A stretch of DNA of 64,000 nt from Saccharomonospora glauca K62 (GTDB lineage: Bacteria > Actinomycetota > Actinomycetes > Mycobacteriales > Pseudonocardiaceae), in contig NZ_CM001484.1 of NCBI RefSeq assembly GCF_000243395.2, forward strand, positions 2,970,524 to 3,034,523, written 5' to 3'. The notes under the pieces are model-generated. The model did not search any database. It was given only the letters and a program-made list of their open reading frames with translations, and was not told where the DNA came from. Shown here piece by piece: positions 1-64,000 of this stretch. The first letter of the stretch is position 1. Each line of letters opens with the position of its first letter. The position numbers and the translations under genes are program-made.

Positions 1-248
1 GCAACCCACCCCACCACCAAAACCAGCGATGAAGCAGTCACACCCAACCGGGAAGGCCCACTCTACCACAACCGTGGGAGCTTGGTTCGCCATTCCCCAC
101 CGAGTAACCCGCCCCGAACCGCTTTCCGGTCCCGGCCGGTCTCCCCGGCGACGAACAAAAGATTACACCCCCCAAAAAACCCCTCGAACAGGGGGGTCCC
201 TTAAACTGCATCATCGCAGGTCAGAGGCCTAATCGAGGCCTCGAACGG
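1..248. other. No gene seen; short inverted repeats only
   Basis: I see no credible coding gene in this stretch: the open frames have no family resemblance and no good ribosome binding site. It holds a local A-rich patch (about 157-183) unlike the GC-rich surroundings. A G6 run near 191-196 could pair either with the C6 run near 168-173 or with CCCCT at about 180-184, so two exclusive hairpins are possible. GAGGCC/GGCCTC forms a further small hairpin near 225-243. It is the region downstream of tyrS and may contain the regulatory region of a gene to the left of the window. Confidence 0.4.
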
Positions 249-294
249 CGAAGGCCACCGATCCGCCCGCCTCGCGGGAGATCGGTGGCCTTCG
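249..294 (-). terminator. Terminator hairpin downstream of tyrS
   Basis: A perfect 15-bp inverted repeat (arms 249-263 and 280-294, GAAGGCCACCGATC and its complement) starts 29 bp after the tyrS stop. There is no T-run, which is common for hairpin terminators in high-GC actinobacteria. The symmetry would let it act in both directions. Confidence 0.7.
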
Positions 295-323
295 GTTGAA
301 TCGGCCGTCGCGGTCGTCGGTCA

Positions 324-1604
324 CTACCGCACGCGAACACCGGCCAGGGTCTTCTTGCCTCGGCGCACCACGAGCCAACGACCGTGCAGGGCGTCCGACA
401 GCTCCGGCGCCCAGTCCTCTTGGGTGATCTTGGTGTTGTTCACGTAGGCGCCGCCTTCCTTCACGGTGCGGCGGGCCGCGCCCTTGCTGTCAACCAACCC
501 GCCGGCCACGAGCAGATCGACGATGGTGGGCCCTTCGGAGAGCTTCACCTCGCCCGTGGGCACCTCGGCCATGGCCGCGTCCAAGGTCGCCGCGTCGAGT
601 TCTCGCAACTCACCACGACCGAACAGCGCTTGGCTAGCGGCGACGACCTGCCGGGTCTGCTCGGGGCCGTGCACGAGGTCCGTCAGCTCCTGCGCGAGCC
701 GACGTTGCGCCTGCCGTGCGGCGGGTCGTTCCTTCGTCGCCGTCTCCAGCTCCCCGATCTCGTCAGCGTCGAGGAAGGTCAACAACTTGAGGCAACGCAC
801 AACATCGGCGTCGGGCAGGTTGAGGAAGTACTGGTACCACGCGTACGGCGACGTCATCTCCGGGTCGAGCCACACATTGCCGCCGCCGGTCGACTTGCCG
901 AGCTTGCGCCCCTCCGAGTCCGTGATCAACGGCGTGGTCAGCGCGTGCACCTGGGCGCCGTGCACCCGGCGGATGAGGTCCACGCCGGCGACGATGTTGC
1001 CCCACTGGTCGGAGCCGCCCAGCTGGAGACGAACGTTGTAGCGCTCGAACAGCTCCCGGTAGTCCGTCGCCTGGAGCAGCATGTAACTGAACTCGGTGTA
1101 GGAGATGCCCTCACCCCCGAGCCTGCGTTTGATCGTCTCCCGCGCAAGCATCGTGTTGATCGAGAAGTGCTTGCCGATGTCTCGGAGGAACGTGGGCACG
1201 GTCATCGAACCGAGCCAGTCGAGGTTGTTCACCTCGATCGGCTTCACGTCGGGGTGGTCGAAGTCCACGAACCGAGCGAGCTGGCCCCGAAGCCGGTCGG
1301 CCCACTCCCGAACCTGCTCCTCGGAGTGGAGCACCCGCTCGCCGACCTCCCTCGGGTCACCGATCAGGCCGGTGCCCCCGCCGGCCAACAACACCGGACG
1401 GTGCCCCGCGTTCTGGAACCGTCGCAGCATGAGCATCTGCACGAGGTGACCGGCGTGCAGGCTGGGCGCCGTCGGGTCGAAGCCCGTATAGACGACGAGC
1501 GGACCGTTGTCCAGATCTCGCCGCAACGCATCGAGGTCGGTGGACTGCGCGATCAGGCCGCGCCAGGACAGCTCGTCAAGAATGTGCTCGCTCACGGGCC
1601 CCAT
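324..1604 (-). CDS. tyrS: Tyrosyl-tRNA synthetase
   Basis: Cytoplasmic class I aminoacyl-tRNA synthetase that charges tRNA-Tyr. The N-terminal Rossmann domain has the HIGH-like motif within [10 protein letters not shown] and the KMSKS-like loop [24 protein letters not shown] and GGSDQWGN are tyrosine-binding segments typical of bacterial TyrRS. The C-terminus is an S4-like RNA-binding domain. At about 426 aa the length is normal. I chose the ATG at 1604, behind a GAGG/AGGGAC stretch; a GTG at 1595 is also possible. It is the last gene before a strong terminator and follows mpg on the same strand, as in mycobacteria. Confidence 0.95.
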
Positions 1605-1700
1605 TGTCCCTACCTCGCGGAACACCACGGTCACGGGGACGGGGCCACGCTTCTTCGACTGAAGTTCAGATGCCCGAGACCGGGGACCCGCCCGCCGGGT

Positions 1701-2339
1701 TCACAACCGGCGCCGGGCGCGCCCGTTGCGGCGGTACGTACTGACGGCCGGTGAGCCGTCGATCCAGAACCGCCACGGCACGTCCTTCGCGGCGGCCACG
1801 CCGACGCGCGGGCCCGACCGGATGGCCTCTCGGCTCACCGGCTCGCCGAGCAGCAACCGCACCGGCGAGTCGGGGTCGGTGAGGTCGAGGCCGTTGTGAG
1901 CACGGTCGAGCCCCAGGACGGAGGTCAGCACGGCGGGTCCCTTCGCCACGAGCCCGCCGCCACGCGCGGTGGGGCGCCGGGCCCGAGCGAGTTCCCGCCC
2001 CTCGACAATCTCCCCCGCGCGCAACAGCACGGCGCCCGGCTCGCCGTCCTTCAAGCCGACGACGTTGGCGCAGAAGTGCATTCCGTAGACGAAATACACG
2101 TAGAGGTGCCCTGCGGGGCCCCACATCACCTCGTTCCGGGGCGTCCGTCCGCGATAGCAGTGCGACGCCGGGTCGTCCAAGCCGCGATACGCCTCGACCT
2201 CCACGAGACGGACTCGGACCGTGCCCTGATCACTGCGTGACTCGATCTCGCTGCCCAGCAGGTTCAAAGCCAGGTCCAGCGGATCGATCTCCAATTCCTC
2301 ACGACGGGCCAACCGCCGTGTCACAGTCTCGTCCGTCAC
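1701..2339 (-). CDS. mpg: DNA-3-methyladenine glycosylase (AAG/MPG family)
   Basis: Base-excision repair glycosylase that removes alkylated purines. The sequence has the AAG-type core: EVEAYRG with the catalytic Glu, the DPASHCYRGRTPRN loop, GHLYVYFVYGMHFCANVV and the C-terminal KDVPWRFWI/GSPAVS segment. Length is about 212 aa, normal for bacterial MPG. The GTG start at 2339 sits a few bases after GAGGGGAG; longer upstream reading is low-complexity arginine-rich sequence that I regard as non-coding. It lies between argH and tyrS, matching the mycobacterial order. Confidence 0.93.
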   Translation of the reverse strand: MTDETVTRRLARREELEIDPLDLALNLLGSEIESRSDQGTVRVRLVEVEAYRGLDDPASHCYRGRTPRNEVMWGPAGHLYVYFVYGMHFCANVVGLKDGEPGAVLLRAGEIVEGRELARARRPTARGGGLVAKGPAVLTSVLGLDRAHNGLDLTDPDSPVRLLLGEPVSREAIRSGPRVGVAAAKDVPWRFWIDGSPAVSTYRRNGRARRRL

Positions 2340-2383
2340 CGCACTCCCCTCGCGACTCACCGCGACCCAGGGTAATGGGCGGC

Positions 2384-3856
<1,473 letters not shown>

Positions 3857-3871
3857 TGCCGTGACGTCGCG

Positions 3872-5069
3872 TCAGTTGTTCTTGCTCTGCTGCCGCTTGG
3901 CGGCGATCTTGCTGGGCAGGCCCCAAAGCTGCACGAAGCCCTTGGCCAGCGACTGGTCGAACGTGTCGCCCTCGTCGTAGGTGGCGAGGTTGAAGTCGTA
4001 CAGCGACTCGTCGCTGCGGCGGCCGGTGACCGTCGCGGTGCCGCCGTGCAGGGTCATGCGGATGTCGCCGGAGACGTGTTCCTGGGCCTTGGCGATGAAA
4101 CCGTCGAGAGCCTCCTTCAGCGGCGAGAACCACAGGCCGTCGTAGACGAGCTCGCCCCACCGCTGTTCGACCTGCCGCTTGAAGCGGGCCAGGTCGCGCT
4201 CGACCGTGACGTTCTCCAGCTCCTGGTGCGCCGTGATCAAGGCGATGGCGCCCGGTGCCTCGTAGACCTCGCGGCTCTTGATGCCCACCAGCCGGTCCTC
4301 GACCATGTCGAGCCTGCCGATGCCGTGCGCCCCGGCCCGGCGGTTCATCTCCTGGATGGCCTCCAGGACGGTGACCTCCTTGCCGTCGATCGCCACCGGG
4401 ACTCCCTTGTCGAAGGTGATGACCACCTCGTCGGGAGCCTGGAAGTGGACGGTCGGGTCCTGCGTGTAGGAGTAGACCTCCTTCGGAGGCTCGTTCCAGA
4501 GGTCCTCCAGGACGCCGGTCTCCACCGCGCGTCCCCAGACGTTCTGGTCGATGGAGAACGGCGACTTCTTCGTGACGTCGATCGGCAGGTTGCGTTCCTC
4601 GGCGTAGGAGATCGCCTTCTCGCGGGTCCACGCGAAGTCACGCACGGGCGCGATCACGTTCAGGTCCGGAGCGAGTGCGCCGATGCCCACCTCGAAGCGC
4701 ACCTGGTCGTTGCCCTTGCCCGTGCAGCCGTGCGCCACCGTGGTGGCGCCGTGGTACTTGGCCGCCTCGGCGAGGTGCTTGACGATCAGCGGCCGGGACA
4801 GCGCGGACACGAGCGGGTAACGGTCCATGTAGAGCGCGTTCGCCTGCAGTGCCGGGAGGCAGTATTCGTTGGCGAACTCCTCACGCGCGTCGGCCACGAC
4901 CGCCTCGACGGCACCGCAGTCGAGCGCGCGCTTGCGGATGGTCTCCAGGTCCTCACCGCCCTGGCCGAGGTCGACGGCGACGGCGATCACCTCAGCACCG
5001 GTTTCCTCGGCGATCCAGCCGATCGCCACGGAGGTGTCGAGCCCGCCCGAGTACGCGAGCACCACCCGC

Positions 5070-5077
<8 letters not shown>
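3872..5077 (-). CDS. argG: Argininosuccinate synthase
   Basis: Joins citrulline and aspartate using ATP to give argininosuccinate. The N-terminal ATP-pyrophosphatase loop [14 protein letters not shown] is present near residue 10, followed by family segments such as [17 protein letters not shown]. About 401 aa. The ATG at 5077 overlaps the argR stop by 8 bp, so translation is probably coupled to argR. A hairpin terminator follows. Confidence 0.96.
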
Positions 5078-6553
<1,476 letters not shown>

Positions 6554-7741
6554 TCAGTCGTCCTTCGAAGTGGCGGCGTCGAGGGCCTCTGGTAGTGCGG
6601 TGAGCAGGGCGTCGGCCTGCTCTCGGCTGACGATCAACGGAGGTGCCAGCCTGATCACGTCGGGCTGGACGGGATTGACGAGGAAACCGGCTCGCTGAGC
6701 GGCCGCGGCGACTCCCGCCGAGGCGGCGCCGTTCAGCACCACACCGAGTAACAGGCCCGTTCCGCGGACCGTGCGCACCAGTGGGTGTTCGAGGCGTTCC
6801 ACGCCGGCCGCGATCTCCTTGCCGAGTGCCGTGGCGTGGTCGAGCAGGCCATTCGCGGCGATGGTGTCGAGGACCGCGAGCCCCGCCGCGCAACAGACCG
6901 GGTTGCCGCCGAACGTCGTGCCGTGCTGGCCGGGCTCGAAGAGGGTCGCGGCCTCGCCGAACGCCAGGCAGGCGCCGAGCGGCAGGCCGCCCCCGAGTCC
7001 CTTCGCCAAGGTCACCACATCCGGTTGGATTCCCGCTCGCTGGTAGGCGAACCAGCTTCCGAGCCTGCCGATGCCCGTCTGAACTTCGTCGACCACGAGC
7101 AGGGCGCCGTGCCTGCGGGTGATCTCCCTGGCGGCTTTCAGGTAGTCCTCGCCGGGGACCACGACGCCGTTCTCGCCCTGGACGGGTTCCACGAAAAAAG
7201 CGGCGGTGTCGGAGTCGACGGCCCGTTCCAGCGCCGCGACGTCGCCGTACGGCACGTGCCGCACACCGGGCACCAGCGGCTCGAAGGGCTCTCGCTTGCC
7301 GGGTTGGCCGGTCAGGGCCAGGGCGCCCATCGTGCGTCCGTGGAAACCGCCCTCGGTGGCGACGACGGTGGTCCTGCCCGTGCGCCGGGTCAGTTTGAAG
7401 GCCGCTTCCACGGCTTCGGCGCCGGAGTTGCAGAACAGCACCTTGCCGTCCGCGATGCCGGACAGTTCCAGCAGCCGCTCCGCCAGTGTCAGCGCGGGCT
7501 CGTTGAGGTAGAGGTTCGAGGTGTGCCCGAGCGTCGCGATCTGTCGGGTCACGGCCGACACCACGGCGGGGTGGGCGTGTCCGAGCGCGTTGACCGCGAT
7601 ACCCGTGACGAAGTCGAGGTAGCGGCGGCCGTCGGCGTCCCACACCACGGCACCCTCCCCGCGGACCAGGTTCACCATCGGGGTGCCGTAGTTGTTCATC
7701 ATCACGGAACGCCACCGTGCTTGTGCGTCCTCATTGGACAT
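6554..7741 (-). CDS. argD: Acetylornithine aminotransferase
   Basis: PLP-dependent class III aminotransferase converting N-acetylglutamate semialdehyde to N-acetylornithine. [15 protein letters not shown] (phosphate binding), [13 protein letters not shown] and the lysine in [13 protein letters not shown] (Schiff base) are visible. About 395 aa, normal. The start overlaps the argB stop by 11 bp, indicating coupling. Position and context favour argD over related succinylornithine or GABA transaminases. Confidence 0.95.
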
Positions 7742-8660
7742 GGCTGTCCCCCTTGCTCGGTACGACCATGGTTCCGATGCCCCTCGACGTGAACACTTCC
7801 AGCAACACGGAGTGCGCGAGTCGGCCGTCGATCACGTGCGCGCGGCGCACCCCGCCTCGGATGGCACGCAGGCACGCTTCCATCTTCGGGATCATTCCGC
7901 TGGCCAGGCTCGGCAGGAGCTCGGCAAGTTCGTCGGCGTCGATGCGGTCGACCAGGGAGGAGCGGTCGGGCCAGTTCGCGTAGAGGCCCTCCACGTCGGT
8001 CAGCACCACGAGCTTCTCGGCTCCCAGCGCCGCGGCGAGCGCGCCGGCCGCCGTGTCGGCATTGACGTTGTGGACGACGCCGTCCGCGTCCGGCGCCACC
8101 GTGGACACCACCGGGATGCGGCCCGCGTTCACGATGTCGAGCACGGCGTCCGGGTTCACGTCGACGACTTCCCCGACGAGCCCGACGTCGACGGCTTGAC
8201 CGTCCACAGTGGCCTTCTTGCGCTCCGCCGTGAAGAGGCGGGCGTCCTCGCCCGAGATCCCCACGGCGTAGGGGCCGTGCGCGTTGATCAGTCCGACCAG
8301 TTCCCGACTCACCTGGCCGACCAGCACCATTCGCACGACGTCCATCGTCTCGGGCGTCGTCACCCGAAGCCCGCCTTTGAACTCGCCGTCGATTCCCAAA
8401 CGGTCGAGCATCGCGGTGATCTGCGGGCCACCGCCGTGGACGACGACCGGACGCAGGCCCGCGAGGCGGAGGAACACCATGTCCTGCGCGAAGGCTCGTT
8501 TCAGTTCGTCGTCGACCATCGCGTTGCCGCCGTACTTCACGACGACCGTGGCGCCGTGGAAGCGTTGCAACCACGGAAGTGCTTCGATCAGCACGCCCGC
8601 CTTCTCCGCGGCGGTCGCGAGCCGTTCGTCGGCCGAGATGGTGGAGCGTTTGCCCGTCAT
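7731..8660 (-). CDS. argB: Acetylglutamate kinase
   Basis: Phosphorylates N-acetylglutamate; in most actinobacteria this is the arginine-feedback-inhibited step. The amino-acid kinase fold shows VVKYGGNAM near residue 40, VHGGGPQI, and the ATP-site lysine region [14 protein letters not shown]. The N-terminal extension before the core resembles the helix of arginine-sensitive forms. About 309 aa. The start overlaps the argJ stop (ATGA). Confidence 0.95.
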
Positions 8661-9808
8661 GTCGAATACGCCGAGTTCTCGTGTACGTATGCCTTGGTCA
8701 GGTCGTTGGTCCAGATCGTCGCCGACTGCTGCCCCGCCTTGAGGTCTACGGTCACGGTGACCTCACGACCGGACAGGTCCACGGCGTCCCTGGGTTCCCC
8801 CGGCGCGCCACCGCGGCAGATCCATACGCCGTTGAAGGCGACGTCCAATTCGGAAGGCTCGAACGCGGCCTCGGTCGTGCCGACGGCGGCGAGGATACGG
8901 CCCCAGTTGGGGTCCTTCCCGTACACCGCGGTCTTGAACAGGTTGCTGCGGGCGATGGCCCTGCCGACCGCGAGAGCGTCGTCCTCGGTGGCGGCGTTGA
9001 CCACCTGGATCGCGATGTCGTGTTCGGACCCCTCCGCGTCGCCGAGCAACTGCTGGGCGAGGTCGTGGCACACCTCGGTCAGCAAGGCCGTGAACTCGTC
9101 GGCATCCGGCGTCTTTCCGGACGCGCCGCTGCACATCAGCAACACGGTGTCGTTGGTCGACATGCAGCCGTCGGAGTCCAACCGGTCGAAGGTCACCCTG
9201 GTGGCGGCGCGCAACGCCCGATCCGCCGTCTCGGAGTCGATCGCCGCGTCGGTGGTCACCACGACCAGCATCGTGGCGAGCGCGGGCGCGAGCATGCCCG
9301 CTCCCTTCGCCATGCCGCCGATCGTGTAGCCGTCGCCTTCGCGCACGGTCTGCTTGCTGCGCGTGTCGGTGGTCATGATCGCTTCGGCCGCGGCGGCCCC
9401 ACCCCGCGTCGACAGCTCGGTGACGGCCTTCTCGATACCCGCGGTCAGCTTGTCGCGGTCGAGCTCCTCGCCGATCAGGCCGGTGGAGCACACGACGACG
9501 TCGATGGCCCCGAATCCCAGCCGTTGGGCGACCAGCTCCGCCGAGGCGTGGGTGGTCTGGAAGCCGGTCGGCCCGGTGTAGCAGTTGGCTCCGCCGGAGT
9601 TGAGCACCACGGCCTTCGCGCGACGATCGGCCATCACCTGCTCGCTCCACAGCACCGGGTTCGCCTTGCACCGGTTGGTGGTGAACACGGCCGCCGCCAC
9701 GTCGGACGGACCGTCGTTGACGACGAGGGCGACGTCCGGCTTGCCGCTGGGCTTCAGTCCCGCGGCGACACCGGAGGCGCGAAATCCTTGGGGCGCGGTG
9801 ACCGTCAC
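8657..9808 (-). CDS. argJ: Glutamate N-acetyltransferase (ArgJ)
   Basis: Transfers the acetyl group from N-acetylornithine to glutamate, giving the recycling version of the pathway. ArgJ self-cleaves before a nucleophilic threonine; the processing site is seen in [14 protein letters not shown] (Thr near residue 179). About 383 aa, GTG start at 9808, 31 bp after argC. Whether it also has acetyl-CoA synthase activity cannot be judged from sequence. Confidence 0.95.
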
Positions 9809-9839
9809 AGTCCGACCTCCGTGGGATGAGGAACGACCA

Positions 9840-14736
<4,897 letters not shown>

Positions 14737-14788
14737 TTACATGCGGAATTCTAGGTGAGCGGCGTGAACGACCGCCCGTCACCCTCCG

Positions 14789-15595
14789 TCAGGAACGGTG
14801 CCGGACAGCACTGGCGTAGAGGCACACGGCCGCGGCCGTGGCGAGGTTGAGACTCTCCGCCTTGCCGTACAACGGAACGCGCACCGCACTGTCACTTCTG
14901 GCCACCACGTCGTCCGGAAGACCGTGTGCCTCGTTGCCGAACAGCCACGCGGTCGGCCGGTCCAGTTGCTCGGCCGTCGTCAGGTCCGCGTCGGCGTAAC
15001 CGTCGGCGGCGATCGTGGTCAGCCCGGCACGTCCACACGCATCGAGAACTCGGTCCACGTCCGGTTCCACCGCGACCGGGAGGTGGAAAAGACTGCCGGT
15101 GGAGGCTCGCACGCACTTGCCGTTGTGCACGTCGACACAGCGTCCGGCGAAGACCACGGCGTCGGCACCGGCGGCGTCGGCCACCCTCAGCACCGTTCCC
15201 GCGTTGCCGGGATCGGCGATGTCCACCAGCACGGCCACCAGACGCGGGGAGCCGGACAGTGCGGCGTGGACGTCGACCGTGACCGTGTCGCACACGGCCA
15301 CGAGGCCCTGCGGCGTCACCGTCTCGGACAGCAACTCCGCCGCGCGGGCGGTGATCGTGGAGACCGTGGGGGCCTCGGCGACCAGTTCGGGATGCCGCCG
15401 CGCCGCCTCCTCGGTGACGAAGAGTTCGTGCACGCGGCCGTACCGCAGTGCCTCTCTGACCGCCTGGGCTCCCTCGGCGAGGAAACGGCCCGTCTCCTCA
15501 CGGGCCGACCGCCGGGTCAGGCGACGTGCCGCAGCGACCCGAGGCGTTCTGTGGGTGAACGGAACGGCCTCGGGTCGCTGATGCCTGGTGCTCAG
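14789..15595 (-). CDS. SpoU-family RNA 2'-O-methyltransferase (TsnR/RlmB-like)
   Basis: SAM-dependent methyltransferase with a C-terminal trefoil knot. The substrate-binding N-domain starts at [13 protein letters not shown]; the SpoU motifs are [23 protein letters not shown] and [21 protein letters not shown]. Ends at 14789; the start is uncertain because no ATG, GTG or TTG lies upstream of the conserved N-terminus. I placed it at CTG 15595, overlapping the rplT stop (CTGA), giving about 268 aa. It sits between rplT and pheS as in mycobacteria. The target (23S rRNA or tRNA) is unknown. Confidence 0.85.
15532..15580 (-). terminator. 14-bp hairpin past rplT, inside the methyltransferase N-terminus
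   Basis: Arms 15532-15545 (CAGCGACCCGAGGC) and 15567-15580 are perfectly complementary, 12 bp after the rplT stop. By position it is the intrinsic terminator or attenuator of the infC-rpmI-rplT operon, yet both arms encode conserved N-terminal residues of the next gene. Confidence 0.6.
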
Positions 15596-15969
15596 GCCGA
15601 CTTCTTCACGTCGGCGGGCAGGTTCTGCTTCGCCACCTCGGCGAGCGAGGCGAACGCGGCGGCGTCGTTCACCGCGAGGTCGGCGAGGATCTTGCGGTCC
15701 ACCTCGACACCGGCGGCCTTGAGCCCCTGGATGAAGCGGTTGTAGGTCACGCCGTTCTGCCGGGCGGCCGCGTTGATCCGGGTGATCCACAGCTGACGGA
15801 AGTCACCCTTGCGGGCGCGGCGGTCCCGGTAGGCGTAGTTCAGCGAGTGGAGCATCTGCTCCTTGGCCTTGCGGTACAGGCGCGAACGCTGGCCGCGGTA
15901 GCCACGGGCCATTTCGAGAGTTGCGCGACGCTTCTTCTGGGCGTTGACCGCCCGCTTGACGCGTGCCAC
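15592..15969 (-). CDS. rplT: Ribosomal protein L20
   Basis: 50S assembly protein, about 125 aa. [29 protein letters not shown] and [13 protein letters not shown] are hallmark L20 segments. GTG start at 15969. Third gene of the infC-rpmI-rplT operon; in many bacteria L20 autoregulates this operon. Confidence 0.97.
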
Positions 15970-16033
15970 GGGTCCATCCTGTCGTGTCGGGGGGCGCCTG
16001 AGGCGCCCCGGTGGTTACGGAGAGGAGCTGGTT

Positions 16034-16228
16034 TCAGCGGCCGAGCAGCCGCTTGACGCGGCGCACGTCCTGGGCCGCGACGTCGGTGGTGCCCTCGAGC
16101 CTGCGGGTCACCCTGCTCGACTTCTTCTCCATGAGGTGCCTGCGGCCGGCCTGCTGGCGCCGGATCCTGCCGCTGCCCGTCACGCGGACGCGCTTCGACA
16201 TCCCGCTGTGGGACTTGTTCTTCGGCAT
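16034..16228 (-). CDS. rpmI: Ribosomal protein L35
   Basis: Small basic 50S protein of 64 aa starting [13 protein letters not shown], with the family's RRHLMEKKS segment. The ATG at 16228 follows GAGAGGTAAGA. Lies between infC and rplT in the universal order. Confidence 0.97.
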
Positions 16229-16343
16229 TCTTACCTCTCTCATACGACAGCACACCGATCACCGGTGTGCTGCTGCGTGGTGGCGTACTGCCGGCGACTT
16301 TCGAGTCGACCGTTCGCCGCCCGCCGAAGCGGGCGGCAACCCG

Positions 16344-16904
16344 TCACGACCCGCTGTTGTTCGCGTTCTTCGTCGCCTTCGACTTCGCCTTGGCGTTCTT
16401 GTGCGGCGCCAGAACCATGATCATGTTGCGGCCGTCCTGCTTCGGCTTCGACTCCACGAAGCCCAGCTCGGACACGTCGTCTGCGAGTCGCTGCAGCAGG
16501 CGGAACCCGAGCTCCGGCCTCGACTGCTCACGCCCGCGGAACATGATCGTCACCTTGACCTTGTTACCCGCCTCGAGGAAGCGGGACACGTGGCCCTTCT
16601 TCGTCTCGTAGTCGTGCGGGTCAATCTTGGGACGCAGCTTCTGTTCCTTGATGACGGTGAGCTGCTGGTTGCGGCGGGACTCACGGGCCTTCTGGGCACT
16701 TTCGTACTTGAACTTGCCGTAGTCCATGAGCTTCGCCACCGGCGGGCGTGCCTGCGGGGCCACCTCGACGAGGTCGAGGTCGGCCTCCTGGGCGAGCCTC
16801 AGCGCGTCCTCGATACGGACGATGCCGACCTGCTCACCGTTCGGTCCCACGAGGCGTACCTCGGGGACGCGGATGCGCTCGTTGATGCGCGTCTCGGAGC
16901 TGAT
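16344..16904 (-). CDS. infC: Translation initiation factor IF-3 (ATC start)
   Basis: Binds 30S subunits and checks start-codon choice. The N-domain ([18 protein letters not shown]), linker and C-domain ([24 protein letters not shown]) are complete; about 186 aa. The conserved protein begins at ISSETRINE and a strong AAGGAGG lies 4 nt upstream of ATC at 16904. I take ATC as the start, giving an N-terminus like mycobacterial IF-3. A rare start codon is the classical device by which IF-3 represses itself. A longer frame reading upstream of ATC looks non-coding. Confidence 0.92.
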
Positions 16905-17173
16905 GGGGCCTCCTTGGTCCAAGTGCCGGTCATTGCTGCTGTCTCGACCTGGTGCCCACATGCCACAGGCCCCGACACGCGGCTGGTGTGCGGGGCCCTC
17001 GATCCGATCAGCACCCGGAGTACCGGATGCTCGCGCGACCACGGCGACGACATCGCCACTCGCAGTCGCGTGACCGGACCCGGCCACCTGAAGCGGCGAC
17101 TCGGGTGGGAGCGGGGCTCCACTTGCGGCCCCCGATGCCTCGGAGGCTGGTCGCACGTGGAATCGTACCAGAC
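16905..17173 (-). promoter_or_regulatory. infC leader region with hairpin
   Basis: The 269-bp gap between infC and the divergent DUF1844 gene holds no convincing gene. It contains a hairpin at 16968-16997 (GGCCCCG/CGGGGCC plus ACAC/GTGT after a bulge) that would form in the infC mRNA leader. Its place fits a regulatory leader, but I cannot match it to a known class. Confidence 0.4.
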
Positions 17174-17569
17174 GTGCAAGACGATTCATTCAACACTTCC
17201 GAGCCCGGTGCTGATTCCCGGAATTCCCCGGACTCCGCAGATTCCCCGAACGTTCGCGAACTGCACGCCATCCCCAGCGTGGAGATCATCAGCAGGGCGG
17301 CCGTGATGCTGATGTCCGCAGCCGCGGAACGGCTGGGGCTCGCCGACGAGGACCCCGACTCCAGCCCCCTGCGGGACCTGGACGAGGCGAGGCGGCTCAT
17401 CACGGCGCTGGCCGGCCTGGTGACCGCCTCCGGCGAGTACCTGGGCGCCCACGCGGCTCCCCTGCGGGACGGGCTGCAGTCGCTTCAGAAGGCGTTCCGG
17501 GAGGCCTCGGCCGTGCCGGACGCGCCGGGACAGGGGCCGGGCGAGAAGTACACGGGCCCGGTGTACTGA
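17174..17569 (+). CDS. DUF1844 family protein
   Basis: About 131 aa from a GTG at 17174. The conserved part is [21 protein letters not shown] followed by [16 protein letters not shown], an all-helical actinobacterial protein commonly found beside infC. The first 30 residues are acidic and low-complexity. No ribosome binding site is visible, so the mRNA may be leaderless. Function unknown. Confidence 0.8.
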
Positions 17570-17581
17570 CGACGAAGTTCG

Positions 17582-17959
17582 TCAGTCCAGCACCGCCAGC
17601 GCGTCGATCTCCACGAGCAACCCGGCGGGCAGGCCCACGTACACCGTGGTCCTGGCCGGGTACGGCTCGGACACCAGCTCGTTGTACACGGCGTTGAACT
17701 CGGCGAAGTGCGCCCTGTCAGTGAGGTAGGCGCGCATCATGACGACGTCGTCGAGCCCGGAGCCCGCCGCTTCGAGTACGGCACGCAGGTTGGCGAACAC
17801 CTGGCGGGTCTGACCCGCGACGTCCTCGGCGACCCGCCCCGTCGCGGGGTCGACCCCGACCTGGCCCGCAACCTGGAGGATGTTCCCCTTTCGCACGGCC
17901 TGCGAGTACGCCGCCACCGGCGCCGGGGCCGCGGTCGTGCGCACCGCGTGCTTGCTCAT
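17582..17959 (-). CDS. RidA/YjgF-family enamine/imine deaminase-like protein
   Basis: About 125 aa. Typical Rid features: PVAAYSQAVRKGNILQVAGQVGVDP, RQVFANLRAVLEAAGSGLDDVV, and the C-terminal YPARTTVYVGLPAGLLVEIDALAV. The conserved Arg of Rid proteins is present in ARTTVYVG. Likely hydrolyses reactive imines, but subfamily members vary. The ATG at 17959 follows GAGGAGGGCGCG. It ends 12 bp from the convergent DUF1844 gene. Confidence 0.9.
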   Translation of the reverse strand: MSKHAVRTTAAPAPVAAYSQAVRKGNILQVAGQVGVDPATGRVAEDVAGQTRQVFANLRAVLEAAGSGLDDVVMMRAYLTDRAHFAEFNAVYNELVSEPYPARTTVYVGLPAGLLVEIDALAVLD

Positions 17960-17988
17960 CGCGCCCTCCTCATCACCCGCGTGTGACG

Positions 17989-18723
17989 CTACGACGTCTC
18001 GGGCGAGGCCCCGAGCCCGTCGTCGCCCCGACCACCGGAGGTGTCGGGGTGTCCGACGGGGACGTAGCGAACCTCGGGGCGCCCGACCGTTCCGTAGTGG
18101 GGACGACGGCGGGCTACCCCGTGATCGGCAAGGTACTCGAGATAACGGCGAGCGGTGACACGGGCGACGCCGCTGGCCGCCGCGACGGCGGCGGCCGAGA
18201 CTCCCTCGCGTGCCTCGGCGAGGACCGCGGTGACCGCGTCGAGGGTGGCGGCGCTCATCCCCTTGGGCAGCGGTTCCCGGCCAGGGGTGCGCAGGGTTTC
18301 GAGGACGCGGTCGATGTCGGCCTGACCGCTGGCCTTCCCGAGCCGTGCCACGCGGTCGCGGAACCGCGCGTAGCTGTCGAGTTTGCCTCGCAACGCCGCG
18401 AAAGTGAACGGCTTCAGCAGATACTGCACCACCCCGGCGGAGACCGCGCCGCGCACGAGCTCCAGGTCCCGCGCCGACGTCACCGCGATCACGTCCACCA
18501 AAGCGCCCGTGGCGCGCAGGGTGCGGCACACGTCCAGGCCGTGCGTGTCCGGTAGGTAGAAGTCGAGCAGCATGAGGTCGACCCGATGCCGTGCGCAGAA
18601 CCGCACGGCCGCCCTGCCCGAGTGCACGACGCCCGCCACCGTGAACCCCGCGACCCGTTCGACATACGCCCGATGGGCGTCCGCCGCCACCGGATCGTCC
18701 TCGACCACGAGCACATTGATCAT
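17989..18723 (-). CDS. Response regulator, CitB/DcuR type
   Basis: About 244 aa. The N-terminal receiver domain has LVVEDD, the phospho-acceptor Asp in LMLLDFYLPD (near residue 51) and the conserved KPF. The C-terminal HTH (GVSAAAVAAASGVARVTARR) is typical of regulators partnered with CitA/DcuS kinases. The ATG at 18723 follows GGAGG; the gene overlaps or abuts the kinase stop. Expected to activate the adjacent transporter gene in response to a dicarboxylate. Confidence 0.93.
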   Translation of the reverse strand: MINVLVVEDDPVAADAHRAYVERVAGFTVAGVVHSGRAAVRFCARHRVDLMLLDFYLPDTHGLDVCRTLRATGALVDVIAVTSARDLELVRGAVSAGVVQYLLKPFTFAALRGKLDSYARFRDRVARLGKASGQADIDRVLETLRTPGREPLPKGMSAATLDAVTAVLAEAREGVSAAAVAAASGVARVTARRYLEYLADHGVARRRPHYGTVGRPEVRYVPVGHPDTSGGRGDDGLGASPETS

Positions 18724-18740
18724 CCGTGATGCCTCCGCTA

Positions 18741-20396
18741 TCACTCTAAAGAGCTAGCGGCGCGGCGGGACGCTGCGGAAAGAGGAATACGTACCGTGAA
18801 CACGGCGCCGCTGTCCGCAGCGTTGGCGACGGTCACCGTGCCACCGAGACGACGCACTGTCTGCCCCACGAGCGCCAGGCCGAGACCCCGCCCGGTGTCC
18901 CCGCCTCCCGACTTGGTGGACCACCCGCGACGGAAGATCCGCGAGCCGACCGCGGGGTCGATGCCGGGCCCGGAATCGGCGACTCGAATGACGAGCACCT
19001 CGTTCTCGGTCTTGACCGTGACCCGGATGGTGGGAGCGCGGTCGGCCGCCGTCTCGATCGCCGCGTCCATCGCGTTGTCGACGAGATTGCCGAGCACGGT
19101 GATGAGGTCGCGCGAGTCGATCGCGGCGCTCGTGTCGTCGAGGACGGTGTCGTCCGTGATCACCAGTTCGACCCCGCGTTCGGCGGCCTCGCTCAACTTG
19201 CCCAGCAGCAGGGCGGCCAGGACGGGCTCCGAGACCGCGCCCAGCACCCTGTCCGTGAGTTCCTGCGCGGTGCGCAACTCCGCCGTGGCCAGTGCCACCG
19301 CCTGCTCGGTGCGGCCGAGTTCCACGAGCGAGACCACCGCGTGGAGCCGGTTGGCCGACTCGTGGGCCTGGGCCCGCAGTGATTCGGCGAATCCCCGTAC
19401 GGTGTCCAACTCCCCCGTCAGGGACTGCAACTCGGTGTGGTCGCGCAGGGTCACCACGTTGCCCATCGCGCGTCCTCGCGAGCGCACCGGGACGGTGTTG
19501 ACGAGCAGGACCCTGGTCTCGGTCACGTGCAGCTCGTCGCGCACCTGCTCCCGCGCGGTCAACGTGCGGGCCAGCGCGTCCGCGAGCCCGAGTTCGGCCA
19601 CCGGGAAGCCGCGCACATCCCCCCGGAGATCGAGCAAATCCGCCGCGGCGTCGTTGTACAACCCGACCCGGCCGTCCCGGTCGACCAGCACGAGTCCTTC
19701 CCGCACGGAGTGGAGGATGGCCTCGTAGTAGTCGAACATGCGGCTCAGTTCCTCCGGCGCCACCCCGCGAGTCTGCGCGCGCAGGCGGTTGCTCACCGCC
19801 ACGCTGCCGACCACGCCCACGAACAGCGCTCCCGCGGCGACCCCCAGCACGAGCGACAGCCTCTGAGCGAGTTCCGTCGAGATCGCCTCCACGGTGATTC
19901 CGACGGCCACCAGGGCCACCACGTCGCCGTCGACGAACACCGGTGCGACCGCGCGCACCGACGGACCGAGCGTGCCGGTGTAGGTCTCGGTGAACGCGCG
20001 TCCCCGCAGCGCGGGGTCGATGGTGCCGATGAACGGCTCGCCGATGCGGTCGGGGTCGGGATGGGTGTAGCGGGTGCGGTCGCGGTCCATGATGGTGATG
20101 AAGCCGACCCCGGTGTCGGCACGGACCCGCTCGGCGAACGGCTGCAACCTCACGCTGGGGTCCGGGAGCGTCACCGCCTCGCGCACGTCACGGGAGTCGG
20201 CGATGGTGGCCGCGACCGCGACGACCTCCTCGGCGGCCTTCTCCTCCACGGTGCTCTCGGCGTCGAGGTAGGCGAGCACGGCGCCCCCCAGCACCAGCAC
20301 GCCCACCACGGCCAACTGCAGGACCAGCAACTGTCTGGCGACGCTCCAGCTCCGCCCGCGGGGGCGGGAAGTACCGAAGCGGGACGAACGGCGCAT
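18741..20396 (-). CDS. Sensor histidine kinase, CitA/DcuS type
   Basis: About 551 aa: TM1 (about 22-42), an extracytoplasmic Cache/PAS sensor domain, TM2 (about 175-198), a cytoplasmic PAS (AILHSVREGLVLVDRDG), an SPOB-like dimerisation helix with His in AQAHESANRLHAV (near 345), and an ATPase domain with NLVDNAMDA, DSGPGID and GRGLGLAL. The membrane-linked sensor probably detects C4-dicarboxylates or citrate, judged from family and the divergent dctA-like gene. The start is uncertain: no good ribosome site precedes ATG 20396. Confidence 0.92.
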   Translation of the reverse strand: MRRSSRFGTSRPRGRSWSVARQLLVLQLAVVGVLVLGGAVLAYLDAESTVEEKAAEEVVAVAATIADSRDVREAVTLPDPSVRLQPFAERVRADTGVGFITIMDRDRTRYTHPDPDRIGEPFIGTIDPALRGRAFTETYTGTLGPSVRAVAPVFVDGDVVALVAVGITVEAISTELAQRLSLVLGVAAGALFVGVVGSVAVSNRLRAQTRGVAPEELSRMFDYYEAILHSVREGLVLVDRDGRVGLYNDAAADLLDLRGDVRGFPVAELGLADALARTLTAREQVRDELHVTETRVLLVNTVPVRSRGRAMGNVVTLRDHTELQSLTGELDTVRGFAESLRAQAHESANRLHAVVSLVELGRTEQAVALATAELRTAQELTDRVLGAVSEPVLAALLLGKLSEAAERGVELVITDDTVLDDTSAAIDSRDLITVLGNLVDNAMDAAIETAADRAPTIRVTVKTENEVLVIRVADSGPGIDPAVGSRIFRRGWSTKSGGGDTGRGLGLALVGQTVRRLGGTVTVANAADSGAVFTVRIPLSAASRRAASSLE

Positions 20397-20515
20397 CGGT
20401 TCATGAGAACACACCCCCTCGGCGAGTTTTCACGACCGAAATGAACACAATCGTGACTCGCACGGGATCGGTTCCCATAGTCATCCTGATCCCCCGACAG
20501 CACTTCGAGGAGGCA

Positions 20516-21877
20516 ATGTTGCCTGGACCGTCGCCCACGGCCGAGAATCCGCCACGGCGTCGCGACCGGATGCACTACCTGTACCTGGCTGTGATCGCCG
20601 CGGTGGTGCTGGGTGTCCTCGTCGGTTTCGCCGCCCCCGACGTGGCGAAGGAGCTCAAGCCACTGGGCACCGGCTTCGTCAATCTGATCAAGATGATGAT
20701 CAGCCCGATCATCTTCTGCACCATCGTGCTCGGCATCGGGTCGGTCGCGAAGGCGGCCAGCGTGGGCAAGGTGGGTCTGCTGGCCGTCGGCTACTTCCTG
20801 CTGATGTCCACCTTCGCGCTGGGCATCGGTCTCGTGGTCGGCAACGTCCTGCACCCCGGTGAGGGTATGGAGCTCGACCCCGCGGCCGCCGCGGCGGCGC
20901 AGGAGAGCGCGTCGGAGGGCGAGGGAACGGTCGACTTCCTCCTCGGCATCATCCCCGACACCCTGATCTCGGCGTTCACGGCTGACTCGGTGCTGCAGAC
21001 CCTGCTCGTGGCGCTGCTCGCCGGGTTCGCGCTGCAGAAGATGGGGCAGGCGGGCCAGCCGATCCTGCGCGGCATCGAGCACATCCAGCGGCTCGTGTTC
21101 CGCATCCTCTCGATGATCATGTGGGCGGCGCCCGTGGGCGCGTTCGGCGCGATCGCGGCCGTCGTCGGCGAGACCGGGTGGGACGCGCTGCGCAGCCTGG
21201 CCGTCATCATGATCGGCTTCTACGTGACCTGTCTGCTGTTCATCTTCGTGGTGCTCGGAGCCGTGCTGTGGCTCGGCGCGCGGGTCAACATCTTCAAGCT
21301 GCTGGGCTACCTCGGCCGGGAGTTCCTGCTCATCGTGTCGACGTCGTCGTCGGAGTCGGCGCTGCCGCGGCTCATCGCGAAGATGGAACACGTCGGTGTC
21401 AGCAAGCCCGTCGTGGGCATCACGGTGCCCACCGGCTACTCGTTCAACCTGGACGGCACCGCGATCTACCTGACGATGGCCACGCTGTTCATCGCCACCG
21501 CGCAGGGCAGCCCGCTCAGCATCGGGGAGCAGATCTCGCTGCTGGTGTTCATGATCATCGCCTCGAAGGGCGCCGCCGGTGTCAGCGGGGCGGGCATCGC
21601 GACCCTCGCGGGTGGTCTCCAGTCGCACCGGCCCGAGCTCGTGGACGGGGTGGGCTTCATCCTCGGCATCGACCGGTTCATGTCGGAGGCCCGCGCGCTG
21701 ACGAACTTCGCGGGCAACGCCGTCGCGACCGTCCTGATCGGGTCGTGGACGAAGCAGCTCGACCGCGAGCGGCTCTCCCGTGTGCTCTCGGGCGAGGAGC
21801 CGTTCGACGAGACGACGCTCGTGGACGACCACGCCCCGGCGTCCGACGCCGACGCCAAGCAGCCGGCCCACGCCTGA
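20516..21877 (+). CDS. dctA: C4-dicarboxylate:cation symporter (DctA, DAACS family)
   Basis: About 453-aa inner-membrane carrier for succinate, fumarate, malate or related acids. The LKMMISPIIFCTIVLGIG segment, the serine-rich reentrant loop VSTSSSESALPRL and TGYSFNLDGTAIYL identify the dicarboxylate/amino acid:cation symporter family. The ATG at 20516 is preceded by GAGGAGG. Divergent from the two-component genes, which very likely control it. A glutamate/aspartate carrier is the main alternative. Confidence 0.9.
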   Translation: MLPGPSPTAENPPRRRDRMHYLYLAVIAAVVLGVLVGFAAPDVAKELKPLGTGFVNLIKMMISPIIFCTIVLGIGSVAKAASVGKVGLLAVGYFLLMSTFALGIGLVVGNVLHPGEGMELDPAAAAAAQESASEGEGTVDFLLGIIPDTLISAFTADSVLQTLLVALLAGFALQKMGQAGQPILRGIEHIQRLVFRILSMIMWAAPVGAFGAIAAVVGETGWDALRSLAVIMIGFYVTCLLFIFVVLGAVLWLGARVNIFKLLGYLGREFLLIVSTSSSESALPRLIAKMEHVGVSKPVVGITVPTGYSFNLDGTAIYLTMATLFIATAQGSPLSIGEQISLLVFMIIASKGAAGVSGAGIATLAGGLQSHRPELVDGVGFILGIDRFMSEARALTNFAGNAVATVLIGSWTKQLDRERLSRVLSGEEPFDETTLVDDHAPASDADAKQPAHA

Positions 21878-21891
21878 GCGTTACGGGTCTC

Positions 21892-21957
21892 GACACGACG
21901 AGGCTCCCGTGGTTACGTCCCTCGTAGCGGAGGTGACCACGGGAGCCTCGTGTCGTG
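21892..21957. terminator. Bidirectional terminator between dctA and uvrA
   Basis: A perfect 15-bp inverted repeat (arms 21899-21913 and 21936-21950, CGAGGCTCCCGTGGT), extended by imperfect CACGA/TCGTG pairing, sits between two convergent genes. Confidence 0.8.
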
Positions 21958-21982
21958 AGTACCCGGTCCCGGCGGGCGGAGG

Positions 21983-24841
21983 TCAGTTCCGCAGCAGTGG
22001 CGCGAGGAACTTCCCGGTGTAACTGCCCTCCGTGGCCGCGACCTCCTCCGGCGTGCCTTCGGCGACGATCGTGCCGCCGCCGGAGCCGCCCTCCGGGCCG
22101 AGGTCGATGATCCAGTCGGACGTCTTGATGACGTCGAGGTTGTGCTCGATCACGATGACCGTGTTGCCCTTGTCGACCAGCCCGTTGATCACGCCGAGCA
22201 ACTTACGGATGTCCTCGAAGTGCAGGCCCGTGGTGGGCTCGTCGAGGATGTAGACGGTCTTGCCCGTCGAACGCTTCTGCAGCTCGCTGGCGAGCTTCAC
22301 CCGCTGGGCCTCACCACCGGAGAGCGTGGGCGCGGGCTGGCCGAGCCGGACGTAGCCCAACCCCACGTCGACCAGCGTCTGCAGGTGCCGGTGGATGGCC
22401 TTGATGGGCTCGAAGAACTCGGCGGCCTCCTCGATGGGCATGTCGAGGACCTCGGCCACCGTCTTGCCCTTGTAGTGCACTTCGAGCGTCTCGCGGTTGT
22501 AGCGGGCGCCCTTGCAGACCTCGCACGGCACGTAGACGTCCGGCAGGAAGTTCATCTCGATCTTGATGGTGCCGTCGCCCGCGCACGCCTCGCACCGGCC
22601 GCCCTTGACGTTGAACGAGAACCGTCCCGGCTGGTAGCCACGAACCTTCGCCTCGGTGGTGGCCGCGAACAGCTTGCGGATGTGGTCCCACACGCCGGTG
22701 TAGGTCGCCGGGTTCGACCTCGGGGTCCGGCCGATGGGTGACTGGTCGACGCGGACCAGCTTGTCGACGTGGTCGAGTCCCTTGACGCGCCGGTGACGTC
22801 CGGGCACCTGCCGGGCATTGTTCAGCTTGTTCGCCAGCACCGTGGCCAGGATGTCGTTGACCAGCGTCGACTTCCCCGACCCGGACACGCCGGTGACCGA
22901 CACCAGGCAGCCGAGGGGGAACGACACGTCGATGTTGCGTAGGTTGTTCTCGCGGGCACCCACCACCGTCAGCTGGCGCTTGGGGTCCCTCGGCCTGCGT
23001 ACGGCGGGCACGTCGATCGAACGGCGGCCCGAGAGGTAGTCACCGGTGAGCGACTTTTTGTTCCGCACCAATTTCTCGTACGGGCCGCTGTGCACGATCA
23101 GACCGCCGTGCTCGCCCGCGCCGGGACCGATGTCGACGACCCAGTCGCTCGCGCGGATCGTGTCCTCGTCGTGCTCGACGACGATCAGCGTGTTGCCGAG
23201 GTCGCGAAGCCGCGTGAGTGTCTCGATGAGGCGATGGTTGTCCCGCTGGTGCAGTCCGATGGACGGCTCGTCGAGCACGTACAGCACACCCACGAGCCCG
23301 GACCCGATCTGCGTGGCCAGGCGGATGCGCTGTGCCTCCCCGCCGGACAGCGTGGCCGCCGCGCGGTCGAGGGAGAGGTAGTCCAGGCCGACGTCGAGCA
23401 GGAAGTGCAGGCGCGCCTGGATCTCCTTGAGCACGGCGCCGGCGATCATGGCCTCGCGGGGGCCGAGCCGGAGCCCGTCCAGGAACTTCGACGCCTCCGC
23501 CACCGACAGCGCGCACACCTCGGCGATGGAGAGCTCCCCGAGCTCCTCGTGTTCCAGCGTGACGGCGAGGATCTCGGGCTTGAGACGGGTGCCCTGACAG
23601 GCCGGACACGGCACCTCGCGCATGTAGCCCTCGTAGCGTTCGCGCGCCCACTCGGACTCGGTCTGCTCGTGCCTGCGCTCCAGGAAGGGGATGACGCCTT
23701 CGAAGTTGGCGTAGTAGGAGCGCTTCCGGCCATAGCGGTTGCGGTAGCTGACGTGGACCTGTTCGTCGACGCCGTGCAGGATCGCCTTCTGCACCTTCGC
23801 GGGCAGCTTCCGCCACGGGGTGTCCATCCGGAAGCCCATGGTGGTCGCCAGGGATTCCAGCAGTCGCTGGAAGTACTCCGCGCTCTGCCCGCCCGACCAC
23901 GGGGCGATGGCGCCTTCCGCGAGCGAGAGCTCGTCGTCGGGCACCACCATCTCGGGGTCGACCTCCTTGCGGACCCCGATGCCGGTGCACTCGGGGCAGG
24001 CCCCGTAGGGCGCGTTGAAGGAGAACGACCTCGGTTCGAGGTCCTCGATCGTGAGCGGGTGGCCGTTGGGGCAGGCGAGGTTCTCGGAGAAACCGCGCGT
24101 GCGGTGGGGGTCGTGCTCGGGGAGGTCCACGAACTCCAGCTCGACGAGGCCGTCGGCGAGCCTCAACGCGGTCTCGATCGAGTCCGTGAGCCGCTGTTTG
24201 GCGCTGGGCTTGACGGTGAGCCGGTCGACGACCACGCCGATGTCGTGCTTTTCCTGCTTCTTCAGCTTGGGCGGGTCGGACAACGGGTGGACCGTGCCGT
24301 CCACGCGGACCCGCGCGAAGCCCTGCTGCTGCAGGTTGGCGAACAGGTCCACGTACTCGCCCTTACGCCCGCGCACCACCGGAGCGACGACCTGGAAGCG
24401 GGTGCCCTGCTCCATGTCCAGGACCTGGTCGACGATCTGCTGCGGGGTCTGTTTGCTGATCGGTTCGCCGCACTGCGGGCAGTGGGGTTTGCCCGCGCGG
24501 GCGTACAGCAGCCTGAGGTAGTCGTAGACCTCGGTGATGGTGCCGACCGTGGAACGCGGGTTGCGCGACGTGGATTTCTGGTCGATCGACACGGCGGGCG
24601 ACAGTCCCTCGATGAACTCCACGTCGGGCTTGTCCATCTGCCCCAGGAACTGGCGCGCGTACGCGGACAGCGACTCCACGTAGCGCCGCTGCCCCTCCGC
24701 GAAGATGGTGTCGAACGCGAGGCTGGACTTACCGGACCCCGAAAGGCCCGTGAACACGATCAGGCTGTCTCTGGGAAGGTCGAGGTCGACGCCGCGTAGG
24801 TTGTGTTCGCGGGCGCCACGGACTACGAGGCGATCAGCCAC
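21983..24841 (-). CDS. uvrA: Excinuclease ABC subunit A
   Basis: Damage-recognition ATPase of nucleotide excision repair. About 952 aa with two ABC modules: Walker [13 protein letters not shown] and [10 protein letters not shown], two signature segments ([18 protein letters not shown]), and zinc fingers in [23 protein letters not shown] and CEVCKGARY. The GTG at 24841 follows AAGGGATC. No SOS box is visible upstream. Confidence 0.97.
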
Positions 24842-24895
24842 CCGAGATCCCTTCAACTGGTGTGTGGAAGACGCCGGAAGTCGGCCGGCACCATG

Positions 24896-26094
24896 CTAGG
24901 GCGGGCCACCGACAAAAGTGCCGCGAGTGCCGTGTGAGCCGACCGATGGGGTGGGGCGCACCACAGCGGGCGCGGTTCGTCGCGGGGCGAGCCGGCGATA
25001 CGCCGGGCGCTCGACGAGAACGGTCAAGAGCCAGCCCAGTACCAGGGCCACCCCGGCCACCACCGACAAGCGTAACCACCAGGGCGAGACCCCGGCTTCG
25101 GACAGCGTCCTGGCCACGACGTAGCCGATCTGCTGGTGGACGAGGTACAGGCCGTAGCTGATCCCGGCCAGCCAGAAGATGGGGCGACGCAACGAGCGCA
25201 GCACGCCGACGCCCCAGTCGGGGCCTCGGGCCGCCGCGCACATCGCCCCGAGCATGAGGGCGAACCCGAGCACGGCGTACCACGGGCCGTGGAAGCACTG
25301 GATCACCAGGGCGGTCGCCAGCAACGCGCCGAGCTGCGCCGAGGAGAGTCGACGCTGCTGCCACAGCCAGATCGCCACCCCCGCGGCGAACAGGTACGCC
25401 CGGAGCATCCCGGTGGCGGCGGGCAGCACCCCGACATAGTCGCGCACCGCGCGCGCCACCGCGGAGATTGCCATCGCCGACCACAGCACCGGGGGAGCCC
25501 CCACTCGCCGGTGCATTCCGCTGCGCCACAGCAGCGCGGCCGCCGCGAACGCGGCCACCTGCACCGGCATGGTCCAGTAGGAGCCGTCGATCCGGTGCCA
25601 GCCGTCGGGGTTCCACTCGTGCAGCAGGAACAGGTGCAGCAGGAGATCGTTCAGATCCGGCACGTGCCAGGCGGGCAGGGCGTCCGGCGCGGGCTCCGGC
25701 GGCATGATCGGGTCGAGAAACAGCAACCCCAGCAGTCCTTGCTGGTGCTCGCCTCCGTTGAATCGCACGACCGCGTATCGCGACACCACGTAGACCCCAG
25801 GAGCACGGCCGCCAGGTAGGCGGGCAGCAGCCGGGCCAGGCGCGTCCGGAACCACCGACCCGGTGCCCCGCGTCGGAGGGCGGGTCCGATGAAGTAGCCC
25901 GAGAGCACGAGCAGGGTGATCGTGCCGAACCGGAGGTCGATCCGCACGGGGTACGGCTCGATGCCGGGGATGGTGGACGCGAGACCGGTGAAGTGACCGA
26001 GCAGCACCAGCAGGATGGCCACGACCCGGATCACGTCCCAGCTGAACCGGCGGGACGTTCGTGGCACCGGTTCCGAACGGGCCACGACGGTCAC
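24896..26094 (-). pseudogene. Acyltransferase family 3 membrane protein, frameshifted
   Basis: The protein is split between two frames. The N-terminal part (about 26094 to 25800) starts near TVVARSEPVPRTSRRF and has WDVIRVVAILLVLLGHF with the catalytic-type His, then ends LARLLPAYLAAVLL. The rest (about 25797 to 24896), from VYVVSRYAVVRFN, has the remaining membrane helices and ends with VERPAYR. Together they make a normal acyltransferase-3 protein of roughly 400 aa. One base appears missing in the C-run at 25795-25798. It could be a real pseudogene, a phase-variable tract or a sequencing error. Confidence 0.75.
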
Positions 26095-26203
26095 GACGAC
26101 ACCCCCGCCCTCATTCGGTGGACACACGCGAAGAGCAGACCCTAGCCGGGGCCGCGTCCCGGCCTGTCTCGGGGGTTGGTACTCGATTGACTACCGTAGG
26201 ACC

Positions 26204-26881
26204 GTGAACGTCACGGAGGACTACACCGGCCACGTCGAACCCGGTGGTGCCGCTGCCCGGCGCACGCTCGACGCGCTGACCATCACGAAGGTGTCGGTCG
26301 GCCCCATGGACAACAACGCCTACCTGTTGGTGTGCCGCGCCACCAACGAGGCCCTGGTCATCGACGCCGCGAACGACTACGAGCGCTTGTCCGACCTCAT
26401 CGGACACGGCCCCGACCGTCCGGCCCTGCGCACGATCGTCACGACTCACCAGCACGCCGACCACTGGCAGGCGCTGGGTGCGCTGGCCGGTGCCTACGGC
26501 GCCGACACCGTGGTCCACCCCGCGGACGCCGATCCGCTGCCCGTCCCCCCGGACATCCTCGTCGAGCACGGTGACACGATCGCCGTCGGCGAGGTCACGT
26601 TGGAGGTCATCCACCTGCGGGGTCACACCCCCGGCTCGATCGCGCTGCTCTACCGCGACCCACAGGGGCACCCCCACCTCTTCACCGGTGACTCGCTCTT
26701 CCCCGGAGGCGTGGGCAAGACCACGTCGCCGGAGAACTTCACCTCGCTCATCGACGACGTGGAACAGCGGATCTTCGACCAGCTCCCCGACGAGACGTGG
26801 TTCTATCCCGGCCACGGCGACGACTCCACGCTCGGGGCGGAGCGGCCGAAGCTGCCCGAATGGCGTGCTCGCGGATGGTGA
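26204..26881 (+). CDS. Metallo-beta-lactamase-fold hydrolase (glyoxalase II-like)
   Basis: About 225 aa. The metal-binding motif is THQHADHW (HxHxDH), with further ligands in RGHTPGS, FTGDSLFPGG and YPGHGDD. The fold and spacing resemble hydroxyacylglutathione hydrolase-type enzymes; the substrate is unknown and actinobacteria would use mycothiol rather than glutathione. The GTG at 26204 lacks a ribosome site, suggesting a leaderless mRNA. A similar gene adjoins uvrA in mycobacteria. Confidence 0.88.
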   Translation: MNVTEDYTGHVEPGGAAARRTLDALTITKVSVGPMDNNAYLLVCRATNEALVIDAANDYERLSDLIGHGPDRPALRTIVTTHQHADHWQALGALAGAYGADTVVHPADADPLPVPPDILVEHGDTIAVGEVTLEVIHLRGHTPGSIALLYRDPQGHPHLFTGDSLFPGGVGKTTSPENFTSLIDDVEQRIFDQLPDETWFYPGHGDDSTLGAERPKLPEWRARGW

Positions 26882-27115
26882 CCGGCGCGACCGCGCGCTC
26901 GTGAGCGTGGACGTCGGGGTGGCGGGGCCGAAGCTTCGTCACCCCGAGGTGTCCGTCCGCCGTCCGGCATCGACTCGCGTGGCGTAGGAGCGGTGCGGCT
27001 CCTCTCCCTTCCCCGACCACGCCGGCTCGTCCCCGAAGGCCACCGCGCCGAGCGCGGCGGGGCAGCGATGTCGCCCGCCGAAGGTCGCATGAGGACGAGC
27101 GGCCGGCCGTCGAGT
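26882..27115. other. Intergenic, nothing recognised
   Basis: The 234 bp between the hydrolase and the convergent NUDIX gene contain no convincing gene, RNA or strong hairpin. Open frames here are low-complexity Arg/Pro/Ser sequence without motifs. Confidence 0.4.
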
Positions 27116-27517
27116 TCAGTCGATCTCTCCGCGTTCGGCGAGGACACCGAGGACCCGCCGCCCGGCGGGAGGACAGCGATGCCCGTCGGCCGCTCCCAGC
27201 CACGCCAGCTCGGCGATCTCGCGCCCCGGCCGCAACTGGCCGTCGTACCGGGCGGTGTAGGCGGTCATGTGCACCCTGCGTCCGTCGGAGTAGCCGTCGG
27301 CGAGTTCGTCGAGCACCGCGAACAAACTGAAGCTGCGCGGGTCCAACTCCACCCCCAGCTCCTCGCGAATCTCCCGGCACAGGCACTCGACGTCGCTCTC
27401 GCCCGCCTCCCGTTTGCCGCCGGGAAGGTAGAACTTCTCCTTGCCCCGAGTCCGCACGGTCAGCAGTCGCCGGTCCCGAACGAACACCCACGACACGCTG
27501 TCGATCACCTTGGTCAC
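27116..27517 (-). CDS. NUDIX hydrolase
   Basis: About 133 aa with a full Nudix box: GGKREAGESDVECLCREIREE then LGV (about residues 34-57). These enzymes hydrolyse nucleoside diphosphate derivatives; the substrate is not evident. GTG start at 27517. Confidence 0.88.
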   Translation of the reverse strand: MTKVIDSVSWVFVRDRRLLTVRTRGKEKFYLPGGKREAGESDVECLCREIREELGVELDPRSFSLFAVLDELADGYSDGRRVHMTAYTARYDGQLRPGREIAELAWLGAADGHRCPPAGRRVLGVLAERGEID

Positions 27518-27719
27518 GGGTTCCGACGCTAACGGGACACCGGGCGGGTGACGGTGACGGGGCGTGGGAAGCCTGGACAGAGCAGCTTCGCGAGGGCAGA
27601 CTGAGCGGGCAGCTACGGAAAGTGTTTAATGTTGTGCGTTGTGTGTCGATTCCGGTGAATTCCCGCGCAACAGGGCGGCAAAAGCGCACGAACCCGCACA
27701 TCCGGGCTACCCTGGGCGC

Positions 27720-28307
27720 ATGACGACCATCGCCCTCAAAAACGTTCTCGCCAAGGCGGGTCTCAAGGCGGACCCCACCGAGTTTCTGGCGCTGGTCGAA
27801 GACGCGGCCAGGCGTTTGACTCCCCCGAGCCCGAACCCGTCGCACTACTTCTCGGCCGAGCAGCGGGCGGCCCTTGAGGATGTGGGGCTCGATCTGAGCC
27901 CGACGAGTGACGACGAGCAGGACCACCGGGCCCGGATGGTGGCCGCGCACGCGGTGTTGGCCGACTCCTCCCTCACCGTCAGCGAAGCGGCGTCGCTGCT
28001 CGGAGTCGACGACAGCCGTATCCGACACAGATTGAAGGAAGGCAGGCTCACCGGCTGGAAGGCACAGGGTGGGTGGCGGCTGCCCGCGTGGCAGTTCACG
28101 TCCAGCGGTGTGCTTCCCGGACTCGACGTCGTGCTGCGCGCCGTGCCCGACGACCAGCCCGTCCTGGTGGTCGCGGCGTTCATGAGCACACCCCAGACCG
28201 ACCTGGTGATCAACGGTAGACCTGCCACCCCGAGACAATGGTTGCTCGCGGGCGGCGACCCCGAGTTCGTGGCCGAACTGGCCGCCGAGCTCGGCACCCC
28301 CGTCTGA
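27720..28307 (+). CDS. HTH protein upstream of RES domain gene (probable antitoxin)
   Basis: About 195 aa. A helix-turn-helix is seen in LTVSEAASLLGVDDSRIRHR (residues about 82-101). The C-terminal segment VINGRPATPRQWLLAGGDPEFVAEL resembles the ParS/MbcA-type antitoxin tail. The ATG at 27720 has a TACCCT -10-like box 6 bp upstream and no ribosome site, so it is probably leaderless. It lies 31 bp before a RES-domain gene, the arrangement of RES/Xre toxin-antitoxin pairs. The residues 1-80 are unlike compact antitoxins. Confidence 0.7.
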   Translation: MTTIALKNVLAKAGLKADPTEFLALVEDAARRLTPPSPNPSHYFSAEQRAALEDVGLDLSPTSDDEQDHRARMVAAHAVLADSSLTVSEAASLLGVDDSRIRHRLKEGRLTGWKAQGGWRLPAWQFTSSGVLPGLDVVLRAVPDDQPVLVVAAFMSTPQTDLVINGRPATPRQWLLAGGDPEFVAELAAELGTPV

Positions 28308-28338
28308 CCCCAAGTCCCGGATCGGTTAGTCACGGTTC

Positions 28339-28992
28339 ATGGCACGACTGCCCCGGCCGCCGGCGCGGGCCGTACTGGTCAACGCGCTGCGCCCAACCGA
28401 AGACATCGTCGCCGTCCACCCCAACACCCGGCTCGTGCGAGTGTTCACCGCTCAGGGCAGGCATCCCCAGCAGTGGAACACCTTCCGCTACACCGGCCCG
28501 CTGCCGCACGGACGGTTCGACCCGCAGCAACCCCGGCACGGCGAGATGGTCACCGATCCCCGGAACGGGGTGTTGTACTTCGGGTTGTCGGTACGCACGA
28601 GCGTGGCCGAGGTGTACCAGACGACCTCGACGGTCGACCGCAAGACGCGAGGCCCGCACCTCGTGATCGTTCGCCCCGCCCGGACGTTGCGGCTGCTCGA
28701 CCTGTGCGGCCTGTGGCCGACCAGGGTCGGTGCCTCCCAGGAGATCTCCAGCGGCCCGAAGAAGATCACGCAGGCCTGGGCACGGGCGATCCGCTCCGCC
28801 TATCCCGATCTCGACGGCGTCTGGTACCGCTCGTCGATGGACGGGGGCGAACCCGCGGTGTGTCTGTGGGACCCGCCGGCGGGCGGCGCGTTGCCGCCCG
28901 TGCCCGATGTCCTGCTCCCCCTCGACCACCCCGGACTGGACGTGCCGTTGTCCAGGGTGTGCGAGGAGCTCAACTACGTCCTGGTCAACTGA
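28339..28992 (+). CDS. RES-domain protein (probable NAD-degrading toxin)
   Basis: About 217 aa. RES-family features are LVRVFTAQG, WNTFRYTGPLPHGRFDP, GVLYFGLSVRTSVAEVYQ (with the conserved Arg and Glu region) and DLDGVWYRSSMDGGEPAVCLW. RES toxins deplete cellular NAD+ and are neutralised by a partner like the preceding gene. It is longer than the minimal RES toxin. Its stop overlaps the convergent S9 peptidase stop by 8 bp. Confidence 0.8.
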   Translation: MARLPRPPARAVLVNALRPTEDIVAVHPNTRLVRVFTAQGRHPQQWNTFRYTGPLPHGRFDPQQPRHGEMVTDPRNGVLYFGLSVRTSVAEVYQTTSTVDRKTRGPHLVIVRPARTLRLLDLCGLWPTRVGASQEISSGPKKITQAWARAIRSAYPDLDGVWYRSSMDGGEPAVCLWDPPAGGALPPVPDVLLPLDHPGLDVPLSRVCEELNYVLVN

Positions 28993-30931
28993 CCGGCAGG
29001 TGCCGCTGCCACCACTCCAGCACGGCGTCGAACCGCTGGACACGGTGACGGGGACGTCCCGAGCGGGTCAACTCGTGGCCCTCGCCGGGGAAGAGCAGCA
29101 TCTCGGTCTCGCACCCGGCCTTCTTGACCGCGACGAACATCCGCTGCGCCTGTTCGATCGGGCAGCGCCAGTCGTGTTCGGAGTGCGCGATCGCGAACGG
29201 GATGGTGATGCGGTCGGCGTAGGTGAGGGGACTGCGCTTGCGTTGTTCCTCCGGATCGTCGCCCACGTAGGCGCCGCTGAAGTACCAGCCGATGTCCGAG
29301 CTGCCCGTGAACGAGTCCCACGCGTTGACGGCGCGCTCGCTCCACGCCGCCCGGAAGCGATGTCCGTGGTGCGCGGCGAGCCAGCCGGTCATAAAGCCGC
29401 CGTAAGAACCCCCCATCACGCCGACTCGGTCGGCGTCGGCGTCCGGCCTCGTCAACGCGGCGTCGAGCAGGGCGAGGACGTCGTCGGCGTCCACCGTGCC
29501 GAGCGCTCCCACGACGGCACGCCCGTGCGACTCGCCGTACCCGGCGGAACCGCGCGGGTTGGGCAGCACCACCAAATAGCCCGCGGACGCGTAGACCTGC
29601 GCCTCGTCGAACAGACCCCAGTCGTACTGGGCGAAGGGACCACCGTGCACCACCAGCAACACGGGGTGTGGCCCCTCCCCTTCGGGCACGACGACCCAAC
29701 CGTGGACGGGATAGCCGTCGGGCGCGGTGGCCGTCACCTCCTCGACGGGCCTGATCCCGGCCTCGCGCAGCGAGGCGGAGAAGTCCGTGAGGGTCCGAAC
29801 GGAGCCGTCCTCGACGAGCAGGACCTCACCCGTGTCCGTGGGACCCGCCTGCACGACCGCGATCCGATCGCCGTCGACGGCGAAAGACCGCACGGCGGCC
29901 CGCTCCCCCGTCACGAGTGGCAAGGTGTCGAGAACGGCGCCGTCCGCGTCGCGCGGCACGCCGCGAAGCTCCACGGCCCCGCGGTGGCGGACGGCGACCA
30001 GGACGTCGTTCTCCCTGGGGGCGGGCGGGCCGACCGAGGGGTCGCAGTCGACCGTCTCCGCGTCGGTCAGCCTGCGGGGCGACGTCCTCTCGTCCAGCGA
30101 CGTCACCCAGAGTCCGGTGTTGCGGGCCACCGGGGTGAGACCGTCGAACTCGGTTCCGTAGAAGAAGACCGTGCCGTCGTCGGTCACCACCGGGTGGGCC
30201 GCACCGCCCGGACACCGCACGAGCAGCTCGGGTTCCCCACCGGCGACGGGGATCACGTAGAGGTCCTGGTGCAGCGTTTCCCGAGCGTCCCAGTCCCGTG
30301 GTGCGACGACCACCACCCCGGTGCCGTCCGGGGTCCAGCCGGGGTCCTTGACCGAGGTCGCGGCGTCGGTCAGCGGCGTGAGTTCCGCTGGCTCGGAGGA
30401 GTCGTCGACCGCGTCGATGTCGACGACGAAGAGGCGGCGGGGCCGGTCGCGGGTGAAGCCCTCGTCGTCGAGGCGGTAGTCGAAGCGGGTGATGCGCCGA
30501 GGCCGTTCCCGCTCGGGGCTCAGGACTTCTCCTCCCCCATCGACGGCGGTGCCGTACCGGCCGGGTTCGGGGACGCGCGCGGTGAACGCGATGCGCCGGG
30601 AGTCCGGGGCCCACACCGGCGCCCCGGCGCCCAGCGGCAGGGTGGTGAGCCGACGCGACTCACCACCCGAGGTCGGCATCACGTGCAACTGCGGGGCGTC
30701 CGTGCCGGTCGCCCGGAGGAATGCGACCCACCGACCGTCGGGAGAGATCGTCGGGGAGGTGTCCCGCTCGCCATGGGTCCACGGCACGGTCTCGCCGGAG
30801 TCGAGTCGCACGAGGGAACTGCGGTAGAGGTCGGTCTCCGGGTCGGGGCGAGACACCGCGGTCAGCAGCAGCTCGCCCCGCAACGCCGGGCGACCGGGAA
30901 TGGCCATGAGGCTGAGATCTGTGGGGCGCAT
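28985..30931 (-). CDS. S9 family peptidase (acylaminoacyl/prolyl oligopeptidase type)
   Basis: About 648 aa: an N-terminal beta-propeller (repeated WTHGERDTSPTISPDG, GAPVWAPDSRRIAFTAR, DPGWTPDGTGVVVV) and a C-terminal alpha/beta hydrolase. The catalytic triad is seen as Ser in MGGSYGGFM (near 509), Asp in SEHDWRCP (near 586) and His in GEGHELT (near 619). No signal peptide, so cytoplasmic. Probably cleaves short peptides; exact specificity is not evident. Confidence 0.92.
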   Translation of the reverse strand: MRPTDLSLMAIPGRPALRGELLLTAVSRPDPETDLYRSSLVRLDSGETVPWTHGERDTSPTISPDGRWVAFLRATGTDAPQLHVMPTSGGESRRLTTLPLGAGAPVWAPDSRRIAFTARVPEPGRYGTAVDGGGEVLSPERERPRRITRFDYRLDDEGFTRDRPRRLFVVDIDAVDDSSEPAELTPLTDAATSVKDPGWTPDGTGVVVVAPRDWDARETLHQDLYVIPVAGGEPELLVRCPGGAAHPVVTDDGTVFFYGTEFDGLTPVARNTGLWVTSLDERTSPRRLTDAETVDCDPSVGPPAPRENDVLVAVRHRGAVELRGVPRDADGAVLDTLPLVTGERAAVRSFAVDGDRIAVVQAGPTDTGEVLLVEDGSVRTLTDFSASLREAGIRPVEEVTATAPDGYPVHGWVVVPEGEGPHPVLLVVHGGPFAQYDWGLFDEAQVYASAGYLVVLPNPRGSAGYGESHGRAVVGALGTVDADDVLALLDAALTRPDADADRVGVMGGSYGGFMTGWLAAHHGHRFRAAWSERAVNAWDSFTGSSDIGWYFSGAYVGDDPEEQRKRSPLTYADRITIPFAIAHSEHDWRCPIEQAQRMFVAVKKAGCETEMLLFPGEGHELTRSGRPRHRVQRFDAVLEWWQRHLPVS

Positions 30932-30972
30932 GACCTCGAACCTTAACCCAGCTAATTAGCGAAGGTAACGGA

Positions 30973-31989
30973 TCAACCCTCCCGCGAGGGTTCCCGCTCC
31001 TCGTCCGCGGTCGTCTCCTCCTGCGGATCGAGCTTGCCGACGGCCTCCGGGTCGCGCTTGGCCTTCACGAGGCTCGCGATCGTGGTGATGGTCAGCACCG
31101 CCACGATCACCCCGAGGGAGGTCCAGTTGTTGATGTTCAGCCACTCGGGCGTGACGTGGTACTCGTGCAGGGCGTGCAGGATGAGCTTCACCCCGATGAA
31201 GCCGAGGATGACCGCGAGGCCGTACGACAGGTAGACCAGCTTGGACACCAGGCCGCCCAGCAGGAAGTACAACTGGCGCAGCCCCATGAGCGCGAACGCG
31301 TTCGCCGTGAAGACGAGGTAGGCGTTCTGCGTGATCCCGAAGATCGCCGGGATGGAGTCGACGGCGAAGAGCAGGTCGGCGCTGCCGATGGCGACGATCA
31401 CCACGAACATCGGGGTGAGGTGTCGCTTGCCGTCCTGTTTGACGAGCATTTTGTGGCCGACGTAGTCCGGCGTCACCCGGAAGAGCTTGCGGACCAAGCG
31501 CGTCAGCGCGTTCTCGGTGTACTCCTCGTCCTCGTCCTTCTCCCTGGCCGTGTTGATCGCGGTCCAGATGAGGAAGGCGCCGAAGATGAAGAAAATCCAC
31601 ACGAATTCTGCGATCAGCGCGGCGCCGACGACGATGAACGCGGCCCGCATCGCCAGCGCCAGGAGGATTCCGATCAACAACACCCGGTGCTGGTGGATCA
31701 CCGGCACCCGGAACGAGGCCATGATCACCATGAAGATGAACAGGTTGTCGACCGACAACGAGTACTCGGTGATGTAGCCGGTGAAGAACTCGACGCCCGG
31801 ATCGTGTCCGCCCAGGACCCACACCCCGATGCCGAAGAGCACGGCGCAGGAGACGTAGAAGATCACCCAGCGCGCGGCCTCACCGGTGGTGACCGCGTGG
31901 GGTTTGCGGTCGACGATCACCAGGTCCGCCACGATGAGGACGAGTAGCCCCGCCACCGTGGCAATCCACACCCACACGGGCACGCTCAT
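30973..31989 (-). CDS. TerC/Alx family membrane protein, likely manganese exporter
   Basis: About 338 aa with eight or nine membrane segments. The TerC hallmarks are SLSVDNLFIFMVIMASF and SADLLFAVDSIPAIFGIT, both with conserved acidic residues. The C-terminus is a charged cytoplasmic tail. The ATG at 31989 has GGAGG 9 nt upstream. It is preceded by a yybP-ykoY manganese riboswitch, which strongly supports a role in Mn2+ export. Confidence 0.9.
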   Translation of the reverse strand: MSVPVWVWIATVAGLLVLIVADLVIVDRKPHAVTTGEAARWVIFYVSCAVLFGIGVWVLGGHDPGVEFFTGYITEYSLSVDNLFIFMVIMASFRVPVIHQHRVLLIGILLALAMRAAFIVVGAALIAEFVWIFFIFGAFLIWTAINTAREKDEDEEYTENALTRLVRKLFRVTPDYVGHKMLVKQDGKRHLTPMFVVIVAIGSADLLFAVDSIPAIFGITQNAYLVFTANAFALMGLRQLYFLLGGLVSKLVYLSYGLAVILGFIGVKLILHALHEYHVTPEWLNINNWTSLGVIVAVLTITTIASLVKAKRDPEAVGKLDPQEETTADEEREPSREG

Positions 31990-31997
31990 GTATGCCA

Positions 31998-32006
31998 ACC
32001 TCCGGT
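31998..32006 (-). promoter_or_regulatory. terC ribosome site, complementary to aptamer 3' strand
   Basis: On the minus strand ACCGGAGGT contains the Shine-Dalgarno sequence of the TerC gene. It is perfectly complementary over 9 nt to ACCTCCGGT at 32033-32025, the 3' edge of the riboswitch. CCTCC can thus pair either with the aptamer's 5' GGAGG or with the ribosome site. Confidence 0.65.
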
Positions 32007-32024
32007 CAGCGCTCAACGGCCAGT

Positions 32025-32128
32025 ACCGGAGGTCTCTCCCACCGGTTTCTCACCGGTCGACGGCGCCGGGTGTCCGAACGTTGACAGCCGTGTTGACGAC
32101 GCCGCCGCGAAGGAATACTCCCCTCCAC
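32025..32128 (-). ncRNA. yybP-ykoY manganese riboswitch
   Basis: In the minus-strand leader of the TerC gene the consensus elements occur in order: GGAGGGGAGTA (32126-32116), a GTCGTCAACACGGC arm, CACCCGG, and the second conserved loop GGGAGAGACCTCC (32040-32028). The outer P1 helix pairs GGAGG with CCTCC. This class senses Mn2+ and frequently controls TerC-type genes. The expression platform seems translational. Confidence 0.85.
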
Positions 32129-32283
32129 AAACGCTCCCCATCTTGGCGGTTGTGACACTCGATGACCAGTGGCCGTCGGCAGGGTCACCGATGTGAGAGG
32201 CGTAAGATCCATCACACGGCGTGCCACGATCGATTCGGTAACCCGGATAAAACGCTCGGAAACCTCCCAATAGTGTTGCGACC

Positions 32284-35166
32284 GTGCCCCGAATCCTGAT
32301 GCCTCGCGGCAGACGCGGGCGTTGGCTCGCGCTGCTGTCCGCGGTCGCCGTCCTGGTCGCGGGTGTGCTGGTGTGGGTCGGAACCGACGACCGACCACCC
32401 GGTTACACGACACGGGAGGCCGTCGTCGACGTGGCCGCCGCGCCGGGCTCCGACGAGCGCGTGCACCTGGACACCACGCTGTACGTACCCGAGCGGACGC
32501 CCGCCCCCGCCGTACTGCTGCCCCACGGTTTCGGCGGTGACAAAAACAGCGTCACCCGTGAGGCCACGGAACTGGCCGAGCGCGGTTTCGTCGTGCTGAC
32601 GTATTCGGCGAGGGGGTTCGGCCGCAGCACGGGGCAAATCGCCCTCAACGACCCGGACCACGAGATCGCCGACGCCTCACGGCTGCTGGACTACCTGGCC
32701 GACCGGCCCGAGGTGCTGCTCGACGCGGACGGTGACCCCCGCGTCGGTGTCACCGGGGCGTCCTACGGGGGCGCGGTCGCCCTGCTGCTCGCGGGCACCG
32801 ACGACAGGGTCGACGCCATCGCCCCCGTGATGACGTACAACGACCTGGAGCAGGCACTCCTGCCCAACGCCGCGACGAGCGAGGAGGTCGACGACCGCAC
32901 TCCCGCGCCCGGCGCGTTCTCCGCCGACGGAGTCTTCAAGCAGGCGTGGGCGGGCACGTTGTTCTCGGCCGGGCTCGGCCCCGCGCTGCCCGCCGCACCC
33001 GGCGCGGAGGCCCCGGAGCCCGGTGACGAGCCCGAGGAGAGCGAGGACACCGGCGTGTCCCCCGGTACGGGGGGAGCGAGTCTTCCCGTGCCCGGACAAC
33101 GCCTCCCCGACGGCGAGGCCGGGTCGGGCTCGTGCGGCCGCTTCACTGAGCAGGTGTGTGCCGCCTACACCGACGTGGCCACCGACGGGGTCGCCGAGGA
33201 GGAGACGCGGGCCCTCCTCCGGCGGGTGTCCCCGGTGTCGGTCACCGACCGCATCACCGTGCCGACGTTGCTGGTGCAGGGCACCGCGGACACCCTGTTC
33301 GGGCTCGACCAGGCGGACGCCAACGCCCGGCAGATCACCGAGGCGGGCGGCGACGTGTCCGTGATCTGGTACACGGGCGGCCACGACGGCGGCGTGCCCG
33401 GTCCTCAGTTGCGCGGCACCATCGCCGACTTCCTCCACCACCACCTCACCGGGGAGGGCGAGGACCCCGCCGTCCCCTTCGCCTACGAAGTCCAGGGGGC
33501 ACTGCGCACCAACGGCTCCCCGTCCGTGCGCGCCGTCGAGGCCGCCGCCTATCCGGGGCTGGCCTCCGAGCCGACCGAGCGGCGGCGGATCGCGCTCGCC
33601 GGGGGCGAGCAGGTCGCCCGGCGGCCGCCGGGCGCCACCCCCGCCGGTATCAGTGGCCTGCCCGGCCTGAATCGCGTCGTGGCCAACTCGTCACGGCTCT
33701 CCGGCCTTTTCACCATCGACCCACCGGGCCAGGCGGCCACGTTCGTCTCGCGACCGATGGACTCCCAGGTGCTGGTCACGGGAGCCCCGACCGTGAAGCT
33801 GAACGTCGCCGCCGCGTCGGAGGAGGCACGGGGCCGGGACGCGGTGCTTTTCGTCAAGTTGTACGACGTCAGCCCCAACGGCTCCCGGACTCTGCCCGGC
33901 AACGCCGTCGCCCCCGTGCGGATCCCCTCGCTGCCCGACGACGGATCGCCGGTCGAGGTGACGGTCACGCTGCCCGGCGTCGTCCGGCCGGTCGAGGCGG
34001 GACACAGCCTGCAGCTCGTCGTGGCCACCACCGACCAGGCCTACGCCACGCCGACGGAACCGGCGGCCTACCGGATCTCCCTGGCCGGCGACCCGGCGGT
34101 CTCCGTTCCCCTGGTGCCCGGCACCACGGTGACCTCCGGATGGCCCGTCGCCCAACTGCTCGGCATCGGCGGCGTGCTCGTCGTGGTCGCCCTGGTGGCC
34201 GTGGTCGCGGCGCTTCGGCGCCGGAGGTCGCACCAGGTGGACCCCGACCTCGTCGACACTCCGCTGGTGATCCGCAACCTAACCAAGTCCTACCCCGGTG
34301 GGTTGACCGCCGTGAAGGGCCTGTCGTTCCGGGTGGAGCGCGGTCAGGTGCTGGGGCTGCTCGGCCCCAACGGCGCGGGCAAGACCACGACGTTGCGCAT
34401 GTTGATGGGCCTGATCCGGCCCACCGAAGGCGACATCACGGTGTTCGGTCGCCCGGTCTCCCCTGGCGCGCCGGTGCTGTCCCGGATCGGCTCCTTCGTC
34501 GAGGGGTCCGGGTTCCTGCCCCACCTGTCGGGCGCGGCGAACCTCGAACTGTACTGGGCTGCCACCGGACGGCCCGCCGAACAGGCCCACTTCGAGGAGG
34601 CCCTGGAGATCGCCGGACTCGGTGACGCCGTCCACCGCAAGGTCCGCACCTACAGCCAGGGCATGCGGCAGCGCCTGGCCATCGCCCAGGCCATGCTCGG
34701 GCTGCCCGACCTGCTCGTCCTCGACGAACCCACCAACGGGCTGGATCCGCCGCAGATCCACCAGATGCGTGAGGTGCTGCGTCGCTACGCGGCCACGGGG
34801 CGCACGGTGCTCGTGTCGAGCCACCTGTTGGCCGAGGTCGAGCAGACGTGTACGCACGTGGTCGTCATGCATCGCGGCACGCTCGTGGCCTCGGGCAAGG
34901 TCAGCGACATCGTGTCCGCCGGCGGGGAGGCCACGTTCCGCGTGGACGACCCGGAGGCCGCGGTGAAGGTCCTGCGCGCCACCGACGGTGTGGTGACCGC
35001 ACGGGTCGACGGCGACGTCGTGCACGCCGACCTCGACGACATGCCGCGGTCCGCGGCCGTGGCCGCCCTGGTGCGGGCGGGCGTGGCGGTCGAACAGGCG
35101 GGCCCACGGCGTCGGTTGGAGGACGCGTTCCTCCAGCTGGTCGGAGAAGGGGAGCAGGAGCGATGA
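32284..35166 (+). CDS. Fusion of extracytoplasmic X-Pro-peptidase/CocE-like hydrolase and ABC ATPase
   Basis: A 960-aa single frame from GTG 32284. Order: TM1 (about 14-31); alpha/beta hydrolase of S15/CocE type with Ser in GASYGG (near 160), Asp in QGTADT (near 333) and His in GGHDGG (near 366); an X-Pro-peptidase C-terminal beta-sandwich (about 410-600); TM2 (about 619-643); then a complete ABC ATPase with GPNGAGKTT (near 693), YSQGMRQRL and LLVLDEPTNG. The topology puts the hydrolase outside and the ATPase inside. It overlaps the permease gene by 4 bp. It may hydrolyse and export, or process, a peptide or ester compound; the substrate is unknown. Confidence 0.9.
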   Translation: MPRILMPRGRRGRWLALLSAVAVLVAGVLVWVGTDDRPPGYTTREAVVDVAAAPGSDERVHLDTTLYVPERTPAPAVLLPHGFGGDKNSVTREATELAERGFVVLTYSARGFGRSTGQIALNDPDHEIADASRLLDYLADRPEVLLDADGDPRVGVTGASYGGAVALLLAGTDDRVDAIAPVMTYNDLEQALLPNAATSEEVDDRTPAPGAFSADGVFKQAWAGTLFSAGLGPALPAAPGAEAPEPGDEPEESEDTGVSPGTGGASLPVPGQRLPDGEAGSGSCGRFTEQVCAAYTDVATDGVAEEETRALLRRVSPVSVTDRITVPTLLVQGTADTLFGLDQADANARQITEAGGDVSVIWYTGGHDGGVPGPQLRGTIADFLHHHLTGEGEDPAVPFAYEVQGALRTNGSPSVRAVEAAAYPGLASEPTERRRIALAGGEQVARRPPGATPAGISGLPGLNRVVANSSRLSGLFTIDPPGQAATFVSRPMDSQVLVTGAPTVKLNVAAASEEARGRDAVLFVKLYDVSPNGSRTLPGNAVAPVRIPSLPDDGSPVEVTVTLPGVVRPVEAGHSLQLVVATTDQAYATPTEPAAYRISLAGDPAVSVPLVPGTTVTSGWPVAQLLGIGGVLVVVALVAVVAALRRRRSHQVDPDLVDTPLVIRNLTKSYPGGLTAVKGLSFRVERGQVLGLLGPNGAGKTTTLRMLMGLIRPTEGDITVFGRPVSPGAPVLSRIGSFVEGSGFLPHLSGAANLELYWAATGRPAEQAHFEEALEIAGLGDAVHRKVRTYSQGMRQRLAIAQAMLGLPDLLVLDEPTNGLDPPQIHQMREVLRRYAATGRTVLVSSHLLAEVEQTCTHVVVMHRGTLVASGKVSDIVSAGGEATFRVDDPEAAVKVLRATDGVVTARVDGDVVHADLDDMPRSAAVAALVRAGVAVEQAGPRRRLEDAFLQLVGEGEQER

Positions 35167-36113
35167 GCAAGGCCGACAAGCCCGGTAACCGCACGGACGA
35201 GGGCGTGCACACCGATCCCGCCGCGCTGGAGAACCTCAGCGCGGCGGGCTCCCCCAGTACCGAGGTCGGTCCGGACGGCGGTGTGGTGGGTTATCGGCCC
35301 GGCCGGACCCTGCGGCTGGGTGTGGAGCTGCGGCGGCAACTGCGTCGGCGCCGCACCCAGCTGGTGCTCGCCCTCGCGGCGTTGCTGCCGTTCATCCTGG
35401 TGGCGGCGCTGGAGATCGGGGACGCCAACCCGAATCGTCGGTCCGGTGGGTTCATCGACCTGGCCACGGCCAGCGCGCCCAACTTCGTCGTGGTGGCAAT
35501 GCTGGTGTCGGGCTCGTTTTTGCTGCCGATGATCGTCGCCTTGTACTTCGGCGACACCGTCGCCAGTGAGGCGTCGTGGTCGAGCATGAAGTACCTGCTC
35601 GCCATCCCCGTCCCCCGGCATCGGTTGTTGCGGCAGAAAGCCGTCGCCTCCGCGCTGCTGTCGGCCCTCACCCTCGCGGTGCTTCCGCTGGTGGCGCTGG
35701 TCGTCGGCGTCGTGTGGTACGGGGCGGGCGAGGCGATCAGCCCCACGGGCGACTCCGTGTCGTTCGGCGCGAGCGTGGTGGCGATCGCGCTCGGGACGGT
35801 CTACATCGTCGTCCAGCTGTCCTGGGTGGCCGCCCTGGGCCTGTTGCTGAGCGTGTCCACGGACGCTCCGCTCGGAGCGGTTGGCGGCACGGTGTTGGTG
35901 TCGATCCTGTCCCAGATCCTCGACCAGATCACCGCGCTCGGCGATTTGCGGGACTTCTTGCCCACGCACTTCTCGTTCGCCTGGATGGACCTGATCGCCA
36001 CCGACGTCGACTGGACGAACATGGCCAACGGTGCTTTGTCGGCGGTGCTGTACGCGGCGGTGTTCGGGCTGCTCGCGGCGCGACGGTTCGCGACGAAGGA
36101 CATCACGAGCTGA
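35163..36113 (+). CDS. ABC transporter permease (ABC-2 type)
   Basis: About 316 aa. A hydrophilic 60-residue N-terminus precedes about six membrane helices; the segment YFGDTVASEASWSSMKYLL is typical of ABC-2/NatB-like permeases. The ATG overlaps the stop of the hydrolase-ATPase gene (ATGA) and has GGAGCAGGAG before it, so the two form one transporter. Confidence 0.88.
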   Translation: MSKADKPGNRTDEGVHTDPAALENLSAAGSPSTEVGPDGGVVGYRPGRTLRLGVELRRQLRRRRTQLVLALAALLPFILVAALEIGDANPNRRSGGFIDLATASAPNFVVVAMLVSGSFLLPMIVALYFGDTVASEASWSSMKYLLAIPVPRHRLLRQKAVASALLSALTLAVLPLVALVVGVVWYGAGEAISPTGDSVSFGASVVAIALGTVYIVVQLSWVAALGLLLSVSTDAPLGAVGGTVLVSILSQILDQITALGDLRDFLPTHFSFAWMDLIATDVDWTNMANGALSAVLYAAVFGLLAARRFATKDITS

Positions 36114-36245
36114 CACCGGCGTTCGCCTCACCCCCGGATCAGGGCTTCGCGGATGGCACGTCCGCCGAGCGTGGGAGACAATTTGAGGACGTATCCGTTC
36201 TCGTCTCCACTGCTCGTCCCGCACTCACCATTCGAGGGGTTCGGT

Positions 36246-36626
36246 ATGCCTCGACCGGTTCACTTCGAGATTCACGCCACCGACCCGGAGCGCGCGATCA
36301 CGTTCTACACCGCCGTGTTCGAGTGGTCGTTCGAACGCTCGGGACCGGAACCGTACTGGCTGGTCACGACGGGTGAGGGACCGGGCATCGACGGGGGTCT
36401 CGCGCAACGCGAGGGGCCGATGCCCGATCCCGACGCCAGCGTGAACGCCTTTCCGCTCACCATCGAGGTGTCCGATCTCGACATGCTGACCCGAGAGGTG
36501 GAGCAGGCCGGAGGGACCGTCGTGTCCGCGAAGCGACCCATCACGGGGCTCGGATGGATCGCCTACTGCCGCGACACCGAAGGAAATCTCTTCGGCGTGC
36601 TCCAACCCGATCCGAGCGTGGAGTGA
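36246..36626 (+). CDS. VOC (glyoxalase/bleomycin resistance-like) protein
   Basis: About 126 aa: one VOC domain with two beta-alpha-beta-beta-beta units (VHFEIHATDPERAITFYTAVFEW; LTIEVSDLDMLTREVEQAGGTVV) and the terminal DTEGNLFGVLQPD. His and Glu positions typical of metal ligands are present, but the substrate is unknown. The ATG at 36246 follows GAGGGG. It ends 10 bp before the convergent uvrB. Confidence 0.85.
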   Translation: MPRPVHFEIHATDPERAITFYTAVFEWSFERSGPEPYWLVTTGEGPGIDGGLAQREGPMPDPDASVNAFPLTIEVSDLDMLTREVEQAGGTVVSAKRPITGLGWIAYCRDTEGNLFGVLQPDPSVE

Positions 36627-36636
36627 CCGCCTCCGG

Positions 36637-38796
36637 TCACTGCACTCCGGCGGCGTCCATGCCGCGCAGTTCCTTCTTCAACTCGGCGATCTCGTCGCGG
36701 AGCCGAGCGGCCAGCTCGAACTGCAGGTCCCGAGCCGCCTGCATCATCTGCTCGGTGAGCTGCTGGATGAGATCGGCGAGTTCCGCCCTGGGCATGTCGG
36801 AGACGTCGCGATCGGCCAGCACGCCCGAGCTGCGCACGCGGTCGCCCTGTTCCGGCTTCTTGCCGCGCGAGGCATTGCGGCCGGAGCCGCCCACCTCGAT
36901 CTCCTGCTCGGAGTCCTCGGCCTCGCTGTAGACGCGGTCGAGGATGTCGGCGATCTTCTTCCGCAGCGGCTTCGGGTCGATGCCGTGTTCCTCGTTGTAG
37001 GCGATCTGCTTCGCGCGCCGCCGGTTGGTCTCGTCGATGGCGTACTGCATCGACTCGGTGATCGTGTCGGCGTACATGTGGACCTGTCCCGACACGTTCC
37101 GGGCGGCCCGCCCGATCGTCTGGATCAACGACGTGCTGCTGCGCAGGAACCCTTCCTTGTCGGCGTCGAGGATCGCGACCAGCGACACCTCCGGCAGGTC
37201 GAGCCCCTCACGCAGGAGGTTGATGCCGACGAGCACGTCGAAGTCGCCCGAGCGTAGTTGCCGGAGCAGCTCCACCCGGCGCAGCGTGTCGACCTCCGAG
37301 TGCAGGTACCGGACTCGGATGCCGAGTTCGAGCAGGTAGTCGGTGAGGTCCTCGGCCATCTTCTTGGTCAGGGTGGTGACCAGTACCCGCTCGTCCTTCT
37401 CGGCGCGCACCCGGATCTCGTGCACGAGGTCGTCGATCTGCCCCTCGGTGGGCTTGACGATCACCTCGGGGTCGACCAGGCCGGTGGGCCGGATGACCTG
37501 CTCGACGAACTCCCCGCCGGTCTGTCCCATCTCGTACGGTCCCGGCGTCGCGGACAGGTAGACGGTCTGCCCGATCCGGTCGGAGAACTCCTCCCACGTC
37601 AACGGCCGGTTGTCCAGCGCGCTGGGGAGGCGGAACCCGTGTTCGACCAGCGTCCGCTTCCGCGAAGCGTCGCCTTCGTACATGCCGCCGATCTGGGGCA
37701 CGGTGACGTGCGACTCGTCAATGACCAGGAGGAAGTCCTCGGGGAAGTAGTCGAGCAGCGTGGCGGGGGCGGAGCCGGGCGGTCGGCCGTCGATGTGGCG
37801 CGAGTAGTTCTCGATGCCCGAGCAGAAACCGACCTGCCGCATCATCTCGATGTCGTAGGTGGTGCGCATCCGCAGGCGCTGGGCCTCCAGCAGTTTGCCC
37901 TGCTTCTCCAGCTTCGCGAGCTGTTCCTCCAGCTCGGCCTCGATGCCGCGGATGGCCTTCTCCATCCGCTCCGGTCCCGCGACGTAGTGCGTGGCGGGGA
38001 AGATGCGGACCTCGTCGACCTCCTTGACGATGTCGCCGGTCAGCGGGTGCAGATAGTACAGCTTGTCGATCTCGTCGCCGAAGAACTCCACGCGCACCGC
38101 GAGTTCCTCGTACGCCGGGATGATCTCCACGGTGTCGCCGCGCACGCGGAAGGTGCCGCGCGCGAACGCCAGGTCGTTGCGGGTGTACTGCACATCGACC
38201 AGGGCGCGCAGGAAGGTGTCGCGGTCGACCTCCTCCCCCACGGCGAGGCGGGTGGAGCGGTCGAGGTACGACTGGGGCGTGCCCAGACCGTAGATGCAGG
38301 AGACGCTCGACACCACGATGACGTCGCGGCGGGACAGCAGGTTCATCGTGGCGGAGTGCCGCAGCCGCTCGACGTCGTCGTTGATCGACGAGTCCTTCTC
38401 GATGTAGGTGTCGGTCTGCGGGACGTACGCCTCGGGTTGGTAGTAGTCGTAGTAGCTGACGAAGTACTCCACCGCGTTGTGCGGGAAGAACTCGCGCAGT
38501 TCGTTGGCCAGCTGGGCGGCCAGGGTCTTGTTGGGGGCCATCACGAGCGTGGGCCGCTGCAACCGCTCGATCAGCCACGCCGTGGTGGCCGACTTCCCCG
38601 TGCCGGTGGCACCGAGCAGCACGACGTCCTTCTCACCCGCCCGAAGCCTGCGTTCCAGTTCGTCGATGGCCGCGGGCTGGTCACCTGCGGGTTCGTAGTC
38701 GCTGACCACCTTGAACCGGCCGTCGGCCCTGGGGATCTCGGAGATCGGCCGGAAGTCCGAGTGTGCGAGTACGGGATGTTCGGTCGCGAAAGCCAC
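36637..38796 (-). CDS. uvrB: Excinuclease ABC subunit B
   Basis: Damage-verifying helicase-like subunit, about 719 aa. Walker [12 protein letters not shown], the beta-hairpin [19 protein letters not shown], Walker B region [11 protein letters not shown], and a C-terminal UVR motif that binds UvrC ([20 protein letters not shown]). The GTG at 38796 is preceded by TACCCT and lacks a spaced ribosome site, suggesting a leaderless mRNA. Divergent from DUF402. Confidence 0.96.
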
Positions 38797-38891
38797 GTCT
38801 CCAGGGTAGGCGCCCGCACCGACGATTCCGCCTCCGGAACACTCCCCCACGCTCTGGTTCCCGGTGCCCGAATCCACCAGGATGTGCGGGC

Positions 38892-39416
38892 ATGGGCGCA
38901 CATCCGCCGAAGCGCGAGCGCTTCGATCTGTCCGCAGGCGTCAACATCGACCCCAAGGGCGTCAGCAGAGCCGTGGAGGAGTTCCGGCTGGAGGAGTTCG
39001 GACTCTACATGGCCCGGCCCGCTCCCGGCCGACCCCAGTTCCACTACCTCGAATCGTGGCTGTTGCCCGAGCTGGGGCTGCGCGTCACCGACTTCTGGTT
39101 CAACCCCGGACACGAGCTGGATCAGGATTTCTACATCGACGTCGTGTCGGTGGAGGTCCACGACACCGAGTGGGCCACCACGGACCTGTACCTGGACCTG
39201 GCGGTCCGTGCGGGCAAGCGGGTCACGGTGCTGGACACCGACGAGCTGCTGGAGGCGGTGGCGCAGGGGCTGCTCCCCGTGGACACCGCGCGGGAGGCCC
39301 TGGAGCGCACCTACCGCACCGTCGAGGCGCTGACCGCGCACGACTACGACCTGCCTCGGTGGCTGGCGAGCATCGGGATGCCCACGACGTGGCGTCGTCA
39401 CCCGTCGCTCGACTGA
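38892..39416 (+). CDS. DUF402 domain protein
   Basis: About 174 aa. The DUF402 core is [33 protein letters not shown] followed by [29 protein letters not shown]402 proteins include nucleoside-phosphatase-like enzymes; function here is unknown. Same position as the DUF402 gene near uvrB in mycobacteria. Confidence 0.85.
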
Positions 39417-39445
39417 TCCCCGCGCGGCTCGTCGAGCTCCGTTCC

Positions 39446-39479
39446 GGCGAGGGCACCGTGCCGATGCGGTGCCCTCGCC
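39446..39479. terminator. Bidirectional terminator between DUF402 and coaE
   Basis: Perfect 13-bp stem (39446-39458 and 39467-39479, GGCGAGGGCACCG) with an 8-nt loop between convergent genes. Confidence 0.8.
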
Positions 39480-39485
39480 ACGAGA

Positions 39486-40685
39486 TCACCGTGCCGGCGT
39501 GTCGGGCGTCCACCCCGTGCGCGTGGCCCACTCCTCGGCCCTGCCGAACGCCGCGTTGACCCACGGCTGCTTGTCCTCGGCGTAGCCGGCCACCGTTCCC
39601 GAGTCGGCGTGCTCGGCCGCGAGCCGCTTCTTCACCTCGGCGTAGGCGGCGAGCTCGTCCGGGTTCGCCCGCATCCAGTCGCGGAACAACAGCGCCCGCC
39701 GCCACGCGGGGGTGCTCTGGACCCGTACGTGCACGTTCGCCGGTCGTGCCGGGTCGGCGCCGAAGTGCAGGTGTTTGGTCCATCGCTTCTCGTCACCGAG
39801 CGGCTCGTCCCACCACTCCCCGTCGTCGCGGACGTACCCGGCGTCGGACAGCGGCTCGGCGATCGCCTCGGCGTCGGCCGACGTGGGCACGACGATCTGG
39901 AAGTCGAGGACGTCCTTGGCGGGCAGGCCGGGAATCGCGGTGGACCCGATGTGGTCCATCCGCAGCGCCACGTGGCCCACCGCCGCGCGCATCCGCGCCA
40001 GGGCGCGTTCGGCCTGGACGGGCCAGGTCTCGTCGGGTGGGGCAAGGACGGGAGAGGCCGGGGGCCGAGGCCGTCGCAGTCGAATGTTCGCCTCGTAGGG
40101 CACCAGTCGTTCGGTCCACAGCCGGTCCACCCGCGCGAGCACGGTGTCCCGGTCGCCGCTGTTGTCCAGCCACACGTCGGCCACCGCGCGGCGGGCCTCG
40201 GTGGTGGCCTGCGCGGCGATTCGGGCGCGTGCGTCGGCTTCCGCCATGCCACGGGACTCGACGAGCCTGCGCACCCGGACGTCCTCGTCGGCGTCCACCA
40301 CAATCACCAGGTGGTATCCCGCGGCGAGGTTGTTCTCCACCAGCAGGGGCACGTCGTGGACGACGATCGCGTCGGCCGGGGCCTCGGCGAAGTACTCCAC
40401 GGTTCGCGCGCCGATCCTGGGGTGCAGGATCGCGTTCAGCCGTTGCCGGGACTCGTCGTCGGCGAAGGCCTTGGCCGCGAGGGCGCCGCGGTTCAACGCC
40501 CCGGTCTCGTCGAGGACGTCCTCCCCGAAGGCCGCCACGACCTCGGCGAGCCCTTCGGTGCCCGGCTCCACGACCTCTCTGGCGATCGCGTCGGCGTCGA
40601 CCACCACCGCGCCGTGCTCGGCGAGCCGTGCGGCCACGGTCGACTTTCCGGCTCCGATCCCACCCGTCAGTCCCACACGCAACAT
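39486..40685 (-). CDS. coaE: Dephospho-CoA kinase fused to GrpB domain
   Basis: About 399 aa. Residues 1-200 are CoaE, the last step of CoA synthesis, with P-loop GGIGAGKST and VVVDADAIAREVV. Residues about 215-390 are a GrpB/UPF0157 domain (RMDHIGSTAIPGLPAKDVLDFQI, HVRVQ), a nucleotidyltransferase-fold module. The same fusion occurs in mycobacteria, where the extra domain helps folding or regulation. Lies downstream of rpsA beyond a terminator. Confidence 0.95.
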   Translation of the reverse strand: MLRVGLTGGIGAGKSTVAARLAEHGAVVVDADAIAREVVEPGTEGLAEVVAAFGEDVLDETGALNRGALAAKAFADDESRQRLNAILHPRIGARTVEYFAEAPADAIVVHDVPLLVENNLAAGYHLVIVVDADEDVRVRRLVESRGMAEADARARIAAQATTEARRAVADVWLDNSGDRDTVLARVDRLWTERLVPYEANIRLRRPRPPASPVLAPPDETWPVQAERALARMRAAVGHVALRMDHIGSTAIPGLPAKDVLDFQIVVPTSADAEAIAEPLSDAGYVRDDGEWWDEPLGDEKRWTKHLHFGADPARPANVHVRVQSTPAWRRALLFRDWMRANPDELAAYAEVKKRLAAEHADSGTVAGYAEDKQPWVNAAFGRAEEWATRTGWTPDTPAR

Positions 40686-40741
40686 GGGCCGTATTCAATC
40701 ACCGGTGTCCAGTCCGGAAGCGAAAAGCCTTGAGAAAGAAT

Positions 40742-40773
40742 GTGGCCCCAGTCCACCACGGGACCGGGGCCAC
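40742..40773 (-). terminator. rpsA terminator
   Basis: On the minus strand GTGGCCCC/GGGGCCAC (40773-40766 and 40749-40742) plus GTCC/GGAC after a mismatch, followed by TTCTTTCT. The T-rich tail makes this a convincing intrinsic terminator 26 bp past the rpsA stop. Confidence 0.8.
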
Positions 40774-40798
40774 GAACTTACGACCGTTCAGGTGCTAC

Positions 40799-42274
40799 TC
40801 ACGCACCGCCGGACAGCTTCTCGCGCAGGGCCGCGAGCTGCTCGTCGCTGGCGAGCGTGCCGCCCGAGCGCTCCTGGTCGGACTGCGAGGAGCCGTAGCT
40901 GGTCTCGCCACCGGCGGCCTCGGCGGCAGCGGCGGCGTTGGCCGCCTGCGCCTCGGCGACCTGGCGCATGTGCTTCTCGTAGCGAGCGTGAGCCTCGGCG
41001 TACTGCCGCTCCCACTCCTCACGCTGCTTCTCGTAGCCTTCCTGCCACTCCTGCGTGTCGGGGTCGAAGCCCTCGGGGTAGATGTAGTTGCCCTGCTCGT
41101 CGTACTCCGCCGCCATGCCGTACTGCGTCGGGTCGAACTCGGCGTCGGGGCTGTAACCCTCGTTGGCCTGCTTCAGCGACAGGGAGATGCGACGGCGCTC
41201 CAGGTCGATGTCGATGACCTTGACCATGACCTCGCCGCCGACCTGCACGACCTGCTCGGGGATCTCGACGTGGCGCTCGGCCAGCTCCGAGATGTGCACC
41301 AGGCCCTCGATGCCCTCCTCGACGCGGACGAACGCGCCGAACGGGACGAGCTTGGTGACCTTGCCCGGCACGATCTGGCCGATGGCGTGGGTGCGGGCGA
41401 ACTGACGCCACGGGTCTTCCTGGGTGGCCTTCAGCGACAGGGACACGCGCTCGCGGTCCATGTCGACGTCCAGCACCTCGACCGTGACCTCCTGGCCGAC
41501 CTCGACGACCTCGCTCGGGTGGTCGATGTGCTTCCAGGACAGCTCCGACACGTGCACCAGACCGTCGACACCGCCGAGGTCGACGAACGCACCGAAGTTG
41601 ACGATGGAGGAGACGACACCCTTGCGGACCTGGCCCTTGGCGAGCGCGTTGAGGAACTCGCTGCGGACCTCGGACTGGGTCTGCTCCAGGTAGGCGCGGC
41701 GGGACAGCACCACATTGTTGCGGTTCTTGTCCAGCTCGATGATCTTGGCTTCGAGCTCGCGGCCCACGTAGGGCTGCAGGTCGCGCACCCGGCGCATCTC
41801 GACGAGCGAGGCGGGCAGGAAGCCGCGCAGACCGATGTCGAGGATCAGGCCGCCCTTGACGACCTCGATGACCGTGCCGCGAACCGGCTCGTCCTTCTCC
41901 TTGAGCTCCTCGATGGTGCCCCAGGCGCGCTCGTACTGGGCGCGCTTCTTGGAGAGGATCAGACGGCCTTCCTTGTCCTCCTTCTGCAGGACAAGAGCCT
42001 CCACCTCATCACCGACGGCGACAACCTCGGCCGGGTCGACATCGTGCTTGATGGAAAGTTCGCGGGACGGGATGACACCCTCGGTCTTGTAACCGATGTC
42101 GAGCAGCACTTCGTCGCGATCGACCTTGACGATGGTGCCTTCCACGATGTCGCCATCGTTGAAGTATTTGATTGTCTTGTCGATAGCAGCGAGGAAGTCT
42201 TCCTCCGTCCCGATGTCGTTCACGGCGACCTGCTTCGCCTGGGCGTTCGGGGCGGTGGTGGTGTCGATGGTCAT
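40799..42274 (-). CDS. rpsA: Ribosomal protein S1
   Basis: mRNA-binding 30S protein, about 491 aa, with four S1 OB-fold repeats (about 36-105, 122-190, 207-277 and 294-363; e.g. VRKGVVSSIVNFGAFVDLGG). The C-terminus is a Gln/Glu/Tyr-rich, probably disordered tail as in other actinobacteria, which lack repeats 5-6 of E. coli S1. Confidence 0.96.
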   Translation of the reverse strand: MTIDTTTAPNAQAKQVAVNDIGTEEDFLAAIDKTIKYFNDGDIVEGTIVKVDRDEVLLDIGYKTEGVIPSRELSIKHDVDPAEVVAVGDEVEALVLQKEDKEGRLILSKKRAQYERAWGTIEELKEKDEPVRGTVIEVVKGGLILDIGLRGFLPASLVEMRRVRDLQPYVGRELEAKIIELDKNRNNVVLSRRAYLEQTQSEVRSEFLNALAKGQVRKGVVSSIVNFGAFVDLGGVDGLVHVSELSWKHIDHPSEVVEVGQEVTVEVLDVDMDRERVSLSLKATQEDPWRQFARTHAIGQIVPGKVTKLVPFGAFVRVEEGIEGLVHISELAERHVEIPEQVVQVGGEVMVKVIDIDLERRRISLSLKQANEGYSPDAEFDPTQYGMAAEYDEQGNYIYPEGFDPDTQEWQEGYEKQREEWERQYAEAHARYEKHMRQVAEAQAANAAAAAEAAGGETSYGSSQSDQERSGGTLASDEQLAALREKLSGGA

Positions 42275-42463
42275 TAGGTGGGTTGCTCCGGTTAGCGGCT
42301 TGGTCTCGTGGATGTGCAGTTTGCGTGCGCGGGGTGGGAACGACGATGACGGTCTCAGCAGTTCGGGCAGAACGGCCGCGACATCACCGAATGGTGCGCG
42401 AACCCGAGATCCAGCATGTGTCAGCTGGGCCGAAGGCAGCGCGAACCCACTGCGCTGATTGTC

Positions 42464-42493
42464 ATCTTACGCGGAGACGTCGCCCCGGCACAA
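42464..42493 (-). promoter_or_regulatory. Probable rpsA promoter
   Basis: Minus strand TTGTGC (42493-42488), 18-bp spacer, TAAGAT (42469-42464). This would give an rpsA leader of about 180 nt, long enough for S1 autoregulation. Confidence 0.5.
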
Positions 42494-42542
42494 TCAGGGG
42501 TCTGCCCCCCGCCACGGGCTACGACACACCGACAATGGCGAG

Positions 42543-43391
42543 GTGGTCGACACGAACTCTCCCGATCGTCACGCCGAGGCCGAGGCGGTGCTCGGCACCA
42601 CCGGCGTCGCCCATCGCGACGTGGACGCCGCCGAGGCCACGGCGGCCAATCTGGCCTGGTGGGACGCCGACGCCGACGCCTATCACGACACCCACGGCGA
42701 CTTCCTCGGCGAGGCCGACTTCGTGTGGTGTCCGGAGGGCCTGCGCGAGGAGGACGCCCGGCTGCTCGGCGACGTCTCGGACGCCGACGTGCTGGAAGTG
42801 GGGTGCGGTTCGGCACCCTGCGCCCGCTGGCTCGTCTCCCGTGGCGCGCGGGTCGTCGGGTTCGACCTGTCGGGCGGCATGCTCCGCCATGCCCTGGACG
42901 GCAATCGGCGTACCGGCCTGCGTCCGGCGCTCGTGCAAGCCGACGCCCAGCACCTGCCGTTCGCCGACGCCGCCTTCGACGTCGCCTGCTCGGCGTTCGG
43001 CGCCATCCCGTTCGTACCGGACGTCGAGGTCGTCTTCCGGGAGCTCTTCCGCGTCCTGCGGCCCGGCGGTCGCTGGGTCTTTTCGACCACGCACCCGCTG
43101 CGCTGGATCTTTCCCGACGACCCCGGACCGAACGGGCTCACCGTCACGCAGCCGTACTTCGACCGCACGCCGTACGTCGAGGTCAACGCCGAGGGCCGGG
43201 CGACGTACGTCGAGTACCACCGCACCCTCGGCGACTACGTCCGCGCGTTGCACGCCTCGGGCTTCCACCTCACCGACCTCGTGGAACCCGAGTGGCCCGA
43301 CGGGCACATACGGGTCTGGGGTCAGTGGAGCCCCCTGCGCGGCAAGCTGTTTCCCGGCACCGCCGTCTTCTGCTGTGTGAAACGGCCGTGA
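42543..43391 (+). CDS. Class I SAM-dependent methyltransferase
   Basis: About 282 aa. Motif I VLEVGCGSAPCARWL, then RVVGFDLSGGML, ADAQHLPFADAAFDVACSAFGA and VLRPGGRWVFST define a UbiE/Methyltransf_11-type small-molecule methyltransferase. The GTG at 42543 has GACAAT a few bases upstream and no ribosome site, so is possibly leaderless. The stop overlaps the next start (GTGA). Substrate unknown. Confidence 0.88.
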   Translation: MVDTNSPDRHAEAEAVLGTTGVAHRDVDAAEATAANLAWWDADADAYHDTHGDFLGEADFVWCPEGLREEDARLLGDVSDADVLEVGCGSAPCARWLVSRGARVVGFDLSGGMLRHALDGNRRTGLRPALVQADAQHLPFADAAFDVACSAFGAIPFVPDVEVVFRELFRVLRPGGRWVFSTTHPLRWIFPDDPGPNGLTVTQPYFDRTPYVEVNAEGRATYVEYHRTLGDYVRALHASGFHLTDLVEPEWPDGHIRVWGQWSPLRGKLFPGTAVFCCVKRP

Positions 43392-44266
43392 GCTTCGCCC
43401 GGCTCGACCCGCTGCTGCCCGACGCCGTCGATCCCGGCGAGGGGGAACGGCTGACCGCCACCGTCGCGGGCGGGGGCGAGGTGTCGGCGGTGCTCTACCG
43501 CGCCCGGCACGACGGCTGGTCGGCCCTGTGGCATCCGCGCCTGGTGTGGGAGCTGGCTCCGGTGTCCCCGGACACCGGAGCGGACGGGATGTCGGCGCTG
43601 CTCACCGCGCTGCGGCGGCGGATGCGCCGGGAGAATCCGGGCCCCGACTCGGCGTGCAGCGTGACCTGGCCCAGTCGTGACCTCGCCGCGGCGGAGGCCC
43701 TGGTCTGGCACGGTTTCGCCCCGCGCGCGGTGCTCGCCGTCCGGAAGGCCACTCGCGAGTCCGGCGAGGTCCCCGGTGGTCGCGTGGGCGTGGAGATCAG
43801 GTCGGTGGCCGACGACGCCCTCGTGGACGACCTGCGCGAGTTGTGGCTCGCCGAGTGGCGCTACGCCGTCTCGGTCGGTGCGGCGGTGCCGAGGGACGAC
43901 GCCCCGGAGCTGCTGGAGGGGGCGCTGCGACGGGCGGTGTCGGTGGGCGAGCCGATGTGGGTCGCCGAGGCCGACGGCGTCGTCGTGGGGCTAGCGTTGT
44001 GCCGTCACCCCGCCCCGCACCCACGGTTGCCGTCGGGGTCCTGGGCACAAGTGCACACCGTGTCGGTGGCGCCCGAGGCCCGTGGTCGGGGCGTCGGACG
44101 CGCGCTGACCGCGGTCGCGCACGAGCGGTTCCGCGCGCGGGGAGCGCACGGCACCTACGTGTTCTACAGTCCCCACAACGCGTTGTCCTCGGTGTTCTGG
44201 CACCGCCGGGGATACCATCCACTCTGGACCACCTGGGAGGCTCGCCCCGCGACCGCGGTGCGCTGA
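43388..44266 (+). CDS. GNAT acetyltransferase, first of a tandem pair
   Basis: About 292 aa. The C-terminal half is a GNAT domain (HTVSVAPEARGRGVGRALTAVAHERF, the Q/RxxGxG/A CoA site; then FYSPHNALSSVFWHRRGY). The N-terminal half resembles a degenerate second GNAT fold. Overlaps the methyltransferase by 4 bp. Shares layout and the FWHR.GY.PLWT ending with the next gene, so the two are paralogues. Confidence 0.85.
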   Translation: MSFARLDPLLPDAVDPGEGERLTATVAGGGEVSAVLYRARHDGWSALWHPRLVWELAPVSPDTGADGMSALLTALRRRMRRENPGPDSACSVTWPSRDLAAAEALVWHGFAPRAVLAVRKATRESGEVPGGRVGVEIRSVADDALVDDLRELWLAEWRYAVSVGAAVPRDDAPELLEGALRRAVSVGEPMWVAEADGVVVGLALCRHPAPHPRLPSGSWAQVHTVSVAPEARGRGVGRALTAVAHERFRARGAHGTYVFYSPHNALSSVFWHRRGYHPLWTTWEARPATAVR

Positions 44267-44285
44267 GCAGGACACACGGTGCGCG

Positions 44286-45164
44286 ATGACCGACCCGAGC
44301 GGCCTGGTGGCCGCGCAGACCCAACGACACGCCTCGCTCGACCCGCTGCTTCCCCCCACCACGGTTCCCGACCGGGGCGACATGCTGGTCGCCACGCTCG
44401 CGCGCGGCACGCAGGTCGCCGGCCTGCTCGACATACGCACCGAGCGGGGGCGCCGGGTGTGGGCGTTGACCCCGCTGCTGGGCGACCACGGCGGCGAGGG
44501 CATGGAGGCCGTGCTACGTGCTCTGCGCGCCCGGCTCGACCGCACTCCCGTGCCCGCCGACTCGGTGTGCACGCTGGCCTGGCCCAGCCTGGATGCCGAT
44601 TGCACTCGCCCGCTGCTGGATCACGGCTTGGTGCCCGTGCTCGCGCTGGGTGTGCGTGTCGGCGCCACGCCCCGGAATCCGTCCGGGGCGGCGTCGGTGG
44701 CGGTCCGGCGGTCGAGCTCCCGTGACGCCGGGGCCGTCGCACGCCTTGTCCGGCGAGCGGAGCCTTCGCAGCGGTGTTCGTCCCTCGTGCCGAAGAGCTT
44801 TCTCGACGGGACCTCGCCGGGCAGCGAGTGGATGGCGGAAAGCGGGTCCCGTACCGGGGAACCGCTCGCGGGCATGATGCGCCTCGGGGAGGCGCATCGG
44901 CGGACGCCGGGCTTCGCGAGCCTGCTCCCGGAAGGCAACTGGGGGTGGATCGTTCGGCTCCTGGTCGATCCACGAAAGCGGGGGCGCGGGGTCGGCGGTG
45001 CGCTCGTCGCCGCCGCGCACGACGTCTTCGCACGTCGGGGGCTGGAGCGCAGCCTCACCTGGTACAGCCCGCTCGACTCCCCGGCCGCGGCGTTCTGGCA
45101 CCGGCAGGGCTACCGGCCGCTGTGGACGGTCTGGCAGTGCGAGCCCGCGTCGGCGCTGCGCTGA
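44286..45164 (+). CDS. GNAT acetyltransferase, second of a tandem pair
   Basis: About 292 aa, same length and architecture as the preceding gene; SLDPLLPPTT and GGEGMEAVLRALRARL match its N-terminal half. CoA site LLVDPRKRGRGVGGALVAAAHDVF, ending FWHRQGYRPLWTVW. The central part is more divergent. The ATG at 44286 follows AGGACACACGG by 19 bp from the previous stop. Confidence 0.85.
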   Translation: MTDPSGLVAAQTQRHASLDPLLPPTTVPDRGDMLVATLARGTQVAGLLDIRTERGRRVWALTPLLGDHGGEGMEAVLRALRARLDRTPVPADSVCTLAWPSLDADCTRPLLDHGLVPVLALGVRVGATPRNPSGAASVAVRRSSSRDAGAVARLVRRAEPSQRCSSLVPKSFLDGTSPGSEWMAESGSRTGEPLAGMMRLGEAHRRTPGFASLLPEGNWGWIVRLLVDPRKRGRGVGGALVAAAHDVFARRGLERSLTWYSPLDSPAAAFWHRQGYRPLWTVWQCEPASALR

Positions 45165-45203
45165 AGGGCGCGGAAGGAAGGGGGCGCCGGGCGCCCTAGC
45201 CCC

Positions 45204-45806
45204 CTAGCCCGTGGCCGAGAACGGGTGCCTGGGCATCGCGCCGACGATGCCGTGCACCCGGGGACGCGGAATCGCGGGGTACGGACGACGGTGGCCGATC
45301 TCGTGTCGCGCCGAGGGCGCGCCCGCGAGCGCCTGCTCCACGGCGGCACGCACTCCCGCGACGATCTCTGCCTGGCCGAGGGGGCGGGTGTCGTCGAACG
45401 CGGACACGTCGCCGAGGAAGACGTACTGGGTGGGCCTGCCGGACGGCTGGATCGGCACCGGAGCGGCCTCGGTCATCGACTGCACTTCCACCGCGGGGGC
45501 CGTGGGCGACAGCAAGGGTTCCACCGCCTCCAGCACCGGCTCCCGGTAGGCCTCGTGCAGCCACGTGACCAGCAGGTCGATGGGCTCGCCGTCCACCGTC
45601 TTCGCCACGCGCCGGGCCAGCTCCTCTGGCTGGTCCCAGTGCGCCTCCACCCACACTGCGCGGCCGGTGGGCGGGATATCACCGTCGGCCGGCACCGGCG
45701 CGTACCGCCGGGAAGGAACCACCACGCGCCAGCCGTGGCCGACCAGATCGCGTACTACGTCACTCAACATGCCCGCACCGGCGAGGATCAATGCTGTCGG
45801 AGCCAT
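45204..45806 (-). CDS. Short-chain dehydrogenase-like Rossmann protein
   Basis: About 200 aa. The N-terminal TALILAGAGMLSDVVRDLVGHGWRVVVPSRR is a nucleotide-binding beta-alpha-beta with GxGxL-type loop. The usual SDR Tyr-x-x-x-Lys is not seen, so it may be a non-catalytic or atypical member. Convergent with the second GNAT gene. Confidence 0.65.
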   Translation of the reverse strand: MAPTALILAGAGMLSDVVRDLVGHGWRVVVPSRRYAPVPADGDIPPTGRAVWVEAHWDQPEELARRVAKTVDGEPIDLLVTWLHEAYREPVLEAVEPLLSPTAPAVEVQSMTEAAPVPIQPSGRPTQYVFLGDVSAFDDTRPLGQAEIVAGVRAAVEQALAGAPSARHEIGHRRPYPAIPRPRVHGIVGAMPRHPFSATG

Positions 45807-45890
45807 ATTTGATATGTACCCGGACGAGCGATTTTTCAACCGGTCGGACGATGTGAGCCCGTTCTCGGCCCCGTGGCTCAGTGGGCTGGT

Positions 45891-48596
45891 TCAGTGGGCG
45901 GCGTCGTTCCACGACCGGCCGAAGCCCACCGACACCTCCAACGGCACCGACAGCTCGTAGGCCGAGCCCATCTCGCGCCGCACGAGGCGCTCCACCTCCT
46001 GCCGCTCGCCCTCGGCGACCTCCAGCACCAGCTCGTCGTGCACCTGGAGCAACACGCGGCTGCGCAGGCCCGCGTCGGTGAGCGCGCGGTGCACCCCGAG
46101 CATGGCGACCTTGATGATGTCCGCCGCGCTGCCCTGGATCGGGGCGTTGAGGGCCATGCGCTCGGCCATCTCGCGGCGCTGCCGGTTGTCGCTGGTGAGG
46201 TCGGGCAGGTACCGGCGTCGACCGAAGATGGTCTGCGTGTAGCCGTCCCTGGCCGCGCGGTCAACCACGCTGCGCAGGTAGTCGCGCACCCCGCCGAAGC
46301 GCAGGAAGTACTCGTCCATCAGGCCCCGCGCCTCCTCGGCGGAAATGCGGAGCTGCTGCGACAGGCCGTAGGCGGACAGCCCGTAGGCGAGCCCGTAGTT
46401 CATCGCCTTGATCTTGGCGCGCTGTTCGCCGGTGACCTCGGTGGGGTCGACGCCGAAGACGCGCGCCGCCGTGGCCGCGTGGAAGTCGAAGCCCGACTGG
46501 AACGCCTCGATGAGCGCCTCGTCGTTGGACAGGTGCGCCATGATGCGCATCTCGATCTGGCTGTAGTCGGCGGTCATCAGCTCGGCGTAGCCCTCGCCCA
46601 CCACGAACGCCTCGCGGATACGGCGCCCTTCCTCGGTGCGCACCGGGATGTTCTGCAGGTTGGGGTCCACCGAGGACAGCCGGCCCGTCGCCGCGATCGT
46701 CTGGTGCAGGGTGGTGTGGATACGGCCGTCGTCGGCGATCGACTTGATCAGCCCCTCCACCGTGGTCCGCAGCTTGGTGGCGTCACGGTGTTCGAGCAGG
46801 TACTGCAGGAAGGGGTGTTCCGTCTTCTCGTACAGCGTCTGCAGCGCGTCGGCGTCGGTGGTGTAGCCGGTCTTGGTGCGTTTCGTCTTCGGCATTCCCA
46901 GCTCGTCGAACAGCACCACCTGGAGCTGTTTCGGCGAGCCCAGGTTGATCTGCTTGCCGATCACGCGATACGCCTGCTCGGTGGCCTGCTTGACCCGGCT
47001 CGAGTAGTGGGCTTCGAGCGTGGTGAGCGCGTCGGCGTCCACCGCGATGCCGGCCGCCTCCAGCTCGGTGATCACCGACAGCAGCGGTAGTTCGATGTCG
47101 CGCAGCAGCGCGGTGCCGCCCGTGTTGTCGAGTTCGTCGGCCAGCGCCGACGACAGCTCCAGAATCGCGCGCGCCCGCACCAGCTCGTCGTGCACGACCT
47201 GGTTGTCGGCGTCGGTGTCGAGCAACGACAGCTGCCCGTCATTCCGGGTGTTCTCCGCGCGCAGCTCCCGCTGCAGGTAGCGCAGCACCAAATCGTCCAG
47301 CTTGAACGACCGCTGTCCCGGCCGCACCAGGTAGGCGGCCAGTTCGGTGTCCATCACCAGCCCGGCGAGCCGCCAGCCGCGGGCGCGCAGGGCGTGCAGC
47401 GGCGTCTTCAGCGAATGACCGACCTTGCGGATCTCCTCGTCGGCCAGCCAGTCGGCCAGGGCGCGTTCGTCGTCCTCGGTCAGCGCGGTGACGTCGAGAT
47501 AGGCTCCCTGGGCATCGGAGGTCGCCAGGCTGATCGAGCTGACGTCGGAGGACACCGACGATCCCGTGGTGACGAACGCCAGCCCCACCGTGGTGCCCGC
47601 TCCGGCGTGCTTGGACAGCCAGTCGGCGACCGTGCCGGGTTGCAGGGCCGAGCCCGCGACCTCGAAGCCGGAGTCGGCCTCCGGCTCGGCGTTGGACAGC
47701 GACGCGAACAGCCGGTCGCGCAGCACGCGGAACTCCAGCTCGTCGAACAACCGGTGCACGGCGTCGCGGTCCCAGGAACGCACCTTGAGGTCCTCGGGCC
47801 CCAGCTCCAGCGGCACGTCGCGCACCAGCTCGGTGAGCTGGCGGTTGAGCATCACGGAGTCGAGGTGGGCCCGCAGCGCGTCGCCCACCTTGCCCTTGAC
47901 CTCGTCGACCCGGTCGATCAGCTCGGCGAGGGAGCCGAATTGGCGCACCCACTTGGCCGCCGTCTTCTCTCCCACGCCGGGGATGCCGGGCAGGTTGTCC
48001 GACGGGTCGCCGCGCAGGGCCGCGAAGTCGGGGTACTGCGCGGGCGAGAGCCCGTACTTCTCCTGCACCCCGGCCGGGTCGAACCGGACCAGGTCGGAGA
48101 CGCCCTTCCGCGGATACAGCACGGTGACGGAGTCGTTGACCAGTTGCAGCGCGTCGCGGTCGCCGGTACAGATCAGGACCTCGTAGTCGTCGCCGGCCCG
48201 CGTGGTCAGGGTGGCGATCAGGTCGTCGGCCTCGTAGCCCTCCTTCGCCAGCACCGGGATGGACAACGCCGCGAGGATCTCCTTGATCAGCTCGACCTGG
48301 CCCTTGAAGTCGTCGGGCGTCGCCGAGCGGTTCGCCTTGTAGTCGGCGAACGCTTCCGAGCGGAAAGTCTTGCGCGAGACGTCGAACGCCACGGCCACGT
48401 GGGTGGGCGCCTCGTCGCGCAGCAAGTTGATCAGCATGGAGGTGAACCCGAACACCGCGTTGGTGACTTGCCCGGTGGAGGTCCGAAACCGGTCGGCGGG
48501 CACCGCGAAGAAGGCCCGGTACGCCATCGAGTGGCCGTCGATGAGCAGCAGCCGCGGTGTGTCGTTCGCAACGGAGGTGTTCTGGTTGGGGCTCAC
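45891..48596 (-). CDS. polA: DNA polymerase I
   Basis: About 901 aa: 5'-nuclease domain (1-290; LLLIDGHSMAYRAFF, EGYEADDLIATL, GDRDALQLV), a 3'-5' exonuclease-like domain (about 320-490) lacking the FDTE acidic motif and so presumably without proofreading, as in mycobacteria, and the polymerase domain (ADYSQIEMRIMAHLS, KAMNYGLAYGLSAYGLS, QVHDELVLE). The GTG at 48596 follows TAGACT by 6 bp with no ribosome site: probably leaderless. Confidence 0.96.
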   Translation of the reverse strand: MSPNQNTSVANDTPRLLLIDGHSMAYRAFFAVPADRFRTSTGQVTNAVFGFTSMLINLLRDEAPTHVAVAFDVSRKTFRSEAFADYKANRSATPDDFKGQVELIKEILAALSIPVLAKEGYEADDLIATLTTRAGDDYEVLICTGDRDALQLVNDSVTVLYPRKGVSDLVRFDPAGVQEKYGLSPAQYPDFAALRGDPSDNLPGIPGVGEKTAAKWVRQFGSLAELIDRVDEVKGKVGDALRAHLDSVMLNRQLTELVRDVPLELGPEDLKVRSWDRDAVHRLFDELEFRVLRDRLFASLSNAEPEADSGFEVAGSALQPGTVADWLSKHAGAGTTVGLAFVTTGSSVSSDVSSISLATSDAQGAYLDVTALTEDDERALADWLADEEIRKVGHSLKTPLHALRARGWRLAGLVMDTELAAYLVRPGQRSFKLDDLVLRYLQRELRAENTRNDGQLSLLDTDADNQVVHDELVRARAILELSSALADELDNTGGTALLRDIELPLLSVITELEAAGIAVDADALTTLEAHYSSRVKQATEQAYRVIGKQINLGSPKQLQVVLFDELGMPKTKRTKTGYTTDADALQTLYEKTEHPFLQYLLEHRDATKLRTTVEGLIKSIADDGRIHTTLHQTIAATGRLSSVDPNLQNIPVRTEEGRRIREAFVVGEGYAELMTADYSQIEMRIMAHLSNDEALIEAFQSGFDFHAATAARVFGVDPTEVTGEQRAKIKAMNYGLAYGLSAYGLSQQLRISAEEARGLMDEYFLRFGGVRDYLRSVVDRAARDGYTQTIFGRRRYLPDLTSDNRQRREMAERMALNAPIQGSAADIIKVAMLGVHRALTDAGLRSRVLLQVHDELVLEVAEGERQEVERLVRREMGSAYELSVPLEVSVGFGRSWNDAAH

Positions 48597-48680
48597 GCTC
48601 GTGAGTCTAGGGTGAACGTCCGACAGCCTCGCTGCCCCTCGGCAGCGACTCCGATCGACCCGACCCAGGGAGCCACGCCG

Positions 48681-49124
48681 GTGACCGAGAACCCGTCCGA
48701 GGAGCGGTTGCGCGCCCTCCTGTCAGGCATTTCCCCCGAGATCGCCGAGCAGCAGTTGAACGACAAGCTCGGCATCACGTTCGTGGACCTGACCCCGGAA
48801 CGCGTCAGCGGCACCATGCCGGTCAAGGGCAACCTTCAGCCCTTCGGGTTACTGCACGGAGGCGCCAACGCCGTCCTGGCCGAGTCGCTCGGGTCGGTCC
48901 TCGCTGCGTTGCACGCCGGTCCCGACAGGTTGGCGGTGGGGCTGGAGCTGTCGTGCACCCACCACCGTGCGGTGCGTTCGGGGTCGGTGACCGGGGTGGC
49001 CACTCCCCTGCACGTCGGCCGCTCGACGGTCACCTCCGAGATCGTCATCACCGACGAGTCGGGACGGCGTACCTGCACCGCGCGCCTCACCTGCATGGTG
49101 CGCGGCCGCAAGCCGAGCGCCTGA
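48681..49124 (+). CDS. PaaI-type hotdog-fold thioesterase
   Basis: About 147 aa. The hotdog core NLQPFGLLHGGANAVLAESLGS contains the typical HGG and catalytic Glu/Ser region, followed by GLELSCTHHRAVRSGSVTG. Likely hydrolyses an acyl-CoA. GTG at 48681, with AGGGAG upstream; divergent from polA. Confidence 0.88.
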   Translation: MTENPSEERLRALLSGISPEIAEQQLNDKLGITFVDLTPERVSGTMPVKGNLQPFGLLHGGANAVLAESLGSVLAALHAGPDRLAVGLELSCTHHRAVRSGSVTGVATPLHVGRSTVTSEIVITDESGRRTCTARLTCMVRGRKPSA

Positions 49125-49175
49125 GAGGCTCGTCCCCCGCCCTCCCGAGTCCGGGATGGACATTCCGCGGACAGC

Positions 49176-49195
49176 CGCGAGCGGTACCGTTCGCG
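49176..49195. promoter_or_regulatory. 20-bp near-perfect palindrome
   Basis: CGCGAGCGGTACCGTTCGCG has one mismatch between its 10-bp arms and lies in the 235-bp gap between the thioesterase gene and the next gene. It may be an operator; nothing else is recognised in this gap. Confidence 0.3.
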
Positions 49196-49359
49196 ATGTC
49201 CCCCGACACGGTGGAAACCCGCGCCGCGACGCCTCGCCCGGTCTCGGCGAAAAGCCAGTTCAGCCGGGGAAAGTCGGGTGGCAGCGCCATTTCCGCGCCA
49301 CGGGGTCGTGACCGTTCGGCGTCTGCTTGCCGCGCCTTCCGGCCGTTAGCCTTGCCGCC

Positions 49360-50742
49360 ATGCCCGCCCACCTGCGTCCCGTCGACCTCGACGAGCCCGC
49401 CGCTTCCGGCTATCCGCACTACCGCGAGCTGCTGGGGACCGACCGGCTCTCGCCGCTGCGACTGCCGACCGAGGCGGAGCTCGCCGCTGCGGCGCGCCGG
49501 AGTCCGTGGCTGTCGGCCACCCGATCTCTGGCGTTGTGGGTCGGCGACGGACGTGTCGTGGACGACGCGACGGGCGGTTTGGCAAGGCGGGACGCGGCGC
49601 TGGCGGTGAAGGAGTTGTCGGCCTCCCGAACCGTGCCCGGCGGGCTCGCGCCCACACCGGTCGAGATCGCGCAGTGGTGGGAGCTCGCCGACGATCTCGG
49701 GTTTCTCGACTGCGCCGGGCACACCGCCACCGTGGCGTCCGGTGTGGACTCCTGGCCGGACGGTGACGACGCCACCGTGCTCGGTCTGTGGAAGCAGGCG
49801 TTCGCCTCGCTGTGCGCGTGGAGTCTTTCCCTCGACACCGAGTTGGCCGGGGAACCTCGGCTGCGGTTACACGGGGCCGGAGCCACCGTGCTGCCCTTGT
49901 TCGCGGCCAGGGAGAGCGGTCTCGGCCTGGCGGAGCTGAGCGCGATGGTTCGTGAGGTCGCGATGCTCGACGCCGACGGCGAGTGGTCGGCGGCGGTCTG
50001 GGACCGGTGGGTGGCGGAGCGCGGCGATCCCGCCGAGGTGCTGTACCGGCGGCTGGTTCAGCTGGGCGCGGTGGAGATTCACGCCGGGACGGTGCGGCTG
50101 ACGGCGTTGGGGTTGTTCGCGCTGTGGTCGGAGATCAAGGCGGAGGTGGACATCCCGCTCCTGCCCGCCGTCGAGCACATGAGCGCGGCCGACATGGTGT
50201 CGGTGGCGCTGTTGGGCACCGCCGAACAGGTCGACGCGGAGTGGCGGGCGTGGTCGGCGACCCGCACGGCGGCCGAGGCCGCGAGCGAACTCGCCGCCGT
50301 CGCGGTGGCGGGCGGTGCGAGCGAGCGTGCCGCGGCGACCGCGTTGCTCCGAAAACTCGGCCCGGAAGCGCACGAGGTCTGGCACGACCTGCTGGAGGTG
50401 CCGGCGCTGCGCCCCTATGCCAAACGAGCTCTGGGCGAGGGTGAGTCGGCGGGGATGAGCCTTACCGACCACGACGTTGCGTGGTTGACGGCCGACATGT
50501 TCTGCGATGTCGACGTCGAGCATCCCCCGGACCGGATCGGCGAGCTGCTGGCGGCCACGGTCGCCGCGGGCGAGGAAGGAGTGTTCGACGTGTTGCGGCG
50601 ACTCGACCATCCCGGCGCGGCCGCCGCGCTCCGCGTGTTCGGCCAGTACCACCCCGACGGGAAAGTCGCGAAAGCAGCACGCAGAGCCGCTTTCACGGCG
50701 CGGGCGTCGGCCACGCCGGATCGACCTTCCGGGCCGGGGTGA
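49360..50742 (+). CDS. Uncharacterised helical protein
   Basis: About 460 aa, not recognised. Largely alpha-helical by composition, with many Ala/Leu/Trp; the C-terminus (EGVFDVLRRLDHPGAAAALR, then FGQYHPDGKVAKAARRAAF) resembles a HEAT-like tail found on several actinobacterial proteins of unknown function. No membrane segment or signal peptide. The stop lies 7 bp from the convergent pdtaR stop. Confidence 0.7.
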   Translation: MPAHLRPVDLDEPAASGYPHYRELLGTDRLSPLRLPTEAELAAAARRSPWLSATRSLALWVGDGRVVDDATGGLARRDAALAVKELSASRTVPGGLAPTPVEIAQWWELADDLGFLDCAGHTATVASGVDSWPDGDDATVLGLWKQAFASLCAWSLSLDTELAGEPRLRLHGAGATVLPLFAARESGLGLAELSAMVREVAMLDADGEWSAAVWDRWVAERGDPAEVLYRRLVQLGAVEIHAGTVRLTALGLFALWSEIKAEVDIPLLPAVEHMSAADMVSVALLGTAEQVDAEWRAWSATRTAAEAASELAAVAVAGGASERAAATALLRKLGPEAHEVWHDLLEVPALRPYAKRALGEGESAGMSLTDHDVAWLTADMFCDVDVEHPPDRIGELLAATVAAGEEGVFDVLRRLDHPGAAAALRVFGQYHPDGKVAKAARRAAFTARASATPDRPSGPG

Positions 50743-50749
50743 GCGGGCC

Positions 50750-51364
50750 TTACTTGCCGATGTTCTCGATGACCGCTTCGGCGACCGCCTTCATGGTGGT
50801 GCGCCGGTCCATGGCGGTGCGCTGGATCCAGCGGAAGGCGTCGGGCTCGGTGAGTCCCTGGTGGGTCATGAGCAGGCCCTTGGCGCGGTCGATGAGCTTG
50901 CGGGTCTCCAGCCGGTCGTTCAGGCTCTTGACCTCGGCCTCCAGGGCCTGGAGTTCGGCGAACCTGCTGACGGCGAGTTCGATGGCGGGCACGAGGTCCC
51001 GCTTGGCGAACGGCTTCACCAGGTAGGCCATGGTGCCGGCCTCGCGGGCGCGCTCGATGAGGTCGCGCTGGCTGAACGCGGTGAGGATCACCACGGGGGC
51101 GATGCGGTCACCGGCGATCTTCGCGGCCGCCTCGATGCCGTCGAGCTTGGGCATCTTGACGTCGAGGATGACGAGGTCGGGCTTGAGCTCCGAGGCCAGC
51201 TTGATGGCTTCTTCCCCGTCGCCCGCTTCACCGATCACCTCGTAGCCCTCTTCGCGAAGCATCTCGACGAGGTCAAGGCGAATCAGCGCCTCGTCTTCGG
51301 CGACGAGAACGCGGCGCTGCGGAGCGGGAGCGGCATCGTTGCTTTCGGTAGCCGCTTCGGTCAC
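50750..51364 (-). CDS. pdtaR: ANTAR-domain response regulator (PdtaR/Rv1626-like)
   Basis: About 204 aa. Receiver domain with VLVAEDEALIRLDLVEML, phospho-acceptor Asp in DLVILDVKMPKLDG and VKPFAKRDL; the C-terminal ANTAR domain (coiled coil, LIDRAKGLLMTHQGLTEPDAF, RWIQRTAMDRRTTM) binds two-hexaloop RNA structures and works by antitermination. GTG 51364 has a good AGGAGGAA site. Same place as Rv1626 in mycobacteria; the partner kinase is not in the window. Confidence 0.95.
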   Translation of the reverse strand: MTEAATESNDAAPAPQRRVLVAEDEALIRLDLVEMLREEGYEVIGEAGDGEEAIKLASELKPDLVILDVKMPKLDGIEAAAKIAGDRIAPVVILTAFSQRDLIERAREAGTMAYLVKPFAKRDLVPAIELAVSRFAELQALEAEVKSLNDRLETRKLIDRAKGLLMTHQGLTEPDAFRWIQRTAMDRRTTMKAVAEAVIENIGK

Positions 51365-51423
51365 CGGATTCCTCCTGGGAACGTTCGACGGGTCTGGATT
51401 GGGGCGGTAGTCCGCTACCTCGA

Positions 51424-51437
51424 GATTACCGGTAATC
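51424..51437. promoter_or_regulatory. Perfect 14-bp palindrome upstream of pdtaR
   Basis: GATTACCGGTAATC is a perfect palindrome 60 bp upstream of the pdtaR start, flanked by CTCGA/CGAGG. It is a plausible operator; the regulator is unknown. Confidence 0.4.
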
Positions 51438-51573
51438 GAGGGCGCGGTCGGGATGGCGTTCACCACGTACTGTGATCATCCCGAACTCTGATACGGCCGT
51501 TGTACAGGCATGTTGCCGTTAAGCTAACCCCGCCGCCACCCGGTGGAGCGACGGGCAGTAAACTACGGACTAC

Positions 51574-51647
51574 GCCCCCGTAGCCCAATCGGCAGAGGCA
51601 GCGGACTCAAAATCCGTCCAGTGTGCGTTCGAGTCGCACCGGGGGCA
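51574..51647 (+). tRNA. tRNA-Leu (anticodon CAA)
   Basis: 74-nt cloverleaf: acceptor GCCCCCG/CGGGGGC, D-arm GCC/GGC, anticodon stem GCGGA/TCCGT with loop CTCAAAA (anticodon 51608-51610), 5-nt variable loop CCAGT, T-arm GTGCG-TTCGAGT-CGCAC, discriminator A; CCA is not encoded. A TAAACT box at 51559-51564 precedes it. The variable arm is short, unusual for tRNA-Leu. Its 3' half is the attachment site of the element to the right. Confidence 0.9.
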
Positions 51648-51650
51648 CTG
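51606..51650 (+). other. Attachment site (attL) at tRNA 3' end
   Basis: The integrase, xis and transfer genes begin right after the tRNA, so the crossover core should lie in the anticodon-loop-to-3'-end part of the gene, as for other AICEs. The intact tRNA end is on this side; the matching attR copy is not in the window. Exact core limits are inferred. Confidence 0.55.
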
Positions 51651-51666
51651 GCTGTAACCACACGAA

Positions 51667-51703
51667 ACGGCCCCTCACCAGGCACAACGCGGTGAGGGGC
51701 CGT
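51667..51703. terminator. Terminator after tRNA-Leu
   Basis: Perfect 13-bp inverted repeat ACGGCCCCTCACC (51667-51679) with its complement at 51691-51703, 11-nt loop, followed by TCTCGT. Could end the tRNA transcript and the element's leftward transcript. The rest of 51704-51811 shows nothing beyond a GTCCGGC-type direct repeat. Confidence 0.7.
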
Positions 51704-51811
51704 TCTCGTACTGTCCGGCCGTGTCCGGCTACGTCCCGTCGTCACCGGCTGGCTGCGGTCTATTCGCGGTCTCGCGCGTAGGGCAGCTCGCCAGAACGGG
51801 CGCGTAGCCGC

Positions 51812-52801
51812 TTACCGGCTCACCAGCTCTCGGAGCTCGTCCGGCGTCAACCAGGGTGATGTGCGGTGGATCATGCGGTGGCAGTTCGAGCACAGCAGCA
51901 CGAGGTCCTTCAAGCGGGTTGTCGTCTCTCCTGAGGCGTGCAGCGGGACTGCATGGTGGCACTCGATGTAGCCCTCCCCGCGGTCGCCGTAGACCTTGCC
52001 GAAGTCGAAGCCACAGACCTCGCACGCCAACCGATCGTGTGTCTTGAGAAACTCTTCGATCTTGCGCCTCCGTAGCTTCGGGTTGCGCTCCCGAGCCAGG
52101 TGACGCCTCTCAAGCAATCGCCCCTCAGCCGCCGCGGGCTCATCGCTCTCCTCCTCGGCAGGCGGATATGCGATCTCCTCGAAGAGGCCACGCTTTGCCC
52201 CTTCCCTGATCGCCGCGGCAGCAGCGCGCATCTCGTCAGGCCGTTCAAGGAAGTCCCGCAGCACTTCTCGGTCAATCGCGCCGCCTTTGGTGGGCTTACC
52301 GGTGTAGTCGGGATGCCAGGTGGCGATGTCGGCGGTCTTTCTCGAAACCCCGTTCGGGTTCCGGAACTTGGGCCCACGTACCTCCGGTGGGTGCAGCGGA
52401 AGGAGCTGTAGCAGTTCTGACAGTTCGTGAATGCGCGGGTCGTCCGCCCACAACCGGTACCAGTTGTTCTCGAACACAAGATCACATGCGAGGATGACTT
52501 CGTCCCGCACCCACGCTGGGGGTCGGGACGAAGTCACCTGGAATCCGAGCGCCTTTAGCCTCCTCGCGACCGTCTGCTCACCGCCCGAGAACTCTTGCGC
52601 TTGCAGTGGTTCCCGTCCTTCGAGATAGCCATGAGCAACACCGAGTATCGCCTTCGAGTCGTAGCTGTTCCCCTCGTGGAGCAGCAAGTACGAGCGTGCT
52701 TGCCCGTACCCGTACTTCGCCAAGAAGTCGTCTCGGCCAATTTGGTCGTGTTCAGCGATCGCTGCGAGCACCGCAGGACGTGTGACGTCGGAAATTCCCA
52801 T
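51812..52801 (-). CDS. McrA-like HNH endonuclease (probable modification-dependent restriction)
   Basis: About 329 aa. Residues 1-90 (VLAAIAEHDQIGRDDFLAKYGYG, HEGNSYDSKAILGVAHGYL) resemble the N-terminal head of ScoMcrA-type enzymes. A middle domain follows (WVRDEVILACDLVFENN, FRNPNGVSRKTADIATWH), also common in McrA-like proteins. The C-terminal HNH nuclease has CEVCGFDFG (near 260), ECHHAVPLH (near 279) and LCSNCHRMIH (near 305), with zinc ligands and catalytic His intact. Such proteins cut modified DNA. It lies at the element's edge, between the attachment site and int, a typical cargo position. The target modification cannot be read from sequence. Confidence 0.82.
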   Translation of the reverse strand: MGISDVTRPAVLAAIAEHDQIGRDDFLAKYGYGQARSYLLLHEGNSYDSKAILGVAHGYLEGREPLQAQEFSGGEQTVARRLKALGFQVTSSRPPAWVRDEVILACDLVFENNWYRLWADDPRIHELSELLQLLPLHPPEVRGPKFRNPNGVSRKTADIATWHPDYTGKPTKGGAIDREVLRDFLERPDEMRAAAAAIREGAKRGLFEEIAYPPAEEESDEPAAAEGRLLERRHLARERNPKLRRRKIEEFLKTHDRLACEVCGFDFGKVYGDRGEGYIECHHAVPLHASGETTTRLKDLVLLCSNCHRMIHRTSPWLTPDELRELVSR

Positions 52802-52841
52802 GAAAGCAGGCTAGCTGCGCGAGATTAACGACGTGGCTTGT

Positions 52842-54254
52842 TCAATCGAGTTCCCTCGGCAAGCCGAGCACGCGGTTGATTCGTTCTCGTGCGGCGTCCT
52901 CCTGCCCAGCGAGGACCTTGGCGTAAATCTGGTGCAGGACCGCAACGGAATGGCCTGCCCATTCAGCCACCTGAGTCGACGGCACGCCTGCCGCAAGCCA
53001 CGTCGACACGCATGCGTGGCGCAAGTCGTACGGCCGCTTTCCAAGCACAGAGGTGTACTCGGCTTCGGTGAGTGCCGTCTTCCGCGCCTTGTCCCACACC
53101 CTGGCCACGGTCGATTCGGCAATGTCTCCTCCGACGAGGTTGCGGAAGAGGCGACCGTCCCCAGCCGTTCCATGACGCTCGATGTGTGCGTGCAGCAGCT
53201 CGGTGAGCGGCGGAGGGCAAGGTACATGCCTGATCTCGCCCTTCCCCCTCTGCTTGAGCTGCCGCCTGTCCCGGCGCTTCCCGGAATCGGTCCATGCGGC
53301 CCCTGCGGTCGGGGCTGTTTCCGAGATGAGCAATTCGCCCCATCCAGAGGACGGGAGCTGTAGGTCTTGCTTGCGGAGCATCGCGGCCTCTTCCGGCCGC
53401 AGCCCGGAGTAGTACATGGCTCCGAAGAAGGCGACGAGCATCGGGCCAGAGGACCGGCGAGGCTGTCCGTCGACACGCTGTTCACCAACGGCGGCGAGTA
53501 GGCGACGGGCCTGCTCCGGATTGATGACCACGCGCTTGTCGATGGCCTTGACTTCCTTGGGCGCAGTCCACTTGATGTCTCGGAGTCCGTTCACCCGAAG
53601 CAGCCGCCTCTCGACTGCGTACTCAAGCGCGTTGTAAAGAACAGCCCGCTTCCGAGCGACCGTCTTGGCCCCCGCAGGCTTGCCGTCCATCCGCAACGCC
53701 AACTGTTCGAGCACGCGACGTACAACAGCCGGATCCTCCAGCCGGGAGACCGGCAAGGTGTTCCCGTCGAGCCAGCGCAGCGCCTTCTCGACATCCCTTG
53801 GCTTGTCACCAGTTCGCCGCTTGGTGTTGAAGGCCCAGCCAGTCATCGCCCGGCGCAAGACCTTGTCTTCGGGCTTGCCTCGCGCCGATGTGAGCATGGC
53901 GAGCGTCGCTGTCGCCATCGTGTCAGCGTTACCGGCACGGGACTTCGCCGCCGCCCGTGGCCACTTCATGTCGATGTACTCCTGAGCGAAAGAGAACCAC
54001 GGCTTGTCGTCGAGGTCACGGCCGACACTCAGCGGAAGACCATCCGACACGCGGAAGGCCTCCCCTGCCTTCTGCGCAGATACAAGCATGGAACGAAAGC
54101 TGTCTGCGAGGGAGCGGGTGGCATACGACTTCGACCGTTCCTTGCCGCCCACCGACCAGCGAACGACATACGACTTGCGCCCTGGCTTACCGTTCTGCGA
54201 GCGGCCCATCTTCTCCCTGAGCTGCCAGATACGGACCTCGAAAGTCGTCTCCAT
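52842..54254 (-). CDS. int: Tyrosine recombinase / integrase
   Basis: About 470 aa. N-terminal arm-binding and SAM-like core-binding domains, then the catalytic domain with Arg in YYSGLRPEEA (near 284), DLRHACVSTWLAAG (box II, near 405) and WAGHSVAVLHQIYAKVL with the His/Tyr (near 432-441). The usual His of HxLRH is Tyr here (PYDLRH), which some actinobacterial integrases share. Start at ATG 54254, which overlaps the xis stop (TGATG). Integrates the element into tRNA-Leu. Confidence 0.93.
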   Translation of the reverse strand: METTFEVRIWQLREKMGRSQNGKPGRKSYVVRWSVGGKERSKSYATRSLADSFRSMLVSAQKAGEAFRVSDGLPLSVGRDLDDKPWFSFAQEYIDMKWPRAAAKSRAGNADTMATATLAMLTSARGKPEDKVLRRAMTGWAFNTKRRTGDKPRDVEKALRWLDGNTLPVSRLEDPAVVRRVLEQLALRMDGKPAGAKTVARKRAVLYNALEYAVERRLLRVNGLRDIKWTAPKEVKAIDKRVVINPEQARRLLAAVGEQRVDGQPRRSSGPMLVAFFGAMYYSGLRPEEAAMLRKQDLQLPSSGWGELLISETAPTAGAAWTDSGKRRDRRQLKQRGKGEIRHVPCPPPLTELLHAHIERHGTAGDGRLFRNLVGGDIAESTVARVWDKARKTALTEAEYTSVLGKRPYDLRHACVSTWLAAGVPSTQVAEWAGHSVAVLHQIYAKVLAGQEDAARERINRVLGLPRELD

Positions 54255-54445
54255 CAAGCAGCGGCCTCCTCGGTGTGAGCGTCGAGCCACCGATCGAGAT
54301 CACTCCGGCGGATACGGATCTCTCCGTTCGGCAGCTTGATGCACCTCGGCGCACGTCCCTTGGCGCGCCACTCGTAAAAGGTTGATCGAGCGATGTCGAG
54401 TTCTGCGCAGAGCTGCGCGACTGTGAGTTGTTGACGCTGACCCAT
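54254..54445 (-). CDS. xis: Excisionase / MerR-like HTH protein
   Basis: 63 aa: winged-helix DNA-binding domain LTVAQLCAELDIARSTFYEWRAKG, then PNGEIRIRRSDLDRWLDAH. This is the usual AICE excisionase immediately upstream of and translationally coupled to int. Confidence 0.9.
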   Translation of the reverse strand: MGQRQQLTVAQLCAELDIARSTFYEWRAKGRAPRCIKLPNGEIRIRRSDLDRWLDAHTEEAAA

Positions 54446-54490
54446 TCCTGTCCTTTGCTGCGTGGTGATGCTGGGCAGTGAGCCGGAGAT

Positions 54491-54673
54491 GTCCGCTACA
54501 AGCGCTACAAGCGCTACGTGCCTGGTCAGAGGCGTAGCGGATGGTGAGCGTGTAGCGGTTGTTGCCGCTACACGCGCGACGATCGCGAAGGTGTAGCGCT
54601 TACATCCGCTACACCCGCCGTGTCCGCTACAGCGCTGACCTGCGGTGTAGCGGCAGTAGCGGCAGTAGCGGCT
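54491..54673. repeat. Large dyad with twelve mirrored GTAGCG/CGCTAC motifs
   Basis: CGCTAC occurs at 54494, 54503, 54512, 54566, 54607 and 54625; GTAGCG at 54534, 54552, 54593, 54647, 54656 and 54665. About 90-bp arms are alignable as an imperfect inverted repeat centred on base 54582 (CGACGATCGCG): the motif start spacings 9, 9, 22, 18, 14 read the same outward on both sides of the central 27. A thirteenth copy lies at 54682. The right half encodes the C-terminus of the helicase-like gene (Ala-Ala-Thr repeats); the left half is non-coding. Candidate origin of replication or primase loading site. Confidence 0.8.
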
Positions 54674-56013
54674 GCGGGCAGGTAGCGGCTCCAGGCGTCG
54701 GCGAGGCCGCCGTCACCGTCGCGCCGGTAGCCCTTGGCTACCGCTCCAGTGGGTTGTCGGATGTTGCCGGAGCGGACGCCGTATTTGCCGAGGAGTTTGC
54801 CCAGTCCGCGGGCGTCGAGGGGCTTGCCCTGATACTCGGCCCAGGGTGCTTCGTCGAGGTTGTGTAGGGCGGTGAGGATGTCGGCGGTGGTCATGCGGTC
54901 GGTGTCGCGGTGGATGTAGAGCTGGCGGAGGTCGGCGAGGAGGCGGATGCCGAGGCTGTCGGGTTGGGTGGCGGCGTTGGCCACGAAGTACTCACACGCC
55001 GCCCGGGCGGTTTCGGGCCAGTGGTCGCCTGCCTCGTCGGCGATGGCGATCAGGGGCCGCCAGATTTCGGCGGAGCGGTCCCGCACCGAGGGCGGCATGG
55101 TCGGCCGGGCCGCCCCGACCCGCTCCCCCACGGCGGTCATCCACGCGGCCAGCCGCTCGCGCAGGGGGCGGGCTTCGCGTTCGACGTCTTCTTCCCAGAA
55201 CTCGGCGACGTGTTCGTCGGCGCGGCGGCGTTTCATGTGCACGGTGATGGCGCGGGTGGTGATGGTGGCCGGCATGTGCCCCGCGATCCCGGCCAACGCG
55301 GCCGGGGCGTAGACGGGAAAGCGCTCCACCTTCATCGCGCGGGCGTCGCCCACACAGCGGGCGATGGTGGCCGAGCGCTTGTACCCGGCATTCAGCATCG
55401 CGCGGAGGTCTTCGTTGTTGCCGCCGTTCTTCGGGTTGAAGATCGCATCGACCTCGTCGAACAGGATCGTCACCGGCCCGTCGGCCACCATGCGGAACAG
55501 TGCCGCGGTGGTGGCCGAGATCGTCATCTCCGGGGCACGGACGAGGAACTGGGCGACCTCGAGCACGCGGGTTTTGCCGCTGCCCGGCTCAGCCGAGTCC
55601 AGGATCAGCCGCGGGGTGACGTAGAAGTGGTCGGCGGCGTGGGTGTGGGCATACCAGAGGGCGAGCATGGGGGCGCAGTGCTCGCTCGGGAAGGCGTTGT
55701 AGCGGGCCACGAACTCCCGCACCGCATCCAGCACGCTCGCCCCGGACTCCTCCCCCGGCGGGGGCGGCCCGAGCCACGACAAGGGCCGTTCCGGAGCGGC
55801 CTCGGGTACCTCGGCACTCGGGGTCGCGCCGCCGTCGGCCACGCTGGCGGTGCCGGTGTGGGTGGCGTGCCAGACGGCCTGGCAGTTCTCGGAGCAGAAG
55901 TCCGGTGACGGCGACTCCCCGCGCTCTCGGCCGCACTGCACACACGCGGCGGTGGGGTCGGTGTCCTCGGTTAGGGCGTCGATGGCCGACAGTAGGGGAT
56001 CGGGTGTGGGCAT
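54568..56013 (-). CDS. DUF3631 helicase-like ATPase, replication protein
   Basis: About 481 aa. N-terminal zinc-ribbon CVQCGRE...FCSENCQAVWH (about 23-48), P-loop DSAEPGSGKTRVLE (near 145), Walker B TILFDEVDAIF (near 182), then the DUF3631 domain (RSAEIWRPLIAIADEAGDHW). The C-terminus is an Ala/Thr tail encoded by the dyad repeat. ATG 56013 overlaps the DUF4326 stop (TGATG). Partner of the primase-polymerase gene upstream; together they probably initiate and unwind the element's plasmid form. Confidence 0.85.
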   Translation of the reverse strand: MPTPDPLLSAIDALTEDTDPTAACVQCGRERGESPSPDFCSENCQAVWHATHTGTASVADGGATPSAEVPEAAPERPLSWLGPPPPGEESGASVLDAVREFVARYNAFPSEHCAPMLALWYAHTHAADHFYVTPRLILDSAEPGSGKTRVLEVAQFLVRAPEMTISATTAALFRMVADGPVTILFDEVDAIFNPKNGGNNEDLRAMLNAGYKRSATIARCVGDARAMKVERFPVYAPAALAGIAGHMPATITTRAITVHMKRRRADEHVAEFWEEDVEREARPLRERLAAWMTAVGERVGAARPTMPPSVRDRSAEIWRPLIAIADEAGDHWPETARAACEYFVANAATQPDSLGIRLLADLRQLYIHRDTDRMTTADILTALHNLDEAPWAEYQGKPLDARGLGKLLGKYGVRSGNIRQPTGAVAKGYRRDGDGGLADAWSRYLPAAATAATAATPQVSAVADTAGVADVSATPSRSSRV

Positions 56014-56321
56014 CAGGCACGCTCCTGGGCGGGCGGGTTGGCGATGGTGAGCAGCACGTCGGCGTGGCAGGGGTGGCCATCCAGCGGGCACCAGCACGCC
56101 AGGTCCCGTCCGGCCAACTCGGTCCGGGCGGCGGCGAGCAGGTCGGGCCTGCCGGTGATCCAGGCGCGGTAGCGGGCCACAGCCGCAGCACGAGCGGCGG
56201 GGGTGGCTGCGCAGCGGAACGGGTTGCCGAACCGGGTGGGGCGACCCACGTAGACCGCGCCCACCGGAAGTGCCCTGCCCCGGCGCCGCTGTATCCGGCG
56301 AGGTCGGTGAGGGGAATGCAT
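56013..56321 (-). CDS. DUF4326 domain protein
   Basis: About 102 aa. The DUF4326 pattern is complete: VYVGRPTRFGNPFRC, ARYRAWITGRPDLL, LAGRDLACWCPLDGHPCHADVLL, with conserved Trp, Cys and His suggesting a metal or nucleotide site. It is embedded in the replication operon, coupled on both sides (TAATG with the primase stop, TGATG with the ATPase start). Function unknown. Confidence 0.82.
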   Translation of the reverse strand: MHSPHRPRRIQRRRGRALPVGAVYVGRPTRFGNPFRCAATPAARAAAVARYRAWITGRPDLLAAARTELAGRDLACWCPLDGHPCHADVLLTIANPPAQERA

Positions 56322-57199
56322 TACGCCGCCACCTCCGCATCCGAACGCGACGGCAGGCTGCGGGGCTGGGTGCGGCCCTTGGCCAGCCCGGCGGCGATGA
56401 CCCGCGTGACCTCGGCCGGGGTGCAGCCGCACTCGGCGGACACGAGGGCGTGGGCGGCATGGGTGAGCTCGGCGCGGGCGTGCTCGGCATCAAGCAGCCC
56501 GCCGCCGACGAGCCGCCCCACCCGGTACGCCGCCCGCGACAGCACCTCGTTGTGCCGACCGGGCGGAGCGGAACGCACTTCGTCGCACTCCCCGCGCAAC
56601 GCGCTGGCGGCATACGCGCTCGGCCGCGCCACCGGCCCCACACCCGCCGACGAGGTAGCGGGCGCGGGACGTTCGCAAAGGACTTGCAGCAGCCAGCCGG
56701 GCAGCGGGGCCGGGTCGGTGTCGTCGGCCAGCTCGTATCCGCCCTCGGCCAACACCGAGCCGGGCGCGACGACGTAGCCGCCGCCAGAGCGGGTGTCGAT
56801 GCGCGGCGCGAGCTGCCCAGCCGTGTTCCGCAGCCGCACCCCCGGCGGGAGCGTGAAGTACAGGTGACGGCCACCCGAGGGCGTGGCCACGGTGTAGGTC
56901 GCGGGCAGCTCCACGCCACGCTCGTCGGCGAGCCTGGTGAGGGCGGTGGCACCGTCGACCTCACCGGGCTGCTTGGCGGTGTCGCAGTCGACCACCAACA
57001 GCCGCGACGGCCCGGTAGCGAGGCCGATGTTGAACGCGCCGCTGCCCCAGCAGCGCGCGATGCGGTCGCGGTCGATGGTGGCGCGGGCCTCCCACCCCCG
57101 GACCGCGGGCCGCTTAGAGGCGGATACGAGGGGGAAGACGTGCCAGCCCATCGCGGCGCAGTACAGCGCCCACTCCCGCAACACATCCTGACTGGACAT
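56321..57199 (-). CDS. Bifunctional primase-polymerase (prim-pol)
   Basis: About 292 aa. Archaeo-eukaryotic primase fold: FPLVSASKRPAVRGW, FNIGLATGPSRLLVVDCDT (catalytic Asp pair near 68-70), TPSGGRHLYFTLP (the sxH motif near 110), DTRSGGGYVVAPGSV. A helical C-terminus follows (residues about 200-292). Priming and possibly polymerising replication of the excised element, as in RepPP-type AICEs. Start at 57199, 32 bp after the HExxH gene. Confidence 0.9.
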   Translation of the reverse strand: MSSQDVLREWALYCAAMGWHVFPLVSASKRPAVRGWEARATIDRDRIARCWGSGAFNIGLATGPSRLLVVDCDTAKQPGEVDGATALTRLADERGVELPATYTVATPSGGRHLYFTLPPGVRLRNTAGQLAPRIDTRSGGGYVVAPGSVLAEGGYELADDTDPAPLPGWLLQVLCERPAPATSSAGVGPVARPSAYAASALRGECDEVRSAPPGRHNEVLSRAAYRVGRLVGGGLLDAEHARAELTHAAHALVSAECGCTPAEVTRVIAAGLAKGRTQPRSLPSRSDAEVAA

Positions 57200-57231
57200 C
57201 GGGGCAACTCCTTCCTCACGCGAGGCCGTGG

Positions 57232-57654
57232 TCAGAGGTGGATGCGGCCCAGACGGACCAGCTCCGCCGCTCGACGCTCGATGTGCGCCCAGCGGCGGGT
57301 GACGAGTGCGCGGGCCTTGCCCTCGGACAGTCCGCCGCCGAGTTCCCGGACCGCGTCGCGGAACAGGCGGATGTCGTGGCTGCTGTGGCCGCGGCGAGCG
57401 CGCCCCAGCCTGTTCGCACGCAGCCAGCGGTCTTCGGCCTCGAACCCGGCCCAGCAGCCGATCGCGAACGCCCGAAGCTGCCCGGGCTGCGGGTAGTAGC
57501 GGACGTGGCAGGCACCGTCGTCGCCGGTGTGCTCGACTCCTCGGACTTCCAGGCCGCCGTCACGCCACGCCCAGGCGTGCCCGAGTTCGTGGACGGCGAT
57601 CTGCAACTGGCGGGGGTCGTCGGGATCGCGGCGGGTGGAGAACAGCCAACCCAT
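57232..57654 (-). CDS. Small HExxH zinc-metalloprotease-like protein
   Basis: About 140 aa. AVHELGHAWAWRDGG near residue 20 is a classic HExxH zinc site; GHSSHDIRLFRDAVRELGGGL further on resembles the peptidase M41 (FtsH C-terminal) type fold. No membrane segment. First gene of the replication operon, with AGGAG before ATG 57654. Similar small proteins occur in actinophages and AICEs; substrate unknown. Confidence 0.75.
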   Translation of the reverse strand: MGWLFSTRRDPDDPRQLQIAVHELGHAWAWRDGGLEVRGVEHTGDDGACHVRYYPQPGQLRAFAIGCWAGFEAEDRWLRANRLGRARRGHSSHDIRLFRDAVRELGGGLSEGKARALVTRRWAHIERRAAELVRLGRIHL

Positions 57655-57784
57655 AACGGGACTCCTATCGTCACTCTGTGTGGCTACAGGTGGGTAGGGG
57701 GTGCCGTGGCGACGCGGCTTGGGGAAGCACGTCGCCTGGTGTTGCGGATGCTTTTTGAGGGGCAGGGAACGGTGCGGGAGGGCG

Positions 57785-57886
57785 CCTCCCCAGACTCCCC
57801 GAAGCGGCTTCTCTGCAGGTCACTTCGGGGAGAGCGGTCTGGGGAGGCAGTCGGGGAGATCTCCCCGCCTCCCCAGGTGGCTCCCC
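57785..57886. repeat. Array of GGGGAG/CTCCCC motifs at the translocase 3' end
   Basis: CTCCCC at 57786, 57795, 57861, 57869 and 57881; GGGGAG at 57827, 57841 and 57853. The motifs form nested dyads: GCCTCCCCAGA with TCTGGGGAGGC, CTCCCCGAAG with CTTCGGGGAG, and the perfect palindrome GGGGAGATCTCCCC (57853-57866). It lies between the tra gene stop and the rep operon start. In Streptomyces plasmids the TraB-binding clt locus has this position and repeat character. An operator of the rep promoter is the alternative. Confidence 0.65.
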
Positions 57887-60099
57887 TACTCGCTGTCGGC
57901 GTCCGGGGTGGTCTCGCCATCCGCGCCGTGATCACGTTCGGTGATTGCGGCGCGGACCCGTTCGGCGCTGACGTTCATGACACCGTGGGACTTGTAAGGC
58001 GCGGCGTCGTGCTCGCTGAGGTAGGCGCGCAGACGTTCCAACGTCCAGTCGCCGTAGGTACGGGCGTCGAGCTGGGCGAGCCCGTTGATGACTTCCTGCG
58101 TGCGCAGGCGGGACTTGTCGCCGAGCACGGTGGCGATGTCGGCCAGCGGATCACGGGCCTGTGTGGGCTCCTGTTCGGCGGGTTCAATCGCGGCTTCCTC
58201 GCGCAGAGCGACGGCGCGCTCGACGACGGGGGTGATCTCGTCGACGCCCTTCTCCTTGCGCACGTAGTGGGAGCGGATCAGGCCGGGTTTCTTGGCGAAC
58301 CCGGCGGCCATGGCGGTGCCGACGTCCTCGCCCGCGACCAACGTGGTGGCGGAGTATCCGGCCTTGTGCATGCCGGTACCGAGGATGGCGTCGTTGCCTT
58401 GGTGATCGTTGATGGCGAAGGCCACCCGATGGCTTGCCGTTTTGGAGATCCCGCGCGGGAGGCTGCCTGCGTCGGCGTCCGGAGTGATCCACAGCATCGT
58501 GATCGCGGTCTTGCGGGCCTTCTTGGTGACCTTCAGCGCGAGCTCTTTGGCCAGCTCAGCACGCTTCTTCTCTTCCTTGCTGCCGTTGTGTGGGGTGAAC
58601 AGCTCGTGCACCTCGTCGAACACGACCACGCGAGGCCGCAGGCGCGGGTCACGCTCGGCGAGTTCGCGGGTGACCTTGGCTTCCTCCCCGCCGAGATCCT
58701 CCAGGATCTTGCCGCGTTCGCTGACCTCGTCGACGAGCTCGTGCAGCTTGTCCATCGCGGCTTCGATGTGCTCTACCTCGTCGCCCTTGACCAGGGAGCG
58801 CAGCCGCGGCTTCATCGGGTCGTAGTCGACGTTGTAGGCCAATACGTGCACGTCGATGTCGACGAGCGGGTCGAGCATCGCGCCCAGCAGCAGGCAGATG
58901 ACCAGCGACGACTTGCCCGAGCCCATGATTCCGGCGATCAGGTAGTTGCTCGCCATGAGCTTGGCGATGACCTGCTCGCCTCGGGCGTCGACGGCCACGG
59001 GCACGCCCTTGAAGTAGTCGGCGGTGCCCTCGTGCAGCAGCGGCCACTCCGGCACCGGACCGGTGAGCATGCCCTGATCTGCCACCCACAGATCGAGCAC
59101 GCCGGGCTGGTCCTTCGGCTCAGTGGGCCAGACCTCGATCGGCTTGCGCAGCAGGTTGTGCGCCAGCACGTGCTTGCGCTTGGCGATCTCCTCCACCGGC
59201 ACCTGCCGCGGCAACAGCAACTGTGTGTGCCAACCGTTGCCGACGCGGGTGGTCGGTGACACCCACCGCGGCTGCCAACCTTCCTTGAACGCCCTGGTCA
59301 ACGGGCCATACCCGAGCTCGCGCAGCGCGGCCAGAATTGCGCCCTCATCCGGCACCATGTCCCGGCCCGCAGCCTCGTCCCCGGCCACGGTGGTCCACTT
59401 CGGTTGCCAGTCCGAGTGCTTGCGGCCCTGGTCCCACAGGTAGAGCACGCCGAGCCCAAGGCCGCCGGTAAGCAGAGCGACACCGTAGGCAGTGCCGAAC
59501 CACCACAGCCAGCGAATGGCGTCGATGGCCGCGCCGAGCGGTTCGAGCACCATGCCGGCATCTCCGTCGGCGACGGCCAGCACGATGCCCAGCGCGAGCA
59601 GCAATCCAATGCCGGAGGCGGCGCAGATGGCGATGGCTTTGGCGAGGTGGGCGGGAGCTTTGAGCCAGTCCATGTGCCGCTCGTGCCGCTGCTGCCGCGC
59701 TCGCGCCTCGCGCTCCTCCCACTCGCCGAGGCGGTCCCAGTCGCCCTGGGCCTCGGCGGCCCGCAGCAGCCGCTCGTAGCGGCTCGTGCCGCGCGAGTCC
59801 CGTACCCGCCTCGCCACCACAGCCGCCCCGGCGGGGATGTAGAGAGCGTGACGGATCGCCGACTTGGTGCCGGTGACCACATACGGGGCGGAGGCGCGCC
59901 GCCACTCGACGGCCTGCTCGGCCATCCGCAACCGGGTCTCCTCGCTGATGTGTGGGACCGGCAGGCGGCGGGTGTTGAACGTCGGCCGCGGGGTCTCGGC
60001 CACGATCTCGGCATCGATCACATCGTCGGCCGACTGAGCTTCCGGGCGCAGCGGCACCACAGTGGCGTCCTGTGGCTCGGGGTCGCGCTCGTGGGTCAT
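57886..60099 (-). CDS. FtsK/SpoIIIE (TraB)-type DNA translocase
   Basis: About 737 aa. N-terminal region with two membrane helices (about 155-235), then an FtsK-like ATPase: Walker A AGIMGSGKSSLVI (near 390), Walker B RVVVFDEVHELF (near 490). The C-terminal part (REAVINGLAQLD-like QEVINGLAQLDARTYGDWTLERL, about 670-725) looks like a DNA-binding winged helix. It would move double-stranded DNA between mycelial cells. The ATG overlaps the DUF2637 gene stop (ATGA). Confidence 0.9.
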   Translation of the reverse strand: MTHERDPEPQDATVVPLRPEAQSADDVIDAEIVAETPRPTFNTRRLPVPHISEETRLRMAEQAVEWRRASAPYVVTGTKSAIRHALYIPAGAAVVARRVRDSRGTSRYERLLRAAEAQGDWDRLGEWEEREARARQQRHERHMDWLKAPAHLAKAIAICAASGIGLLLALGIVLAVADGDAGMVLEPLGAAIDAIRWLWWFGTAYGVALLTGGLGLGVLYLWDQGRKHSDWQPKWTTVAGDEAAGRDMVPDEGAILAALRELGYGPLTRAFKEGWQPRWVSPTTRVGNGWHTQLLLPRQVPVEEIAKRKHVLAHNLLRKPIEVWPTEPKDQPGVLDLWVADQGMLTGPVPEWPLLHEGTADYFKGVPVAVDARGEQVIAKLMASNYLIAGIMGSGKSSLVICLLLGAMLDPLVDIDVHVLAYNVDYDPMKPRLRSLVKGDEVEHIEAAMDKLHELVDEVSERGKILEDLGGEEAKVTRELAERDPRLRPRVVVFDEVHELFTPHNGSKEEKKRAELAKELALKVTKKARKTAITMLWITPDADAGSLPRGISKTASHRVAFAINDHQGNDAILGTGMHKAGYSATTLVAGEDVGTAMAAGFAKKPGLIRSHYVRKEKGVDEITPVVERAVALREEAAIEPAEQEPTQARDPLADIATVLGDKSRLRTQEVINGLAQLDARTYGDWTLERLRAYLSEHDAAPYKSHGVMNVSAERVRAAITERDHGADGETTPDADSE

Positions 60100-61265
60100 C
60101 GGTCCCCCTTCCGGTTCGCGTTGGTGTTGAACTCATCCCGCAGGCGAGCGGCCTTGTCCTTGCCGCAGCGCATCTCGCGTGCGATGCGGCGAGCCGACCA
60201 ACGGACGGCGTCCGGGTTGGCCTCGATCAGTGCCTTGAACTCGGCGCGCAGCGCTTCCCAGGGACGCGTCGGGCGTCCGCCGCGGTTCCCGGTTTTCGCA
60301 GGTCTATTGCCGTGAGGCGGGGTTTCGGGACGGGGTGTCTCCGCCGTGGCCACGCCCCCACCACTCAGCTCCTCCTGTTGCTCGGCGCGTGCGGTTTCGG
60401 CGTCGATCAGTGCGGCGATCTCGTCGTCGAGCACGTCGTGCGGACCTGGGCGATCCAGTGGTGAGACCTCCCGGCGCAGCCGTTCGGCACGGTGGCGGCC
60501 AAGGCGATAGACGCCGGGCTCGAACACCAGCCGAGCGGTGCCGTCGGTGCCGATCTCCACGGCAGCATCGGCGATCGCAGCCTCGCGTGCCTGCTCGACC
60601 TTGCGGGCGGCCATCCGTTCGATACGGGCCTCGGCCCGCTCCCGCTTCGACCGAGGCTGCCCGGCCACGGCCATTTGATGCAGCAGCACACCGGCGATGG
60701 AGACCACGCCCATCACCACCGAGGCATCCCATCCGATGGTGATGCCCTTCAGCGCGTTGAGCCCCGCGGCGAGCCCGGTGGCCAAAGCGACGCCGACTTG
60801 AAGCCAGAACACCGACGCACCCGGCGCGGTGCGGCGGCGGTGGTGCACCGCGAACGCACACGCCCACATCGACAACTCGGTCACGACGGGCAGCAGCCAG
60901 CCGGTGAACGGCCACGCCGACCCCGCGTAGAGGCGTTCGCCGTAGGCGGCCATGGCTGGAGCGCTCATCACGAATGAGACCAGGGCGATGCTGTAGATGG
61001 ACAGCGCCACCTTGTTCTCAACCATCGTCGCGGCCACGGCCTTGGCCGCTGCCCGACGAGCTACCTTGCGGGCGGCTTTACGGGCCTCGCGCGCCCGCTG
61101 GTCCTTGCGCGCCTCGGCCTTGGCTGCTGCTTGGTCCTTGCGACGCTGCTCGGCCTCCAACTCGCGGTCCCGCCGCCGCTGCTCGGCCTCAGCCAACCGG
61201 TCAGCGCGGGCCTGCTCCGCCTTCGCCGCCCGATCCTTACGCAACTCCTCCTTGAACGTGCTCAT
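60096..61265 (-). CDS. DUF2637 / SpdB-like membrane protein
   Basis: About 389 aa. A highly charged Ala/Arg/Lys/Glu helix (1-85), then a DUF2637 domain with four to five membrane helices (MVENKVALSIYSIALVSFVM; VVTELSMWACAFAVHH; SVFWLQVGVALATGLAAGLNA; VVMGVVSIAGVLLHQMAVA). The C-terminal tail (WSARRIAREMRCGKDKAARL) resembles a DNA-binding HTH. Expected partner of the translocase in plasmid spreading. ATG 61265 overlaps the previous stop (TGATG). Confidence 0.85.
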   Translation of the reverse strand: MSTFKEELRKDRAAKAEQARADRLAEAEQRRRDRELEAEQRRKDQAAAKAEARKDQRAREARKAARKVARRAAAKAVAATMVENKVALSIYSIALVSFVMSAPAMAAYGERLYAGSAWPFTGWLLPVVTELSMWACAFAVHHRRRTAPGASVFWLQVGVALATGLAAGLNALKGITIGWDASVVMGVVSIAGVLLHQMAVAGQPRSKRERAEARIERMAARKVEQAREAAIADAAVEIGTDGTARLVFEPGVYRLGRHRAERLRREVSPLDRPGPHDVLDDEIAALIDAETARAEQQEELSGGGVATAETPRPETPPHGNRPAKTGNRGGRPTRPWEALRAEFKALIEANPDAVRWSARRIAREMRCGKDKAARLRDEFNTNANRKGDR

Positions 61266-61606
61266 CAGGCGCTCTCCTCCCGCTCGGTGGCGGACCGGTC
61301 GTGGGTGGCGCGGCGGGCGGCCAACTCGGCCCGTTGCTTCTGCCAGCGGGCATCGCTGTCCTGCCGCTGGCGGCGGTAGGCGCGCTTCGCAGCGGCGATG
61401 CGAGCGGCCAGCAGGAGCCCGGCAATCGGCAGGGCGGCGGGGTGCCACAGCAGCAGCCCTCCGAAGCCGAGACCGGCGGCGGTGAGAGTTTCGGGCGCCC
61501 AGTAGCCGACCTCGGAAGCGATGTCGTCGGCGAGGCTGCGGTAGCCGGGGCGGGCGCGCTCCGCCAGCTCCGCGCTGGCCGGTTCAGGACGGGTCATCTC
61601 AGACAT
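61265..61606 (-). CDS. Small membrane protein of the transfer operon
   Basis: 113 aa: N-terminal soluble part, two hydrophobic segments (TAAGLGFGGLLLW and AALPIAGLLLAARIAAA), then a charged helix. Spd-like by context. Overlaps the preceding gene by 8 bp and the following by 1. Confidence 0.7.
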   Translation of the reverse strand: MSEMTRPEPASAELAERARPGYRSLADDIASEVGYWAPETLTAAGLGFGGLLLWHPAALPIAGLLLAARIAAAKRAYRRQRQDSDARWQKQRAELAARRATHDRSATEREESA

Positions 61607-61814
61607 GGGCGGTCCTCCTCCCGTGCTCAGTGGTCTCAGAGGTGACGGCGGCGGCCAGGCGGGCGTCGAGGCCGGTCTGGGCGGCCAGCAACAGCCGCGC
61701 AGCCAGGGCGAGGGGCCAGCGGATGAGGTGCAGCAGCAGGAACACCGCCAGCGCGGCGGCGAATCCGGCCAGCCGCCAGGGGCCGTGCTGCTGCATGACG
61801 TCGAACACCGACAT
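61599..61814 (-). CDS. Small membrane protein of the transfer operon
   Basis: 71 aa from ATG 61814: amphipathic start MSVFDVMQQHG, one long hydrophobic segment (LAGFAAALAVFLLLHLIRWPL) and a charged tail. Starts 1 bp after the previous stop. Unknown function; spread protein by context. Confidence 0.65.
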   Translation of the reverse strand: MSVFDVMQQHGPWRLAGFAAALAVFLLLHLIRWPLALAARLLLAAQTGLDARLAAAVTSETTEHGRRTAHV

Positions 61815-61815
61815 C

Positions 61816-62070
61816 TCAGGCCACCTCCTTGCCGATGGCCTGGGCGAACAGCGTGGCGCAGTCCCCGCAGTCACACTCCGGTGGGCGCGTGACGGTGTCC
61901 AGCCAGGTGCCGTCGAGCGTGCCGCGCCACGACGGGATGACTTCCGGCCTGCCGTAGATGGGCTCGGTGCACCGGCACCGGTAGTCGGCGCATGAGCGGG
62001 TGCCGGTCAGAGGGTTGGAGGAGTGCCAGCGGTCCAGATGGCCGCACTCGCACCGGTGAACGATCAACAT
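61816..62070 (-). CDS. Small cysteine-rich protein, probable zinc binder
   Basis: 84 aa: HRCECGHLDRWHSS, CADYRCRCTEP and CDCGDCATLF give several CxC/CxxC pairs, suggesting two zinc knuckles. ATG 62070 overlaps the stop of an upstream 13-codon frame (TGATG). Common unnamed AICE gene type; may bind DNA or protein. Confidence 0.65.
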   Translation of the reverse strand: MLIVHRCECGHLDRWHSSNPLTGTRSCADYRCRCTEPIYGRPEVIPSWRGTLDGTWLDTVTRPPECDCGDCATLFAQAIGKEVA

Positions 62071-62111
62071 CACCGATCGCCCCCACTCAGCGGGGCCTCG
62101 TTGCTTACCAT
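62070..62111 (-). CDS. Possible 13-aa coupled small ORF
   Basis: ATG 62111 (MVSNEAPLSGGDR, stop TGA) has a GAAGGGAAGG ribosome site 5-8 nt upstream, and its stop overlaps the ATG of the cysteine-rich gene in the same TGATG manner as the rest of the operon. It may be a leader peptide that drives translation of the next gene. Confidence 0.4.
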   Translation of the reverse strand: MVSNEAPLSGGDR

Positions 62112-62148
62112 GGGTGCCTTCCCTTCGAGTTGCTGACTGGTTGGGGAG

Positions 62149-62195
62149 CCCGGCCCGACGGGCAGTTCTTGGCGGAATGAGGCCGTCGGGCCGGG
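62149..62195 (-). terminator. Terminator within the transfer region
   Basis: Perfect 13-bp stem (CCCGGCCCGACGG at 62149-62161; complement at 62183-62195), between the 86-aa gene (stop 62202) and the gene downstream. It separates two minus-strand units. Confidence 0.75.
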
Positions 62196-62201
62196 GCGGT
62201 G

Positions 62202-62462
62202 CTAGAGGGTGGTGGCGCGGTGGCGGGCTTCCTGCCCGGCGGTCATCAGCGCCATGAGCGCGGTGGTGAGGTGCTCCACGGTTGCTGCGCTGATCTGGTG
62301 TGCGCGGGCCACCTCGGGTGACTGGGAGTCGGCCAGCACGCGGCGCATCCGCTCTCGCAGGGCGTCGAGTTCGCCCTGAGCGCGGTGGAGGAGTTCGCAG
62401 ACCTCGTCGACGCGGGCGGCTGCACGGTGCAGGGATTCGATGATCAGACCGATGTCGGACAC
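62202..62462 (-). CDS. Small helical protein
   Basis: 86 aa from GTG 62462, which has GGGAGA upstream. Predicted almost entirely helical coiled coil (IIESLHRAAARVDEVCELLHRAQGELDALRERMRRV), of the type of phage or AICE structural/partner proteins. Not recognised further; pairs with the next, similar helical gene. Confidence 0.6.
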   Translation of the reverse strand: MSDIGLIIESLHRAAARVDEVCELLHRAQGELDALRERMRRVLADSQSPEVARAHQISAATVEHLTTALMALMTAGQEARHRATTL

Positions 62463-62478
62463 GGTGGTTTCTCCCGGA

Positions 62479-62733
62479 TCAGTGGTGGTCGGTGAGGGTG
62501 GCGGAGTACTGGCGCAGCGCTTCGGCGACGGCGGCCATCCCGCCGCGGGCCGGGTCGCACTGGGCCTGGGCGACACCGGCGGCCTCGACGGCCGGGCCGG
62601 AGAGGTCGACCAGCAGGCCGATCGTCTCGGCGATGGCCTGCTCGGTCTCGGCCAGCAAGGCGGTGATCGTCTCGGTCTCGCTGATCATCTGCTGGGCCTC
62701 GGCGCGGACGTGCGCGAGATCGGGCGTGCTCAT
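62479..62733 (-). CDS. Small helical protein
   Basis: 84 aa from ATG 62733 (GGAGA 8 nt upstream). Helical, LAHVRAEAQQMISETETITALL and AVAEALRQYSATLTDHH. Resembles WXG/Esx-size helical proteins only in length; no WXG motif. Function unknown. Confidence 0.6.
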   Translation of the reverse strand: MSTPDLAHVRAEAQQMISETETITALLAETEQAIAETIGLLVDLSGPAVEAAGVAQAQCDPARGGMAAVAEALRQYSATLTDHH

Positions 62734-62764
62734 CAGGGGCATCTCCAATCGAGGGTTGAGAGGG

Positions 62765-63568
62765 TCAGCGGATGCGGCCGGAGACGCTGCGGGCCTGCAC
62801 GAGGTGGACGTGGCCGCGGCGGGTGATCGAGCCGGACACGGTCTCCACCCGCACCGGAGTTGAGCCGGTGACGGCCACGGCCACCGCGCCGGAGACGGTG
62901 GCGATCGAGCCGCCGCTCTGAGCGCCGTGGACGGCCACCGCGCCGGAGGTGGTGTTCAGTGACAGCGGCCCGGTGGTGGTGTCGAGGTGGATCGCGCCGG
63001 ACACGGTTTGGGCGGAGACGGCCCCGGCCTGCCCGCGCTGGGTGATCGAGCCGGAGACAGTGTCTGCCCGCACCGAGGTGCCGCTGGGCACGGCGACGAT
63101 CACCCGCACCGCCCCGCCACCAGCCGAGCCGATGGACACGCGATGACCTCCGATGAACACGCCACCACCGCCGACGGTGACGTTGCCGTTGCCGGTGACC
63201 ACCACGCCGACACCACCGAAGTTCATGTCGCCGCCGCTGTGGAAAGCGCCGCTGAAGGTCTGTGTGACGGTGCGCCCGTTGACGATCGTCGTGACGCTGT
63301 TTCCGTGCCCTGAGACCGTCTGCACCACGCTGCCGCCGTGGCCACCGCGGTGGCCTCCGTCCTGGGGCAGCCGCACGATCAGCGTGCTGCCGGACTGGCG
63401 CACCTCGGCGCGGCGGATGCGATCGGTGGCCTGCTCGTCCCCGTCGACCATCGGCACCAGCGTCACCGTCGCCCGGCCACCCTGGGTGCAGTCGATGGTG
63501 AGCGAGTCCGCCACACCCGAGGCGTGCACCGCATCGATACCGCCGCTGAAGTTCTCTGTCCTGCTCAT
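62765..63568 (-). CDS. DUF4097-type beta-helix repeat protein
   Basis: About 267 aa, no signal peptide. The C-terminal half is built of short repeats TVSGSITQRG, TVSGAIHLDT, TSGAVAVHG, TVSGAVAVAV, TVSGSITRRG, SVSGRI, typical of DUF4097 beta-solenoids. A glycine-rich middle section (VVTGNGNVTVGGGGVFIGG) extends the repeat pattern. ATG 63568 follows CAGGGAGCT. Such a protein is unusual cargo in a conjugative element; function unknown. Confidence 0.72.
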   Translation of the reverse strand: MSRTENFSGGIDAVHASGVADSLTIDCTQGGRATVTLVPMVDGDEQATDRIRRAEVRQSGSTLIVRLPQDGGHRGGHGGSVVQTVSGHGNSVTTIVNGRTVTQTFSGAFHSGGDMNFGGVGVVVTGNGNVTVGGGGVFIGGHRVSIGSAGGGAVRVIVAVPSGTSVRADTVSGSITQRGQAGAVSAQTVSGAIHLDTTTGPLSLNTTSGAVAVHGAQSGGSIATVSGAVAVAVTGSTPVRVETVSGSITRRGHVHLVQARSVSGRIR

Positions 63569-63621
63569 GCGCAAAGCTCCCTGAAAGTCGTGTAGTCCGT
63601 TGAAAAGCCGGAGAGGACCGG

Positions 63622-64000
63622 TCAGACGAGGGCGGTGGTCAGGGCGGCGGCGAACAGCCACGCCCAGTGCCAGGACTGGTCCAGCACATACGCCCCCGTG
63701 CCCAGACTCGGGTTGTCGTCACGTCCCGCCCGCGGAGCACCGAGCCGGTAGAAGTCACCACGGCCCAGCAGCTCGGCCAGCCGCGCCAACGTCGTGCGGC
63801 GATCCGCCCAGTAGTGCGTCACCGCGCTGACGATCTGCCCGGCCACGAAGCCACCGACGGTGATCGACAACCCCAACACCGTCCACACCAGGCCCACCGC
63901 CAACGCGGTCACCACGGTGTAGGTGGCGACGTGCTTGGCGCAGTTCCAGCGCCCCACCCAACCCGCGCGGCCCTTGTTCCCGGCCTGATGACTGCTCTGC
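63622..64000 (-). CDS. Membrane protein, DUF3307-like (5' end beyond window)
   Basis: Partial: the frame is open to the window edge, so the start lies outside. Visible: SSHQAGNKGRAGWVGRWNCAKHVATYT, two to three hydrophobic segments, and SAVTHYWADRRTTLARLAELL with His/Asp residues. It resembles small integral membrane proteins with HxxxxH-type motifs common in actinobacterial AICEs and phages. A GTG at 63957 is an internal alternative start but would drop the conserved HQA...KGRAGW region. Confidence 0.6.
   Translation of the reverse strand, partial: QSSHQAGNKGRAGWVGRWNCAKHVATYTVVTALAVGLVWTVLGLSITVGGFVAGQIVSAVTHYWADRRTTLARLAELLGRGDFYRLGAPRAGRDDNPSLGTGAYVLDQSWHWAWLFAAALTTALV

Follow-up and report, generated by a model that had tools for sequence, protein, structure and literature searches.

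The array of twelve CGCTAC/GTAGCG hexamers that lies 3' of the DUF3631 gene in Saccharomonospora glauca K62 very probably serves an AICE-type integrative element as its origin of replication. Judging from sequence comparison and a structural model, its reader would be RepAM (DUF3631), the initiator helicase that the element itself encodes. The layout of the array recurs among related elements; the hexamer itself appears to change together with a small number of residues in the wing of the winged helix that ends RepAM.

A hexamer dyad in an AICE-type element

The window, by which we mean the whole stretch of 64,000 nucleotides that was analysed (NZ_CM001484.1, positions 2,970,524 to 3,034,523), carries on its minus strand, in this order, genes for Tra, Prim-Pol and DUF3631, the array, and genes for an HTH_17 xis-like protein and a tyrosine integrase (Table 1). 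Since the 21-base end of tRNA-Leu recurs at G000:C1:3038608-3038628, the element would span ~16.5 kb, with its right end 4.1 kb past the end of the window. The part of the element inside the window thus displays the components of a RepAM AICE: DUF3631, int, a xis-like gene, prim-pol, an FtsK-type tra and a direct attachment repeat. DUF3631 (PF12307) is the family named RepAM after the pMEA300 initiator (PMC3218068). A gene with an HNH endonuclease domain (window 51812-52801) sits between the attachment repeat and the integrase, and ARAGORN calls a tRNA-Arg (ccg) at window 62845-62924 within a DUF4097 reading frame of the element, a call that may be spurious.

Table 1. Features of the element and its array, in window coordinates.
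Feature	Position	Strand	Remarks
Dyad of twelve CGCTAC/GTAGCG iterons, proposed replication origin	54493..54671	none	centre 54582; from positions, dyad score and shuffles
Thirteenth GTAGCG, outside the symmetric pattern	54682..54687	+	
Outer iteron triplet, RRR in gene orientation	54647..54670	-	9-bp period; coding
Outer iteron triplet, FFF in gene orientation	54494..54517	-	9-bp period; past the repAM stop codon
Left anchor GCAGGTCAG	54635..54643	-	position and sequence recur across loci
Right anchor CTGACCAGG	54521..54529	-	
repAM (DUF3631), proposed initiator; predicted to be an AAA+ ATPase ending in a winged helix	54568..56013	-	PF12307, E 4.6e-66; start codon inferred
Prim-Pol (bifunctional primase/polymerase)	56321..57199	-	PF09250, E 1.9e-49
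HTH_17 protein, excisionase-like by position (xis)	54254..54445	-	PF12728, E 5.4e-13
Tyrosine integrase	52842..54254	-	PF00589; start inferred from overlap with the xis stop codon
FtsK/SpoIIIE-type transfer protein (Tra)	57886..60099	-	PF01580, E 7.7e-7
Attachment repeat, 3' end of tRNA-Leu, 21 bases	51627..51647	+	

An earlier, sequence-only reading of this DNA had described twelve hexamers in the order FFFRRF|RFFRRR (F, CGCTAC) with start spacings of 9,9,22,18,14 | 14,18,22,9,9, and order and spacings are exactly those claimed: on the + strand CGCTAC starts at 54494, 54503, 54512, 54566, 54607 and 54625 and GTAGCG at 54534, 54552, 54593, 54647, 54656 and 54665, the two halves of the series running from 54494 to 54566 and from 54593 to 54665. 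The test of significance suggested at the time was run: the best ungapped dyad scores 29 (matches minus mismatches), compared to a maximum of 13 in 500 dinucleotide shuffles. Even when the shuffles left all 13 hexamers intact, none of 2000 reached 29 and the highest score was 22, so that the symmetry is more than a by-product of many hexamers. The same reading had the arms aligning nearly base for base, a wording somewhat too strong for a dyad that is otherwise real, as a repeat search returned 81-nt arms, 17 nt apart, that are 70% complementary. It had not included the two anchors, GCAGGTCAG and CTGACCAGG, which form a further inverted feature, one that is shared even by elements whose hexamers differ. 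That the right (higher-coordinate) arm is coding was borne out, the repAM stop codon occupying 54568-54570. As a single strand the array folds well (z -5.8); a reading as a hairpin and nothing else was dropped, because what was seen to recur between elements is the repeat layout.

The array among DUF3631 loci

A DUF3631 match is present in 112 of the 297 genomes of the window's family. For the comparison we used 173 loci, a non-random sample made up of the window, the 30 best family matches, the best 80 of 474 relatives, two plasmid records and 60 picked regions (40 with a window-like domain length, 3 extending exceptions and 17 others). These hold 158 distinct DUF3631 C-termini, 156 of which were testable, with at least 250 bp of downstream DNA. 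An array was scored if a repeated hexamer exceeded the maximum of 30 shuffles and/or if the anchor pair GCAGGTCAG...CTGACCWGC was found with at most 2 mismatches in all. On this basis an array and/or anchor pair lies 3' of DUF3631 in 144 of the 156 loci, and neither was found in 12. Homologous elements lacking any such array, which the sequence-only reading had named as the outcome that would count against an origin, are thus not the rule, and the origin reading came through the comparison because of these 144 loci and because six of the 11 refetched exceptions (below) carry the dyad elsewhere.

The typical layout consists of three reverse hexamers, GCAGGTCAG, inner hexamers of both orientations, CTGACCWGC and three forward hexamers; the commonest full layouts among the eight well-defined hexamer types are RRR>FFRFRR<FFF (15 loci) and RRR>FFRR<FFF (9 loci), where > and < denote the anchors. 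In the 136 typed loci with anchors at no more than 3 mismatches, which served for the counts of orientation, spacing and stop codons, the hexamers left of the left anchor are R in 275 cases and F in 8, those right of the right anchor are F in 264 and R in 9, and the outer hexamers are spaced by 9 bp in 283 cases, the next commonest value accounting for 5.

The stop codon of repAM follows no such rule, as it falls before the left anchor in 62 of these 136 loci, between the anchors in 24 and after the right anchor in 50. Much of the array is thus coding in the 74 loci whose stop codon lies beyond the left anchor, and one might see in it just a low-complexity tail of RepAM, repeated at the level of the protein. 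We regard this as almost certainly wrong, given the 62 loci in which the protein ends before the left anchor and the use of more than one reading frame by the hexamers in 66 of the 69 loci that have four or more coding hexamers. It had also been proposed that selection acts on DNA and protein together, of which the first half is supported and the second is not, the protein tail not being what is conserved; we conclude that selection would act mainly on the DNA, with the RepAM tail following, since the stop codon varies in position and the coding hexamers use several frames.

The anchors alone do not identify an origin. Used as a search pattern, the anchor pair matches in 81 of 297 genomes, compared to 13 for a reversed-pattern control; among the places listed only about 11 show hexamers by eye, and many others resemble unrelated inverted repeats, which makes the pair non-specific.

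Eleven of the 12 exceptions were refetched with ~19 kb of DNA (the twelfth, L067, had 21 kb) and scanned for opposed pairs of hexamers with a period of 9. In six of the 11 (L329, L331, L333, L336, L337 and L338) a full dyad with anchor-like elements in the same layout lies 8.0-12.9 kb from DUF3631, and L328 has a further relocated dyad at 7.6 kb; the scan was empty both in 70 shuffles of the exception loci and across the first 50 kb of the window. L337 and L338 combine the wing motif NIRFPDG with CGTCCC arrays, the pairing seen in the main set. In L329 and L338 the element boundaries are uncertain, and since a second integrase lies close by, the array there may belong to a neighbouring element. 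Duplicated dyads, a few hundred bases apart, were seen in L333 (2750-3450) and L331 (16000-16860). The opposed period-9 scan recognised no array within the ~19-21 kb of L067, L330, L332, L334, L335 and L339, a count from which a weak match in L334 (GGGCGC, 6 copies, without anchors) was left out; all six have Tra and integrase matches, and L067, L332, L334 and L335 have Prim-Pol matches.

Two loci have repeats upstream, beside the start of DUF3631. CGTCAC occurs eight times in L155 (~6850-7210) and CAGGGA eight times in L152 (~965-1100), each reached by 0 of 200 shuffles; L156 is not significant, its value being reached by 44 of 200. We had considered the repeats of L155 and L152 as relocated origins and dropped this idea because dyads with anchors (CGTCCC, CGGTAAC) were found further away, which makes them additional repeats, distinct from the origin dyad. 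A complete CGTCCC dyad in L327 (~6890-7110; G012:C1 near 276996) stands beside an integrase and a DUF3987 protein, and no DUF3631 was detected in the 14 kb around it. The only DUF3631 match of that genome, L002, lies far off and also uses CGTCCC. A different initiator may recognise this word, or RepAM may be supplied to the element in trans; it could represent a satellite or a second initiator family.

Arrays occur with two transfer systems. Among array loci that extend over 13 kb or more, 70 in number, there are 47 with integrase and relaxase, 19 with integrase and FtsK-type Tra, 4 with integrase only and none with both transfer types (Tra by tblastn with three Tra queries; one relaxase case checked with Pfam). 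DUF3631 and an integrase are the genes seen in both transfer classes, Tra and relaxase. In L060 (7677-13828) and similar Streptomyces loci, RepAM and the array sit in integrase/relaxase (MobA/VirD2-like) elements that gave no FtsK-type Tra or Prim-Pol match.

Hexamer words and candidate readers

The hexamer word differs between elements. Given as R forms in gene orientation, the words of the 156 loci are CGTCCC (41), TCCGTC (33), CGCTAC (18, including the window), CGTACC (13), CGCGAC (7), CGTAAC (6), CGGTTAC (2), CGGTAAC (2), CGCAAC (1) and several ACTCGT/ACCCGT/TGCCGTC-like types, with 18 loci untyped. TCCGTC marks a Streptomyces group with fewer copies and was called from at least three matches. 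The 138 typed loci include hand corrections of L120, L122 and L164; L147 was too short, leaving 137 for the column scan and the ATPase tree. Downstream of DUF3631 in the untyped L127, copies of CGCGAC and CGCTAC share one origin, which looks like a hexamer transition in progress.

The word does not covary with the integrase, the type of excisionase, the presence of Prim-Pol or the transfer system. The array of the window has xis and int immediately downstream, a place that would suit arm-type sites for integrase or excisionase, or an operator controlling xis-int. We consider either function highly improbable for four reasons: (i) the attachment repeat is ~2.8 kb from the array; (ii) integrase and hexamer are decoupled, the integrases being less than 40% identical or without a 150-aa alignment in 351 of the 865 pairs that share a hexamer and are at least 75% identical in the ATPase, and L142 and L137 having 90% identical integrases and different hexamers; (iii) a single hexamer is found with excisionase type A as well as with type B (CGCTAC, 2 and 3; CGTCCC, 9 and 15; CGTAAC, 2 and 1), though most loci are unclassified; and (iv) the relocated arrays lie 8-13 kb from a DUF3631 that adjoins an integrase. 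Known FtsK/TraB sites are short repeats, as are these, and the element encodes a DNA translocase, so that the array could in principle be a clt-like transfer site read by the FtsK/TraB protein. This, too, is very unlikely, as the 47 relaxase loci above gave no Tra match with any of the three tblastn queries and as the hexamer follows the wing residues of RepAM. The array had been tied to a prim-pol/DUF3631 module; the link to DUF3631 stands and that to Prim-Pol does not, since Prim-Pol was undetected by tblastn, which very diverged copies could escape, in 53 of the 72 array loci whose upstream DNA exceeds 3 kb. It is mainly on this ground that Prim-Pol was set aside as the reader of the array.

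Within RepAM the signal is confined to few positions. In pairs matched for ATPase identity, reference columns 348 (0.77) and 353 (0.65) stand out of 371, the next reaching 0.31 (137 loci). Residue 348 is N with CGTCCC (41/41) and TCCGTC (33/33), T with CGTACC (13/13), D with CGCGAC (7/7) and V or P with CGTAAC (6/6), while the 17 CGCTAC loci have N (14) or D (3). A tree of the ATPase only implies 29 changes of the hexamer; of the 323 columns scored on it, the top five (356, 348, 353, 312 and 340) all fall in the winged helix, with p values from 7e-7 to 1e-3 that are uncorrected for the 323 columns. A single CGTACC clade was rejected (p-AU 1.15e-10), and T at 348 accompanies CGTACC in all 4 of the independent pairs that lie on well-supported branches, four pairs being too few to reach 0.05 in a sign test; CGCGAC versus CGCTAC offered only one well-supported independent pair. 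Both the clade test and the independent-pair analysis left out L063, L096 and L109, of the Streptomyces TCCGTC-like group. Because hexamer and wing change together, related elements would carry origins with different words.

The winged helix as a whole is no more coupled to the hexamer than the ATPase (Mann-Whitney p = 0.14, all columns); only specific wing positions stand out. The wing signal was not seen in the Prim-Pol subset (54 loci, 10 hexamer changes, hence little power), where no column of Prim-Pol or of the RepAM wing was conspicuous: the best DUF3631 column belonged to the ATPase (p 2e-4), and 348 ranked eighth (p 0.01). Between CGTACC lineages, winged-helix identity is also raised outside the wing, in 3 of 4 bins (e.g. 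0.67 versus 0.59; the top bin is equal, n=2), and for this reason some hexamer switches may represent the exchange of a cassette of winged helix and array.

Predicted fold, mode of action and comparison with known systems

An AlphaFold2 model of RepAM made with 60 sequences (pLDDT 91.1, pTM 0.84) can be read as an AAA+ core with a winged helix at its C-terminal end, which takes up aa 357-444 of the 481-aa frame. Reference residues 348, 353 and 356 (model residues 336, 341 and 344; offset 12) sit in the first wing strand, at the wing tip and at the start of the second wing strand, respectively. The top Foldseek matches were human OCCM and MCM subunits, ORC, RuvB, a homohexameric MCM, PriRep1 (7pds; from SaPI5) on dsDNA and the C-terminal region of NrS-1, with modest TM scores to the query of 0.23-0.44 among the 50 matches listed. 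RepAM proteins have been predicted to be rolling-circle initiators with nick sites like that of pC194 (Ghinet et al., 2011; PMC3218068), in which case RepAM would nick the DNA at a double-strand origin and the dyad would be its binding region, an idea to which the strong single-strand folding of the array lends itself. We hold it to be unlikely, because the predicted fold is AAA+ plus winged helix and because Pfam, at E up to 0.1, finds DUF3631 alone in RepAM and no recognisable rolling-circle Rep domain. The two-fold symmetry with its opposed iteron triplets would also fit two helicases better than one nick site.

Under the preferred reading, an origin bound by RepAM, the element would be excised and RepAM would then bind the hexamers via its winged helix. 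On each side of the axis the outer triplet together with the inner hexamers might seed one RepAM ring, and the constant GCAGGTCAG/CTGACCWGC anchors would position the complex. Two helicase rings, each the mirror image of the other, could in this way be loaded, open the duplex and begin bidirectional replication, with priming by Prim-Pol where present and by host enzymes elsewhere. The sequence-only reading had offered an origin, an iteron array or a hairpin priming site; the first two find support in the comparative evidence, while the hairpin, compatible with the fold, gained no separate support. We are evenly divided over a broader picture, in which one scaffold of mirrored triplets and constant anchors would serve actinobacterial integrative elements with two transfer systems, its word having been rewritten repeatedly along with two to three wing residues, so that close relatives would drift apart into separate recognition groups. 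In this picture some elements (L327), which have the origin and lack the initiator, may replicate with the RepAM of another element.

For many actinobacterial AICEs and relaxase-type integrative elements, a large class, these results point to a concrete origin and to a mechanism, a helicase that loads itself; PMC3218068, which names DUF3631, predicts the initiator of this class to be of the rolling-circle type. Nature also provides here eight or more variants of initiator and origin, among which the specificity for DNA appears to be set by a short segment of the wing, so that initiator-origin coevolution and compatibility become directly testable and such elements can be recognised and typed from sequence. 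Titles and abstract openings among the literature matches listed contain no description of the RepAM array, and we do not claim its absence from print. The RepAM paper of te Poele et al., 2006, in Microbiology, may already describe or map the pMEA300 origin. Phage P4 alpha is a primase/helicase initiator that reads short repeats, the ori/crr iterons, with a C-terminal DNA-binding domain, and it is in this mode of reading that it resembles the RepAM system; P4 unites primase and helicase in one protein, and its repeat layout differs from that of the RepAM arrays.

PMC4234260 describes the P4 primase as of the bacterial (Toprim) type and compares P4 with pRN1. As in the RepAM system, pRN1 ORF904 is an initiator with a winged helix and a prim-pol, and a 100-bp stem-loop, low in sequence conservation and high in structural conservation, acts in cis just 3' of rep; unlike the RepAM system, pRN1 is an archaeal plasmid with a single polypeptide and a stem-loop without iterons (PMC4234260). 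The pMEA300 replicon has the same initiator family as the window and the modules int, rep and tra, with Prim-Pol in some such elements; its RepAM is described as a predicted rolling-circle initiator, in contrast to the AAA+ fold modelled here, and the word 'iteron' does not occur in the text of that article as available (Ghinet et al., 2011; PMC3218068).

Sequence, model and analogy are best read as a RepAM-bound origin that would work like SaPI Rep/ori. An SaPI-type origin contains an A+T-rich region, whereas no A+T-rich unwinding region was seen in the RepAM arrays of 122 loci, the inner G+C being 0.676 versus 0.679 in the DNA 200-400 bp downstream. The window RepAM has no sequence similarity to SaPI Rep structures (phmmer against PDB sequences: 4 matches with E of 1 or below, of which the best has 0.16 and not one is a helicase), and we therefore say that it 'works like', not that it 'is a member of', the SaPI Rep family. 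In SaPI islands the iterons that follow the rep gene directly are read by the C-terminal domain of Rep, and the islands encode an AEP-family primase (PMC7581432, eLife 2020); the window element has Prim-Pol. An initiator helicase with iterons directly downstream, as reported for SaPI (PICI) Rep/ori and SCCmec Cch2, is likewise what the RepAM replicon offers: the model predicts an AAA+ helicase with a C-terminal winged helix, the repeats (array and/or anchors) directly follow rep in the 144 of 156 loci, and binding is suggested by the covariation. Distinctive of the RepAM arrays are the triplets of 9-bp period in each arm, the constant anchors and the switching of the hexamer between relatives, and the elements that carry them live in actinobacterial hosts and bring their own conjugation or mobilisation genes.
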